NCBI GenBank assembly: GCA_011389555.1
Contig: JAABUD010000122.1
Span: 29,335 to 93,334, forward strand
DNA: 64,000 nt
DNA from: Desulfotignum sp.
GTDB taxonomy: Bacteria > Desulfobacterota > Desulfobacteria > Desulfobacterales > Desulfobacteraceae
Reading direction: 5' to 3'
Shown here: in pieces, positions 1 to 64,000 of the stretch
Layout of the letters: each line of letters opens with the position of its first letter
How positions within the stretch are numbered: the stretch's first letter is position 1
The notes under the pieces: generated by a model
What the model was told of the DNA's origin: nothing
Database searches by the model: none
What the model saw: the letters and a program-made list of their open reading frames with translations, nothing else
Made by a program: the position numbers and the translations under genes

Positions 1-1004
1 ACCTGCTGCCCAAAGGCCTGTTTCTGGCGCCTGAAGATATCTGGAACTCTGTGGGATATGTGCTGTCGGTCAAACTGTCCGAAGCCCAGTTTTCGGGTCA
101 GACCAAGGAACGGCTTTCTTCCCGCCACTGTGCGGGCCTGATCAATCTCCAGGTGCGGGATGCCTTCAGTCTGTGGCTCAACCAGCATGTGGATCTCGGA
201 GAAGCCCTGGCGGAACTGGCCATGGAACATGCCCGGGCCCGGGTGAGAAAATCCAGAAAAGTGACCCGCAAGCCGTCGGCCAACGGCGGCGTCATGCCGG
301 CCAAACTGTCGGACTGCACCAGTGATGATCAGCAGCGGCGGGAGCTGTTTTTCGTGGAAGGAGATTCTGCCGGCGGATCAGCCAAACAGGCCAGGGACCG
401 GCGGTTTCAGGCCATCATGCCCTTGCGGGGCAAAATCATGAACACCTGGGATATGGCACCGCCCGCCATTATGGAGTCCAAAGAGATCCGGGATATTGTC
501 CAGGTGCTGGGCGTGATGCCCGGAGAAGCGGAGCTGTCCCGGATGCGGTACAATAAAATCTGTATCCTGGCGGATGCGGATTCCGACGGCCTGCACATTG
601 CCACGCTTCTGTGCGCCCTGTTTCTCAGGCATTTTCCCGATATCGTGAAAACCGGTCATGTGTTCATGGCCATGCCTCCTTTGTACCGGATCGATGTGGG
701 AAAAGAGGTGTTTTACGCACTGGATGACGAGGAAAGACAAAGCATTGTCAAACGCATCAACCGCCGGAAAAAATCCGGAAAAATTCATGTTCAGCGGTTC
801 AAGGGGTTAGGAGAAATGAATCCGGCCCAGCTCAAGGAAACCACCATTGCCCCTGATTCCCGGCGCCTGGTACAGTTGACCGTCGATGCGGCGGATACCC
901 TGGCCGATGTGTACGAAACCATGGACATGCTTTTGGGAAAAAAACGGGCCAAGGACAGAAAAGAATGGATCGAGGCACAGGGTGACATCAAAGAGATCGA
1001 ATGA
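1..1004 (+). CDS. parE: DNA topoisomerase IV subunit B, C-terminal part (5' end outside the window)
   Basis: Motifs [63 protein letters not shown] and [12 protein letters not shown] are typical of proteobacterial ParE. The reading frame is open to the window start. Confidence 0.95.
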
Positions 1005-1005
1005 C

Positions 1006-3270
1006 ATGAAAGATCAGCCGGTTTCCGATATGGAAGCGCATGAGCAGATCGCTTTTCAGGAGTTTACCAGAAAAGCGTATCTCAATTATTCCATGTATGT
1101 GATACTGGACCGGGCCCTGCCCCATATCGGAGACGGGCTGAAACCGGTGCAGCGGCGCATTGTGTATGCCATGAGTCAGCTGGGACTTTCTTCTTCAGCC
1201 AAATTCAAGAAATCCGCCCGCACCGTGGGCGATGTGCTGGGTAAATTCCATCCCCACGGGGATACGGCCTGTTATGAAGCCATGGTGCTCATGGCCCAGC
1301 CGTTTTCGTTACGATACCCGTTAGTGGAAGGCCAGGGCAACTGGGGGGACCCCAATGACCCCAAATCCTTTGCCGCCATGCGGTATACGGAATCCCGGCT
1401 TTCCAGATATGCGGATCTTCTGCTGGATGAACTGGATCAGGGCACGGTGGAATGGGTACCCAATTTCGACGGCACCTTGAATGAACCCCGGCTGCTGCCG
1501 GCCCGGCTGCCCAACCTGCTGCTCAACGGCACCACCGGGATTGCCGTGGGCATGGCCACCAGCATTCTGCCCCACAACCTCAGGGAGATGGCCAGGGCCC
1601 TGATACTGCTCATTGAAAATGAAAATGCCTCTCTGGATGAACTGCTCAAGCACATCAAAGGTCCTGATTTTCCCACGGCTGCCGAGATCATCACCCCGGC
1701 GGAAGAAATCAGGGGCATCTATGATACCGGTTCCGGGCGGATCAAAATGCGGGCCCGGTTCCGCATCGAGGATGGGGATATCGTTTACTTTGCCCTGCCT
1801 TATCATGCTTCGGCTGAAAAGATTTATGAACAGATTGCGGCCCAGATGGCGGATAAGAAACTGCCCATGGTCAGTGATATCAGAGATGAATCCGATCATG
1901 AAGACCCCACCCGCCTGGTGGTGATTCCCCGGTCCGGACGGGTGGATTTGTCCGCTTTGACCGATCATCTGTTCGCCACCACGGATCTTGAAAAATCCTA
2001 TTCATTCAATATGAATATGATCGGGATCAATGGGCGGCCTGCAGTGAAAAACTTGAAAACCCTGCTCAAAGAATGGCTGACATTCAGATTCCAGTCGGTG
2101 AGAAACAAACTCTCGTTTCAGCTGGACAAGGTGATGACCCGGCTCCACATCCTGGAGGGTTTCCGCACCGTATTTCTGAACCTGGATCAAGTGATTCAAA
2201 TCATCCGGGAATCCGATCGTCCCAAAAAGGATTTGATCAAAGCGTTTTCCCTGACCCGGGAACAGGCGGATGCGATCCTGGAGATCCGTCTGCGTCAGCT
2301 GGCCCGGCTGGAAGAGATCAAAATTCTTTCTGAAATAAACGAGCTGGAAACCCGAAAAAAAGAGATAGACACGCTGTTGAATGATGCGGCGGCTTTCCGG
2401 GCGTATATTGTCCAAGAAATTCGATCCGATGCAAAAAAATACGGAGACAAACGCCGGTCGCCCATCAAAGAGCGAAAAGAAGCAGAAGCGTTTTCCGTGA
2501 CCGATGTCATCGAAGTGACGCCGGTGACCATTATTTTATCTGAAAACGGATGGATCCGATCGGCCAAAGGCCATGACATCGATCCGGAAAACGTCAAGTT
2601 CCGGTCCGGGGATTCTCTGCTCTGCCATCTGCGGACCCGCAGTGACAAACCCATTGTTTTTCTGGACAGTTCCGGCCGCAGCTACACGTTGTATTCCCAT
2701 GTGCTGCCGTCAGCCAGAAGCAACGGCGAACCATTGACCGGTCACCTGTCGTTGCAGAACAACGCCCGGATCTGTTTCATGCTCTCGGAAACCCTGGCTT
2801 CCCATTTTCTGGTGGCATCTGACACCGGATACGGGTTTGTCATACAATTTTCCGACTTTCTGACTCATTTCAAAAACGGAAAATCAGTCATCACCCTTAA
2901 AAACGATGCCGTCCTGATGCCCCCCTGCCCGGTGACAGTTCTTGAAACCGATTCGGTTGTGGCTGTCACCACCAAAGGCCGGATGCTGATTTTTCCCTTG
3001 AGTGAACTGCCCCGGCTGAAAAAAGGGCAGGGAAACAAACTGATCACCATCCCCAGGAAAGAACAGCGGTCTTCAGACCCGGAAAAACTCAAATTTCTGA
3101 CAACATTGCCTTTCCATGCCAATATTGTTATACATTCAAAAAAACATTCTCTGATACTCAACCCGGGGAATCAGATGGATTATGTCAAAAAGCGTGGAAA
3201 CAGGGGAAAACTGCTGCCCCGGGGATACCGAACCGTCGATAAACTGGAGGTCCGACTCAATGAAGCATAA
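1006..3270 (+). CDS. parC: DNA topoisomerase IV subunit A
   Basis: ORF 886..3270; probable start is the ATG at 1006 ([14 protein letters not shown]...), just after the parE stop. Contains [25 protein letters not shown] and [10 protein letters not shown]. Confidence 0.94.
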
Positions 3271-3279
3271 AGCGAGTCA

Positions 3280-4662
3280 ATGAAATCGTTTTACTTGAAA
3301 CATTTTATTTTTCTGAACCTGCTGATTCTGTGCATCTATTTTGTGTATCTGAGTTACTTGGTCCATCACAGGGATCCGGGTCAACCGCACGGAACCCTGG
3401 CGCGTATCCAGAAGTCCGGTGTATTGCGACTGATCACGACCCGGTCTTTGAACAACTTTTATTTGTACAAGGGTGAACCCACCGGCTTTGAATACGATCT
3501 GGCCCGGGAATTCGCCCGATATCTGCATGTGGACCTGGACGTGGTCACACCGGGCTGGAACAACCTGCTGGTTTATCTGGACCAGGGAAAAGGGGATTTT
3601 ATCGGTGCCAGCATGACCGTCACCCGGGAACGGCTGGAAAAAGTCGATTTTTCAATACCCTATATGGATGTTCAGCAGCAGGTGATTCATCATGCCCTGG
3701 TGTTCGGCCCCAAAGACATTGAAGACCTGGCATTGCGGACCATTCATGTCAGGCGTGACACCTCTTATCATTACCGGCTCAAAGAAATTCAGGATTCCGG
3801 CATTGATGTGCGCTTTGTCCTGCATGACAATGTCCCCACCGAAGATCTGATTGCCATGGTCCATGACCGGGAGATCAAATTCACCGTTGCCGATTCCAAT
3901 GTGGCCCGGCTCAATCAAAGACACATGCCCGATATCCGTATCGGTATTCCCGTCCAGCCAAAAGAATCTGTGGCCTGGGCCGTGCGCAAAAAGGATCAGG
4001 AAATGCTCGAGGAAATAAACCGTTTTTTTCTGTATGCCAGAGAATCAGGAACGCTTCAGCAGATCGTCAACAAATATTATGGTGATTCCAACGCATTTGA
4101 CGTATCTGAATTCAAGACGTTTCATAAACGGATTCAGTATCATCTGCCCAGGTATCAAGATCTCATTGAAACCCAGTCAAAAAAATACGGGTTTGACTGG
4201 CGCCTGGTGGCGGCAGTGGTATACCAGGAATCCCGGTTCGATCCCGGAGCAAAAAGCGTAACCCACGTGAGAGGACTGATGCAGGTGACCCGGGCGACCG
4301 CCAGGGAAATGGGAATTCAGGATCGGCGGGACCCGGCCCAGAGTGTCACGGCCGGCATCAAGTACTTGAAACAGATGTATGATCGATTTGAAGAGATCGA
4401 GGATACGTATCAGCGGATGCTGTTTGCTCTGGCCAGCTACAATGTGGGATTGGGACATGTTCAGGACGCCATGGCCCTTGCCGAAGAAAAAGGCCTTGAT
4501 CCCCGGATCTGGAATTCCGTAAAAAAAACACTGCCGTTGCTGTCCAAACCCGATGTGTATCAACAAACCAAACATGGATATGCCCGGGGCTGGGAACCCG
4601 TAGAATACGTGGAACGGATTCTCACCTGGTATGATATCCTCAAACAGATAGATTTTTCCTGA
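3280..4662 (+). CDS. mltF: Membrane-bound lytic murein transglycosylase F-like protein (solute-binding domain plus SLT domain)
   Basis: N-terminal TM, SBP_bac_3-like region (GVLRLITTRSLNNFYLYKGEPTGFEYDLAREFA), then SLT motif (VAAVVYQESRFDPGAKSVTHVRGLMQVT ... ASYNVGLGHV). Confidence 0.9.
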   Translation: MKSFYLKHFIFLNLLILCIYFVYLSYLVHHRDPGQPHGTLARIQKSGVLRLITTRSLNNFYLYKGEPTGFEYDLAREFARYLHVDLDVVTPGWNNLLVYLDQGKGDFIGASMTVTRERLEKVDFSIPYMDVQQQVIHHALVFGPKDIEDLALRTIHVRRDTSYHYRLKEIQDSGIDVRFVLHDNVPTEDLIAMVHDREIKFTVADSNVARLNQRHMPDIRIGIPVQPKESVAWAVRKKDQEMLEEINRFFLYARESGTLQQIVNKYYGDSNAFDVSEFKTFHKRIQYHLPRYQDLIETQSKKYGFDWRLVAAVVYQESRFDPGAKSVTHVRGLMQVTRATAREMGIQDRRDPAQSVTAGIKYLKQMYDRFEEIEDTYQRMLFALASYNVGLGHVQDAMALAEEKGLDPRIWNSVKKTLPLLSKPDVYQQTKHGYARGWEPVEYVERILTWYDILKQIDFS

Positions 4663-4725
4663 CATGCGGTTGTCCGTATTCACGGCAGTCAGGAACCAAC
4701 CCGATTTTTTAAAAAGAGTGAAGCC

Positions 4726-6192
4726 ATGACAAGAAAAATTCTGATCAATGCAATGGATCCGGATGTCAGCCGGATCGCAGCTGTCATCGACAGCAAACTG
4801 GACCAGTTTCACATTGAAACCCGGGCCAGGGAAGTTACCCAGGGCAACATTTACAAAGGGATCGTCACCCGGGTGGAGCAAAGTCTTCAGGCGGTATTTG
4901 TGGATTACGGGGCGGAAAAAAATGGATTTTTACAGAAAAATGAAATCCATCCCGACTATTTTCAGGACGTGGAATCCCGGGACAAGTCGTTGTTCAACCT
5001 GATCAAAAAAGGCCAGGAACTCATTGTCCAGGTGGTCAAAGATCCCATCAGCCAGAAAGGGGCCATGCTTACCACCTTCATCTCCCTGCCCGGCCGTCTG
5101 GCCGTACTCATGCCCGGCAGCACCACCAAGGGCGTGTCCCGGAAAATCAGTGAGGAGGATGAAAGAAAACGGCTGGCCAAAGTGCTCAAAACCATGGAGA
5201 TTCCGGAAGGGTTCGGCATGATCGTGAGAACCGCGGGTAAAAATGCCACCAAAACCCAGCTGACCGCGGACCTGAAATATCTGATGCGGGTATGGAAAAA
5301 TATCGACAAACTGGCCATTGACAATCCGGCACCCTCGCTGCTCTACAAAGAACAGAACCTGGCGGTGCGCTCTCTGAGAGATTATTTCACCACGGATATC
5401 ACTGAAATTCTGATTGACAACCCGGACATCTATCGGGAAGTCAAGGAATTCATGGCCATGATCGCCCCGAAACAGAAAAAAATTGTCAAACTGTTCAAAG
5501 GGGAAAAACCGATATTCACCAAATATCAGCTGGAAGAACAGATCGCCTCCATCTTTAAAAGGGATGTGCCGTTGAAATCCGGTGGATTTCTGGTGATCGA
5601 ACAGACCGAGGCCCTGGTCTCCATTGATGTGAACTCCGGCAAATCCACCAAGCGGAAAAATATTGAAGAAACCGCCTATCATACCAACCTGGAGGCGGCC
5701 GAGGAAGTGGCCAGACAATTGCGTTTGCGGGATATGGGCGGGCTTATTGTGGTGGATTTCATCGATATGCGGGAAAGACGGCACAAGGCGGACATCACCA
5801 AATGTCTGAAAAAAAATTTAAAGACCGACAAGGCCAAAACAAAGGTCGGAGGGGTCACGACCTTCGGGCTGCTTGAAATGTCCAGGCAGCGCATCCGGCA
5901 CTCCATCACCTTCGGCAGCTATGAAACCTGCCGCCACTGTAACGGCCGGGGACAGATCCCATCTGTGGAAACACAGGGACTGGCCGTTATACGTCAATTG
6001 AATCTGAAAACGCTGAAGGCGGAAAACAAACAGTTCCAGGTGTACCTGCCCAAAGACGTGGCGTACTATATTCTTAACAAAAAAAGAGAGGACCTCCTTG
6101 AAATCGAAACCAAGCGGGAGGTTTTGGTTGCCATTGAGATCGATCCGGAACTGGTCCCGGGCCAGAGCCGGATTACTGACAACGCCCAATAA
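4726..6192 (+). CDS. rng: Ribonuclease E/G family protein
   Basis: S1-like N-terminus (GNIYKGIVTRVEQSLQAVFVDYGAEKNGFL), SIDVNSGKSTKRKNIEETAYHTNLEAAEEVARQLRLRDMGGLIVVDFIDM, and CRHCNGRG zinc-link. Confidence 0.93.
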   Translation: MTRKILINAMDPDVSRIAAVIDSKLDQFHIETRAREVTQGNIYKGIVTRVEQSLQAVFVDYGAEKNGFLQKNEIHPDYFQDVESRDKSLFNLIKKGQELIVQVVKDPISQKGAMLTTFISLPGRLAVLMPGSTTKGVSRKISEEDERKRLAKVLKTMEIPEGFGMIVRTAGKNATKTQLTADLKYLMRVWKNIDKLAIDNPAPSLLYKEQNLAVRSLRDYFTTDITEILIDNPDIYREVKEFMAMIAPKQKKIVKLFKGEKPIFTKYQLEEQIASIFKRDVPLKSGGFLVIEQTEALVSIDVNSGKSTKRKNIEETAYHTNLEAAEEVARQLRLRDMGGLIVVDFIDMRERRHKADITKCLKKNLKTDKAKTKVGGVTTFGLLEMSRQRIRHSITFGSYETCRHCNGRGQIPSVETQGLAVIRQLNLKTLKAENKQFQVYLPKDVAYYILNKKREDLLEIETKREVLVAIEIDPELVPGQSRITDNAQ

Positions 6193-6206
6193 TTAACCAT
6201 TGGGCG
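6183..6206. repeat. Perfect 8-bp inverted repeat overlapping the rng stop codon (CGCCCAAT-aattaacc-ATTGGGCG)
   Basis: Read directly from sequence. No U-tract follows, so it is not a canonical intrinsic terminator. Confidence 0.7.
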
Positions 6207-6210
6207 ATTC

Positions 6211-6239
6211 TTGACATCCGTTCCTGTTTTGTGTATCTA
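6211..6239 (+). promoter_or_regulatory. Putative sigma70-like promoter upstream of the frameshifted LysM-like gene
   Basis: -35 TTGACA (6211-6216), 17-nt spacer, weak -10 TATCTA (6234-6239). Confidence 0.45.
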
Positions 6240-6272
6240 AAACAACCTGATATGCGTTTTCAAAGGACACAC

Positions 6273-7231
6273 ATGAGTCGAGGCAGAGCGAGTCACAAAC
6301 CATGGATAGCCATCGGCATGATCGTTTTGGCCGTTCTTTTGATTGTCGCGTATCTGTTTTTACCCCGGAGGACGGAGCCGGTGCCCGAAGCCGGCGTGTC
6401 TTCGGTATTGAAAAAAAACAAAACGGAGCGATCCGAACCTGTGGATGCAGCAAAAGCCCTTGATGTATTGGAACCTGTAAGTGCAGCTGAACCTGTAAAT
6501 GCAGCTGACACTTTAATGCAGCTGATATTGTGGATGTACCGGAACCGGTGACTGAAACACAGGTCTCCACATCCGCCTCGGTGATGCGGACCCGCCCCCG
6601 GGTGGTGGAAAAACAGATCGTGAGACCGCCGGTGTATGCGTATGACAATCTGGAGACAGGCTCGGAGTTTGACCGGTTGATGAAAAAAAGATTGGAGGAA
6701 ACAGGTATAGAAACCAGCCTGGATATGGTAATTCTGTCCAATGAATCCTTTACCATGGGTGATACCACCGTATCCATGCCCGATGTTTTAGAAAAGGCCT
6801 GTGCCCAAAAAAAGAAAATTCATGAAACCCGGATTACGGAATTTGAACAAACCGCACTGGAACCGATTCACAGATATGGCATCTATGTGGTCCAGCCCGG
6901 CGACAACATCTGGGACATTCATTTCAGTATACTGAAAGAATATTATGCATCCCGGGGTATTCATGTTGCCCGGGATGCGGATGAACCCATGGATACCGGA
7001 TATTCATCAGGGGTCGGGAAAATCCTGAAATTTTCTGAAATCATGGTCATTATCTACAATGTGTTGGATGAAGAAATCGTGATGGATATTGATCTGATAA
7101 AACCGCTGAGTAAACTGGTCATCTATAAATTGGATGAGGTGTTTGAACTGCTCTCGGAAATCGAAGTGAATCAAATAGATCAGATTCGATTCGACGGAAC
7201 GACGCTCTGGATTCCAGCCCCGGAAGCCTGA
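6273..7231 (+). pseudogene. Membrane-anchored LysM-like protein gene interrupted by a frameshift (N-terminal piece in ORF 6231..6551, C-terminal piece in ORF 6530..7231)
   Basis: Piece 1: RBS AAAGGA then ATG at 6273, TM segment WIAIGMIVLAVLLIVAYLFL, ending in EPVSAAEPVNAADT. Piece 2, in another frame, continues NAADIVDVPEPVTET and carries a LysM-like YGIYVVQPGDNIWDIHF motif. The frames join at a 17-nt copy of an 18-nt repeat. Confidence 0.75.
6435..6541 (+). repeat. Degenerate 18-bp (6-codon) tandem repeat; the fifth unit is 17 bp
   Basis: Units: gaacctgtggatgcagca / aaagcccttgatgtattg / gaacctgtaagtgcagct / gaacctgtaaatgcagct / gacactttaatgcagct (17) / gatattgtggatgtaccg. Confidence 0.8.
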
Positions 7232-7273
7232 TTTTTAACGTGATTTATTACATTTTTTTAAGGAGGAACGACC

Positions 7274-7609
7274 TTGATTAGTACAGCATTTGCAATGGGA
7301 GCTACCGAAGGACAGGCAGCCGGCGGTTTGGCCGGATTTCTGCCCATCATTATTCTGTTTGCCATTTTCTATTTTCTTCTGATCCGTCCCCAGCAGAAAA
7401 AAGCCAAAGAGCATCGGGAAATGATTTCAAATTTGAAAAAAGGAAACCGGATTGTCACTTCCGGCGGAATTTACGGCACCATCACCTCCATCGATGATGC
7501 CTCCATCGGCCTTGAAATTGCCGAAAAAGTCAAAATCAAAATATCCCGAGGAAATGTGGCGGCCCTGGTTTCAGATAATGAAACAGCCGTCAAGTCCGAA
7601 AAAAACTAA
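7274..7609 (+). CDS. yajC: Preprotein translocase subunit YajC
   Basis: FAIFYFLLIRPQQKKAKEHREMISNLKKGNRIVTSGGIYGTI; directly upstream of secD-secF. Confidence 0.95.
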   Translation: MISTAFAMGATEGQAAGGLAGFLPIIILFAIFYFLLIRPQQKKAKEHREMISNLKKGNRIVTSGGIYGTITSIDDASIGLEIAEKVKIKISRGNVAALVSDNETAVKSEKN

Positions 7610-7632
7610 TCCTTTGTGCTGGAGCGTGAAGA

Positions 7633-9201
7633 TTGAAACTATTTACCTTAAAGCACGGGTTGATCCTGGTTGTCATTCTGACGGCCATTGTCTGCCTGTT
7701 ACCAACGTTCACAAACACCTGGCCCCACAAAAAGATCAATCTGGGACTGGATCTGCAGGGCGGGATGCATCTGGTGCTCGAAGTTCAGAACATCAAGGCC
7801 GTGGAAGCGGAGCTGGAACGGACCGCCGATGAAATAAAAAAGGAACTGCGCCGGAACAACACCCTGCATCTGGGGGTCAGCCGCCAGGGAAACTCGCTGG
7901 TGGCACAATTGCCGGATCAGGAAGCCAAGGCCGCGTTTGAACGGATCATTTCCAAAGAGTTTCCCAATTTGAAAGTGACCACTGCTGCCGGCCAGGACGA
8001 ATCCATCGGTTTTCAGCTGAGGCTGCCCGATGATGAGATGGAGTTGATTCGTAAGATGGCCACGGATCAGGCCCTGGAAACCATACGAAACCGGATCGAT
8101 GAGTTCGGTGTCAGTGAACCGGACATACGGATTCAAGGTAATAACCGCATTCTGCTCCAGTTGCCGGGGATCGATGAACCGGACCGGGCCAAGGACCTGA
8201 TCGGAAAAACCGCCCAGCTGACCTTTCAGCTGGTGGATGAAGATGCCGGTATCGATGCGGCCCTCAAAGGAAATCTTCCTGTGGGAAGTGTGCTTTTATA
8301 TGAAAAAAAGACAGATCCGGCCACCGGACAAACCACTGAGATTCCCCATGTCATCAAAAAACAGGTGCTGCTGGACGGCAGTCTGCTGGTCAATGCCCGG
8401 GTGGAGTTCGATCAGTTTCAGCAACCCCAGGTAGGTATTGAATTCAATCGCAAAGGGGCCCATATCTTTGACCGGATCACCGGGGAAAACATCAAGAAAC
8501 GCCTGGCCATCATTCTGGACAACACCGTGTACTCCGCGCCGGTCATTCAGGACCGAATCGCCGGAGGCAAGGCGGTGATCACGGGCAACTTCACCATGAA
8601 CGAAGCCAAGGATCTGGCCATTGCCCTTCGAGCCGGCTCATTGCCCGCGCCCGTGACCATCATAGAAGAACGAACGGTCGGACCGACCCTGGGAGCGGAT
8701 TCCATCCGCATGGGCATGATCTCCATGCTGGTGGGCGGGGTGCTGATCCTTTTTTTCATGATGATCTATTACCGGAAATCCGGGGTGATCGCCAACCTGG
8801 CCCTGGTTTTGAATATCATTCTCATTGGCGGGGGACTGGCTGCATTCCAGGCCACACTGACCCTGCCGGGCATTGCAGGCATCATTCTGACCATCGGGAT
8901 GGCCGTGGATGCCAACGTGATCATTTTTGAGCGGATCAGAGAAGAGCTTCGATGGGGAAAAACCGCGTCAGCTGCGGTACATGCCGGGTTTGAAAAAGCT
9001 GCATTGACCATTCTGGATGCCAATGTCACCACCTTGATCGCGGCCATTGTGCTGTTTCAGTTCGGCACCGGGCCGATCAAGGGGTTTGCCGTGACTTTGG
9101 GACTGGGAATCGTTGCCAGCCTGTTCACGGCCCTGGTTCTGTCCAGATCCATTTTCGATCTTGTCTTGCAGAAAAAAACCACCTCATCATTGAGCATATA
9201 A
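7633..9201 (+). CDS. secD: Protein translocase subunit SecD
   Basis: NLGLDLQGGMHLVLEV, RIDEFGVSEPDIRIQGNNRILLQLPGI, GMAVDANVIIFERIREELR. Start as in the ORF track (TTG). Confidence 0.96.
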   Translation: MKLFTLKHGLILVVILTAIVCLLPTFTNTWPHKKINLGLDLQGGMHLVLEVQNIKAVEAELERTADEIKKELRRNNTLHLGVSRQGNSLVAQLPDQEAKAAFERIISKEFPNLKVTTAAGQDESIGFQLRLPDDEMELIRKMATDQALETIRNRIDEFGVSEPDIRIQGNNRILLQLPGIDEPDRAKDLIGKTAQLTFQLVDEDAGIDAALKGNLPVGSVLLYEKKTDPATGQTTEIPHVIKKQVLLDGSLLVNARVEFDQFQQPQVGIEFNRKGAHIFDRITGENIKKRLAIILDNTVYSAPVIQDRIAGGKAVITGNFTMNEAKDLAIALRAGSLPAPVTIIEERTVGPTLGADSIRMGMISMLVGGVLILFFMMIYYRKSGVIANLALVLNIILIGGGLAAFQATLTLPGIAGIILTIGMAVDANVIIFERIREELRWGKTASAAVHAGFEKAALTILDANVTTLIAAIVLFQFGTGPIKGFAVTLGLGIVASLFTALVLSRSIFDLVLQKKTTSSLSI

Positions 9202-9214
9202 AGGAATTATCATC

Positions 9215-10258
9215 ATGCAGCTGATCAAGTCTGATATCAATATCGACTTTCTGGGAAAACGAAACATCGGATTGTTTTTTTCCGGCCTGCTGATCCTGGC
9301 CAGTATCATCGGCCTGATCATTCATAAAGGACCCAATTTCGGCATCGATTTTGCCGGCGGCGCATTGGTCCAGGTCAAGTTCGACCGGGACATCTCCATC
9401 GGACAGGTACGGGACAGCCTGGCCGTATTGAATCTCAAGGATTTGTCTGTTCAGGATTTCGGTGAACCGCAAACCCATGAATTTTTGATTCGGACCGCCA
9501 ATACCGAAACCCGGGAGGGCGGCCTGGCCCAGACCGTGGCAGGTGCCATCGAGCAGGGAACCGGGTTGACCCCGGAAATCCGGCGCATGGAAATGGTGGG
9601 CCCCCAGGTGGGAGACGAACTGAAAAAACAGGCCCTTCTGGCCATCTTTTATTCATTGTTGTTCATTACCATTTATATTTCCGGCCGGTTCGAGCTGAAA
9701 TGGATTTTGTCCGGTGTGACCGCCGGGGCCATGATGGCGGTGGTGTATTTTCTGTCTGTGTTCAATGTCAGCATGCCGATGTTAATCACGGGTGCGCTGG
9801 TGGTGTCTCTGGGACTGTTCTGGCGGCTCCGGCTCAAATATGCCATGGGAGCCATGATCGCTTTGATTCATGATGTATTCATCACCGTGGGGATATTCTG
9901 TATTCTCAATCTGGATTTTTCCCTGCCCATCATTGCGGCCCTGTTGACCATTATCGGGTACTCATTGAACGATACCATCATCGTGTTCGACAGAATCCGG
10001 GAAAATATCAAAGGAGAATCCAGCAAAAATGCGTTGCCGGCCCTTTTCAACCAAAGCATCAACCAGACATTGTCCCGGACGATTCTGACCTCTTTGACCA
10101 CGTTGGTCGTCCTCCTGGCGTTGTTTTTTCTGGGGGGAGAAATCATTCACAATTTTGCCTTTGCCATGATTGTCGGGGTATTGATCGGAACCTACTCTTC
10201 CATATTCGTGGCAACGCCCATTGTTCTTTCCGCATCTTTGAAACGGATCGAGGGATGA
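9215..10258 (+). CDS. secF: Protein translocase subunit SecF
   Basis: GPNFGIDFAGGALVQVKF; TIIGYSLNDTIIVFDRIREN; follows secD. Confidence 0.96.
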   Translation: MQLIKSDINIDFLGKRNIGLFFSGLLILASIIGLIIHKGPNFGIDFAGGALVQVKFDRDISIGQVRDSLAVLNLKDLSVQDFGEPQTHEFLIRTANTETREGGLAQTVAGAIEQGTGLTPEIRRMEMVGPQVGDELKKQALLAIFYSLLFITIYISGRFELKWILSGVTAGAMMAVVYFLSVFNVSMPMLITGALVVSLGLFWRLRLKYAMGAMIALIHDVFITVGIFCILNLDFSLPIIAALLTIIGYSLNDTIIVFDRIRENIKGESSKNALPALFNQSINQTLSRTILTSLTTLVVLLALFFLGGEIIHNFAFAMIVGVLIGTYSSIFVATPIVLSASLKRIEG

Positions 10259-10298
10259 CCTTTTTTTTGACAGAACTCAGCCCGGCCTCTGGTTTGGA

Positions 10299-11423
10299 AT
10301 GAATTCAGATGCTGACAAATATCTGCCCTGGTTTATTCTAAGAGAGATTCCCGGTGTGGGAAATCAGTTATACCTTCGCCTGCTCCAGACCTTTGGCGGT
10401 CCGGAGCAGGCGCTTTCAGCCGACGGTGACTCCCTGGCCGAGATTCCGGGCATGTCACACAAAGCCCTTGGCGGGATCACACATGTCAAACCCTATATGG
10501 CGCTGGCTGAAAAAGAACTGCGCAGAACCCTGGATTATGGCATTTCCATTCTCACGATCCAGGACGACTCCTATCCATCACTGTTAAAAAATATTTCCGA
10601 TCCCCCGCCGTTATTGACATTCAAGGGGGTTTTTGATGAACATGCCGCCTGTATCGCAATGGTGGGATCCCGGGCCGGATCCAGCTACGGCATCTCCACA
10701 GCCAGACGTCTGGCATTCAAACTGGCGGAAAACGGATTCTGTATCGTCAGCGGTATGGCCAGGGGCATTGACACGGCCGCCCATGCAGGGGCCCTGGACA
10801 GCACCGGTAAAACCATTGCCGTGCTCGGATCCGGGCTGAATACCATTTATCCCCGTGAAAACAGGGCGTTGTTTCATAAAATTCAGGAACGCGGTGCCGT
10901 GTTCACGGAATTTACGCTTGACACGGATCCGTTTCCGTATAATTTTCCTGTCAGAAACCGGATCATTGCCGGACTGTCCTGTGGAACCATTGTGGTGGAA
11001 GCCGCCAGAAAAAGCGGTTCTCTGATTACCGCCAGGCTGGCGGCGGAATACAACCGCGAGGTGTTTGCCGTTCCCGGCAGCATTGCATCGCAAAAAAGTC
11101 AGGGAACCCATTTTTTATTGAAACAGGGAGCCAAGCTGGTTGAAAGTGAAGCCGATGTGGTAGAAGAATTGTCTCATCTGGTTCATGGTGAACCGGCACC
11201 GGGAACCAGCCGGCAGAATGCGCCTGAAACGCCGGACGGTCCCATGGCGCTGGGTCGTGACAAAAAAAACGTTTTACAGATTCTGGATGCCTATCCCCAG
11301 CATATCGACCAGATTATTGAGATCAGCCGGATGCCCAGTGATGCGGTATCTGCCATTTTACTGGAACTTGAATTGTCAGGAAAGATCAAACATCATCCCG
11401 GCAATTATTTTTCTTTATCATAA
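10299..11423 (+). CDS. dprA: DNA-processing protein DprA
   Basis: MVGSRAGSSYGISTARRLAFKLAENGFCIVSGMARGIDTAAHAGAL and RNRIIAGLSCGTIVVEAARKSGSLITARLAAEYNREVFAVPGS. Confidence 0.95.
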   Translation: MNSDADKYLPWFILREIPGVGNQLYLRLLQTFGGPEQALSADGDSLAEIPGMSHKALGGITHVKPYMALAEKELRRTLDYGISILTIQDDSYPSLLKNISDPPPLLTFKGVFDEHAACIAMVGSRAGSSYGISTARRLAFKLAENGFCIVSGMARGIDTAAHAGALDSTGKTIAVLGSGLNTIYPRENRALFHKIQERGAVFTEFTLDTDPFPYNFPVRNRIIAGLSCGTIVVEAARKSGSLITARLAAEYNREVFAVPGSIASQKSQGTHFLLKQGAKLVESEADVVEELSHLVHGEPAPGTSRQNAPETPDGPMALGRDKKNVLQILDAYPQHIDQIIEISRMPSDAVSAILLELELSGKIKHHPGNYFSLS

Positions 11424-11435
11424 CAAGGAGTTGTT

Positions 11436-13700
11436 TTGGCCAAACCGCTTATCATTGTCGAATCCCCGACCAAAATCAAAACGTTGAAAAAATATGTGGG
11501 AAAAGATTTCCAGGTGGCTGCCAGTTCCGGTCATATCCGGGACCTGCCCGTGAAAAAACTGGGAATCGATGTGGAAAACAATTTTACAGCCGAATATGTC
11601 AATATCAAGGACAAATCCAATGTCATCTCCCAGTTGAAAAAAATCGCCAAAGACTGTGATGATATCTACCTGGCGCCTGACCCGGACCGTGAAGGAGAGG
11701 CCATTGCATTTCATATCATGGATATTCTGAAAAAAAAGGACCGCCGGTTTCACCGGGTCCTCATCCATGAACTCACCCAGAAAGGCATTGAAGATGCCTT
11801 GAAAAAACCGCTGAACCCGGATGAAGACAAATACAATGCCCAGCAGGCCCGGAGAAAACTGGACCGGCTGGTGGGATACCAGGTCTCTCCGTTGCTGTGG
11901 CAGAAAATCCAGCGGGGGTTGAGTGCCGGACGGGTCCAGTCCGTGGCCGTGAAAATCATCTGTGACCGGGAACGGGAGATCCGCGGTTTTGTTCCGGAAG
12001 AATACTGGACCCTGACCGCAGACTTGATGGCCCAGGCGCCGCCCGGTTTCAACGCGGCCCTGGTGAAGATCCGCCGGAAAAAAGCCAGGATCCAGAATGA
12101 GGCCCAGGCACAAAAAATTGTCTCCGACCTCCAGACGGCCCAATTTCAGGTGGATGAAATCAAGAACAAAACCCTCAAACGCAATCCATCTCCACCGTTC
12201 ATCACCAGCAAGCTGCAACAGGATGCCATCAATCGGCTGCGGTTCTCCGCCAAAAAAACCATGGTGGTGGCCCAGCAGCTGTATGAAGGTATCGACATCG
12301 GTACCGGAGGACCGGAGGGGTTGATCACCTATATGCGAACCGATTCCACGCGGATCGCACCGGAAGCGGCCCAGGAGGCATTGACTCTGGTTTCCCAGAC
12401 CTATGGCCGGGAATATGCCATGACCCACCCCCGGCAGTTCAAGAATAAAAACAAGGCCCAGGATGCCCATGAAGCCATTCGCCCCACATCGGTGTTCAAT
12501 GTCCCTGATAAAATCAAGCCCCATTTGACCGATGATCAATACGCCCTGTATGACCTGATCTGGAAACGGTTCGTGGCCTCCCAGATGGCCCGGGCAGTGA
12601 TCGACCAGAAAGCCATTCTCATCAAAGCAGGAGATTACCTGTTTTCCGTGAGCGGCTCCACGGTGAAATTCAGTGGTTTCATGGCATTGTATGATACACT
12701 GGAAACCAAATCAGAGAACGATATCCAGACCCTTCCCCAGGTCAAGGAAAAAGAGTGGCTGACATGTGAAAAAATAAATCCCAGACAGCATTTCACCAAA
12801 CCACCCCCCCGGTTTTCCGAAGCGTCGCTGGTCAAGGAACTCGAGAAAAACGGCATCGGCCGGCCCAGCACGTATGCTTCCATTATCAGCGTGATCCAGG
12901 ACAAGGGGTATGTGGAACTGGTGAAGCGCTATTTTTGTCCCAGCGAACTCGGATTTATTGTCAACGACCTTCTGGTGGCATCGTTTCCCGAGCTGCTGGA
13001 TATCTCATTCACGGCCCAGATGGAGACCAATCTGGACAATGTGGAGAGCGGAACACTGGATGAAGTGGAGCTGCTCTCCCGGTTTTACAATGATTTCAGC
13101 CAGACCCTGGAAACGGCCAAACAGCAGATGGTCAGCGTCAAGGGCGTGGGTATCAAGACCGAGCTGTCCTGTCCCTCGTGCGGACAGCCGCTGCATATCA
13201 AAATCGGAAAAAACGGCCATTTTCTGGCATGCTCCGCTTATCCGGACTGCACCTACACCCGCAACTACACCCGGGATGAAAACGGCCAGATCTCCATTGT
13301 CGAAAAACAGGTGGACGATACCCCGGTCAAGGACTGCCCGGAATGCGGAAAACCCATGGTACAGAAAGACGGCCGGTTCGGGCTGTTTCTGGCCTGTACC
13401 GGATATCCGGAATGCACCCACACGGAATCGGTGATGTCGGAAAACAACAACAGGGATATCGGCATGGACTGCCCGGAACCCGGATGTTCAGGCCGGATCG
13501 TTGAAAAAAAATCCAAACGCGGTAAAGTTTTTTACGGGTGTTCCCGGTACCCGGACTGTACGTTTGCCAGCTGGGACAAACCCGTGGCCTCACCCTGCCC
13601 CGAATGCAAGGCCCTGTTTCTGGTTGAAAAAGAAACCAAGCGGGACGGCCGGTTTCTCAAGTGCAACACTTCCGGATGCGGATATAAGCAAAAGAGGTAG
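11436..13700 (+). CDS. topA: DNA topoisomerase I
   Basis: Toprim (PLIIVESPTKIKTLKKYVG; LAPDPDREGEAIAFH), active-site EGLITYMRTDSTRI, and C-terminal Cys4 zinc ribbons. TTG start. Confidence 0.96.
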   Translation: MAKPLIIVESPTKIKTLKKYVGKDFQVAASSGHIRDLPVKKLGIDVENNFTAEYVNIKDKSNVISQLKKIAKDCDDIYLAPDPDREGEAIAFHIMDILKKKDRRFHRVLIHELTQKGIEDALKKPLNPDEDKYNAQQARRKLDRLVGYQVSPLLWQKIQRGLSAGRVQSVAVKIICDREREIRGFVPEEYWTLTADLMAQAPPGFNAALVKIRRKKARIQNEAQAQKIVSDLQTAQFQVDEIKNKTLKRNPSPPFITSKLQQDAINRLRFSAKKTMVVAQQLYEGIDIGTGGPEGLITYMRTDSTRIAPEAAQEALTLVSQTYGREYAMTHPRQFKNKNKAQDAHEAIRPTSVFNVPDKIKPHLTDDQYALYDLIWKRFVASQMARAVIDQKAILIKAGDYLFSVSGSTVKFSGFMALYDTLETKSENDIQTLPQVKEKEWLTCEKINPRQHFTKPPPRFSEASLVKELEKNGIGRPSTYASIISVIQDKGYVELVKRYFCPSELGFIVNDLLVASFPELLDISFTAQMETNLDNVESGTLDEVELLSRFYNDFSQTLETAKQQMVSVKGVGIKTELSCPSCGQPLHIKIGKNGHFLACSAYPDCTYTRNYTRDENGQISIVEKQVDDTPVKDCPECGKPMVQKDGRFGLFLACTGYPECTHTESVMSENNNRDIGMDCPEPGCSGRIVEKKSKRGKVFYGCSRYPDCTFASWDKPVASPCPECKALFLVEKETKRDGRFLKCNTSGCGYKQKR

Positions 13701-13712
13701 CCCGGCTTCAGA

Positions 13713-14276
13713 TCATGCATTGACCCGTTCCACATAGGTCTTGGTACGGGTATCGATTTTAATCATCTGCCCTTCATTCACAAACGGCGGAACCTGCACC
13801 TCGAACCCGGTCTCCAGGGTAGCGGGTTTGGTGCTGCCGGTGGCGGTGTCTCCCTTGGCCCAGGGTTCGGTTTTGGTGACCATCAGGTTGATGAAGTTGG
13901 GAAGGGTCACGCCAATGGGGTTCTGGTTGTGCAGCAACACGGTACACACCGTGTTTTCTTTCAACAGATCGATGATTTCCTCGAGCTGGTCCCGGGTCAG
14001 AAAAATCTGTTCATAGTTGCCGGTGTTCATGAAACAATAGGAAGATTTGTCCGCATACAGATACTCCATTTCCTGTTCCTCCAGGTCCGCTTTTTCAAAC
14101 TTGTCACCCGACCGAAAGGTTCTTTCGAACTGGGAACCGGTAATCATGTTCTTGAGCTTGCATTTATACAGGGACTGGCCTTTTCCGGGTTTTTTGAACT
14201 CAAAGTCGACAATGACATAAGGATCTCCATCGATTTCGAATTTCAATCCCTTTCTCAAATCAGATGCTAAATACAT
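13713..14276 (-). CDS. efp: Elongation factor P
   Basis: Start placed at MYLASDLRKGLKFEIDGDPYVIVDFEFKKPGKGQ (ATG at 14276), not at the longer ORF start 14399; C-terminus KIDTRTKTYVERVNA. Confidence 0.94.
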   Translation of the reverse strand: MYLASDLRKGLKFEIDGDPYVIVDFEFKKPGKGQSLYKCKLKNMITGSQFERTFRSGDKFEKADLEEQEMEYLYADKSSYCFMNTGNYEQIFLTRDQLEEIIDLLKENTVCTVLLHNQNPIGVTLPNFINLMVTKTEPWAKGDTATGSTKPATLETGFEVQVPPFVNEGQMIKIDTRTKTYVERVNA

Positions 14277-14434
14277 GCAGGTTTTCTCCTGTCTGGTTAC
14301 TGATTGGTTGTAAATATTGTAATCTTGAATGGGCCAATAAAACATAATAACGATCCATTGGCAAGAACCAGATAAAAACACCTTGCATTTTAAGGCCATT
14401 TATAGGAAAAATTATGATTTAGAAAATTTTATTC

Positions 14435-15982
14435 ATGAGGAAAAACAAAACCATGATTGTTGTCATTGATTTCGGTTCCCAGTTCAATCAACTGATTGCC
14501 AGACGGGTCAGGGAGCATAATGTCTACTGCCAGGTGGAGCCGGCGGATATCCCCATTGACCGGATCAAGGCCCTGAATCCCAAAGGCATCATCCTTTCGG
14601 GCGGGCCGTCCAGTATTTATGAACAAGACAGCCCCGCCGTCGACAAAGCCCTGTTTGAACTGGGCCTTCCGGTATTGGGGATCTGCTACGGGATGCATTC
14701 CATGATCCATACATTGGGCGGAGAGATCCGGCGAACCCAAAAAAGAGAATACGGATTTGCCCGATTGCAGATCCAAGCGGACTCGCCCTTGTTCAAGGAC
14801 ATGCCGTCGGAATTTCAGTGCTGGATGAGCCACGGGGACTCCGCCGGGGCCCTGCCGGATGGATTTGACGTGACCGCTGCCACGGAAAACACCCCGATTG
14901 CGGCAGTGGCGCATCCTGAAAAACAGTTGTACGGGCTTCAGTTTCATCCGGAAGTGGAGCATTCCATCAACGGATCATTGATGATCAGACACTTTTTGTT
15001 TGATGTATGCAAATGTGAAAAAAACTGGACCATGGCCTCTTTTTCAGAAGGGGCCATTGAACAGATCAAAGATGCGGTCAAAGACAAAAAAGTGATCATG
15101 GGGCTTTCGGGCGGTGTGGATTCATCCGTGGCCGCGACCCTGATCCACAAAGCCATCGGTAAAAATTTGCACTGCATTTTTGTGGACAACGGCCTGTTGC
15201 GGCACAATGAAAAACCCCAGCTGGAAAAACGGCTGGGCAGCAACCTGGACATGAATATCCGGTTTGTGGATGCGTCTCAAACGTTTCTGAATGCCCTCAA
15301 AGGGGTCACGGATCCGGAAGCCAAACGAAAAATCATCGGCAATGAATTTATCAAGGTATTTGAAGCCGAAGCCCGCAAAATCCCGGGAGCCGCGTTTCTG
15401 GGACAAGGCACCCTGTATCCGGATATCATTGAATCCAAGTCCGCTTTCGGGGGTCCGACGTCCATCATCAAATCCCATCACAATGTAGGGGGACTGCCGG
15501 AAAAAATGCAACTCAAGCTTATCGAGCCGTTGCAGCTGCTGTTCAAGGACGAGGTCAGAAAACTGGGCCTGGCTCTGGGCATTCATGAAGAACTGGTCTG
15601 GCGCCAGCCCTTTCCCGGTCCCGGTCTGGCCATCCGTATCATGGGAGAAATCACGTCAAAACGACTGGATATATTGAGACAGACCGATGTGATTCTGCTG
15701 GAAGAAATCCGGAACGCCGGTCTTTACCGCAAATTATGGCAGTCGTTTGCCGTGCTGTTGCCCATCAAAAGCGTCGGGGTCATGGGAGACAAACGAACGT
15801 TTGCCTATTGCGTGGCGATCCGTGCGGTGACCAGCAGCGATGCCATGACCGCGGACTGGGCTAGACTGCCCCATGATCTTTTGGGGAAAATTTCCAATCG
15901 GATGATCAATGAGGTGGAAGACATCAATCGCGTGGTATACGATATCACCTCCAAACCGCCGGGCACCATTGAATGGGAATAG
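14435..15982 (+). CDS. guaA: GMP synthase (glutamine-hydrolysing)
   Basis: Class I GATase ([15 protein letters not shown]) and PP-loop [20 protein letters not shown]-terminus [13 protein letters not shown]. Start could be 14453. Confidence 0.97.
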
Positions 15983-16030
15983 ACACCCCCATGTTTCAGG
16001 AACCCGGAAATTCGAAGAGGTACGGACCTT

Positions 16031-16930
16031 ATGAGCCTGAAAGACTATAGAACCGATGCATCGGACCTTCCCCGGGAGGATCCGGACACCTTGCCCCCGT
16101 CCTCTTCTTTGCATCTGAAAGACCGAAATTCGTTGAAAATTGACAAATTATCCACCCGGGTGACCATTATTACCATCATTCTGCCAATCCTCATTGGTGT
16201 GGTTTTGTTTTTCATCTACCTGGATATGAAAGATCAGGTAATGGATGTGGATACCGCCAAAGATACCCGGGTCAACTATCTGTCCCGTCAGCTGGAAGAA
16301 AAAATGAACGCCCTGGATATGCGCATTGCCAAGAACCGGTTTGATCTGGATGAAAAACTGCCGGTGCTGGAACAAAAAACCGGTTCTCTGGCGGAGCAGC
16401 TGGAACAGCTGGCAGCATCCAAGGCAGATGTCACCACCCTGGACACCGGTCTCTCACAACTGGAAGACCAGCTGGCCCGGCAGGATCGCCGGATCCAGAA
16501 CAATGCCGACCAGGATCAGGCCAATCTGGCGGAACTGGAACGGATCAATTCATCGTTGCGTTCTGCCATGGATGAAAACCAGGCTCAATTTAAAAAAGAG
16601 GTCCGGACCCTGAAACAAGAGATGACATCCTTTCAGGCCTTGAAAGAGGAAGTGGCATCCCTTCAGACCCAGAGGCAGGAGCTGATCTCTGTTCAGGAAC
16701 AATTGGACGAAAAAAGTCTTGATCTGGAACGGCTTAAAAAACAGGTAAGCCTTTTGGAAAAACAGCACAAGGAACTGGAAAATCAGTTCATGACCCGAAA
16801 AGAGGTCGACCGGCGATTGACCGAACTTCAGAACGATGTCAACCAAACGCTGAAAAATCTGGAAAATCAGGTCACATCACCGTCGCTTCCAATTCCGGAC
16901 TCCATCTCGGAAGAAACCCTGACACAATGA
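16031..16930 (+). CDS. Uncharacterised single-pass membrane protein with long coiled-coil
   Basis: TM segment VTIITIILPILIGVVLFFIYL followed by heptad-rich sequence. Confidence 0.7.
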   Translation: MSLKDYRTDASDLPREDPDTLPPSSSLHLKDRNSLKIDKLSTRVTIITIILPILIGVVLFFIYLDMKDQVMDVDTAKDTRVNYLSRQLEEKMNALDMRIAKNRFDLDEKLPVLEQKTGSLAEQLEQLAASKADVTTLDTGLSQLEDQLARQDRRIQNNADQDQANLAELERINSSLRSAMDENQAQFKKEVRTLKQEMTSFQALKEEVASLQTQRQELISVQEQLDEKSLDLERLKKQVSLLEKQHKELENQFMTRKEVDRRLTELQNDVNQTLKNLENQVTSPSLPIPDSISEETLTQ

Positions 16931-16947
16931 ACTTTTTTTGAATCGCA

Positions 16948-16976
16948 TTGAATTATTTGAACAATTGGGGTATACT
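16948..16976 (+). promoter_or_regulatory. Putative sigma70-like promoter for the small ORF at 17027
   Basis: -35 TTGAAT (16948-16953), 17-nt spacer, -10 TATACT (16971-16976). Confidence 0.5.
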
Positions 16977-17026
16977 CAGATCATATTTCCCGGATCACCT
17001 AACTGATACAAGGACAACTGGCTGTT

Positions 17027-17203
17027 ATGTCCAAACAACACCCCGAGTGCCCTCTATACAACCACTCCACCTGCAGAGAACTGCACAATCCCAAGCTTTG
17101 CGCCATCATTCGCGAAGATCGAACCTGTCTTAAAAAAAAGCAGAAACCCAAAAAAAAAGACCGGTCTTTTTCTTCGGATCCAGCGGATACGGCCGCTATC
17201 TGA
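17027..17203 (+). CDS. Small Cys-rich basic protein (58 aa), uncharacterised
   Basis: Translated by hand: MSKQHPECPLYNHSTCRELHNPKLCAIIREDRTCLKKKQKPKKKDRSFSSDPADTAAI*. Below the 60-aa cutoff of the ORF track; promoter-like sequence upstream. Confidence 0.6.
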   Translation: MSKQHPECPLYNHSTCRELHNPKLCAIIREDRTCLKKKQKPKKKDRSFSSDPADTAAI

Positions 17204-18302
17204 CTTTCAACCGGTCCCCCGGATGGATCACTTTTTTGTAGGATATTTTGTTCAGTCGCAGCAGTTCCGCTAAAGTCATTCGATAGGATCGGGCGATACC
17301 TGTCAGACTTTCCCCGGGTTTGACCACGTGAATCCGGACCGGTGACGTTTTCTGCCAGTCTGCGTATAGCCGGGAAAACCGGGCATGAAACCCCGCTTCA
17401 CTGTCAGCCGGCACCTGGATGCGGATCGGACCGGGTGACAGGTAATATCCCCGGATATCCGGATTCAGCTCTTTAAAGGTTTTGAACGAGATGTCCGCCG
17501 CTCTGGCAATGATCAGTACGGGCACTTGTGTTTCCAGTGTGAGATCCAGGGCAGCCAGGTTCAGCTGAGGGTACCGGTCTTCGGGATTCAGATGAAACCC
17601 GTATTTTTCCGGATGCTCAAGGATCAGTTTGGCGGCAATGATTTTAAACAGATACTGCTGGGTTTCAAGCGGCAGGTACAGGTCAAAATAGTTGTGGGTC
17701 TGCTGGGCATCGATTTCCACTGCCAGGCCATGTTCGCCCATATTATAGGCGGCCAGGGCCAGAAAAATGGACCCGAATTCAGCTGTCAGTTTTTTCAGAT
17801 ACAGACAGGCCGCCCGGGTTGATTTCCAAATATTTCGCCGTTCATCCATTTGATTGTCGATTTGCAGGCCATACTTGAGGCCGGTGGATTTGAGAAACTG
17901 CCAGTATCCCACGGCATGGGCAAACGATCGGGCATGGGGTCTGAGCGCACTTTCAATGACCGGCACATATTTCAGGTCGTCCGGCATCTGTTCTTCGGCC
18001 AGAATCTTCTGGATAGGAGGAAACAGCCGGGCCGCCCGCTTCATCCACAAAATCACCTGGGGACGGTTCCATAAAATCAAGAGCATTTCTTTTTCCATGG
18101 CTGCTTTCACCATGGGATCTTCCAGAGGAACCGGTATGCCGCAAAATGCAAGCGGGTCCGGAAACCGGATGCTCTGGATCAAAGAAGGGACCGGTTCCAT
18201 ATCAATATCCATACCCGGAGCCTCACGGGAGAACGACTCCGGGATGACGATTCCCGTTCCCAGAAAAACCCAGATCAGACAGACGGCTGAAAAATATCGC
18301 AT
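17196..18302 (-). CDS. Lytic transglycosylase with C-terminal LysM domain (MltD-like)
   Basis: SLT motif (VIESALRPHARSFAHAVGYWQFLKSTGLKYGL ... ALAAYNMGEHG) and LysM (IHVVKPGESLTGIARSYRMTLAELLRLNKI). Start likely at MRYFSAVCLIW. Confidence 0.88.
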   Translation of the reverse strand: MRYFSAVCLIWVFLGTGIVIPESFSREAPGMDIDMEPVPSLIQSIRFPDPLAFCGIPVPLEDPMVKAAMEKEMLLILWNRPQVILWMKRAARLFPPIQKILAEEQMPDDLKYVPVIESALRPHARSFAHAVGYWQFLKSTGLKYGLQIDNQMDERRNIWKSTRAACLYLKKLTAEFGSIFLALAAYNMGEHGLAVEIDAQQTHNYFDLYLPLETQQYLFKIIAAKLILEHPEKYGFHLNPEDRYPQLNLAALDLTLETQVPVLIIARAADISFKTFKELNPDIRGYYLSPGPIRIQVPADSEAGFHARFSRLYADWQKTSPVRIHVVKPGESLTGIARSYRMTLAELLRLNKISYKKVIHPGDRLKVR

Positions 18303-18466
18303 GTTCACCTCACAGATAAATGATGTTGACTGCTGGATCATCATGTCAAAACGGACCTGAAAAGTCAATTCACACCCGGTGGGGTCCGGCGTGGAAGTTG
18401 CCTTTTTGAATCATTTCTGATATGCCTTACTCTGCAAAAAACGATATGACGGTATAAGGAACCACC

Positions 18467-19231
18467 ATGCATTCCTTTGTAAAAGAGTTGATTGTCAAGG
18501 CGGGCGATATCTGTCTGGCGGAACAGGGGAAACTCACGTTGCAGTCCCTTGAGTTCAAAAACCGAAAAGATTTGGTCACCGCCACAGACAAGCAGGTGGA
18601 AGCGTTTGTGATTCAACGGATTCAATCCCGGTTTCCGGATCATGGGATTTGGGGCGAAGAAACCGGCCAGACGTTGACCGAAAGCGATTATTGCTGGATC
18701 ATCGATCCCATCGACGGCACCACCTCATTTTTTCATGGACAGCCCTATTACGCCATCAGTATTGCCCTGAAAAAAAAGAATGACATTGTTCTGGGAGCTG
18801 TGTATGCTCCGGCGTTGGGACAGTTGTTTCATGCCCGCAGAAACCGGGGAGCCTGGTTGAACGATCATCGTATCCAGGTTTCTGCCACAACCACGTTGAC
18901 CGATGCGGTCATGGCCACCGGGTTTGCATGTCTTCGCGCAGGCCAACCAAACAACAACCTGGTACATTTCAACCGGATTGTGCCGCAGTTGCGGGATATC
19001 CGCCGGTGCGGCTCTGCTGCCATCGACCTGTGCTATGTGGCGGCCGGTAAAGTGGACGGGTTCTGGGAAATGAATTTGAATATCTATGATGTGGCCGCAG
19101 GAATCCTCATGGTAACCGAAGCACAAGGCGTGGTCACTGATTTCACGGGAGGCCCGGATTTTCCAAAAAATGGTATTGTGGCGGCCAATCCGGTATTGGC
19201 GGACATTTTGAGATCTCAATTGACGTCATGA
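18467..19231 (+). CDS. suhB: Inositol monophosphatase family protein
   Basis: GIWGEETGQT, WIIDPIDGTTSFFHGQPYYAISIAL, and NLNIYDVAAGILMVTEAQGVVTDF. Confidence 0.9.
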   Translation: MHSFVKELIVKAGDICLAEQGKLTLQSLEFKNRKDLVTATDKQVEAFVIQRIQSRFPDHGIWGEETGQTLTESDYCWIIDPIDGTTSFFHGQPYYAISIALKKKNDIVLGAVYAPALGQLFHARRNRGAWLNDHRIQVSATTTLTDAVMATGFACLRAGQPNNNLVHFNRIVPQLRDIRRCGSAAIDLCYVAAGKVDGFWEMNLNIYDVAAGILMVTEAQGVVTDFTGGPDFPKNGIVAANPVLADILRSQLTS

Positions 19232-19260
19232 CCTTTGATGTGACAGAGGAATAATTTTTT

Positions 19261-20115
19261 ATGACCATTCAGTGGTTCCCCGGCCATATGCGGGAAACAA
19301 AAAAATGGTTGCTGCAGTCGGCAGCCAAAGCAGACGTTATCATGGAGATGCTGGATGCCCGGATTCCGCTGGCCAGTGAGAATCCCTGGATGGAAAAATT
19401 CTGCCGCCATACCCGGCGGGTGAAAATTCTCAATAAAATGGATCTGGCCGATCCCCGGGTGACGGAACAATGGCTGACGTTTTTTGAAAAACAGCGCAAT
19501 GTCCGGGCCATTGCCATCGATGCCACGGACCGGTTTCGGGCGGCCAAAGCCCTGGAATACGCCATCGAGCGAGTGCCACACAATCGGGCCAGAAAGCGGA
19601 AAGTCATGGTGGCCGGCATTCCCAACACAGGAAAATCCACACTTTTGAACACCCTGGCCGGAAAAAAAATCGCCAAAACCGGCAACACGCCGGCCATCAC
19701 CCGACATCAGCAGCGGACCGGTTTGCGAAACAATATCGACATGTATGATACCCCCGGGATTCTCTGGCCGGTGATTGAACCGCCGCAACGGGCCTATGCC
19801 TTAGCCGTCACGGGCGCTATTTCAGATACTGCACTGGATTTTCAGGATATTGCCTGGTTTGCCGCCAGACTGCTTTTACACCGATATCCGGAACAGCTGA
19901 GGGCCCGGTACCCGTTTCTGGATCCTTTGCCTGGTGATGAAGCCGGGTTGCTGGAACAAATCGGGGCTGCCAGGGGGTGCCTGAAGGCAAAAGGACAAAT
20001 CGATTTTCACAAGGCCGCCACCGTCCTGATTCAGGATTTCCGGTCCGGCAAAATTGGAAGAATAAGCGTAGAAACCCCGTTTGACATATCAGATGATGAG
20101 GAAACAAAACAGTGA
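19261..20115 (+). CDS. rbgA: Ribosome biogenesis GTPase YlqF/RbgA (circularly permuted GTPase)
   Basis: N-terminal WFPGHMRETKKWL, NKMDLADP (G4) before GIPNTGKSTLLNTLAGKK (G1), then DTPGILWP (G3). Confidence 0.92.
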   Translation: MTIQWFPGHMRETKKWLLQSAAKADVIMEMLDARIPLASENPWMEKFCRHTRRVKILNKMDLADPRVTEQWLTFFEKQRNVRAIAIDATDRFRAAKALEYAIERVPHNRARKRKVMVAGIPNTGKSTLLNTLAGKKIAKTGNTPAITRHQQRTGLRNNIDMYDTPGILWPVIEPPQRAYALAVTGAISDTALDFQDIAWFAARLLLHRYPEQLRARYPFLDPLPGDEAGLLEQIGAARGCLKAKGQIDFHKAATVLIQDFRSGKIGRISVETPFDISDDEETKQ

Positions 20116-22190
20116 CTCGACCGTTGAACAACCCATTGACCCTTTGCTTGAAACATGTGCTGACCGCCTTGCTGTTCCTGTCGGTTTTGCTGGTACTGAC
20201 ATGGACCCCGACGCTGTCTGCCCAACCGGCCCGGCTGACCCCTGAAAGACACCATGCCATTCAGTGCATCCGGATTGTATCCGCGCTTGAGCGCTATCAT
20301 TACCTGGAAAAAAAACTGGATGATGCCCTGTCTGAACAGATCTTTGATCGATATATCAAATACCTGGATCCATCCCGTCACCTGCTGACCCGGGATGACC
20401 TGAAAGAACTGGAAAAATACCGCCAAAAATTTGACACGGATCTGAAGCGCGGCAACCTGAAAACCGCATATGAGATTTACAATCTGCACCATCGCCGGGC
20501 CACTCAGCGGTATGCATACATTCTGGATCTGCTGGAAAAACCGGTTTCTTCTTTCTCTCTCAATTCCCGGGATTTTCTGGTGGTGGACAACACCCAGCGA
20601 CCCTGGCAATCCAGTGAAGATGATTTGCGTCCTTTGTGGGAAAAAGAACTGATCCATCACATCATCACGCTCGAACTCGATGATCACTATACCCGGGCGG
20701 ATGTGTCGGAAACCCTGGAAAAAATATATACGACCCGACAGACCCGGCTGTCCCAGACCACCACCGATGATGTGTTTCAATTGTTCATGAACTGCGTCAC
20801 CGAAAGCTTTGATCCCCATACCCAGTATTTCCCGCCACGGGTATCAGAAGATTTTGATATCCATATGCGGCTTTCCCTGGAGGGGATCGGGGCCGTGCTC
20901 CAGACCGAATATGAATATACCAAGATTGTCAGCCTGGTTCCCAAGGGGCCGGCGGACAAATCCAGCCGCCTGATGCCCGGAGACAAGATCATCGGGGTGG
21001 GCCAGGGGGAAACCGGTGAAATCAAAGACACCATCGGTCTGCGGATCGATGAAGTGGTCAAATTGATCCGGGGCCCGAAAAACACGGTTGTCCGTCTAAA
21101 AATCATTCCTGTAAAGAAAAGCGATTCCACCACCATTGTCAGTATTACGCGCGACACTGTGAAACTGGAGGAACAATCCGCCAAAAAACAGGTAAAAACC
21201 GTGGTTTCAGGCAAGAGAAACTATAAAATAGGCATCATTGAAATCCCTAACTTCTATATCGATTTCGAGGCCTATCACCGAGGCGATCCCCAGTATAAAA
21301 GCACCACTTCGGATGTGAAACAATTGTTGTTTGAACTGGCCGAAGAAAACATTGACGGTCTGATCATCGACCTGCGGGACAACGGCGGCGGGTCGCTCAA
21401 AGAGGCCAGTGATCTGACCGGACTTTTTCTCACGTCCGGCCCCACGGTGCAGATCCGCACCAAAAAGCAGACGACCCGGCTGTATGACGAAGACCCGGAT
21501 ATCCAGTATACCGGACCCTTGCTGGTGTTGATCAATCGTATGAGCGCCTCTGCCTCGGAAATTTTTGCCGGCGCCATCAAAGATTATCACCGGGGAATCA
21601 TCGCGGGAACCCGGAGTTTCGGCAAAGGCACAGTGCAGGAACTCAAGCCGCTGGGAGACGGAAAGCTCAAGCTCACATCCGCCAAGTTTTACCGGGTTTC
21701 CGGTAAAAGCACCCAGCACCGGGGCGTGATACCGGATATTTTGTTTCCCAAAATCTACAAATCCGAAGAAACCGGAGAAAGTTCCCTGGACGGGGCCCTG
21801 CCTTGGGATACCATCTCCCGGGTTCCTTTCCGGTCATACCGGTCTTTAACGCCTTTGTATACGTCTCTTATCCAAAAATTTCAGCAGCGGCGCCTTCGGG
21901 ATCCCGGCATGATCTATCTTGAAAAACGCCTGGCATTGACTTCGCAGCAAAAGACAAATATTCGTCTGCCCCTGGACATCGATGCCCGAAAGCAGCAGAG
22001 AATCGAGGATCAACAGACTGAACTCGAAATAGAAAATGAATATCTGGCCGCCCGGGGAAAAGACCCCATCCCCACCCTGGAAGACCAGGAACCCATTTTG
22101 AACCGGTATAAAGAGATCCTTTTGCAGCAGGCCGAAAAAATCATGGCAGACATGATCCTTTCGGCCCGACAGCAGGGGTATGCATGGTAG
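20112..22190 (+). CDS. prc: Carboxy-terminal (tail-specific) processing protease
   Basis: PDZ-like region, DGLIIDLRDNGGGSLKEASDLTGLF, SASASEIFAGAIKDYHRGIIAGTRSFGKGTVQ; overlaps the rbgA stop. Confidence 0.93.
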   Translation: MTRPLNNPLTLCLKHVLTALLFLSVLLVLTWTPTLSAQPARLTPERHHAIQCIRIVSALERYHYLEKKLDDALSEQIFDRYIKYLDPSRHLLTRDDLKELEKYRQKFDTDLKRGNLKTAYEIYNLHHRRATQRYAYILDLLEKPVSSFSLNSRDFLVVDNTQRPWQSSEDDLRPLWEKELIHHIITLELDDHYTRADVSETLEKIYTTRQTRLSQTTTDDVFQLFMNCVTESFDPHTQYFPPRVSEDFDIHMRLSLEGIGAVLQTEYEYTKIVSLVPKGPADKSSRLMPGDKIIGVGQGETGEIKDTIGLRIDEVVKLIRGPKNTVVRLKIIPVKKSDSTTIVSITRDTVKLEEQSAKKQVKTVVSGKRNYKIGIIEIPNFYIDFEAYHRGDPQYKSTTSDVKQLLFELAEENIDGLIIDLRDNGGGSLKEASDLTGLFLTSGPTVQIRTKKQTTRLYDEDPDIQYTGPLLVLINRMSASASEIFAGAIKDYHRGIIAGTRSFGKGTVQELKPLGDGKLKLTSAKFYRVSGKSTQHRGVIPDILFPKIYKSEETGESSLDGALPWDTISRVPFRSYRSLTPLYTSLIQKFQQRRLRDPGMIYLEKRLALTSQQKTNIRLPLDIDARKQQRIEDQQTELEIENEYLAARGKDPIPTLEDQEPILNRYKEILLQQAEKIMADMILSARQQGYAW

Positions 22191-25100
22191 TCAGACGAAT
22201 TTGTCTGTATAGTGCCGCCGCCCTGACGGCAGTGATTCTGCTTGCATTTCTTTTTCTGGAACCGATTCTCAATGCACCTCCGGTCAAGCCCTGGATCGTG
22301 AATCACATTGAAAACCGGGTCGGTACAAAAATCGATCCAAAACAGGTGACGTTTCTGCTGACTCCCCAGCCCGGTATTCAGGTTGACGACGTGACACTGC
22401 CTTTGACCCGGCACATGGAATTGTCCGTGGATGACGTTCACCTGAATCTGGACGTAAGTGCGCTGTTGAAACGAAAAATTGAGATTTCCGGCATTTTTTT
22501 AAAGGACCTGGGTATCCAAACCCTGCCGGGTGAAAACAAATCCGGTTTGACCTTTCATGCCCCCCTTGACTTTCAATTTCCCAAACAGCGGATCCAACAA
22601 ATATTCGCCCTGCTTCCGGACAGTGAAAACCAGTTACAGATCCATCTGGAAAATACGGGCACCCAGCAGTTTTCAGCGCTCAAGGGCAGCCTGTGGATTT
22701 CCAAAATTGATGAGACCATGCAGTTTGACACACAGATTAAAGACCTTCATGTGACAAAAGACTGGCTGGCCCGGTTTTTCTCTGCACCGGATTTTCTGAT
22801 TGACCAGCTGGCATCAGAAGCCGCCCGCCTGCATGTCCGGCTGAATCCTGACACCGGAATATCCGGCGACCTCTGGCTGGACCGGTTTGACATCGCTTCA
22901 CACCGGCTGACTCCTGATTCCATCTCAGGCTCCCAGGTGCAGATGCATTTTTCCTATTTGCCGGATCAGGTGTCTTTTCATGTTGACCCCACCCAATTGA
23001 AATATCCGTCCGCACAGGTGGCCATGGCATTTTCAAACAGCCGGACCCGCAAAGAAACCGCATTGACATTCACAGGCGATCAGATAGACATTTCCCAGGC
23101 CCGGGAGGCGACCCTGGCGCTGGCACCGGAAAATCAGGTGGTGAAGCCGTTGTTCGACATATTGCGAAAAGGCCTGGCAAATGACGTGTCCGTGGGGTTT
23201 ACCGCCACATCCTGGGACTCCTTGTTTGATCCCGGGCACCTGATTCTGGATGGCAATGCCCGAAGTGCACTGATTAAAATACCGAACACGCCGTTGATGG
23301 CCGAAAATGTAGCCGGCAACGCCAGCGTGTCGGACGGCATCCTGACCATTAATGCCCGAAACGGCCGCATCGATCAATCCGATATTCAGCAGGGGCGGCT
23401 TACCATCGATCTGCTGCATTCATCCCATGTACCGTTTACCGGTGAATTCGATCTGGATGTGAACCTGGCTGAAGTGCCGGCCGTGTTGATCCGCCTGTTG
23501 CCGGATTCAATGCTGGCAACCGAAATGGCCCGGGTGACAGACCTGAAGGGACAGGCGGATGCCCGGTTGACACTGGCCGTTGAAAACGATCAACCGGATC
23601 TGTTGGTTTCAGTGACCACAAAACCGTTTTCAGCGACCGGATTTTATGATCGGATTCCCTTTCCCCTGATGATTTCCCAGGGGATGGTCGTTTATGAAAA
23701 TGACCAGATCCGGATCAGCGGATTGTCCGGAAATATCGGTGAAAGCCGGGTCACTGACGTGTCGGCCAAGGTCATGCTGGATGAAACCCCTTTGCTGGAT
23801 CTGTCTGCCAGGGGCCTGGACCTCGACATTCAGGAAATCTGGCCGAAACTGTCGTTATGGAAACCGGTCCGTTCCCGCATGGAACCGGTGACAGATATGT
23901 CCGGACAACTGATTGTCAGCCGCCTCCACTATAAAGGCCCGATGTTTGAATTACATCAGGGTGAATTCAATATTGCGGGCACAGGTCAGGATATCCGGAT
24001 CGGAATTTCTTCCAGACCCCATGAGATTCATCAGATGTCCGGTGCGTTTGACGTGTCTGAAAACGCGATGGACATTTCTGATCTGTCTGCGCAAATCACC
24101 GGCCTGGACTGGTTGTCCGACCGGGTCTCTCCGGCGTATACGGCCGGTATCGCCCTGCCCTTGTGGATTAAATCCGGCAGAATCCAGATGGATGACAAAC
24201 AGATGTCCGTGTCCGGGAAAGCGGAATTGGCACCCAATATTGAGTTCTCCATTCAATTGACAGGGAAAGGACCGGCAAAGCTGACACCGGAACGGATTGC
24301 GCTTGAACACAAACCGTTGACCGATGCCGTGATGCTGTTCACCCGGCACCCGAAATACACACAAATCCGGTTTAAAGGGATTCTGGATACCCGGACCCTG
24401 GATATGGTTCTGGACAAACACGCGTTGTTCCATCAGCGTCTGATGTCTCTGACCCGGGGACAGCCGGTGGAAATCGTTGCAGATCCAGATGAAAACCTGC
24501 ACATCAGCGCTCGATTTGTTCAACTGGACACCTTGATATCACTTCTGGGAAGATCTTTTTTCTCAGGCATACCTTTTCAGTTTTCGCAAAAAAATCTGCA
24601 TATCCAGGCGGACCGGCTGGCCTATAAAAAGTTTGAGTTTTCCCATGTGGCGGCACTAGTCACAGGAAAAGGGCATCAACCCGACATTCAGTTGCTCACT
24701 GCGGATTTCTGTGGTGCAACGATTGCCGGCCGGATGCGCCTGGATCTGACATCCCCTGATCTTCAAACGAAGACGGATTTAACGATCACCGCATCAAATC
24801 AAAAGAATATCGCCACCCTGCTTTCCTGTTTTTTCCCGGGAATAGACCTGATGAATGGTGGATACTCGTTGAATGCGGATTTGTCCGGAACCGGATCCGT
24901 GAAAACCCTTCATACTGATCTCACCGGAGACATTTCATTTGAATCCGAAAAAGGGCGGATTTATAAAATGACCCTGTTGTCCCGGCTGCTGTCGGTATTA
25001 AATATTTTGAAACTGCCGGATATCCGCCAGGAAGGGTTCCGGTATCGCAGTATTCAGGTGAACGCACAAATGAAAAACGGCACCATTCATCTGGAAAAAG

Positions 25101-25402
25101 CGGTGATTGATGCGGAAAACATGGCCTTGTTTTTTACAGGCGACATCCATCCGTTTGAAAACCGGCTGGATCTGACCTGTCTGGTGGCACCCTTTAAAAC
25201 CATTGACACCCTTGTGCAATTCATTCCGGTGGTCAATACCATCCTGAGCGGCCGTCTGGTGTCATTTCCGGCAAAAGCCACCGGTGCCATTGATGATCCG
25301 GTCATAACACCTTTGCATCCTTCTGCCGTGGGAGAAGGACTGATCAATATGTTCACCTCTTTGCTGACGTCACCGATTCGATTGTTTGAAAGAACGCCCT
25401 GA
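22184..25402 (+). CDS. AsmA/YhdP-like large periplasmic protein (AsmA-like C-terminal domain)
   Basis: N-terminal TM, 1072 aa, C-terminal SLNADLSGTGSVKTLHTDLTGDISFESEKGRIYKMTLLSRLLSVLNI ... ENRLDLTCLVAPFKTID. Confidence 0.8.
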   Translation: MVVRRICLYSAAALTAVILLAFLFLEPILNAPPVKPWIVNHIENRVGTKIDPKQVTFLLTPQPGIQVDDVTLPLTRHMELSVDDVHLNLDVSALLKRKIEISGIFLKDLGIQTLPGENKSGLTFHAPLDFQFPKQRIQQIFALLPDSENQLQIHLENTGTQQFSALKGSLWISKIDETMQFDTQIKDLHVTKDWLARFFSAPDFLIDQLASEAARLHVRLNPDTGISGDLWLDRFDIASHRLTPDSISGSQVQMHFSYLPDQVSFHVDPTQLKYPSAQVAMAFSNSRTRKETALTFTGDQIDISQAREATLALAPENQVVKPLFDILRKGLANDVSVGFTATSWDSLFDPGHLILDGNARSALIKIPNTPLMAENVAGNASVSDGILTINARNGRIDQSDIQQGRLTIDLLHSSHVPFTGEFDLDVNLAEVPAVLIRLLPDSMLATEMARVTDLKGQADARLTLAVENDQPDLLVSVTTKPFSATGFYDRIPFPLMISQGMVVYENDQIRISGLSGNIGESRVTDVSAKVMLDETPLLDLSARGLDLDIQEIWPKLSLWKPVRSRMEPVTDMSGQLIVSRLHYKGPMFELHQGEFNIAGTGQDIRIGISSRPHEIHQMSGAFDVSENAMDISDLSAQITGLDWLSDRVSPAYTAGIALPLWIKSGRIQMDDKQMSVSGKAELAPNIEFSIQLTGKGPAKLTPERIALEHKPLTDAVMLFTRHPKYTQIRFKGILDTRTLDMVLDKHALFHQRLMSLTRGQPVEIVADPDENLHISARFVQLDTLISLLGRSFFSGIPFQFSQKNLHIQADRLAYKKFEFSHVAALVTGKGHQPDIQLLTADFCGATIAGRMRLDLTSPDLQTKTDLTITASNQKNIATLLSCFFPGIDLMNGGYSLNADLSGTGSVKTLHTDLTGDISFESEKGRIYKMTLLSRLLSVLNILKLPDIRQEGFRYRSIQVNAQMKNGTIHLEKAVIDAENMALFFTGDIHPFENRLDLTCLVAPFKTIDTLVQFIPVVNTILSGRLVSFPAKATGAIDDPVITPLHPSAVGEGLINMFTSLLTSPIRLFERTP

Positions 25403-25403
25403 C

Positions 25404-26171
25404 ATGTCTTTTGATCCGATATTTTCCCAAAAAATGCTTCTGCCTTATTCAGTGATGGGCGCCAACAACCATGTCCGCATGGATCGGCTGCTGTCTGTTT
25501 TTCAGGACGCAGCCGGTATTCATGCGCATCAGATGGGGGTCAGCGGATTTGATCTGGCCCAAAAACAGGTGAAATGGGTGATTTCCCGGTACCAGATCCG
25601 GGTGAATCAGCCGCTGCAATGGCCGGGTCCCTATGAATTGAGAACCTGGCGGTTTCCCTGGAAAAACCTGTATGAAATCCGTCAGTTTGAAATACTTTCC
25701 CCGGACGGTGTTCCCCACATCCAGGCATTGTCGGTCTGGGTCATGGTCAAAGCGGCAAACACCCGGCCGGTCAGGCTGTCTTTTCATATGCCCCCGGAAT
25801 TGATGACCCAGACCGGCACACCACCGGATCTATGGGCCAACACGTTTGATTTCGTCCAGTGGGATCATGAAACGCAGTTTCCTGTCCGGGTCCATGACCT
25901 GGACATGAACCAGCATGTGAACAACACGATTTATACAACCTGGGCGCTTGAAACCCTGCCCATGCCCTGGCTGTTTAATCATGTGCCGGTGACTCTGGTG
26001 ATCAATTTTCTCAAAGAAACGTTCTACCCGGGAACGGTGTCGGTTAAAACCTGTGTATCGGATCACACAGACCCGGTGACAACCCGACACGGTATTTTTA
26101 ATGAATCCGGCGATGAAACACTGGCTGTGCTCACTTTGACCTGGAACCCCAATTCCCATGTCCCTGTTTGA
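25404..26171 (+). CDS. Acyl-ACP thioesterase-like (hot-dog fold) protein
   Basis: Two hot-dog-like halves (VMGANNHVRMDRLLSVFQDAAGIHAHQMG and VRVHDLDMNQHVNNTIYTTWALETLP). Confidence 0.83.
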   Translation: MSFDPIFSQKMLLPYSVMGANNHVRMDRLLSVFQDAAGIHAHQMGVSGFDLAQKQVKWVISRYQIRVNQPLQWPGPYELRTWRFPWKNLYEIRQFEILSPDGVPHIQALSVWVMVKAANTRPVRLSFHMPPELMTQTGTPPDLWANTFDFVQWDHETQFPVRVHDLDMNQHVNNTIYTTWALETLPMPWLFNHVPVTLVINFLKETFYPGTVSVKTCVSDHTDPVTTRHGIFNESGDETLAVLTLTWNPNSHVPV

Positions 26172-26649
26172 CGACACGCCGGATCCCCGGGAAGAGAAGC
26201 TGTTTCAGACCGCGTTGCGCTATCTGGCCATCCGACCCCGCAGTGTCGGGGAAATGACCGGATATCTGGCAAAAAAAAGTCAGGATCCGGCACACATCTC
26301 TACTGTCATTGACCGGTTGAAGCAATACCGGTATCTGGATGATGAAGAATTCGCCCGGATCTTTATTGAAAACCGGAAAAGAAACCAACCCAAATCAAAG
26401 TTCGCGCTTACCCGGGAACTCAGACAAAAAGGCATCCGCTCCCAAATCATCAGCGATCTGCTTGACTCATATGATGATATGCAGATGGCGGTCACAGCGT
26501 TGGCCGCCCGATATCAAAGATGGCACCATCTGGATCCGGAAGTCCGGCAGAAAAAAGCGGTGAACTATCTGCGCTACAGGGGATTTAATTATGAGGCGAT
26601 CCGGTTTGCCTGGGAACAGGTCGCCAAAGATACGGATTTTAACGGTTAA
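26158..26649 (+). CDS. recX: Regulatory protein RecX
   Basis: ALRYLAIRPRSVGEMTGYLAKKS, YRYLDDEEFARIFIENRKRNQPKSKFALTRELRQKGI, and C-terminal YLRYRGFNYEAIRFAW. Confidence 0.87.
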   Translation: MSLFDDTPDPREEKLFQTALRYLAIRPRSVGEMTGYLAKKSQDPAHISTVIDRLKQYRYLDDEEFARIFIENRKRNQPKSKFALTRELRQKGIRSQIISDLLDSYDDMQMAVTALAARYQRWHHLDPEVRQKKAVNYLRYRGFNYEAIRFAWEQVAKDTDFNG

Positions 26650-26692
26650 GGGGGCTTTGGTTTGAGCCCTGCCCCCTTTCCTCTATTTTTTT
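26648..26692 (+). terminator. Rho-independent terminator after recX
   Basis: AAGGGGGC ... GCCCCCTT stem (26648-26655 / 26671-26678), then a T-rich tail (tcctctatttttttt). Confidence 0.8.
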
Positions 26693-29562
26693 TACTGAGC
26701 CGGAAGAATACGGATCCGTGCGGCTTTTTTCAGATCCAGATAGGTGTCGGCCAGTTTCGTCATCTCCTTGTGGGTCAATCCGCTGTATTCAGGAACAATG
26801 GTGTGGGCCCAGTCCAGTTTTTCAGGGTGTTGTCGTGACCCTGCCATCACGGAATTCAGCCAGTAGGCATTGGTTTCCCGCAATACCTCCAGTTGTTTGA
26901 GAACCGGGGCCAGAGCCAGTTCGGTTTCCCGGGCGGAAATTCCATTGGCACGGATGTCTGCAATAATTTCATGAAGGGTCTGTACCACCGGATCCACAGA
27001 TTCATGGGACACCGGCACCACCATCTGCAGCACCCCATATCCATCATGAACCATGGACGGGTGATTGTAAACATACGGCGAATATGCGGCCCCCAGTTTT
27101 TCCCGGATGGTTATTCTCAAATGTTCAGACAGGACCCGGGACAGCAGGGACAATGCCCGGGATAAATTCACATCCCAGTAATCATCGGTTAAAAAAGCGA
27201 TCCGCACCACGCCTTTATCGATTTTGGTATCCAGGGTCAAAGACAGACTTTCCCCTTCAGGAAATTGAACCGGATCCAGATCATTTTGGCAATGAACTTC
27301 GTTTTCCGGGGAGGCAAATCCTCCCAGCAGCGTGCGGGCATGGGAAACCACCCGGGCTGGATCAAAATCTCCCACCAGGGAGACCTCAAATCCCCCCTGC
27401 TTGAAATACGGGGCGAGCCAGGACTGGATATCGGTTAAGTCCAGGCGATCCATTTCATCCGGATGGGGCATGCCGAACCAGGGATTTCCTTTGGCCAGAA
27501 ACCGGTCCCCTTTAATGCGCATGATGCCGTCCGGGGTCTGTTTAAGGGCTTCATACATCTGGCGGTACTGATTTTTGGCCAGGTCAAGACTTTCCTGTTT
27601 GAAACCCGGATCCGTCAGTAACGAGCGGATCAGGTGAAACACCAGTTCGGTCTCACCGGGGTCCGCAGACCCGCTCAGGGAAAAAAAGGTGTCTTCCACG
27701 GTAAATTCCATGGTCACGTCCCGGCCGGCCAATGCCGCGTTCAATTGATCCAGGGTCATGCTTCCCAAACCGCTTTTGTGCACGGTCTGCTCGCTGATAA
27801 AAGCGATGCCGGGTTTGTCCGCCGGTTCACAGGACCGGCCATGCCCGAACACCACTTTGAACAGAAACCGGCCTTTCTGAAAATCGGTTTGCTTGAGATT
27901 CAGCCGGATCTGGTTGTCAAAATCGATCCGGGAAATCTCCAGATCTTTGACATTTTTTTCTATACTCTGAATGGCCGCCGGCGTTTCAGGAACCGGAAGA
28001 TAAGGAAAGCTGGTGGAAAGTTCCGGCTGGAACAGATCCGCTTTTTGGCGGGAACTGTCATTGAATCCGTTTAAAATGGCCTGTTCAGCGGATTCAGAAG
28101 GGTTTGATGCAATGTCTGCGTTCCCGGTGACCATCACCAGCCGGTGATCCGGTTTCCAGGATGTCTGAAATGCCGTGTTCACCTGGTCCACAGACAAACT
28201 TTCCACAAACGGAGTCAGCAGATCTTTTGCCTGAACAGGGGATAAAAACCAGTTCTTGGTTTGAACAGACGTGAGCAGGGATTTTGCCAGGTCGGATGTC
28301 TTCCGGGTGTCAGCCTGCCGGACGGATGTTTCCAGGTCAGCCAGAAAATCTGCTTTGACCCGGTCCAGTTCTTTTTGTGTGAACCCGGTTTCATAAGCCT
28401 GGCGGAGCAATTTTTCCAGTTGTGCCAGACTGGTATCCCAGTGTTTGGCATCACATTTTGCAGTGACCGCCGCCGCATTTATATAATTGAGAAACCGGCC
28501 GGAATATGCGGATGCCGAGGAAAAATCCACGCTGCCTTCCTGGATCATGCGGGACAGGCGATGATCCAGCATGGTATCTGCCAGGGTCCGGGTCACCTCC
28601 TGCTTGAGACTGTCTTCGGTTTCATAGGCAAAATCCGTATATTCGATCCGTTCAATTGTGATCCGTGTGTTTCCTGCTTCCGGCTCAAACAGATAAAACG
28701 GTTTGATGCCCTCGTGGGGGTCCCACTGGATACCTTTGGGTGCATACAGACTTTCCGGCAACCGGGGTTCAAGGGATTGAAACTGCGCTGTGATCCATTT
28801 TTCAGCCGCCTGGATATCCATATCCCCGACCATGATCAAAACCATGTTATCCGGCCGGTACCATCGGTCATAAAATTGTTTGAGCTGTTTTTGATCCGTG
28901 GTTTCAATCACCGGTTCTATTCCGATGGGCATGCGCCGGGGCAGAATGGATCCCGGCAGTTCAAACGCGAAAGTGGATTTGAAGGTCCGGTAGGACACGG
29001 AGTCCCGCTCCTGTTTTTCCGCCAGGATAATTCCCCGTTCCCGGTCGATCTCCTCTTCCAGAAGCAGTGCGCCGGCGGCATAATCCTTGAGCACTTTCAG
29101 GGCATCCTCCAGATGTGCCTGATCCCCTTTGGGCAGTTTCAAATCATACGCAGTATGAAAAAACGAGGTGCTGGCATTCACATCCGCACCAAAGTCCATG
29201 CCGATGGACTGGAAATATGTGACCAGTTCTCCCGGAGAAAAATGTTCGGTGCCATTGAACAGCATGTGCTCCAGATAGTGGGCCATCCCCTGTTCATCCG
29301 CGGTTTCGTGCGCTGAACCGGCAAATATGTTCAAATAAACCCCCACCCGGTCTTTGGGTGTGGTGTTTTTCATGAGAACATACTGAAATCCATTGGACAG
29401 GGTGCCGTGAACCACGGCCGGGTCCTTGATCACCCGATCGGCAGCCACAGGCAACGCATGTCCGGCCGGGCTGAACCAGAGGACCGCACCGATCAGCAAG
29501 GCCCATACCAGGCAACCGATCTGCACCCGATATCGGGTCAGGGGCCACACGCTATCCATCGA
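26692..29562 (-). CDS. M16 family zinc metallopeptidase (PqqL-like)
   Basis: HXXEH motif in EQGMAHYLEHMLFNGTEHFSPGELVTYF, two M16 halves; start likely at MDSVWPLTRY (ORF reaches 29607). Confidence 0.93.
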   Translation of the reverse strand, partial: SMDSVWPLTRYRVQIGCLVWALLIGAVLWFSPAGHALPVAADRVIKDPAVVHGTLSNGFQYVLMKNTTPKDRVGVYLNIFAGSAHETADEQGMAHYLEHMLFNGTEHFSPGELVTYFQSIGMDFGADVNASTSFFHTAYDLKLPKGDQAHLEDALKVLKDYAAGALLLEEEIDRERGIILAEKQERDSVSYRTFKSTFAFELPGSILPRRMPIGIEPVIETTDQKQLKQFYDRWYRPDNMVLIMVGDMDIQAAEKWITAQFQSLEPRLPESLYAPKGIQWDPHEGIKPFYLFEPEAGNTRITIERIEYTDFAYETEDSLKQEVTRTLADTMLDHRLSRMIQEGSVDFSSASAYSGRFLNYINAAAVTAKCDAKHWDTSLAQLEKLLRQAYETGFTQKELDRVKADFLADLETSVRQADTRKTSDLAKSLLTSVQTKNWFLSPVQAKDLLTPFVESLSVDQVNTAFQTSWKPDHRLVMVTGNADIASNPSESAEQAILNGFNDSSRQKADLFQPELSTSFPYLPVPETPAAIQSIEKNVKDLEISRIDFDNQIRLNLKQTDFQKGRFLFKVVFGHGRSCEPADKPGIAFISEQTVHKSGLGSMTLDQLNAALAGRDVTMEFTVEDTFFSLSGSADPGETELVFHLIRSLLTDPGFKQESLDLAKNQYRQMYEALKQTPDGIMRIKGDRFLAKGNPWFGMPHPDEMDRLDLTDIQSWLAPYFKQGGFEVSLVGDFDPARVVSHARTLLGGFASPENEVHCQNDLDPVQFPEGESLSLTLDTKIDKGVVRIAFLTDDYWDVNLSRALSLLSRVLSEHLRITIREKLGAAYSPYVYNHPSMVHDGYGVLQMVVPVSHESVDPVVQTLHEIIADIRANGISARETELALAPVLKQLEVLRETNAYWLNSVMAGSRQHPEKLDWAHTIVPEYSGLTHKEMTKLADTYLDLKKAARIRILPAQ

Positions 29563-31447
29563 TGAACTGGGAATTGATTTCAATCTGGCTTTTCTCTTTG
29601 AGTTCATTGATCCATGCCTGAAAGTATTGTCCTTGTTTTGCCTGTAAAACCTGGGATTTTATTTCCGATAGATTTTCCTGGATTTCGTCTTCTTCCGGGG
29701 TCTTTCGGTCTTTGTACGCAATGATGAAAAATCCCTGATTTGTCTGTAACACGTCTGAATGCACGGGGTGTTCCGACGTCAGCGTGAATGCGGCATTTTT
29801 AACCGCATCGGAACCCCCGATTTCCTGGATGGTTTCATTTCGGGTAAACCAGTCGGTTGTGGACAAGGCCAGGTTGTTTTCCCGGGCTGTTTTTTCGATA
29901 TTTCCGGTGTTTTTTGCCGACTCCAGCAGTGATTGGGCCCGGTTTTCCGCCGCTGCGTCCCGAAATTTTCCGGCCAGTTCCTCTTTGATTTCATCGGTCA
30001 CCGCTTCCAGAGGAAGCTGGACCGGTTCAATGGTTTCCTTCACCTCGATCAGAAAATAATCCTCCCCGATCTGACGGATATCACTGATCTGCCGGGGCTG
30101 GATTTCAAACGCGGCCTGGGCGAACCCCGGGGCATTGTCCAGTTCAAGTCCATTGCCGTTTACATCAAAAGGGTTTGTGACCCGGACTTCTTTTTGAGTC
30201 ATCAACCCCACCTGTTCCAGGGTATCGCCGTCAATGACCGCATCGAACGCATCTTCCGCCCTGTAATAGGCCAGTTGCTGCATTTCCTCCTGCTTGAGCC
30301 GGGTTTCGATATCTTCGGCCACCTGGTCCAGGGGTTTTGTCTGTGCTTCAAACCGGTTCATCACCTGGATCACATGCCACCCGAACCGGGTTCTCACCGG
30401 TTCGGAAATTTCCCCGGGCTGCAGGGCAAACGCGGCATCTGCAAACGGCTGGACCATGCTATTTCTATCGAATTTTCCCAGGTATCCTCCGTCTTCTCTG
30501 GAAGGTCCCTGGGAGGTTTCTCTGGCCAGTTCGGCAAAATCCGCACCTTTCACAGCACGTTCATACACAGCCAGTGCTTCTTTCCGGGCGGTTTCCACGG
30601 CCAATTCATCCGCCGTATCATCCACCTGGATCAGGATATGACCGGCTTCCACCTGTTCGGGGATGTCAAATTCCTCGGGATGCTGATCATAATACGCGGT
30701 AACCTGTTCTTTGGAAATGGTAACCTGATCCTGAAAATCTTTGCTGGAATATCGGATAAAGGCTGCCTTGCGCCTGGGCTCTGATTGATATCGGTCCTTG
30801 TTTTCTTCATAATGGGCCTGGACCTGCTCCGATGTCACGGAAATCTCGGAAAAATCGGCTGGATCGATTTTCATGTAATCGATTTTCATGGATGTGTTGT
30901 GAAAATCATAAAAACTGCGTGCTTCCATATCCGAGACCGACACGGCGCCCACAATCATGTCCTGAAGTTTTTGTGTTCTCAACTGGGTACGCTGAAGCTG
31001 CTCGAACATCTCAGGGGTCATGGAGTTGAGTCCCAGCAACCGTTTGTACAGTTCCATATCAAACCGGCCGTCTTTCTGGAACACATTCATGCTCAGAATG
31101 GATTCCTGCAGTTCCGAATCCGTGACCCTGATTTCGAAGGCATCCGCCTGTTCAGCCATCAGTTTGTCTTCAATCAGCGTATTGAGGGCCTGCTGCTTGA
31201 CATTCAGCGCCTTTAACAGATCATCGGTCAGGTTGTCCTGAAAGCGGTTCCGCATCTGTTCCACCAGATTCCGATAGGCCACCTGGTACTCATCCATCGT
31301 GATGGGGGTATCATTGACCGACGCCACTGAATTATCCCGGCCGGAATTCATGGATCCCACACCCAGAAACACAAACACCAGCACGATGATACCCAGAAAA
31401 ATTTTGATAATCCAGTTGCCTGAATTCTCCCGCAGATAACGCAGCAT
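29552..31447 (-). CDS. ppiD: SurA_N/PpiD-type membrane-anchored peptidyl-prolyl isomerase
   Basis: N-terminal MLRYLRENSGNWIIKIFLGIIVLVFVFLGVGS, rotamase domain (VEAGHILIQVDDTADELA ... ETSQGPSREDGGYLGKFDRNSMVQPFADAAFALQPGEISEPVRTRFGWHVIQV). Confidence 0.9.
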   Translation of the reverse strand: MLRYLRENSGNWIIKIFLGIIVLVFVFLGVGSMNSGRDNSVASVNDTPITMDEYQVAYRNLVEQMRNRFQDNLTDDLLKALNVKQQALNTLIEDKLMAEQADAFEIRVTDSELQESILSMNVFQKDGRFDMELYKRLLGLNSMTPEMFEQLQRTQLRTQKLQDMIVGAVSVSDMEARSFYDFHNTSMKIDYMKIDPADFSEISVTSEQVQAHYEENKDRYQSEPRRKAAFIRYSSKDFQDQVTISKEQVTAYYDQHPEEFDIPEQVEAGHILIQVDDTADELAVETARKEALAVYERAVKGADFAELARETSQGPSREDGGYLGKFDRNSMVQPFADAAFALQPGEISEPVRTRFGWHVIQVMNRFEAQTKPLDQVAEDIETRLKQEEMQQLAYYRAEDAFDAVIDGDTLEQVGLMTQKEVRVTNPFDVNGNGLELDNAPGFAQAAFEIQPRQISDIRQIGEDYFLIEVKETIEPVQLPLEAVTDEIKEELAGKFRDAAAENRAQSLLESAKNTGNIEKTARENNLALSTTDWFTRNETIQEIGGSDAVKNAAFTLTSEHPVHSDVLQTNQGFFIIAYKDRKTPEEDEIQENLSEIKSQVLQAKQGQYFQAWINELKEKSQIEINSQFIDG

Positions 31448-31575
31448 TCAATTTTCTCCTTCGTATATCAGAAATAGTAAAAATCAATAAATCCTAGCAT
31501 AATATCTTTTGATAAAACCGGATGTCAATGTTTAATTCAAAATCGTTCCCGCCCGGTAAAAATATTATTTTTTTG

Positions 31576-31604
31576 TTGACACCGGGCCGTGTTTCGATTA
31601 TTAA
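31576..31604 (+). promoter_or_regulatory. Putative sigma70 promoter of tRNA-Ala
   Basis: TTGACA (31576-31581), 17-nt spacer, TATTAA (31599-31604). Confidence 0.6.
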
Positions 31605-31622
31605 TCACCATCATTTCGATGT

Positions 31623-31698
31623 GGGGCTGTAGCTCAGCTGGGAGAGCGTACGGCTGGCAGCCGTAAGGTCAGGGGTTCGATCCCCCTCAGCTCCACCA
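31623..31698 (+). tRNA. tRNA-Ala (anticodon GGC), CCA encoded
   Basis: GGGGCTG...CAGCTCC acceptor pairing, D-arm GCTCAGCTGGGAGAGC, anticodon loop CTGGCAG, T-arm AGGGGTTCGATCCCCCT, 3' ACCA. Confidence 0.97.
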
Positions 31699-31710
31699 CT
31701 TTTTCAGATA

Positions 31711-31751
31711 AAAAAACCTTCCTGCATTTCCAAACTGCAGAAAGGTTTTTT
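31711..31751. terminator. Bidirectional rho-independent terminator between tRNA-Ala (+) and htrA (-)
   Basis: AAAAAACCTTCCTGCA-tttccaaac-TGCAGAAAGGTTTTTT, with T-tract on both strands. Confidence 0.88.
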
Positions 31752-31779
31752 GGTTTTCGGCCGGTTTTACTCGGTATCT

Positions 31780-33195
31780 TTATTTTTCAAACCGCACCAC
31801 ATACACATGGCTGTTGCCTCTTCTGAACAGCAACTGGGCGGTCCGGCCTTTTTCAATGCGGGATAACACCTCATGATAGGATGTCAGATCAGTGATTCGC
31901 TGGCGGTTGAGCTCCAGGAGCAGGTCTCCGGTCCGGACCCCTGAACTGTCGGCCGGAGAATCCGGTTTGATTTCAGTGACAATCAGTCCTTTGACTTCTT
32001 CAGGATATCCCAGACGCTGGGCCGTGGCGGTATCGAGTTCCTTGAACTTGAAACCGAAACGGTCAAATTCCTCCAGCGATGCCATCACTTCCGGATCCTG
32101 ATCCGGGCGTTTTCCCAGTTTGACCTTCACGGTTTTTTCCTTGCCTTCCCGGATGATTTTGACATCCACCGTCTCATCCACCTTGAGGTTGGCGATGGTG
32201 ATGGTCAGGTCCCGGGAGGTTTCGATTTTTTCACCATTGACCTGGATAATGACATCCCCGGATTTGATTCCGGCCTCATGGGCCGGGTTGTCTTCATACA
32301 CTTTGGCCACATACACACCGCCGGTCGTATCAATTCCATAGTATTCCGCCAGTTCGGGTGTGATGTTCTGGATGGCCACGCCCATCCATCCCCGGGAGAC
32401 GTGTTTGGTGTCGATGAGCTGATCGATGATGCCGGTGGCCAGATCGGAGGGGATGGCAAAACCGATGCCCTGGCCGGATCTCACAATGGCGGTGTTGATC
32501 CCGATGACCTCGCCGTCCAGGTTCAGCAACGGTCCCCCGCTGTTGCCCGGATTGATGGAGGCATCGGTCTGGATAAAATCGTCATAAGGCCCGGAACCGA
32601 TAATCCGTCCTTTGGCGGAAATAATGCCCGCAGTAACGGTCTGCTCCAGCCCGAACGGGCTGCCGATGGCCACCACCCAGGAACCGATGGTCGCTGCACT
32701 GGATTTACCGAATTTCAACGGCTGGAGATTTTCGGCATCCACCTTGATGAGCGCCAGGTCTGTCATGGGATCGGTACCCACGATTTCCGCGTCTAGTTCG
32801 GTTTTATCGTGAAGAATCACCTTAATCTCATCCGCTCCCTTGATCACGTGATGATTGGTGACAATATACCCGTTGTTGGAAATGATAAACCCCGAGCCCA
32901 GGCTCTGTTCTTTCCGGTTCTGGGGCTGCGGGTTCAAAAACGGACCAAAAAAATCTTCAAGTCCTTCCCGGTTCCCGAACGGATGGCCGAAAAAATGCTG
33001 AAAAACCCGTCCTCCGCCCTGAACGGTTTTAACGGTCTGGATGTTGACCACTCCGGGTTTTACCGCTTCCGCCAGAGCGGAAAAACTGGCCGGAATCATC
33101 TGTTGTTTCTGAGCGGCCTGGACCGGCAGGGATATCAGTAGAAAAACACCCACCAGTAACGTGAGAATCCATCGCGTTTGTTTGAAGTATGTCAT
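31780..33195 (-). CDS. degP: Do/HtrA family periplasmic serine protease with two PDZ domains
   Basis: Catalytic motifs TNHHVIKGAD, DLALIKVD, DASINPGNSGGPLLNLDGEVIGINTAI, plus two PDZ regions. Start likely at MTYFKQTRW (ORF reaches 33237). Confidence 0.94.
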   Translation of the reverse strand: MTYFKQTRWILTLLVGVFLLISLPVQAAQKQQMIPASFSALAEAVKPGVVNIQTVKTVQGGGRVFQHFFGHPFGNREGLEDFFGPFLNPQPQNRKEQSLGSGFIISNNGYIVTNHHVIKGADEIKVILHDKTELDAEIVGTDPMTDLALIKVDAENLQPLKFGKSSAATIGSWVVAIGSPFGLEQTVTAGIISAKGRIIGSGPYDDFIQTDASINPGNSGGPLLNLDGEVIGINTAIVRSGQGIGFAIPSDLATGIIDQLIDTKHVSRGWMGVAIQNITPELAEYYGIDTTGGVYVAKVYEDNPAHEAGIKSGDVIIQVNGEKIETSRDLTITIANLKVDETVDVKIIREGKEKTVKVKLGKRPDQDPEVMASLEEFDRFGFKFKELDTATAQRLGYPEEVKGLIVTEIKPDSPADSSGVRTGDLLLELNRQRITDLTSYHEVLSRIEKGRTAQLLFRRGNSHVYVVRFEK

Positions 33196-33280
33196 GGTAC
33201 TCTCCTTTTTGATTTTTGAGTTTGAAAAAAAAATCAACCCGCGTCTGGTTTCAACGGATCTTTTCTTTTTGTATTGTAAA

Positions 33281-33294
33281 GGTATTATAATACC
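33281..33294. promoter_or_regulatory. 14-bp perfect palindrome GGTATTATAATACC upstream of htrA
   Basis: Read directly in the gap between htrA and the histidine kinase gene; contains a TATAAT hexamer. Confidence 0.5.
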
Positions 33295-33306
33295 GGAAGA
33301 TGATTT

Positions 33307-34710
33307 TTACATGACCTGAAAATTACAATATGGCAATGTCAGCGTGAAGCAGGCCCCGTTGCCGGGGCTGCTTTGAACCTGAATATCTCCATCGTGTTCT
33401 CTGGCAACGGCCCTGGCAAAAGACAGTCCCAGACCGCTGCCGGGACTGGTCCGGGAGGATTCTGCCCGGAAAAACCGCTCAAAAATCCGCTCGTGAAACT
33501 GCAAAGAGATTCCCGGTCCGGTATCGGTCACCTGAATATCCAGAACCTGATCATTTTTTCGGATTGTTTCAACCGTGATCTGACCGCCCGGGTCCGTATA
33601 TTTGATGGCATTGTCCAGGAGATTGGAAAATGCGCGCTGAAGCATGTTCACATCCGCCATCACCTCGAACCGGCCCGGCACGTGACAGAAAAATGCAATG
33701 TGTTTGTCTTCGGCCACCGGCGTGAACAAATCACATGCGGCCTGAATCATTCGGGTCAGATCCAGGGGCTCAAAATGAAAATCCCCTTCCCCGGCCCGGG
33801 TTCTGGATATCACCAGCATGGTGTTGATCATGTCCAGAAGCCGGTCCGATTCCTCGATGGTGCTGGCCGCCATGGTATGAAATTCTTCCAGGGACTCGCC
33901 CTGCAACAGGGTCATTTCCGCCGTTCCCCGGATCCGGGTGACCGGGCTTTTTAAATCATGGGCCATGTTGTCTCCCATTTCCCGGATGCCGCTGACCAGA
34001 GATTCAATCCGGTCCAGCATACGATTGAAAGTGCCGGCCAGATGATCGAGTTCATCCTTGCTGCCGGTGACCGGGACCCGTTTCTGAAGGCTGGATCCGG
34101 TAATACTGTTGGCGGTGCGGGTAATGGTATCCACCCGGGACAGGGCTTTTTGAACCAGAAACCACCCGGACAGGGCGGAAAACCCGACAATAAATCCCAT
34201 GGCCACCATGAACACCCGTTTGAACGCACTGAGCAGCCGGGACTGGGACTCCATGGTGATCCCGGTCTGTAGAATCGCGTTCCGGGCCACAAACGTGTAT
34301 AAAATGCGGGCCTTGTTTGCGTTGTCCATCATGCGGGTGTCAAACACCGGGGATTTGTTTTCCATCAACCGGTCCAGCATGGCATGATCCACCTGAATAT
34401 CTTTCCAGTAAGACATGTGGGAAGAGGCAAACACCTCTCCTGTGGGATACAAAAGCCTGAAAAAGATCATTTTTTCGCCGGCGGCCTTGGATTCGATCAC
34501 GGCCAGATTGCGGGCGCCTCTCATCCCGCTTTGCCGGATGACAGACGAAAACTGGGCCGCCTTGTCCAGCAGTTCCTGATCGATCTGGTCCTGAAGGGTC
34601 TGGACAGCCAGGTAATAAAAAAGGATGAATGCCACGGCTGCGGAAACGGAAAAAATTCCTGTAAACCAGAGCGTCAACCGGAACCGGATGGTCCTGAACA
34701 GATCAGGCAT
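33307..34710 (-). CDS. Sensor histidine kinase (HAMP, HisKA, HATPase)
   Basis: Two TMs, HAMP-like region, MAHDLKSPVTRIRG H-box, FSNLLDNAIKYTDPGG N-box, DTGPGISLQFHERIFERFFR and GSGLGLSFARAV. Confidence 0.95.
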   Translation of the reverse strand: MPDLFRTIRFRLTLWFTGIFSVSAAVAFILFYYLAVQTLQDQIDQELLDKAAQFSSVIRQSGMRGARNLAVIESKAAGEKMIFFRLLYPTGEVFASSHMSYWKDIQVDHAMLDRLMENKSPVFDTRMMDNANKARILYTFVARNAILQTGITMESQSRLLSAFKRVFMVAMGFIVGFSALSGWFLVQKALSRVDTITRTANSITGSSLQKRVPVTGSKDELDHLAGTFNRMLDRIESLVSGIREMGDNMAHDLKSPVTRIRGTAEMTLLQGESLEEFHTMAASTIEESDRLLDMINTMLVISRTRAGEGDFHFEPLDLTRMIQAACDLFTPVAEDKHIAFFCHVPGRFEVMADVNMLQRAFSNLLDNAIKYTDPGGQITVETIRKNDQVLDIQVTDTGPGISLQFHERIFERFFRAESSRTSPGSGLGLSFARAVAREHDGDIQVQSSPGNGACFTLTLPYCNFQVM

Positions 34711-35383
34711 CCGGTTCCCTTATCACATATCCGGCCCCGCGCACGGTATGAATCAGCCGGGCGGGATAGTCTTTGTCGATCTTATCTCTCAAGCGGCAGA
34801 TCCGGGCTTCCACCACATTGGTCATGGGGTCGAAATTATAATGCCATACATGTTCCATGATCATGGTTTTGGACACCACCCGGTTTTTGTTGCGCATCAG
34901 ATATTCCAGCAGGGAAAATTCCAGGGGCTGGAGCTCGATGACATCCTCACCCCGATGAACCCTGCGCTTCAATACATCCATTTTCAAATCCTGGCAAGTC
35001 AACACCACCGGGTCGGTCAGGTTGCCGGCCCGCCGGATCAGGGCCTGAATTCTGGCCAGCAGTTCAGAAAACGCAAACGGTTTGGTCAGATAATCGTCCG
35101 CACCGGCCTCCAGTCCCTTGACCCGGTCATCCACCCGGCCCCGGGCACTCAGCACGATAATGGGGGTATTGTTTTTGTGCCGCCGGATCTTTTGAATCAG
35201 GGTGAACCCATCCATTTCCGGCAGCATGATATCGATGATCAGGATATCATAAGAGAGGTCAAAGGCTTTTTCAAACCCCGAAGGTCCGGTGGCTGCCGTA
35301 TCCACTGCAAATCCGGCGGAATGAAGCCCTTTTTCCACGAACCGGGTGATCTTTTCATCATCTTCCACCAGCAGGATTCTCAT
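34703..35383 (-). CDS. OmpR/PhoB-family response regulator
   Basis: MRILLVEDDEKITRFVEKGL, IIDIMLPEMDGF, LTKPFAFSELLARI, winged-helix C-terminus (VVEARICRLRDKID...IHTVRGAGYVI). Confidence 0.96.
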   Translation of the reverse strand: MRILLVEDDEKITRFVEKGLHSAGFAVDTAATGPSGFEKAFDLSYDILIIDIMLPEMDGFTLIQKIRRHKNNTPIIVLSARGRVDDRVKGLEAGADDYLTKPFAFSELLARIQALIRRAGNLTDPVVLTCQDLKMDVLKRRVHRGEDVIELQPLEFSLLEYLMRNKNRVVSKTMIMEHVWHYNFDPMTNVVEARICRLRDKIDKDYPARLIHTVRGAGYVIREPDA

Positions 35384-35406
35384 GAATGCGGTTTCTCCCT
35401 GGGTTG

Positions 35407-35437
35407 AACCGGTTGACCGACCGGTTTGTTTTTTACA
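35407..35437 (+). terminator. Terminator-like hairpin in the divergent intergenic region upstream of the response regulator
   Basis: AACCGGT-tgaccg-ACCGGTT followed by TGTTTTTTA. Confidence 0.45.
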
Positions 35438-35563
35438 TTATTTTTTAGTGCCTTTATTATAGGACCCTCGGGTGAATTATCAATATTGAATTGATTTTTT
35501 TCCACCCACCCGGTAAGCTGTCCCACAATTTTTTTCAACCGCCAAGAACAGGATTTGCTTGAC

Positions 35564-35791
35564 ATGAAACATACATGGTGGATATTCCAGGTACTGCTGC
35601 TTCTGGTGTCGATATTTTTTTTCCTGTTCGGCCTGGATCTGCTCGTATCCGCATACCGGCTTCAGGACCCTTTTTCTTTTATCATGACCTTTTTTGCCGC
35701 CAGTTTTGTACTGCTGATCAGTGCGGCCCTGGCAATCACCTTTCTGATCAAAATGATCCGGGTGTACCGGCGCATTCGAAACCATTCCTGA
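35564..35791 (+). CDS. Small two-TM membrane protein, uncharacterised
   Basis: MKHTWWIFQVLLLLVSIFFFLFGLDLLVSAYRLQDPFSFIMTFFAASFVLLISAALAITFLIKMIRVYRRIRNHS; ends 14 nt before the ABC-F gene. Confidence 0.7.
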   Translation: MKHTWWIFQVLLLLVSIFFFLFGLDLLVSAYRLQDPFSFIMTFFAASFVLLISAALAITFLIKMIRVYRRIRNHS

Positions 35792-35804
35792 TATCAGGTG
35801 TTGT

Positions 35805-37685
35805 ATGACCGTTTATTTTACCTTGTCCGACATATCCAAGGCGTATGGGGATGACACGCTTTTCTCCGGCCTGAACCTGGATTTCAAAGCAGGAGAACAC
35901 GTAGGCCTGATCGGCAGCAACGGCAGCGGCAAATCCACACTGCTCAAACTCATTGCCGGTGAGGCCCTGCCCGATACCGGGGAGATCACCGTTCAAAAAA
36001 CCTGCCGCATCGTGTATCTTCCCCAGGAAGACCGGCTGAATCCGGATCAGACCGTGGAAGCGGCCTTGTTCAACAGTCTGGCGGATCTACCCATGGATGA
36101 CCGAGAAAAGCACCGCCGGGTGAACCAGGTTCTGGGAAAAGGGGGATTTGTAGATACAAACGTACAGGTCGGGACCCTGTCCGGCGGATGGAAAAAGCGG
36201 CTGGCCATCACCCGGTCCCTGTGCATGGACCCGGATCTGCTGCTTCTGGACGAACCCACCAACCATCTGGACATCCATGGCATTTTATGGCTGGAACAGA
36301 TCCTTGCCACGGCCGCGTTTTCCTTTATGGTGGTGAGCCATGACCGGGCGTTTCTGGAAACCACCTGTACCGGCACCATGGAAATCGCCCCATATTATCT
36401 CAAAGGATATTTCAAGGTCCAGGGCGGGTACCGGGTGTTTGAACAGGAACGAAACAAATTTCTGGCCGCCCAGGAAAAACAGCAGGCCTCTTTGACCAGC
36501 AAAATGCGGCGGGAAGATGAATGGCTCCGCCAGGGGGCCAAGGCCCGGTCCACCAAAGCCAGGTTCCGCATCGACCAGGCAAAACAACTTCGCCAGGTCC
36601 TGGATGCGCTCAAGGAAAGAAACCGCCACACCACCCGGGTGGACATGGATTTCACCGGCACCGGCCGCCAGACCCGGAAACTGATTCAGGTGCACAACCT
36701 GACCAAGGGATTTGACAGCCACCCGCTGTTTTCCGGCATCACCTTTGAACTCGGACCGGGTTTCTGTCTGGGTGTGGTGGGGGTGAACGGGTCCGGCAAG
36801 TCCACATTCCTGTCTTTGCTGGAAAAGCAAATTCTTCCGGACCAGGGCACGGTCAAATGGGCGGACGGGTTGAAAATCGCGGTGTTTGATCAGCACCGGT
36901 CCCGGCTGGACCCGGACAGCCTGCTGCGGGATGCATTGAACCCGGCCGGCGGTGATTCCGTTCATTACCAGGGAAAAAGCGTGCATGTGGTCACCTGGGC
37001 CAAGCGGTTTTTGTTTTTGCCGGATCAGCTGGACATGCCGGTGAAGCGGCTGTCCGGCGGAGAAAAAGCCCGGATCGTTCTGGCCAGCCTGATGCTTCAG
37101 CCCGCGGATGTGCTGCTTTTGGACGAACCCACCAATGATCTGGATATCTTGTCTCTGGAAGTGCTGGAACAGCGTATTGAAGAATTTCCCGGCGCCGTGG
37201 TGATCGTATCCCATGACCGGTATCTCATGGATCGGGTCTGCCACCGGATGCTGTTTCTGGACCCGGATACGTTGCCTGCATTCTACAAAAATTTCAGCCA
37301 GATCCTTTCGGCTGCGGCCCGGCAGCGGTCGAATTCTGAAAAATCACCCGCGGATACCCGCGCAGGAAGCGGGTCCCGGTCTGCCTCGACTCCTGGATCG
37401 ACGGCTGTATCCCGATCCGTTGCAGGGTCCCGGACCGCCCCCGGGCCCGAAACGACCTTTTCATTCAAGGACAAATATGAACTCGAACATATGGAAGACA
37501 CCATTCTGGAAGCCGAAGATGAGGTGACAAAACTGACTGCCAGGGTTCAGGACCCGGACATCATGGCCCGTCCACAGCAGCTGGCCGATGTCTGCCGGGA
37601 TCTGGAAAAAGCGGAAACCCGGGTCCAGAATTTGTATGCCCGGTGGGAAGAGCTGGAACAAAAAAAAGCAGATGCCGGTAAATAA
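35805..37685 (+). CDS. ABC-F family ATPase (Uup-like)
   Basis: Two Walker A (GSNGSGKSTLL, GVNGSGKSTFL), signature LSGGWKKRL / LSGGEKARI, LLLDEPTNHLDI / LLLDEPTNDLDI, and C-terminal coiled coil. Confidence 0.94.
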   Translation: MTVYFTLSDISKAYGDDTLFSGLNLDFKAGEHVGLIGSNGSGKSTLLKLIAGEALPDTGEITVQKTCRIVYLPQEDRLNPDQTVEAALFNSLADLPMDDREKHRRVNQVLGKGGFVDTNVQVGTLSGGWKKRLAITRSLCMDPDLLLLDEPTNHLDIHGILWLEQILATAAFSFMVVSHDRAFLETTCTGTMEIAPYYLKGYFKVQGGYRVFEQERNKFLAAQEKQQASLTSKMRREDEWLRQGAKARSTKARFRIDQAKQLRQVLDALKERNRHTTRVDMDFTGTGRQTRKLIQVHNLTKGFDSHPLFSGITFELGPGFCLGVVGVNGSGKSTFLSLLEKQILPDQGTVKWADGLKIAVFDQHRSRLDPDSLLRDALNPAGGDSVHYQGKSVHVVTWAKRFLFLPDQLDMPVKRLSGGEKARIVLASLMLQPADVLLLDEPTNDLDILSLEVLEQRIEEFPGAVVIVSHDRYLMDRVCHRMLFLDPDTLPAFYKNFSQILSAAARQRSNSEKSPADTRAGSGSRSASTPGSTAVSRSVAGSRTAPGPETTFSFKDKYELEHMEDTILEAEDEVTKLTARVQDPDIMARPQQLADVCRDLEKAETRVQNLYARWEELEQKKADAGK

Positions 37686-37699
37686 CCCGGGTGGATAGG

Positions 37700-38410
37700 T
37701 CAGGCAAACAATCGGGCGATGAGGCTGGTGACTGCGGTTTCCACGGTTAAAATCCGGGGTCCCAGGCCGCAGGAGACAAATCCGATATCCGCCAGGGTCT
37801 GAACTTCCAGATCGATCCATCCCCCTTCCGGCCCTATCGCGAGCGTGACCGGCTGGTTCACACCTGCCGGGCAGATCGGATCGGTTCCGGGATGAGCCGT
37901 GATACATTGGGTGGCATCAGAAATTTCCAACAGTTCATTTTTGACAAACCGGCTGAAAAACCGTTTTTTATACACCCCGGGCATCACGGTATCTTTTGCC
38001 TGTTCCAGGCCCAGCCGGCAATATTCTTCCAGTTTGTCATCTGTCAGCAGCGGGCTTTGCCAGAAACTTTTTTCCACCCGCCAGGAATTCACCAGAAACA
38101 CCTGTTTGACCCCCAAAGTCGTGACGTTCTGGAGAATCCGCCGAAGCATCTTGGGCCGGGGCAGCGCCAGAACCAGGGTCAACGGAACACAGGGCGGCGG
38201 CGGTTGATCCAGATTCACTTGCAGCACCAGTCTTTCGGCATCCATGTCCTGAATCATGCCGGTTCCCATGCTGCCGTTGATTTTGCCGCAGGCAACGCAA
38301 TCTCCGGGTCCGGCTTTGAGTACCGTGCTGATATGGTCATACCGCCGGCCGGACAGGCACACGCGGTCGGGTGAAATAAAATCTGTTGGAAAGAGCAGAA
38401 CCAGGTTCAC
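37700..38410 (-). CDS. rsmE: 16S rRNA (uracil(1498)-N(3))-methyltransferase
   Basis: LVLALPRPKMLRRILQNVTTLGVKQVFLVNSWRVEKSFW, VTLAIGPEGGWIDLEVQ, LGPRILTVETAVTSLIA. Confidence 0.93.
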   Translation of the reverse strand: MNLVLLFPTDFISPDRVCLSGRRYDHISTVLKAGPGDCVACGKINGSMGTGMIQDMDAERLVLQVNLDQPPPPCVPLTLVLALPRPKMLRRILQNVTTLGVKQVFLVNSWRVEKSFWQSPLLTDDKLEEYCRLGLEQAKDTVMPGVYKKRFFSRFVKNELLEISDATQCITAHPGTDPICPAGVNQPVTLAIGPEGGWIDLEVQTLADIGFVSCGLGPRILTVETAVTSLIARLFA

Positions 38411-38412
38411 AA

Positions 38413-41400
38413 TCAGAAGGTCACTGTTTTCATAGAAGCGGCCACCGCTTGCAGGCGCCGGGTTTTCCAGTGACTCCCCCCCATTGCCACGGCCAGTTCT
38501 TCCGCCAGATGAACCGGTTCCACCCCGGTCAGCCGGCCCAGACCCTGAACGCAGGACGGACAGTTGGTGAGCATTTTCGCGGGGGCGTTCTGACTGATCC
38601 GGTCTTCCACAAGGGTAAAGGCTTCCTGCTTGCGAATCAGCATGTTATGGCTGATATCGGGCCGGGACAATGCCAGGGTGCCGGCCTGGGAGCAGCAGTG
38701 AGGCACCGGGGTCACGTCGAATCCATGGGTTTTGAGCAATTCAGTTCCCCGGTCTTTCAAAGAATCATGGCAGGGCCCATGGTAAAAACAGGCGCATGCC
38801 GGCGGTTCAGGCGGTGTCCATTGATTCAGGACATATTCACTGACATCGACCACCGGGCTGTCGAAAATCTGGGCCACATCCAGCCGGGTCAGGGATTCCA
38901 TGCAGGTGCCGCAGGACACCACCACCGCATCAAAGGCCAGGTCATTGAACATCTCCCGCAACTGGGTCAGGACAATGATGTTCTTTAACATCAGTTCATC
39001 ATATTTCCGGGTCCGGGCATTGACCCGAAACGGATATCCGCAGCACAGAAACGGCGGCGGCAGGACCACCCGGTGACTGCGGGCCAGCAGGATGTACAGG
39101 GCTGCTTTCGAGATCCGGGAATAGATGCGTTCGCTCCCGCATCCGGGAAAATAAAACACCGTGGAAACCGCGGGTTGTTCCGGTTCCAGAACCAATGCCT
39201 GATTTTTCAATGTCATGGGGACATGGGACCGAAGTGTGGTGAGATCCGGCCAGGGCATTTTCGATTGCAAAAGTTGAAGGGGCCGGACCCGGGAAAACGG
39301 GGAAATGCCGGCAACCGGAGACACCAGTGCGGCCCCGGTCCGCTGAAACACCGTGCCCGCGGTCAGCAGCCACGGCCGGGTCAGCTGGTTGGCCAACGGC
39401 CGCTTGTCCGCCAGATATCCCAGGGTGACCCGGGTGGACACCGGGGTGTGTTTGAACTGCATGGCTTTCAAAATTTCCCGGGACTCGATGGTGATGTTCC
39501 CGGAATCGATATTTACCGGGCATCGGGTCAGACACCGGTGGCAGATGGTGCAGTGATCCGCGATCTCTTCCAGATTCTGCAGGATCTGAAATCCGGTGGA
39601 CCGGGTCCGCTGGGTGATATACAGCAGGGCTTCGATCAAGGCCCCCAGCGCCAGGTTCCGGTTCCGGGGATGAAAAAACATGTTCTTGTCCGGAAAAAAC
39701 ACCGGGCACATGGACTTGCATTTACCGCACCGAACACAATGGGCAATGTTCATGGCCAGGTCGAACAAAGACCCGTGTTTCAGTATCCGGGCCTCCAGTT
39801 TCAGCAGGTTGAACGACGGGGTGAACACCTTGTCCAGAATATCGGGTTCAGACAGTTTTCCCGGATTCATGATCCGGTCCGGATCCACGTGATTGCGGTA
39901 TCCTTCAAACGCCTGAATCGATGACTGGGAAAGATATTTGAATTTGGTGATGCCGATGCCATGTTCGCCGGATACCACGCCCTGAAGATCCATGGCTTTT
40001 TCCATGACCCGGTCCGCCGTCATGGCGGCCCGGACCATCATTTCCCGGTCATTGGACAACACCGGGATGTTCACATGCACATTGCCGTCCCCGGCATGCA
40101 TGTGGGTAGCCACCACAATCAGGCGGGACCGGGCGGTGTCGTAGATGGATGCCAGGTTCTCCAGAATCTGGGAATAGCCCCGCAGGCTTTCGGTGACACG
40201 GGTATAAAAATTTCCGGCATGAATCCCCGCTTCCAGGGCATCCCGGGAGGCAATGGGCAGCTTCTTTTTCGTGGCCCAGGCCAGATCCTTGGCCTGCCCC
40301 ACTTTTTTTTGCAGCCACTGGGGGTCGGCCAGCGGCACGGCCCGGTCCAGGTATGCCACCAGATCGTCGATGATCCGGACCTGGTTGACCGCTTTTTCCT
40401 CCAGGTTGATCTGGTCCACGAATTTGACAAACTGTGCCAGAGAGGTCAGGGGCAGGACGATATCTTCATTGAGCTTGAACGCATTGGTGTGGGCGGCAAT
40501 GGCCCCCAGCCGCTTGCGGTCCTCCCAGAAACGCCGGGCCTCTTCGTCGGTTTCGGCAATGCTAAACCCGGTTTTTTCAAACGGTTCCAGAATGGATATC
40601 AGGGTATTCACCCCCGCATCCAGCCGGGCCATGTCACTGGATACCAGGTCCACCAGCAGCACGGCCTTGAGCCGGTTTCCCAGCGCGGTCTTGGTTTTAT
40701 AGTCAATGGCCTGGATATAGGCTTCGTCAAAATGCTCCAGCGCCATAACAGCCGGATCGTTGTGGTCAAATGTCGTTGAAATGGCGGTGATCACCTGGCC
40801 GGCTTCGGTCATGTCATTGCCGAAAAACTCGATGCAGCAGGTTTTTTTACAGGCGAATTCCGGGTACAGAATAAACCGGGCCGAGGTGATGATGCCGTCA
40901 CACCCCTCTTTCTGAATACCGGGAAGACCGTTGAGATATTTGTTGGTGACATCCTTGCCCAGACCTTTTTTTCGGATCTCTTCCCCGGTCAGTGCAATGG
41001 TCTGGATCTTCTGGCCGGTGTCATCGAAAACCTCGAAAATGACCGGATCGGTAAACAGAATTTTCCGGCCCGGATGGTCTTTCCGGGAAACGGTGTGCAC
41101 GTTGCCGTCCGGCATGACAATCCGATAGGACAGCACATTGTCCAGGGCCGTGCCGTACAGGACCGCGGTTTTGCCTCCGGCATTTTCAGCCAAATTTCCG
41201 CCGATGGTACAGGCCCAGGCAGATGTAGGGTCAGCGGCAAATATCAGCCCCTGTTCCCGGGCCGCGTCCTTGGCATCCTGGGTAATGACCCCGGCCTGCA
41301 CCTCGATGGCGAAACAGGTGCCGTCCCCCACCTCTGTCAATGGTGTGATATCCCCGATGCGGTTGAGTTTCTCCGTGTTGATCATGACACAGTCCCGGGT

Positions 41401-42012
41401 CAGCGGGGTGGCACCGCCGGTCAATCCGGTGCCCCCTCCCCGGGGAATGATCTGCAATCCCAGTTCATGGATTTTTTTTATCAGTTCCGGCACCTGGGAT
41501 TCGCGGTCGGGCCGCAGCACGGCTCTGGGAAGAAACCGCCGCCAGTCCGTGGCATCCGTGGCATGAGCCGTCAACGTAAACGGGTCGAAATAGATGTTGT
41601 CTTTACCGGCCACGGGGCTCAACGCCCGCACCATTTTCCTCTGAAACGCACCCTGGGTGGCAATTTGACGGTCCATGCCACCCAGGACCTGCCGACAGGC
41701 ATCCAGCACCTGGAACACTTCGGAATGCCGGGCCGCTGTTTCAATAATCGCCAGATCTTTTGCAAATTCGGAAAACAGCCGCTTCCGACGGGCCGGACGG
41801 GATACCAGTTCCTGAAAAAGAAACGGATTCCGCCCGATGATGAACAGATCCCCCATGAACCGGTACAGCAGCCGGGCCGACCGGCCGGTCCCTTTTTTGC
41901 GCTCCAGATCCTGTACGGTCTTTAGAATATCCGATCCAAAAAGATGAAGAATGATCTGATCATCAGAGGCAGAGGTGTAATTATAAAGAATTTTTCTTTC
42001 CGGATCACGCAT
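38413..42012 (-). CDS. Large FAD-linked oxidoreductase fused to an Fe-S/CCG (GlcF-like) domain; D-2-hydroxyacid dehydrogenase type
   Basis: FAD_binding_4 motif IIPRGGGTGLTGGATPL, HMHAGDGNVHVNIPV, SGEHGIGITKFKYL, two CxxCxxCxxxCP clusters, two CCG motifs (CCGYPF; HCCSQAG), plus about 150-aa N-terminal extension. Confidence 0.9.
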   Translation of the reverse strand: MRDPERKILYNYTSASDDQIILHLFGSDILKTVQDLERKKGTGRSARLLYRFMGDLFIIGRNPFLFQELVSRPARRKRLFSEFAKDLAIIETAARHSEVFQVLDACRQVLGGMDRQIATQGAFQRKMVRALSPVAGKDNIYFDPFTLTAHATDATDWRRFLPRAVLRPDRESQVPELIKKIHELGLQIIPRGGGTGLTGGATPLTRDCVMINTEKLNRIGDITPLTEVGDGTCFAIEVQAGVITQDAKDAAREQGLIFAADPTSAWACTIGGNLAENAGGKTAVLYGTALDNVLSYRIVMPDGNVHTVSRKDHPGRKILFTDPVIFEVFDDTGQKIQTIALTGEEIRKKGLGKDVTNKYLNGLPGIQKEGCDGIITSARFILYPEFACKKTCCIEFFGNDMTEAGQVITAISTTFDHNDPAVMALEHFDEAYIQAIDYKTKTALGNRLKAVLLVDLVSSDMARLDAGVNTLISILEPFEKTGFSIAETDEEARRFWEDRKRLGAIAAHTNAFKLNEDIVLPLTSLAQFVKFVDQINLEEKAVNQVRIIDDLVAYLDRAVPLADPQWLQKKVGQAKDLAWATKKKLPIASRDALEAGIHAGNFYTRVTESLRGYSQILENLASIYDTARSRLIVVATHMHAGDGNVHVNIPVLSNDREMMVRAAMTADRVMEKAMDLQGVVSGEHGIGITKFKYLSQSSIQAFEGYRNHVDPDRIMNPGKLSEPDILDKVFTPSFNLLKLEARILKHGSLFDLAMNIAHCVRCGKCKSMCPVFFPDKNMFFHPRNRNLALGALIEALLYITQRTRSTGFQILQNLEEIADHCTICHRCLTRCPVNIDSGNITIESREILKAMQFKHTPVSTRVTLGYLADKRPLANQLTRPWLLTAGTVFQRTGAALVSPVAGISPFSRVRPLQLLQSKMPWPDLTTLRSHVPMTLKNQALVLEPEQPAVSTVFYFPGCGSERIYSRISKAALYILLARSHRVVLPPPFLCCGYPFRVNARTRKYDELMLKNIIVLTQLREMFNDLAFDAVVVSCGTCMESLTRLDVAQIFDSPVVDVSEYVLNQWTPPEPPACACFYHGPCHDSLKDRGTELLKTHGFDVTPVPHCCSQAGTLALSRPDISHNMLIRKQEAFTLVEDRISQNAPAKMLTNCPSCVQGLGRLTGVEPVHLAEELAVAMGGSHWKTRRLQAVAASMKTVTF

Positions 42013-42014
42013 GT

Positions 42015-43598
42015 CTAAAGTTCAAAGGTTCTCATGCTCACCACCAGGGGCAGTGCTTCAATTTCTTCAATCACCTCCGCCGGAACCGGGATATCGGTCT
42101 TCAGAAAAATGATGTTGCGCTGGCCATCCTCTTCCCGGCCCACCATCATGCGGGAGATGTTGATATCGTGTTTGCCCAGGGTATTGCCGATGGACCCGAT
42201 GGAACCGGGCTTGTCCACATTGTGGATCAGCCCCAGGTGACCTTCGGGAATCACTTCCAGCCGGAATTTGTTGATGCGCACGATGCGGGCCGCATCTTTA
42301 CCGAAAATGGTGCCGGTCACCACATCGGTACCGGTATCGGTCACCACGGTCATCCGGATCAGGTTGATGAAATTGCCCGAATCCTGGGCCGTGGATTCGG
42401 AAATTTTGATCCCTTTTTCATTGGCCATGGAGATGGCGTTCACGGAATTGACTTCATAGGGGATGAATTCATTGAGCAGTCCCTTGATGGCCGCGATGGT
42501 GACCGGTTTGATATCCAGGTCCGGAAACTTGCCGATATACTCGATCTGCACCTCCCGAATACCGCCTGAAATGAGCTGGGCCTGTGTCTTGCCCATTTTT
42601 TCCGCCAGATACAGAAACGGTTTGAGCTGGCGCAGCACCTCGCCGGTGACCGAGGGCACGTTCACGGCATTGATCACCGTGTCCAGCAGCAGATAAGCGA
42701 TGATCTGGTTGGCGGCGGCCACCGCCACATGGGTCTGGGCCTCTTTGGTGGAGGCCCCCAGGTGCGGGGTGGCCACCACCGGGTCCAGCCCCAGCAAAGG
42801 CAGATCTTCAGGAGGTTCCGTGGAAAACACGTCCAGGGCTGCGCCCGCCACTTTTCCGGACACAATGGCATCATACAGGGCCGATTCATTGATGATCCCG
42901 CCCCGGGCACAGTTGATCACATACACCCCGTCCTTCATTTTTTCAAACGCCTCGGTATCCAGCAGGTCGATGGTGGCCTCCATCTTTGGGACATGCAAAG
43001 TGATATAGTCGGCCTGGCTGTAAAGGCTGTCCAGGTCCACATACTCGAATCCCTGTTTTTCGATATGTTCTCTGGAAATATTGGGATCAAACACAATGAC
43101 CTGCATTCTCAACCCCTTGGCCAGGGTGGCCACAATGGAACCGATATTGCCGAACCCGATGACACCTAAGGTCTTGTTGAAGATTTCCCGGCCCTGGAGC
43201 CGCTTTTTCTCCCATTTCCCCGCCTTCATGGAGGCTGTGGCCCGGGGGATGTTCCGGGTCAGAGACATCATCATGGCAATGGCATGCTCGGCCGTGGTCA
43301 CGGTGTTGCCGCCCGGCGTGTTCATGACTGCCACGCCTTTGCGGGTGGCCTCGTCGATGTCCACATTGTCCAGGCCGATGCCGGCCCGGGCAACCACCTT
43401 GAGGTTGACCGCCGCATCCAGAAGCGCCTTGTCCACCTTTGTGGCGCTCCGGATGGCCAAAGCGTCATAAGACCCGATGATACCTCTGAGTTCCTCAGGG
43501 GACAACCCGGTGTTCACGTCCACATCGATCCCTTCCTGGTTTCTGAAAATATCGATACCCGCCTCATCCATTTTATCGCTGACCAGCACTTTCATCAT
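42015..43598 (-). CDS. serA: D-3-phosphoglycerate dehydrogenase (with ACT domain)
   Basis: LKVVARAGIGLDNVDIDEATRKGVAVMNTPGGNTVTTAEHAIAMM, LGVIGFGNIGSIVATLAKGL, C-terminal ACT-like domain. Confidence 0.97.
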   Translation of the reverse strand: MMKVLVSDKMDEAGIDIFRNQEGIDVDVNTGLSPEELRGIIGSYDALAIRSATKVDKALLDAAVNLKVVARAGIGLDNVDIDEATRKGVAVMNTPGGNTVTTAEHAIAMMMSLTRNIPRATASMKAGKWEKKRLQGREIFNKTLGVIGFGNIGSIVATLAKGLRMQVIVFDPNISREHIEKQGFEYVDLDSLYSQADYITLHVPKMEATIDLLDTEAFEKMKDGVYVINCARGGIINESALYDAIVSGKVAGAALDVFSTEPPEDLPLLGLDPVVATPHLGASTKEAQTHVAVAAANQIIAYLLLDTVINAVNVPSVTGEVLRQLKPFLYLAEKMGKTQAQLISGGIREVQIEYIGKFPDLDIKPVTIAAIKGLLNEFIPYEVNSVNAISMANEKGIKISESTAQDSGNFINLIRMTVVTDTGTDVVTGTIFGKDAARIVRINKFRLEVIPEGHLGLIHNVDKPGSIGSIGNTLGKHDINISRMMVGREEDGQRNIIFLKTDIPVPAEVIEEIEALPLVVSMRTFEL

Positions 43599-44683
43599 TT
43601 GTTCTCCTTTTCAAAAGAGATCATGAAATCTCTGAGGGCCTGGATCCCCTCCCGGGTGGCGGCGTTGTAGATGGAAGCCCGGCATCCGCCCACAGACCGG
43701 TGACCCTTGAGCCCGCCCAGGTTCTGTTTCAGGGCATCGGCCACAAACTGTTTTTCCAGATCCTCGGAGGGCAGCCGGAACGTCACGTTCATCAGGGACC
43801 GGGAGTCTTTGTGGGCCGTGCCCCGGTAAAAGCCGGAGCCATCGATCACATCGTACAGCATGGCTGCTTTTTCCTCATTGGATGCCGCCATGACGTCCAG
43901 GGAGCCGAACTGCTCCTGGATCCATTTGAACACCAGACCGATGGTATAGATCCCGAAACAGGGGGGGGTGTTGTACATGGAGTTTTTGGCCGCATAGGTG
44001 CTGTATGTGAGCATGGAGGGCAGATCCGTGTTGGCGGATTCCAGAAAATCCTTTTTAATGATCACCAGGCAGGTGCCGGACGGGCCCAGATTTTTCTGGG
44101 CACCGGCGTAAATCAGGCCGAATTTTTCCATGGGCAAAGGCCGGGAAAAAATATCGGAAGACATGTCCGCCACCAGGGGGATGCCGCCGGTTTCGGGAAA
44201 CTGTGCAAACTGGGTGCCTTTGATGGTGTTGTTGGAGGTAAGATGCACATACCGGGCGTCCGGGGTGCAGGGTATGGTTTCAGGAATACAGGAAAAATTC
44301 TCGTCTTCGGAAGAGGCGGTCACCTGGATGGTTTTTCCCAGAATCTGTGCTTCCTTGATGGCTTTGGTGGACCAGGTGCCGGTGTTGACGTAATCCGCGG
44401 TCTGGCCCTGTCCCAGAAAATTCATGGGAATCATGGCAAACTGCAGGGAGGCCCCGCCCTGAATGAACAGCACATGCCAGGTATCATCCAGGTTCAACAG
44501 CTGCCTGGCCCGGTCGATGACGTCATTGATCACTTCGTCAAACTGGGCGGACCGGTGGCTGATCTCGGTGATGGACATGCCGGAGTGATTGAAATTCAGA
44601 AACGAGGTCTGGATCTTTTCTAAGACCGGCAGGGGCAATGCTGCCGGTCCGGCGTTAAAGTTGTGAATACGCTGTGCTGTCAT
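43595..44683 (-). CDS. serC: Phosphoserine aminotransferase
   Basis: IHNFNAGPAALPLPVLEKIQ, HVLFIQGGASLQFAMIPMNFL, YAGAQKNLGPSGTCLVII. Confidence 0.97.
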   Translation of the reverse strand: MTAQRIHNFNAGPAALPLPVLEKIQTSFLNFNHSGMSITEISHRSAQFDEVINDVIDRARQLLNLDDTWHVLFIQGGASLQFAMIPMNFLGQGQTADYVNTGTWSTKAIKEAQILGKTIQVTASSEDENFSCIPETIPCTPDARYVHLTSNNTIKGTQFAQFPETGGIPLVADMSSDIFSRPLPMEKFGLIYAGAQKNLGPSGTCLVIIKKDFLESANTDLPSMLTYSTYAAKNSMYNTPPCFGIYTIGLVFKWIQEQFGSLDVMAASNEEKAAMLYDVIDGSGFYRGTAHKDSRSLMNVTFRLPSEDLEKQFVADALKQNLGGLKGHRSVGGCRASIYNAATREGIQALRDFMISFEKENK

Positions 44684-44719
44684 GGGGCACTCCTTTCAAT
44701 CGATAAAATAATATATTAC

Positions 44720-46327
44720 TCATATGTTGTGCTCGCGTGTCTTGTGGAACTGGATATCGGGCCATTCTTCCATGACAAATCCCAGCTGATATTCGCTGGT
44801 GGTCATGAAGGTCAGGCACCCTTCCGCATCCAGGGCCAGACTGGATTCATTCTTCTGTCTGAACCGCTTCAGAATGCTGTCATCTTCACAGGTGACCCAC
44901 CTTGCCACGGACAGGTCAATGGGCTCATACCCGGCATGGACATTGTATTCCGCCTTGAGCCGTGCCATGGTCACATCAAACTGCAACACCCCCACAGCCC
45001 CGATCACGTGCATGTTTCCCAGCAGCGGCCGGAACACCTGGATGGTACCCTCTTCCGCCAGCTGGGTCAATCCCTTGTTCAGGGACTTGGTCTTGAGGGG
45101 ATCCTTGAGCAGGACCCGCCGGAAATGCTCGGGCGCAAAACTGGGGATTCCTAAAAATTTCAGCGGCTCCTTGGTGGTAAAGGTGTCCCCGATTTTGATG
45201 GTGCCGTGGTTGTGGATCCCGATGATGTCCCCGGGATAGGCCTCTTCCACATGGCTGCGTTCCCGGGCCATGAAAATGGTGGCATTGGACAGCCGGATCT
45301 CCTTGCCGAGGCGGTGATGCTTGACCTTCATACCTTTGATGAACTTGCCGGAACAGACGCGGAAAAACGCGATCCGGTCCCGATGCTCCGGGTCCATGTT
45401 GGCCTGGATTTTGAACGCAAATCCGGAGAAATCAGGCTCAAAGGGACTGATATCCCGGGTGGACGAGGGTCTCACCCCGGGAGGCGGCGCAATCTGGACA
45501 AACGCATCCAGCATCTCCCTGACCCCGAAATTGTTGATGGCAGACCCGAAAAACACCGGGGTCTGGGTGCCGGTCAGGTACAGCGCCATATTGAAAGGGT
45601 CGGCCGCCCCTTTGATCAATTCCACATCCTCTCTGAGCTGATCGGCAGCTGATTCGGAAATCAGTCCGTCCAGCCGGGGGTCGGACAGATCCTGAATCAC
45701 AATCCCGTCATCATCTCTGGGCGTGTATCCGGATGTGAACAGTCCCAGTTCTTTTTTGTCAAAATTATACACCCCCTTGAACCGCTTGCCCATGCCGATG
45801 GGCCAGGTCAGGGGCACGCATTCGATCTGGAGCTTGTCTTCGATATCCTCGAAGATATCCAGCGGCTCCAGCCCTTCTCTGTCCAGTTTGTTGATAAACG
45901 TGAGGATGGGGGTGTTGCGCATGCGGCACACCTCCATGAGTTTTTCGGTCTGGGGCTCCACGCCTTTGGCATTGTCGATGATCATGACCGCGCAGTCCAC
46001 AGCCGTGAGCACCCGGTAGGTGTCTTCTGAAAAATCCTTATGCCCCGGCGTGTCCAGCAGGTTGATCTCATACCCTTTGTATTCAAACTTCATGACAGAA
46101 GAAGACACGGAAATGCCGCGTTCCTGTTCAATGGAAAGAAAATCGGACAGGGCGGCCCGATCTGTTTTTTTGGATTTCACCGCACCGGCCTGAGTGATGG
46201 CCCCGCCGAACAGCAGCAGTTTTTCGGTCAAAGTGGTTTTCCCGGCATCCGGGTGGGAGATGATGGCAAAGGTCCGGCGTTTCTTTATTTCCCGAACCCT
46301 TGCCCTGTCTATGGTGTCTGATTCCAT
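44720..46327 (-). CDS. prfC: Peptide chain release factor 3
   Basis: [70 protein letters not shown]. Confidence 0.97.
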
Positions 46328-46483
46328 TCACTGACATCCTTGGTTGTCAAATGTTTTTCTGTGTTTCAAAACGGTGGAACCGTCATCAAACCTGCCGGCG
46401 ATGCCTCTTTTGCTCCGACGTTTCTCACCGGTTGCATGTATCACATGCTTTTATCATTTTCCATGGCATCCGGCAATTTATTC

Positions 46484-46521
46484 TTGAAACAAAACAGGCC
46501 ATGGGACCCCCCATGGCCTGT
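46484..46521 (-). terminator. Strong rho-independent terminator at the 3' end of the minus-strand exopolysaccharide cluster
   Basis: Perfect 12-bp stem; minus-strand reading ACAGGCCATGGG-GGGT-CCCATGGCCTGT followed by TTTGTTTC. Confidence 0.85.
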
Positions 46522-46554
46522 GACTGAAAACATCAAAATACCGCCCCCCTCCCC

Positions 46555-46965
46555 TCACCCCTTTGTTTTACCGCGGATTCTGAAAAACAACACCATTCCC
46601 CCGACCATACCGGCGGCATTCAATCCGATATCGGACAAACTGCCATACCGGCCCGGCACATACATCTGAAGCATTTCGACAAGAACACCCACCGACATGG
46701 CAATCAAGGCCGAAACCACGGCATTGGCCGGCCGGGAAAACCGGATGCACTCAAAAAAATGAAGCGATACCAGGGTCAGCACCCCATACATGGGAACATG
46801 CATCAGGTTTGTGATCACAGACCTTATTTGTTCCCAAACTGTTTTTTCCTGCTCCGGTATGTCCACCATGGGCATCAAAGAACCCACCAGGATCAGGATC
46901 ATTACCGCTGTGAACAATAACGACAGCCATTGTTTTTTTCTGCAATGTGTGGTCATGTTCATCAA
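46555..46965 (-). CDS. VanZ-like membrane protein
   Basis: Four TMs, LVGSLMPM near the N-terminus, MSVGVLVEMLQMYVPGRYGSLSDIGLNAAGMVGG. Confidence 0.8.
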   Translation of the reverse strand: MMNMTTHCRKKQWLSLLFTAVMILILVGSLMPMVDIPEQEKTVWEQIRSVITNLMHVPMYGVLTLVSLHFFECIRFSRPANAVVSALIAMSVGVLVEMLQMYVPGRYGSLSDIGLNAAGMVGGMVLFFRIRGKTKG

Positions 46966-48054
46966 TCAAACCACCAGCGATTCGATGATATCCGCCACAC
47001 GCCCGGCGGTGTTGCCGTCCCACAGCTCCGGAATACTTCCCGAAGAACGGGTGTCATCCAAAACTGCGGCAACGTGATCAAGAAGCGTGGCAGGCGCACA
47101 CAACCGATTGGTGCCGATGGTAGTAGTGACCGGCCTTTCCGTGTTGGGCCGCAGGGTCAGGCAGGGAATGCCTAAATAGGTGGTCTCTTCCTGGACCCCC
47201 CCGGAATCGGTAATCAACAGCCTGGCGTTGAATACCAGGTTCATGAAATGGATGTATCCCAGCGGATCACTCAGAAAAATTTGATTGTTTTCATTCAAAA
47301 TATGACCCAGCCTGAATTTTTCCAGGTTGGCGCGGGTTCTGGGATGAATGGGGAATATCAGGGGCAGCTTTCGGGATATCTTTGCCAGTTCCAGACACAA
47401 CCGTTCCAGGCTGTCGGGATCATCCACATTGGACGGCCGGTGAAGCGTCACCAGACCATATTGTTTTTTCCGGCAGCCATGCTCCAGAAACACGGATTTT
47501 GCTTCGATAACCGGCCTGGCCATTTCCAGAGAATCGATCATGATGTTACCCACCAGGGTAATTTTTTCTCTGGCAACGCCCTCTTTTTCCAGGTTTTCAT
47601 TTCCGTCCACCGACGGAGTCCACAGGTAGTCGGCAATGGCATCCGTGACAATCCGGTTGATCTCTTCCGGCATGGTCCGGTCTCCGGAACGAAGGCCGGC
47701 TTCCAGATGGGCCGTTTTGATACCCAGTTTCACCGCAGCCAGGGTGGCGGCCACAGTTGAATTCACATCCCCGACCACCACCACCAGGTCCGGCCGGGTA
47801 TCCATGAGTACTTTTTCATAGGCAATCATCACATTGCCGGTCTGCTGGGCATGGGTCCCGCTGCCCACCCCGAGATGGATATGCGGGGCCGGCAGCTTGA
47901 AATCCCTGAAAAAGATATCCGACATGTTCAGGTCATAATGCTGGCCGGTATGGACAATGACCGGCTCCATATTTTTTCTGGAGGCCAGCTCATGATACAG
48001 GGGGGCGATTTTCATGAAATTGGGTCTGGCAGCGGCTATCAAATGTATTTTCAT
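46966..48054 (-). CDS. wecB: UDP-N-acetylglucosamine 2-epimerase (non-hydrolysing)
   Basis: ARPNFMKIAPLYHEL, VIVHTGQHYDLNMSDIFF, HLEAGLRSGDRTMPEEINR, ITDSGGVQEETTYLGIPCLTLRPNTERPVT. Confidence 0.95.
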   Translation of the reverse strand: MKIHLIAAARPNFMKIAPLYHELASRKNMEPVIVHTGQHYDLNMSDIFFRDFKLPAPHIHLGVGSGTHAQQTGNVMIAYEKVLMDTRPDLVVVVGDVNSTVAATLAAVKLGIKTAHLEAGLRSGDRTMPEEINRIVTDAIADYLWTPSVDGNENLEKEGVAREKITLVGNIMIDSLEMARPVIEAKSVFLEHGCRKKQYGLVTLHRPSNVDDPDSLERLCLELAKISRKLPLIFPIHPRTRANLEKFRLGHILNENNQIFLSDPLGYIHFMNLVFNARLLITDSGGVQEETTYLGIPCLTLRPNTERPVTTTIGTNRLCAPATLLDHVAAVLDDTRSSGSIPELWDGNTAGRVADIIESLVV

Positions 48055-48134
48055 ATTTTTTTCTCAAGATTGGGTTGATGTTTATAATGTTGCAGATCCT
48101 ATAAGAATGATGGCAGGGTAACTGTTCAAATCGC

Positions 48135-48148
48135 CAGTGCCGGCACTG
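48135..48148. repeat. 14-bp perfect palindrome CAGTGCCGGCACTG in the wecB / EEP-protein intergenic region
   Basis: Read directly from sequence. Confidence 0.4.
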
Positions 48149-48209
48149 AATCTTTGGCCGAAGCCTCTACCGCCATGGTAACGGCATAGACATCATTCAA
48201 GCGCGGCTT

Positions 48210-49229
48210 TCAGTAGACAAATTCCACCACCACGGGCAGGTGATCAGATCCGAAATCCGGCCCCAGCCATGTCCGGACAGGGCGAATACCGGGTGTGGAA
48301 AGTATATGATCGATCCGCGACTGGTAGCTGAAAATGTTGATCCTGGTTTTTTTGGTGTAGCCGAACCCCAGGCCGGTTTCCGTAAACGCGTTCTGGTAAC
48401 CACTCCAGTATTTGCGGTAAATGGGGCTGTCAGTCGTCAGATTGAAATCCCCGGCCAGAATTTTTTCATCGCCGAATCCTTTGATCCATTTGAATAAATT
48501 CTCCGATTCAGCCCATCTGAAATCGATGCCCTCCTGGGCCGTGTCAACATAATCGAAATTAAAGATCCGGACCGGGTCCAGCACACCGGCAAGGGACCGC
48601 CTCGGGGTCAGCAGGTCCACACTGCAAAACCCGATGATGCCTCCCGGGGTTTTGATGGTGCAGTACAGGCCGCTGGTTTCTGGTACCCTGGGCAGGACAT
48701 AGGAATCATTAATCGGATAGCGGGAAACAACCATTGAATAGACAGAGCGTTTTGTATACCACGGGGATGGCACCTCCAGCCATCTGGGGGAAGCACATTC
48801 CTGAATCGCCACGATATCCGGCTGGACTGCGTCCAGAAGTGCTGCAAATTCCTCCTTGTTGACCTCCCAACGCTGCACATTATAGGTCACCACCCGCAGT
48901 GTAAAAGCGGTGTCCGGAATATTTTTTTTGGGAAAGGCAACATTGAATCCCATAACCGGCCAGATGATGATCCCTGCAATCAATCCCAGGGGAATAAGAT
49001 ATCTACGTTCCCATAAAACAGAAACCGGCAGAAAAAAACACATCGGCAGCAGATATATCCACCGGGGCCCATACAGCAGCACCGTGGCAAACCACCACAC
49101 ATCACCACAGAAACGCAATAGGGCCCAAATGCACAAAACCCCTGCGCCATAAAGGTATACCCCGAGCGAAAAAACCCTTTGAAAAAAAAGGAGCATGCCT
49201 CTGGAACGTGCTGTGTTTGCAGAATTCAC
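48210..49229 (-). CDS. Endonuclease/exonuclease/phosphatase-family protein with N-terminal membrane segments
   Basis: TM segments then VVTYNVQRWEVNKEEFAALLDAVQPDIVAIQE ... KILAGDFNLTTDSPIYRKY ... RIDHILSTPGI ... GSDHLPVVVEF. Confidence 0.87.
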   Translation of the reverse strand: MNSANTARSRGMLLFFQRVFSLGVYLYGAGVLCIWALLRFCGDVWWFATVLLYGPRWIYLLPMCFFLPVSVLWERRYLIPLGLIAGIIIWPVMGFNVAFPKKNIPDTAFTLRVVTYNVQRWEVNKEEFAALLDAVQPDIVAIQECASPRWLEVPSPWYTKRSVYSMVVSRYPINDSYVLPRVPETSGLYCTIKTPGGIIGFCSVDLLTPRRSLAGVLDPVRIFNFDYVDTAQEGIDFRWAESENLFKWIKGFGDEKILAGDFNLTTDSPIYRKYWSGYQNAFTETGLGFGYTKKTRINIFSYQSRIDHILSTPGIRPVRTWLGPDFGSDHLPVVVEFVY

Positions 49230-49269
49230 TGGGCAGGCCGGGTCATATGATCGTACAGTTTCTGTTTAT

Positions 49270-50556
49270 TCATCTGGTAAAATTATCTTTTTGGGAACCG
49301 GCTTTCTTAAAAGGGGTATAGAGCGGATCTCCCACCAGCACCATCTGCCAGGATAAATAGGGAAGGGACAAAAAATAACATTCAACCAGAGAAAGGTACC
49401 CATCAACCAGCAGGCCGAAAAATATTTCAGGAACAGGAAAAGCCTGCAGGTAAGGCTCACCCACAGGACCGATCGTGGCAGCCACACCATTGTCTATCAT
49501 TTTTTTGCACCAGACCTGACTTTTCTCATTTTTAAGTGTGCTGCACTCTGAGCTGGCAATATGATACCCCACGGCACCCGGCTGCCATTCAAATGCATCA
49601 ATATACTGTTGATGGCTGTACCATCCGCAGTACAATGCGGTATTTGGACAGTCACCCGGTTGGAATAGGGAATGATCATTGTCCAGCACAACAGACATTC
49701 GGTTCTTTCCCCTGACTTTTGCTGCAGCCTGATGAATGGAAACATCATAGGCTGCATATCCCCCTGTATTTTTTTTGGGATTGTCCGGATCAGGTGCCGG
49801 CCACCGCGCATCAAAATATGCCGTGCCTGTCAATCCGATTTTTTCAACCGCAATAGACTCATCGATGATTCTTTTGACCGTGGCCGCATCCGGACCGTCC
49901 AACCGGCTGACCATACGCACATCCTCTTTGGAAATATCAAGTTTCTGGTTTTTAAAACCCAAAAAGTAAGGGTTGGGTTTCCAGCCTTTCAAAGAATAGT
50001 TTTCAAATAACACAAGGGATAGTTCAGAATCAAACGCGGATCGATGGTCATGTCTGGTAATGGACAATCTGGTTTCAGAAATTTGTTTGATCTGCTTCTG
50101 GAGTTCAGTCCGTTTTTCTCTGTCTTCTTTTGGAAGGTTTTTCATCTGTTTACTCAGGGCATATTGTTTTTCCTTGAGCTGGTTTGCCTGTGTTTTCTGA
50201 TCTGGGCGCATTGCCGGTGGCTCAACCCGCAAAGGCAGTCCGTATACTGTAACAAGGCAGCGTATCTTGCCGGACGGATCATTTTCCGTTAAATACCGGC
50301 GGACAGGCACCACAACCTTGCTTTCAAACGCTTCCCGGGTACACCATTCTTTGTCAGTGATCCAAACGGAGATTAGATTGGCCTTGGGAATGCGGCGTTT
50401 TTCCATATAATACCTGGCAATACCAATGCTTTCAGAGGCGTTCTTATTGGCCACAACCACGATCTCATCAGCATTTAGGGCAAATACCGGCTTATAAAAG
50501 AACAGCAGTACAATAAGATTGAATATACAAACAGATGAATTTTTTCTATTGAACAC
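49270..50556 (-). CDS. TIGR03790 family protein
   Basis: ADEIVVVANKNASESIGIARYYMEKRRIPKANLISVWIT ... IRCLVTVYGLPLRV ... GAVGYHIASSECSTLKN ... GVAATIGPVGEPYLQAFPVPEIFF. Confidence 0.8.
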   Translation of the reverse strand: MFNRKNSSVCIFNLIVLLFFYKPVFALNADEIVVVANKNASESIGIARYYMEKRRIPKANLISVWITDKEWCTREAFESKVVVPVRRYLTENDPSGKIRCLVTVYGLPLRVEPPAMRPDQKTQANQLKEKQYALSKQMKNLPKEDREKRTELQKQIKQISETRLSITRHDHRSAFDSELSLVLFENYSLKGWKPNPYFLGFKNQKLDISKEDVRMVSRLDGPDAATVKRIIDESIAVEKIGLTGTAYFDARWPAPDPDNPKKNTGGYAAYDVSIHQAAAKVRGKNRMSVVLDNDHSLFQPGDCPNTALYCGWYSHQQYIDAFEWQPGAVGYHIASSECSTLKNEKSQVWCKKMIDNGVAATIGPVGEPYLQAFPVPEIFFGLLVDGYLSLVECYFLSLPYLSWQMVLVGDPLYTPFKKAGSQKDNFTR

Positions 50557-50631
50557 TATCGCCCCCAGTTTGATTCGGATATGAGCTTGTAAAAGAGTTC
50601 AGATGGAAATCGGGTTCAAAGCCATCAATTT

Positions 50632-52008
50632 TTAACAAAACGAGCAGGTTTTGAACATCTCTTCCGCCACTTTGCTGATAACAGGCCGGTATTTCCCGGA
50701 TGGTGCGGGTTTTATGTCATCAACAAGTTCCACGATAATGTGATCATCGCTTTGCAGCCGTTTCTGTACCTGGGATTTGACCTGATCCGGTCCGTCGGCA
50801 GGAAAGCTGTCGTCCACGGCAAGGCGGACCCGGATTTCTCCGAGTTTCTCCTGGATCACCTGGAATTTCACGATGCCTTTCACCGACCGGGCAATATAGA
50901 TGAATGAATAGCCCACCACCCATTTGCCCTCTTTGGTCACGATAAACTCCACAGCCCGTCCGCCACTGATATTGATGGAGGATAAAGATCTGCCGCAGGC
51001 ACAGGACTGGTCGGACAAGGTGACGATGTCCCCGGTACGGTACCGGATAATAGGGAATGCCGGCCCCACGATATTGGTGACCACCAGTTCGCCTTCGCCG
51101 TGCACCGGTTCCAGTGTATTGGGATCGATGGTTTCCAGAATGACCTGTTCATCCATGCAGTGCATGGTGTGGTGCGCACACTCATGTCCCACCAGCCCCC
51201 CTTCCCGCAGACCGAAAGAATCATACACCGGTACTCCGAAACTCCGGGATATGATATCCCTGTCCACATCCGACAGCATTTCACTGGTGGTGATGATGAC
51301 TTGCAGGCCGGAAAATTTCAGCTCCGTTAGATCCAGTCCTATTTCTTTGCACATGTTCACGGTGAGCACAAATGTACTGGGATATCCGAACAGGCATTTG
51401 GGCTTCCAGGAACACCATTGTTCAAAATATTGTCTGACCCTGTCACAATTCAGTTCAAATCCATTGCACAGCCCGTCATTGATGAACAGGTCCCGGACCC
51501 GTTTGATTTTGTCCTGTTTGCTCAGCTCCACAGGAGAACCCCAGTAATACATCTCCTTTTCCCCCCGCCGGACGCCCACCCATTCATGTCCCCGCATCCT
51601 GGCCGCGTTGATATGGGCCTCCCTGCTGGAAGATGTGTAAAATTCCAGGGCCTCATTGGTGGACCCGCTGGTTCTGACCAGTTGAATCCGCTTGCCTTCT
51701 TCTTTCCACACCATCTGTTCGCGATTTTCCCGCAAGGTCAGTTTTTCCAGCAGGGGAAATTTGGTAAGATCCTTCAGAGAGCGGATATCTTCAGGGTGTA
51801 TCCGGCTGTCATCCATCAGGTGTCTCCAAAAGGGTGTGTGGTCATAGGCGGTATGGATAAGCTGCTTCAACCGGTGTAACCGAAGCGCTTCCAGTTCCTC
51901 TTTTTTCCACCACTGACTTTTGTTCAGTTCATTGAGAATAATGAAGCTGGGCCGTCCGAGAAAGGTTTCCTGAAGCCTGAATACGTTTCTGGCAACGAAT
52001 GGAATCAT
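50632..52008 (-). CDS. PaaK/CapK-like adenylate-forming enzyme (copy 1)
   Basis: LVRTSGSTNEALEFYTSSS, CLFGYPSTFVLTVNMCKEIG, YDSFGLREGGLVGHEC, VVTNIVGPAFPIIRYRTGDIVTL. Confidence 0.87.
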   Translation of the reverse strand: MIPFVARNVFRLQETFLGRPSFIILNELNKSQWWKKEELEALRLHRLKQLIHTAYDHTPFWRHLMDDSRIHPEDIRSLKDLTKFPLLEKLTLRENREQMVWKEEGKRIQLVRTSGSTNEALEFYTSSSREAHINAARMRGHEWVGVRRGEKEMYYWGSPVELSKQDKIKRVRDLFINDGLCNGFELNCDRVRQYFEQWCSWKPKCLFGYPSTFVLTVNMCKEIGLDLTELKFSGLQVIITTSEMLSDVDRDIISRSFGVPVYDSFGLREGGLVGHECAHHTMHCMDEQVILETIDPNTLEPVHGEGELVVTNIVGPAFPIIRYRTGDIVTLSDQSCACGRSLSSINISGGRAVEFIVTKEGKWVVGYSFIYIARSVKGIVKFQVIQEKLGEIRVRLAVDDSFPADGPDQVKSQVQKRLQSDDHIIVELVDDIKPAPSGKYRPVISKVAEEMFKTCSFC

Positions 52009-52037
52009 ACGTCACCTCCTACAAATGTTGAAATCTG

Positions 52038-53045
52038 CTAAAACAGGTAAAAATTATTCACCCCCTGGATCACTTTACGTGTCAATGCCCTCACAGGCCG
52101 GTTGATGAAGCACGGATCAACCGATACCGGGCAATACCCCTCATTTTTAACCATCTGCCCCAGGCGCGCAAACGTGCGGGCCGGATAGAGATTCTGCTCT
52201 CGGCCCAGCCATTCGCAGAACTTTTTGAACCGCCTTTCAACAATACGGTTCAATTTCCCTCCGTTGTACTGCTTGTCCTTTACCTTGAACAGGCTGAAAC
52301 TGTGGAGGATCACTACGGCATCCGCTCCGGCGTCGCAGATCATCCTGACGGCGTCTCGGCACTCTTCAAAGGAAGACCCCATCAGGTCCACGGGTTTGGC
52401 CGGATGGAGCCCGGGCCAGGCCGGCTGTCGGAATCCGGACAGGGCCACTTCGAGGACATCTCCATACCATTTGGATCCGTTATATTGCCGGGAGTCTGCA
52501 AACAGACACTGCCCGCCTACATAGGGGAAGGTATAGGAACTGTCTATCCATATACCTGCGTCAGGCAGGATTTTGAGGGTTTCATCAGAAGCACCCATGT
52601 TTCCGGCTCGAAAGGCAATGGGCGCCTGGCCTGTCCACTTTTCAAGACGTGACGCTCCTTCTTCGATGATACGTTTTTGAAGATCCAGTGGCAGGTCCGC
52701 GATCTGATCGGTCATCTTGAACGGCTTGCCCTGGCGCTGGAGGCCGTAGTGATAATGCCCGGGATGGACATGGAGCTGCACATCCTGGCCGTGATCAAGC
52801 AAATACCGGCAAACCGGTTCTGTCTGATCGGGGTATCCCAGTTCATCATTAAAAGGCTCCACAAAAAATGTGGCTTTGACACCGTATTGGTCCAGAATAT
52901 CGCAGATCAGCGGGATTCCGTAAGCCTTGTCCCTGTAATGCCCCATCATGCCTTTTGCCGGAGAAACCGGCCGCAGGTCCGGATTGTTCCAGGCCCCGCC
53001 CATGCTGCACTCCACATCAAAGGTGATGAAAACCCCGGGGTTCAT
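52038..53045 (-). CDS. Polysaccharide deacetylase-like protein
   Basis: VFITFDVECSMGG, GVKATFFVEPFNDEL, VQLHVHPGHYHYG, PIAFRAGNMGASDETLKIL. Confidence 0.85.
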   Translation of the reverse strand: MNPGVFITFDVECSMGGAWNNPDLRPVSPAKGMMGHYRDKAYGIPLICDILDQYGVKATFFVEPFNDELGYPDQTEPVCRYLLDHGQDVQLHVHPGHYHYGLQRQGKPFKMTDQIADLPLDLQKRIIEEGASRLEKWTGQAPIAFRAGNMGASDETLKILPDAGIWIDSSYTFPYVGGQCLFADSRQYNGSKWYGDVLEVALSGFRQPAWPGLHPAKPVDLMGSSFEECRDAVRMICDAGADAVVILHSFSLFKVKDKQYNGGKLNRIVERRFKKFCEWLGREQNLYPARTFARLGQMVKNEGYCPVSVDPCFINRPVRALTRKVIQGVNNFYLF

Positions 53046-54307
53046 GATTTGGAGTCCTGTGATTCCGGGTTGCCGATGATATCATGCCTCTGGGCCCCCA
53101 GTTTTTTTGCCATCTGAATGAAATCCACAAAAAACGGCTTGGGATCACGCCACATGAAAGAATCATCCTTTGTCCAGGGAAAACTGTTCCATAAAAACCG
53201 CAGCATGGTTTCAATTTTTCCCAGCCGTTTCTGACCCGGCGGCAGCTGATCTCCCCGGATCATCCCGATCATCCAGTTGGCATCTCCTCCCAGGATCCGG
53301 GATCGAAGACCCAGACGGTATGTTGTTTTTTTCATTTTCTCCGGCTCAAAATGGCTCTGCCAGAAAAGAAAGGAGGTATTGAACCCAGCCATGATCAAGG
53401 TGGGCGTTCCCCCGATAAACCTGGGGTTGATCTCCAGAAAAATATACTCGTCGGTTTCCGGATCATAATGGTACTGGACTCCGCCAAGTCCCTCGTAGCC
53501 GATTGCCTTGAACAGCTTGACTGCATCATCGATCAGCGGCTGATGGTGACAGCTGATCCGCTGGGTGGTGACGCCCCCGGCCAGGGGCATATGGTGTTCG
53601 CCGATATAATCGCCCACCATGAACGGTTCGCCCTTGTGCATCATCACCTGGACATGGTCTTCCGCCCCCGGGCAGTACTCCTGGACAATAATGTTGTCTG
53701 CAAAGTCCCTTACCTGTTCATGGACTTTCTGCAGCTGGACCTCGTCTTCTGCATAGGCCGCCTTCCAGGGTGCCTGTCCGCCTGAAATGTTCTGCCTTCT
53801 GGTCCTGAAAACAAGCGGGAATTTCAAGGCGGTTTTATCTGACATGAATTCATCCAGGCGCATCCCTTTTGCAACCGGAACACCCAGTTCCCTGCACAAG
53901 GCCTGCATGTAGTCCTTGTCGGTCGCCTTGTCAAAGCATTCCCGGGCCGGGGAAAACAGGTGAACATCCGGTTCAAACTGATCCCGGACATCGATCAGGA
54001 CATTGTGATAAGCCTCTGCCACCGGCATAATGGAACCAACATCCAGCAACTGGGCCAGTTCCTTGATCTCATCGATAAATTCAGGGCTGTGGGTGGGGGT
54101 TTCCATCACCCAGGCACTGGCGGAATACCGGCTGTGGGCCGGCTGGCCATATTTTGATTTAACAATGGAATGAACTGTCAGGCCGTTCATGGCCAGGTTT
54201 CTGACCACCCACAGACCCACCTGGGTGTCACCCACCAGGGCCAGGACCCGGCAGGTTCTGTCTTTTTCTTTTATTTTTTCTTTGACAAACGGTTTTACCG
54301 CATACAT
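53042..54307 (-). CDS. ATP-grasp domain protein (carboxylate-amine/amino-acid ligase-like)
   Basis: CRVLALVGDTQVGLWVVRNLAMNGLTVHSI, KFPLVFRTRRQN, YCPGAEDHVQVMMHKGEPFMVGDYIGEHHMPLAGG, EYIFLEINPRFIGGTPTLIMAGF. Start likely at MYAVKPF. Confidence 0.87.
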   Translation of the reverse strand: MYAVKPFVKEKIKEKDRTCRVLALVGDTQVGLWVVRNLAMNGLTVHSIVKSKYGQPAHSRYSASAWVMETPTHSPEFIDEIKELAQLLDVGSIMPVAEAYHNVLIDVRDQFEPDVHLFSPARECFDKATDKDYMQALCRELGVPVAKGMRLDEFMSDKTALKFPLVFRTRRQNISGGQAPWKAAYAEDEVQLQKVHEQVRDFADNIIVQEYCPGAEDHVQVMMHKGEPFMVGDYIGEHHMPLAGGVTTQRISCHHQPLIDDAVKLFKAIGYEGLGGVQYHYDPETDEYIFLEINPRFIGGTPTLIMAGFNTSFLFWQSHFEPEKMKKTTYRLGLRSRILGGDANWMIGMIRGDQLPPGQKRLGKIETMLRFLWNSFPWTKDDSFMWRDPKPFFVDFIQMAKKLGAQRHDIIGNPESQDSKS

Positions 54308-54333
54308 AGGCCACTTCCTTGAAAAAACCAATT

Positions 54334-54633
54334 TTAGAACGTTGATAATCTACCTGTCCAGTAACGAGGCTTCTGCTTCTGGTGCATGACAGCGACAATA
54401 AGGACTTCATCTTCATGAACAGTGTATAGGATGGAATAGGGGAAACGCCGTATCAAACGTCTTTTTATTCCCGGTTCAATTTCAGGCCATATTTCTGGTT
54501 CCTCGACTATTTGGTTTATGGCCTTTTCAATGATGTCAAGAAAGTTAGTTCCGAGTTTTTCAACCTGCATCTCATAATAGAAGGCGGCATCAAGCATTTC
54601 TTCTTCAGCCGGAGCAAGAAAACGGAATTTCAT
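54334..54633 (-). CDS. ParE/RelE-superfamily toxin
   Basis: MKFRFLAPAEEEMLDAAFYYEMQVEKLGTNFLDIIEKAINQI ... GIKRRLIRRFPYSILYTVHEDEVLIVAVMHQKQKPRYW; paired with a small upstream gene. Confidence 0.88.
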   Translation of the reverse strand: MKFRFLAPAEEEMLDAAFYYEMQVEKLGTNFLDIIEKAINQIVEEPEIWPEIEPGIKRRLIRRFPYSILYTVHEDEVLIVAVMHQKQKPRYWTGRLSTF

Positions 54634-54869
54634 CGCAAACCCTGAAGTTTTTTCCTGGCGTCATGAAAAACCTCTGCTCCAGGCCTGGCCACTATGTTTC
54701 CTGCCTTGTATTCCTGAAGCCGCCTGGAACATTCCTTAATCCACAATTGCTCAAGATTTCGTTCGTCAAGATCATCAAGATCTTCAATGAGCGTCTTGAT
54801 CAACAGGGCACGTTCCCGGAAAGAAAGATGCTTTGCCTGCTGTTGGCATTTTTCTAATGCTGTTGACAT
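54630..54869 (-). CDS. Addiction-module antitoxin (TIGR02574/Unstab_antitox-like)
   Basis: LSFRERALLIKTLIEDLDDLDERNLEQLWIKECSRRLQEYKAGNIVARPGAEVFHDARKKL; 4-nt overlap with the toxin. Confidence 0.85.
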   Translation of the reverse strand: MSTALEKCQQQAKHLSFRERALLIKTLIEDLDDLDERNLEQLWIKECSRRLQEYKAGNIVARPGAEVFHDARKKLQGLR

Positions 54870-54908
54870 AATTTTCCCCTTGTTGCATTTTCCCCAGTTT
54901 GAAATTGT

Positions 54909-56063
54909 TCAAAATTTTATTATTTTATTAAACACTTTTTCCACCTCAATGGCAACCTGGTCCCAAGACCTGACCCCGCTTTTTTCCTGCACGGCTTCAG
55001 GGTCCCATTCCTGACCAATTACCTCGGCAAGCGCAATTTTCAAGGGTTCCTTCTCTTGCGGCGGCACGATCCGCCCTGCATCCGGCACCGGCAGGATATC
55101 CCGCACCGCCCCTACATCTGTGGCCACCACCGGGGTGCCGCAGGCAAGGCTTTCCAGAACCACGTTGGGGCATCCTTCCCGGTAGGAAGCCAGGACACTT
55201 GCATCAGCCGCACTGAAGTATTGCGCCACACGGTCGTAGGGCTGGGGACCTGCAAGCATTACGCGATTTTCAACCCCGGAACTTTTCGCCATCTTCATAA
55301 TGATTTCAGGCGATCCATCCTGGGCAGCACCTCCGACAAGGACCAGAAACACATCTTCAGGCAGCCGGGCCAGGACCTGTATCACTTCATGGTGCCCTTT
55401 TCTGTGTCCCAGGTGGGCAACGGTCACCAGCAGTTTTTTGTTCAGGGGCAGACCCAGTTCCCGGCGCCAGGCTTTTTTGTTCCGGATCTGAAAGGTATCT
55501 TTGTCCACCCCGTTGGGAATGATGAATATCCGGTCTTTGTCCACACCCAGCTGGATTGCTTCGTCAGCCAGCCGGCTGGAAACACTGATGACGGCAGCTG
55601 CATTTTTCAACGCATCTGCACACTGCTGTTTCTGGGATGCAATTTTAATGCACTCATACAGCTTGCCCCGCAGGGTGATGACATAAGGAATACCCAGTTC
55701 CCGGGCAATCCGAGATACCCCCACCCCGTCCGGCCACACAAAATGGGCATCCAGAATATCGGGCCGCCAGTCTCTGCAAAGATCGGCAACATAATGTTTA
55801 ATGCCTTTTGCGTAAAACCGGGCATCCTGGTTTTTTAAAATTTTCGGGGTGTAGAAAAATTTCGGCCGGAATACATCAAGGCCGTTCCAGTTCTCTCTGG
55901 TGTCACCTGCCTGTTTTCCAGCCAGAAACGGAAACCAGGGAACAGGAGAGTACACCTGCAGGGTTTCAAGCCGGGCCAGGGCCGAGATCCGATGAAATAC
56001 AAAAATCCCCCAGTTCGGATTGTCACTGTTGGGAAAGCAATATGAAAACGATAAAATTTTCAT
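54909..56063 (-). CDS. Glycosyltransferase family 4 protein
   Basis: IFIIPNGVDKDTFQIRNKKAWRRELGLP, VTVAHLGHRKGHHEVIQVLARL, ASVLASYREGCPNVVLESLACGTPVVATDVGAVRDIL. Confidence 0.93.
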   Translation of the reverse strand: MKILSFSYCFPNSDNPNWGIFVFHRISALARLETLQVYSPVPWFPFLAGKQAGDTRENWNGLDVFRPKFFYTPKILKNQDARFYAKGIKHYVADLCRDWRPDILDAHFVWPDGVGVSRIARELGIPYVITLRGKLYECIKIASQKQQCADALKNAAAVISVSSRLADEAIQLGVDKDRIFIIPNGVDKDTFQIRNKKAWRRELGLPLNKKLLVTVAHLGHRKGHHEVIQVLARLPEDVFLVLVGGAAQDGSPEIIMKMAKSSGVENRVMLAGPQPYDRVAQYFSAADASVLASYREGCPNVVLESLACGTPVVATDVGAVRDILPVPDAGRIVPPQEKEPLKIALAEVIGQEWDPEAVQEKSGVRSWDQVAIEVEKVFNKIIKF

Positions 56064-56066
56064 TTT

Positions 56067-57191
56067 TTACGACAGGTCTGAATAGAGCTGGATATAGCTG
56101 TCCACCATTCGGTCCATGCTGTATCGGGATTCAACCAGGGCTTTTCCTTTTTGAGCAATGGTATCCCGTTTTTCTTTGTCCTGGAGGCATAGCTGCATGG
56201 CATCTGCAAGTACTTCAGGGTCCCCAGGTTCCACCAGGATGCCGTTGTCTCCCATCATTTGCGGTATTCCCCCCACCCGGGTGGCCACCACCGGCAGACC
56301 TGCCATCATGGATTCCAGTATCACCATGGGCAGTCCTTCGCTGCGGCTGGAAAGAACAAACACATCCGCCCCGTTGTAAAGGGCCGGGGTGTCGCTGCGA
56401 AACCCCAAAAACAGCATGCAGTCTTCCACTTTTTCCTGTTTGGTTTTTTCCATGAGCATCCTGCAGTAGGAATCATCTTTGAGCCTGCCCGCCACCACCA
56501 CCTTGAATACATTGCTGTGATCATGTCTGTGCTTCAGAATCGCGACCGCCTGGATCAGGTCTTCAAATCCTTTTTCCGGCCTGGGGTTTCCCACGGATAA
56601 AAACAAGGTGTCTGTTTCTTTGACATGCAGTTCCTGCCGGATATTTTCCCGGAGCCGGCGGTCTTTTTTACATTCAGGCACCCCGTTGGGGATAATCTGG
56701 ACCGTTTTTTTCCAGTTCAGGTATTGGGTGTGTCGTTGTTTTACAGCATCTGATACCGCACTGATGCCGCTAAAAAATTTTGAAAACAACCGGTACCGTT
56801 TTTGTAACGGTTCAAACCCCAGGTATAAAAGTCCATGGGCGGTAAACAGAACAGGAACACGCCAGAATAATCGGCTTGCCGGGACAACATAGGGAACGCT
56901 GGCGTAATCATGGGCATTGATAATGGAAGGGGCAAAGGCCCTGAGTATCCTTCCCAGTTTCCAGACAGCCGGGATGTCTTTTCCGGAAAAACTGTGCAGC
57001 GCGGTTATATTCACGCCTGTATCAGTTAATTCATCTGCCAGATCCCCTGGTTCCTGAAGGCAGATGACCAGGGTCTGGATCTGCTTTGAAAACAGGCCTT
57101 TTGCCAGGTGTACCACCAGTTTTTCCATTCCCCCGGTCCGCAGTTCTGAAACGATAAGGGCGACCCGCAGGCTGTTTTTTTTTCCACGCAT
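56067..57191 (-). CDS. Glycosyltransferase family 4 protein
   Basis: RVALIVSELRTGGMEKLVVHLAKGL, VQIIPNGVPECKKDRR, LSSRSEGLPMVILESMMAGLPVVATRVGGIPQMM. Start at MRGKKNSL avoids overlapping the upstream gene. Confidence 0.93.
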   Translation of the reverse strand: MRGKKNSLRVALIVSELRTGGMEKLVVHLAKGLFSKQIQTLVICLQEPGDLADELTDTGVNITALHSFSGKDIPAVWKLGRILRAFAPSIINAHDYASVPYVVPASRLFWRVPVLFTAHGLLYLGFEPLQKRYRLFSKFFSGISAVSDAVKQRHTQYLNWKKTVQIIPNGVPECKKDRRLRENIRQELHVKETDTLFLSVGNPRPEKGFEDLIQAVAILKHRHDHSNVFKVVVAGRLKDDSYCRMLMEKTKQEKVEDCMLFLGFRSDTPALYNGADVFVLSSRSEGLPMVILESMMAGLPVVATRVGGIPQMMGDNGILVEPGDPEVLADAMQLCLQDKEKRDTIAQKGKALVESRYSMDRMVDSYIQLYSDLS

Positions 57192-57192
57192 C

Positions 57193-58521
57193 CTATTTTT
57201 CGCTATCGCAGGCGTTGGTTTCCGCTTCATAATCCATTACTGCATTTTCATAGGCCCGTCTCAGACATACCGGGAGCATCAGCAGAACCCACAGACCCTC
57301 CATGTAAATCATGGTGATGGTCAGCCCGCAGGTCAGAATGATCACAATGGAAAGAAAAATCCCGAACGCCAGCAGTACAAAATCATGTTCCATTTCAGGG
57401 GGCAGCCGCCCGGAAATCTTTCTTATCCGTCGGGTTTCATTCAGCGCAAACCAGATTATCAAGGCAAATAAGAAAAATCCGTGGACACCCAGTTCAGCTA
57501 TGCATTTTACAAAGGTATTATGGGAGTCCTTGCCCTCATATTCAGGAATATACCGCCCGATGGTCTGGTACCAGTTGCCGATTCCGATCCCCGCGGGATG
57601 GTCATACACCATCTGCAGCCCGGCATTCCAGAGCCGGAACCGGCTCATTGCTGATTCATCCCTTTCTTCCTGTTCGGATACAACAATGGTGGTCAACCGT
57701 TCCAGAAACTGTTCGTCAGATACATAAAGTCCTCCCATGGCACCCAGAACAAGGCCGACAGCAATTTTTTTTCTGTGGCGCTTGGGGGCCATGAGAATGG
57801 CTGCCATGCATCCCATGAAAATCCCCACAAACGCCCCACGGCTTCTGCATAGCACAATGGTGTTGGCTGCGAATGCGGCTGCCGGAAGGCAGAGCAGTTT
57901 ATACCGCCATTTTCTGGCCCGCAGCAGCTGGATCCCGATAATGGGCAGCATGGCCGCCATAAATGCAGCCAGGAAATTGGATTCAGCAAAATCCGCCCCG
58001 CCCAGGCCCTCCAGTCTGCCTGAAACAAAAGACCGTCTGGGCATGTCCCAGGCCTGCAGGCCCAGAATCAGGGCACACATAACAAACACCCACATCAGCC
58101 CATCCAGTTTGTTTCTGTCTGTGATGATGTGTGTCATCAAAAAGAGAAAAACAGCAATTTTGGTAAATTTCACCGCTGGATGATCCACGGTGGAATACCT
58201 TACCACTGTGGAAGATCCGCCCAGAAAAGAAAACCAGATCACCAGCAGAAATAACAGTACGAGTATCTCCTGGCCCTGGAAGACAGCAGACCCGAATCTA
58301 AGTTTTCTGTACTGCAGCACAACGCCCATAATGGTGGCAAGGGCAAGGGTGAAAGAATACCGGATGCCCAGTCCACGAAATGGCACTTCCCACCATTGCC
58401 CATAAGGTCCGATGGAATAGTCCGCCAGGTATCCGTAGACGCCCAGGTGGGGCAAAAAAACCGCACCAATGGCACATACAGAAAACAGGCCGATAAATAT
58501 AATGGATTTTATGGAAAACAT
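57193..58521 (-). CDS. O-antigen ligase/polymerase-like membrane protein
   Basis: Multi-TM; MSRFRLWNAGLQMVYDHPAGIGIGNWYQTIGRYIPEYEGKDSHNTFVKCIAELGVHGFFLFALI is typical of Wzy_C/WaaL-type loops. Confidence 0.87.
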   Translation of the reverse strand: MFSIKSIIFIGLFSVCAIGAVFLPHLGVYGYLADYSIGPYGQWWEVPFRGLGIRYSFTLALATIMGVVLQYRKLRFGSAVFQGQEILVLLFLLVIWFSFLGGSSTVVRYSTVDHPAVKFTKIAVFLFLMTHIITDRNKLDGLMWVFVMCALILGLQAWDMPRRSFVSGRLEGLGGADFAESNFLAAFMAAMLPIIGIQLLRARKWRYKLLCLPAAAFAANTIVLCRSRGAFVGIFMGCMAAILMAPKRHRKKIAVGLVLGAMGGLYVSDEQFLERLTTIVVSEQEERDESAMSRFRLWNAGLQMVYDHPAGIGIGNWYQTIGRYIPEYEGKDSHNTFVKCIAELGVHGFFLFALIIWFALNETRRIRKISGRLPPEMEHDFVLLAFGIFLSIVIILTCGLTITMIYMEGLWVLLMLPVCLRRAYENAVMDYEAETNACDSEK

Positions 58522-58527
58522 GGAAGA

Positions 58528-59610
58528 TTATCCGTTCCGGATCATTGACCACAACTTAAAAAAATGAGACCACCGGATTTTATGTAGTTCTGACGGATGT
58601 AAATGATTCATGACAGGCTTGAAAAATTCTATGTAGAATTTTTCCCGTTTATAACGATTGTCTGTAACACCTTTTTCAAGAAGATTATTGGCCTGTTGTA
58701 TACAGGATTCCGTCCAACCGGAATAATCCAGTTCCACGGTTTTACCATTGTCAAATACCGGGATCTGCCGTATGTTTTCAATACCCTGGGCACCCAGATC
58801 AGCTGTAACGATACAGCTGGTTCTTTCAAAGCGGTTCCAGGTCATGATGTCACCATCTTCCCAGTAAACGGGATTGGCCAGAAAATTGCCCAGAGAATAG
58901 ACCACCGGGTACCCCCGGTAGATTTCCATGCCCTGGAGTACATGGGGATGGTGTCCCAGTACCATGGATGCGCCTGCATCTATAAAAGCGCGGCCCTGCT
59001 GTATCTGGGCCGGAGAAGGGATCCGGAACCGCTCTTCGCCCCAGTGAGGGGATACAATAATATGGTTCACCTGTGTGCGCAGGTCCTGGATGTTTTTTTT
59101 CAAGTGCATCATATCCATCGGGGCGAGCCCGCTGCCTGCATCTGCTGCAAATCGTTTTGCGCCGGTGGTATCGGCTGCACATCCCAGAAAAGCGACCTGT
59201 ATCCCTCCGGCTTCCATGACCGCTGGTTTCATTGCTTCCTGTCTGTTGATACCTGCGCCGACAAAAGGGATTCCCAGTGTTGCCAGGGTGTCCTGAACCG
59301 CTTGAAACCCTTTTTCAAGGCAGTCAAACATATGGTTGTTACCCAGGGTGACCACATCAAAGCCTGCGTGGGGTAAAGACGCGACTTGATTCGTGCTTGA
59401 TATGACGCGGGGTTCGGCCGGAACTTTTTCCACCCCCGGCAGCGTACATTCAAGGTTGCCGAAAACGATATCGCAGGATGCAAACAGATCGATTATCTCC
59501 TGTGAAACGGCTTCCAGTCCTCTGCCTGCCTGATAATCAGGCGGTTTTGCACTCAACAGCAGGTCACCGGCTGCGGCAATTCGAATGGTGTTTTTTCGAA
59601 GATTTTTCAC
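58528..59610 (-). CDS. CapA-family (PGA_cap, metallophosphatase-like) protein
   Basis: IRIAAAGDLLLS, CDIVFGNLECTLPG, VVTLGNNHMFDCLEKGFQAV, HIIVSPHWGEERFRIPSPAQIQQGRAFIDAGASMVLGHHPHVLQGMEIYRGYPVVYSLGNFL. Confidence 0.92.
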   Translation of the reverse strand: MKNLRKNTIRIAAAGDLLLSAKPPDYQAGRGLEAVSQEIIDLFASCDIVFGNLECTLPGVEKVPAEPRVISSTNQVASLPHAGFDVVTLGNNHMFDCLEKGFQAVQDTLATLGIPFVGAGINRQEAMKPAVMEAGGIQVAFLGCAADTTGAKRFAADAGSGLAPMDMMHLKKNIQDLRTQVNHIIVSPHWGEERFRIPSPAQIQQGRAFIDAGASMVLGHHPHVLQGMEIYRGYPVVYSLGNFLANPVYWEDGDIMTWNRFERTSCIVTADLGAQGIENIRQIPVFDNGKTVELDYSGWTESCIQQANNLLEKGVTDNRYKREKFYIEFFKPVMNHLHPSELHKIRWSHFFKLWSMIRNG

Positions 59611-60944
59611 AATGGGCGGTTCTGATTCCTGAACCAGTCATTTCTGACAATCAGAATTTTATCGTTTGCGGTCCGCTCGGCCTCTTTCCATTGAATGGTC
59701 CAGTTTACCTGGTCATCGATTTTGGTTTTCAGATAAGACCTGGTTTCTGCTTCCGTGAGTTGAAAGTTGTTTCCCCGTTTCAGGTTCACGGTGATGTCGT
59801 TTGGTCCGGTCTGGATGAACTGATATTCCAGCAGTCCTTCCATCCAGCGCATGACCAGGGTGAGACCGGGCATGGTAATGGATTTGTTTTTCAGATGGAT
59901 CACATCTCCGGTACGGCCGTCCACCGGTCCGATTCGGGGCCATGTGATGCCGGACGGCGATGGCTCAAATGATTTCCAGTGCAGCATGTCACCGGTATCA
60001 TACCGGATGAACGGCATGGCAAAATTGCACAGGGATGTGGCAATGCCTTTGCCGGTTTTTTCCTTTTCATAAATCTGCCGGTTTTCCGAATCGATGATCT
60101 CCAGAATCCCCCGGTAAAAGGACACATGAAGTCCGTCCTGTTCCTTTCCTTCTGCCGCATGCATGCCCCCGTCATTCAGGCCCCACTGGTCCAGAACATT
60201 GTCGATCTGCAGTATTTCCTTTATCCGGTGCCTGACTTCCGGTCTCAATGGTTCTGCGGTGCAGACCACGCCTTGTATCTGCATGGGCCTGATCTTCAGG
60301 TCATGAAAATGTTCACACATCTCCCGGATCGCAGTGGGATAGCCGTAAATCAGCCTGATCTGGTTGAAATATCCGGTTCTGCTCAATGCAATGACCCGCT
60401 CTCGGGTGATGTTGGAACCACTGCTGATCCACCGGTTCAGCAGCCTGTCCCGCCATATGCGTTTGTCATGCAGTCCCGCACCGATGGATTCTCCCCCGAT
60501 GACCAGAAACGGGTCTCCGATGGAATAACCGGCCCGGGACCATCCCACATACATCTGAGCCCAGGAGATTTCTTCGTCCAGCCGGGTCATCTGGAATTTC
60601 AGGGGCTGGCCGGTACTGCCTCCGGTTCGTGATTCCTGGCTGAAGACCAGTCTGTTTCGGGTTACCAATTCGGTATAGTTGTCAGTAATATCTTTTTTGG
60701 TTATGACCGGGAGCCTTTCCAGGTCTTTGATGTTTCTGATCTCTTCGGGTCCCTGGATGAATTTTTCCCAGATGGTTTTATAAAATGGTACGTAATCCCA
60801 GCAGTAATGCACCATTTTTCTCAGTTTCCGTTCCTGGTACCGGGTGATTCGCTCCAAAGGCCAGTACTGTTTATTCCGCAGGCAGTGAAAATAGCTGGTA
60901 CGGATTGGTACACTGGCGGCCATGATCAAATTTTTCATAGGCAA
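59607..60944 (-). CDS. PaaK/CapK-like adenylate-forming enzyme (copy 2)
   Basis: QESRTGGSTGQPLKFQMT, LIYGYPTAIREMCEHF, LDQWGLNDGGMHAAEGKEQDGLHV, MPFIRYDTGDMLHW. Confidence 0.87.
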   Translation of the reverse strand: MPMKNLIMAASVPIRTSYFHCLRNKQYWPLERITRYQERKLRKMVHYCWDYVPFYKTIWEKFIQGPEEIRNIKDLERLPVITKKDITDNYTELVTRNRLVFSQESRTGGSTGQPLKFQMTRLDEEISWAQMYVGWSRAGYSIGDPFLVIGGESIGAGLHDKRIWRDRLLNRWISSGSNITRERVIALSRTGYFNQIRLIYGYPTAIREMCEHFHDLKIRPMQIQGVVCTAEPLRPEVRHRIKEILQIDNVLDQWGLNDGGMHAAEGKEQDGLHVSFYRGILEIIDSENRQIYEKEKTGKGIATSLCNFAMPFIRYDTGDMLHWKSFEPSPSGITWPRIGPVDGRTGDVIHLKNKSITMPGLTLVMRWMEGLLEYQFIQTGPNDITVNLKRGNNFQLTEAETRSYLKTKIDDQVNWTIQWKEAERTANDKILIVRNDWFRNQNRPL

Positions 60945-61062
60945 TTACGGCTTCCTTTCAAAGAGCAAATGGGGGATCAGCCGGCCCACTGCCTTTAAAA
61001 CAAATCTCTCCCTTCGGGATGATGGTGGCGCCGTTACCGGACCGGGAACGAATCGTGAACAA

Positions 61063-63597
61063 CTACCTATCCGGTTCGGAAACGGAAAGCATTATTCCCT
61101 TTGCATACCGGGCGCCTTTGACATCGGTCACGACAAAATGGACTGTCCCGTTCCAACCGATATCAGCCATACCCGGTGACCACAGATATGTATAGGTATG
61201 GAATGTGCCGCCGCCTTTGAGGTTGTTTCTCGTCTGTCCTGTGTCCGTCAGTATTCCTCCGGCAGGACTGTTTTCAACATGGACTTCAAATGGCTGACCA
61301 TCCTGTTCCTGCACATGAAATTTCACAAAGAACTGATCTCCGGGTTCAATGGTCTGCCGGCGATGGATGCTGATACTCTTGCCCTCCGCATCAGTAAGCA
61401 TATGATAAATGTAGGGGGCGCGATTGACATCTTCCACCCGGACATGAATTGTTTCCGAAACCATTGTGGTGCCATCGGATGCATGGACCGTAAAATCATA
61501 ATCCCCGGCCTGATCATAATCCGGGCTCCAGATGAAGACCGGTCCCGGTGTCCGGCCGTATCCAGGCAATTCGGTTTCATTCAGGCCGTTTTTATATATT
61601 TCGTCAAGTATCAGGCGATCAGCCAGTTCATGGATATAATATTCGATATAGGTATATCCGTGATACCGGTTCTCGGTACCAGGAACCGGCATGCCGTTGT
61701 AAGTAAGAACACTGTCCCCCCATTTTACAATGGAATGGACATCTCCGGCATCCTCAGGGTTCAACCCGCGGGCAATCTCCCATTCATCGGGAATACCATC
61801 ATCATCTGAATCCGGCCGGGGATTTTCCGGGGTGAGTCCTGCCATCAGACCGCCCTGGGAAAAGGTTTTTCCCCATTTCCCTGTACCGGTTCTGATGTCG
61901 TTCACATTGCGGCGGGTCACCGCATCTTTGGGCAGACAACCGGCATGGGCCAATACCTGCTCATACGAGTCCAGAACCGCATGTGTGGTTACCGGTGTTG
62001 CAGGAAATGGGAAACTCGCCCTTTCGTCATTACTGCCATTGTAAATAAACGCTCTATCGGAATCAAAGAGATCAAGAAAACCCTGCGGCTCATCCAGCAT
62101 GTCAAAATAGTTGTCTTCACTGAAAATAAGACTTTTGCCGCTTGCAATCAGGGGATTGTAATAAACATTTTCACTCATGCGTTTTGCGCTGTTAGGTCCG
62201 ACCTTGAAATAATTTCCGATAATATTGGTGCGGAACAGCTCTCCTTTCCGTTGCTGGTTCATGTGCAAAGGATGCCAGGCAATACCAAGGTCGCAGTTGT
62301 AAATGACGTTGTTGCGATAATCCAGTATTTCGATTCCGCTCAACGGGGCACGGATTTTATGGTGCGAATAAAAGGTGTGGTGTAGACTGATGTCTTTCCC
62401 GCTGTAGCCCAAAATCATGCCGAAATTATGGGTAGGGCTATTAAGGGGATCGGTTCCGGCAAGAAATTCGTCGAGGTTGGTTGAAAGATCTCCATCCAGA
62501 TCATCTTCAGGGCGGACATCCTTCAACGTTTCAATGTCATCGCTGTCAGAATAATCGATCACCATTTTTTCCCACCAATCTGGAATACCGTCGTTATCCG
62601 TATCCAGATGAAAGGACCATTCAGGCGACGATTCGGTGCCGGGAACAAACGGATTCGAGCCCAGCAGATACTCTTCCAGATTGGTGGCGCCATCCATATC
62701 CGGATCAGCCTCCGGATGAAAATCGGTAACAAAATCAGTGTACTGATCGTCTTCAGAAAATATCATTGCCATTTTTTCCCAATGATCTGACATGCCGTCC
62801 CTGTCCCGGTCGATAAAAGTATCCCAGGGACTGCCGTATCCGGCGGACTCTTCCACACCGCACCATTGCACTGTTGCCTGTCTGAGGTTGCTGAAATCAA
62901 AATTTTCATCGCTTCCCCAGGCCCCTGAGATATGGTCGAACACAGCGCCGCGGCCGCCTGCCCTCAGATTGTCCCCTTCGGAACCCTGATGAAACGGGGC
63001 CCGCAGCCTTAAAAAACGCAGGATAACATCGTCAACCGAGTTGCCGCCGTCCCCGTCACTTAGATTCAACATCCCGTTAATCGTAATCCCTGCCCCGGGC
63101 GCTGTCTGACCGGCAATGGTAAGCGGAGCATTGGCTGTATACAGGCGATGGGATTTCTTCAGCAGCCACTCGCCTGCAGGCGGCGGACAGTCGATGACAC
63201 CGCTGACATCAAAAACAATAATCCGCGGTTCATTCACCATGAGGGCATCATGGAGACTGCCAGGTCCGTCTGAATTCAGGTTGGTCACTTTGATTACCCG
63301 CCCCCTTCTGCCTCCCTGGGTTGCCATCCCAAAACCTTCCGCCCCGGGAAAGGCCGGCACGCTCGAAAAAACAGCGCCTTCAGGTAAACCTTCCACCTGC
63401 CAGGTGATGTCCGGTCCCAATCCCTCGGGTGGGGTAAACTCCAATGATAGAGGGGTCCCTTCTTCAACAGTTTGATATCCAGCTATGCCAAGAATATGAG
63501 AAGAAACCCCGGCATAAACCGTAAAAATGGTAAAATGCAGCATACAGATTTGTATCAGCAAGGCTGTGATGAAGGATTTTAATTTTATAAAAAACAT
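61063..63597 (-). CDS. Secreted pectate-lyase-like (PL1-type beta-helix) protein with thrombospondin-type-3/EF-hand-like repeats and C-terminal Ig/cadherin-like region
   Basis: Signal peptide; AFPGAEGFGMATQGGRRGRVIKVTNLNSDGPGSLHDALMVNEPRIIVFDVSGVI; DxDxDGxxDxWE repeats (DRDRDGMSDHWEK, DTDNDGIPDWWEK, DSDDDGIPDEWE). Confidence 0.88.
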   Translation of the reverse strand: MFFIKLKSFITALLIQICMLHFTIFTVYAGVSSHILGIAGYQTVEEGTPLSLEFTPPEGLGPDITWQVEGLPEGAVFSSVPAFPGAEGFGMATQGGRRGRVIKVTNLNSDGPGSLHDALMVNEPRIIVFDVSGVIDCPPPAGEWLLKKSHRLYTANAPLTIAGQTAPGAGITINGMLNLSDGDGGNSVDDVILRFLRLRAPFHQGSEGDNLRAGGRGAVFDHISGAWGSDENFDFSNLRQATVQWCGVEESAGYGSPWDTFIDRDRDGMSDHWEKMAMIFSEDDQYTDFVTDFHPEADPDMDGATNLEEYLLGSNPFVPGTESSPEWSFHLDTDNDGIPDWWEKMVIDYSDSDDIETLKDVRPEDDLDGDLSTNLDEFLAGTDPLNSPTHNFGMILGYSGKDISLHHTFYSHHKIRAPLSGIEILDYRNNVIYNCDLGIAWHPLHMNQQRKGELFRTNIIGNYFKVGPNSAKRMSENVYYNPLIASGKSLIFSEDNYFDMLDEPQGFLDLFDSDRAFIYNGSNDERASFPFPATPVTTHAVLDSYEQVLAHAGCLPKDAVTRRNVNDIRTGTGKWGKTFSQGGLMAGLTPENPRPDSDDDGIPDEWEIARGLNPEDAGDVHSIVKWGDSVLTYNGMPVPGTENRYHGYTYIEYYIHELADRLILDEIYKNGLNETELPGYGRTPGPVFIWSPDYDQAGDYDFTVHASDGTTMVSETIHVRVEDVNRAPYIYHMLTDAEGKSISIHRRQTIEPGDQFFVKFHVQEQDGQPFEVHVENSPAGGILTDTGQTRNNLKGGGTFHTYTYLWSPGMADIGWNGTVHFVVTDVKGARYAKGIMLSVSEPDR

Positions 63598-63599
63598 GT

Positions 63600-64000
63600 T
63601 TACCCACTTTGATACTCTTTGTGAATCTTTTCCAGCTCTCTGATTTCAACCTGCATCCGTTCTTCCCAAGTCCAGAATTTTGCGGCCAGTTTTTTTTGTT
63701 CCGCTTGAAATTTTTTCTTCTGTGCATCGTCTTTGAGCAGATCTGCCAGGTATCTGCCCAGGGTGTCGGTGTCTTCTTTCGGGGCCAGCAATGCATTGGT
63801 CCGGTGATCGAGCAGGTCGGATGTCGACGGATCGATAACTGAGACAACCGGGCAGCCGGCCCATGCCGCCTCATACAGAGGATTGCACCGGTTGGTGACA
63901 TCATTGGTGATCATGAACACATCCGCCAGGTTCATCAATGCCCAGATATCTTCATGGGCCACCGACCTGAACCAGATGACATCATCTGTCAGACCAAGTT
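63600..64000 (-). CDS. Glycosyltransferase, C-terminal part (5' end outside the window)
   Basis: Frame open to the window edge: LGLTDDVIWFRSVAHEDIWALMNLADVFMITNDVTNRCNPLYEAAWAGCPVVSVIDPSTSDLL; GT-B C-terminal pattern. Confidence 0.82.
   Translation of the reverse strand, partial: LGLTDDVIWFRSVAHEDIWALMNLADVFMITNDVTNRCNPLYEAAWAGCPVVSVIDPSTSDLLDHRTNALLAPKEDTDTLGRYLADLLKDDAQKKKFQAEQKKLAAKFWTWEERMQVEIRELEKIHKEYQSG

Follow-up and report, generated by a model that had tools for sequence, protein, structure and literature searches.

The window, the whole 64,000-nucleotide stretch of Desulfotignum sp. DNA that was analysed, carries between rng and yajC a gene that is split into two overlapping reading frames. 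The features of the locus are as follows.

4726..6192, + strand: rng, encoding an RNase E/G family ribonuclease (TIGR00757, E 2.8e-150), the upstream neighbour, which adjoins the gene in nearly all relatives
6273..6551, + strand: the 5' fragment of the broken gene (ORF1), whose start matches the ATG of the homologues in translation
6435..6541, + strand: a lineage-specific array of five units of 18 nt and one of 17 nt (107 nt)
6507..6523, + strand: the 17-nt unit, at which the frame is lost in a unit-by-unit translation
6509..7231, + strand: the 3' fragment (ORF2), a stop-to-stop frame with the conserved C-terminal domain, 74% identical to single-frame homologues
7274..7609, + strand: yajC (PF02699, E 7.6e-32), the downstream neighbour, followed by secD and secF

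From an N-terminus that is short and basic, ORF1 continues into a single predicted transmembrane helix and a linker with hexapeptide repeats, and it closes with a tail of 12-13 out-of-frame residues before the TGA stop codon at 6549-6551. An earlier note on this DNA had placed its start at GTG 6231; ATG 6273 fits better, with the resulting MSRGRASHK... aligned with the MRQAGSNHK... of the homologues. The frame of ORF2 opens at 6509, after a TGA at 6506, and the two ORFs overlap in different frames. Candidate start codons for ORF2 are GTG 6530, GTG 6548 (overlapping the stop codon of ORF1) and ATG 6584. ORF2 keeps the conserved residues of the family and departs from them at one column that is conserved in at least 31 of 32 homologues. 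No second copy of the gene was found elsewhere in the genome of the window.

Comparison with relatives bore out the proposal that ORF1 and ORF2 belong to a single gene split by a 1-nt frame error. An ORF2 homologue is present in 43 of 59 in the set of relatives plus the window genome, and every homologue that was translated reads as a single open frame, which encodes a transmembrane helix at the N-terminus, then a variable linker and then a conserved C-terminal domain; this includes all ten same-genus homologues. The order rng, gene, yajC is kept in nearly all relatives with a homologue, and some members of the family carry a long mid-protein insertion (L035). In an order-wide survey the gene was found in 126 of 243 genomes, and about half of the sampled genomes of the order have a member of this conserved family, which has no Pfam entry, at the site between rng and yajC-secDF. 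Open frames of less than 245 aa came, among the matches listed, from the window genome, G096, and G131, G039 and G110, the last three being cut by contig ends, leaving the window genome and G096 as the only ones of the 126 gene-positive genomes with a broken frame within a complete locus. The break in G096, a genome from another genus of the order, lies at another position, where part of the linker and the following conserved region are missing downstream of an intact rng (L090, reverse strand, ~1800-2470 of the reverse complement), and it is independent of that in the window. Because the other short frames are either contig-end cuts or this independent break, the break in the window is not conserved; rather than homologues consistently encoding two proteins with the same break, no other species has the arrangement.

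The protein had been described as LysM-like. What stands of this description is the opening motif of the C-terminal domain, YxVQPGDNIWxIHF, of which about 13 residues align with the start of LysM; membership of the family is not supported. Pfam LysM (PF01476) matched neither ORF2 nor, among the matches listed, any of 33 homologues at E <= 1, and a whole-genome LysM search did not find the C-terminal domain of this gene. A profile comparison with five LysM domains of the window genome aligned 13 residues and then stopped, and NCBIfam PRK11198 gave a weak match in 6 of 33 family members (E down to 3.7e-05). The predicted model (mean pLDDT 76.7) has the order strand-helix-helix-strand, and Foldseek matched it to no solved structure, LysM included. 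Assignment to LysM was rejected, the Pfam, NCBIfam, PDB sequence, profile and fold searches together having given a match of at most 13 residues and the weak PRK11198 similarity. The protein resembles LysM proteins (PF01476; PRK11198) in its opening segment, the predicted order of secondary structure and the weak PRK11198 matches, but differs from them in the missing Pfam match, the short alignment, a long inter-helix stretch and the lack of a Foldseek match. Presumably it acts at the cell envelope, as its membrane anchor suggests, and carries a motif resembling LysM.

The junction lies in a repeat of 18 bp with a 17-nt unit, whose sequence and coordinates agree with the initial description. 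With the register set at 6435, the translated units are EPVDAA, KALDVL, EPVSAA and EPVNAA, followed by the 17-nt unit (6507-6523), DIVDVP and EPVTET. Tandem Repeats Finder returned two arrays in the 64 kb window, one of them at 6471-6525 (period 18, 3.1 copies, 84% match, 7% indels). From ATG 6273 the ORF measures 959 nt, compared with 852 nt in three sister species carrying the gene, and the excess of 107 nt (6x18-1) falls entirely within the linker and equals the span 6435-6541. The genes of these three species are intact and lack the array, which by this comparison is specific to the window lineage; the 18-nt repeat has expanded recently. No comparable DNA array was found in the linkers of relatives. 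In one homologue (L005 of G001, 213-600) the linker shows a degenerate 7-residue period (0/500 shuffles), which suggests more than one origin for the repeats in this linker.

Absence of the gene was observed in two congeners from the clade of the window genome, G010 and G012, in which rng is followed directly by yajC with gaps of 109 and 88 nt, respectively (L047 1489-1599; L048 1491-1580), while G004, G009 and G011 carry the gene intact. A protein tree built from eight neighbouring genes gave ((W,(G004,((G009,G011),G010))),G012), where W is the window genome; grouping of G010 with G004, G009 and G011 received 100% support, and the exact place of G010 in this intact group 69%. The order of the tree combined with the three intact genes indicates that G010 and G012 lost the gene separately, with the window genome possibly a third case, so that loss recurs in exactly the clade to which the window genome belongs. 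The gene is likewise absent from genera g2, g3 and g6 of the family, where yajC follows rng. Judged from these genomes, the gene is dispensable in related lineages and, as G010 and G012 indicate, has been lost repeatedly.

The best explanation for the locus, and in our judgement probably the correct one, is recent inactivation of a gene for an accessory, single-pass membrane-anchored envelope protein. The poorly conserved linker, which runs from the transmembrane helix to the C-terminal domain, would have gained the 18-nt repeat array in the window lineage, and one unit would then have become a base short, probably via replication slippage in the DNA of the living cell. Translation from ATG 6273 would consequently leave the frame and stop at 6551, leaving a product made up of the membrane helix and linker, with the conserved C-terminal domain detached from its membrane anchor and the function presumably lost. 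The clade may tolerate the break because the protein is dispensable, as the outright loss of the gene in two related species would suggest. The C-terminal part gave no signal of relaxed constraint: its dN/dS is 0.24-0.28 against the sisters, and codon changes number 8 nonsynonymous and 8 synonymous on the W branch versus 9 and 8 on the sister stem. With constraint unrelaxed, either the inactivation is very recent or an intact gene has been misread.

The second of these, a sequencing or assembly error, with a faulty consensus in the tandem repeat and an intact gene in the cell, is a serious possibility, if less likely than inactivation; assembly error and recent null mutation were both among the readings offered by the earlier note. 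The break is a singleton, it lies inside a repeat, the assembly is fragmented (317 contigs, 5.5% contamination), and, in the GeneTack classification of Antonov et al., frameshifts that are singletons and validated by homology (BLASTp) are expected to be mostly sequencing errors (PMC3711429); the unrelaxed constraint downstream would also fit. However, the split gene is the sole frame break among 41 gene comparisons covering ~48 kb of coding sequence. In a gene-level census, 40 of 41 genes were full length against G011 and 41 of 43 against G009, the other case against G009 being a partial match and not a split, and with no other frame break on the contig the local assembly is otherwise clean. 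A generally poor assembly was considered in view of frameshift-like pairs in raw tblastn output and rejected, as translation showed the three inspected pairs to be shadow matches, either upstream or antisense. Moreover, the 17-nt unit is not part of a long homopolymer and no other unit has its sequence, so a collapse of repeat copies alone would not yield 17 nt. That the only frame break in the compared coding sequence should land in the 107-nt array by chance has p ~0.002, a coincidence that is expected under both a real mutation and an artefact.

It is improbable that both ORFs are useful, be it by programmed −1 frameshifting to give the full protein or by reinitiation at GTG 6548-6550 to give a separate soluble C-terminal domain. 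ORF2 does lie in the −1 frame, its GTG start codon overlaps the stop codon (GTGA) in the right frame, and the C-terminal part is still constrained. By contrast, the overlap 6509-6551 contains no X XXY YYZ heptamer, and the earlier statement that the junction lacks a canonical −1 heptamer holds in the sense that none is usable there. The only in-frame canonical slippery heptamer, A AAA AAC at 6413-6419 in ORF1, lies upstream of the junction and leads into a −1 frame closed by TGA at 6461, 6488 and 6506. A run of eight A residues (6411-6418) contributes to this heptamer and is not conserved in the sister species. Downstream RNA structure is not unusual (z −0.98), the arrangement is found in no other species surveyed, and a separate C-terminal domain would be without the membrane anchor of the homologues. 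A programmed −1 frameshift was rejected, the searches for heptamers, homopolymers and RNA structure having yielded no usable signal around a break that is not conserved. More doubtful still is the specific proposal that stop-start coupling at GTGA 6548-6551 yields the C-terminal domain as a free product without an anchor, alongside a separately made anchor fragment; if true, a change of one base within a linker repeat that was expanding would have divided an anchored protein into two parts. Least credible of all is the on/off length-variable tract raised by the earlier note, a phase-variable gene switched via repeat copy number, for which the position of the break inside a tandem repeat of a membrane protein gene speaks, but which is unsupported because gain or loss of whole 18-nt units keeps the frame, the closest sisters are entirely without the array, and no congener or other relative shows such an off state with the same break.

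As a frame break, the event in this putatively inactivated gene is of an ordinary, already known kind, and a literature search on this locus returned no match. Its modest value lies in the recurrent loss, with a frame break in one and a clean absence in two of six related species. The envelope protein concerned is uncharacterised, and many relatives otherwise keep its gene stably in place between rng and yajC-secDF. The locus shares with simple-sequence-repeat contingency loci a repeat tract within the coding region, but differs from them in that its unit is a multiple of three, such that copy number cannot switch the frame. It is like the GeneTack singleton frameshift genes and recent pseudogenes (PMC3711429) in showing a break in one genome, intact homologues and no recoding signal; unlike in that class, the break here sits in a lineage-specific 18-nt repeat and is accompanied by two congeners without the gene.
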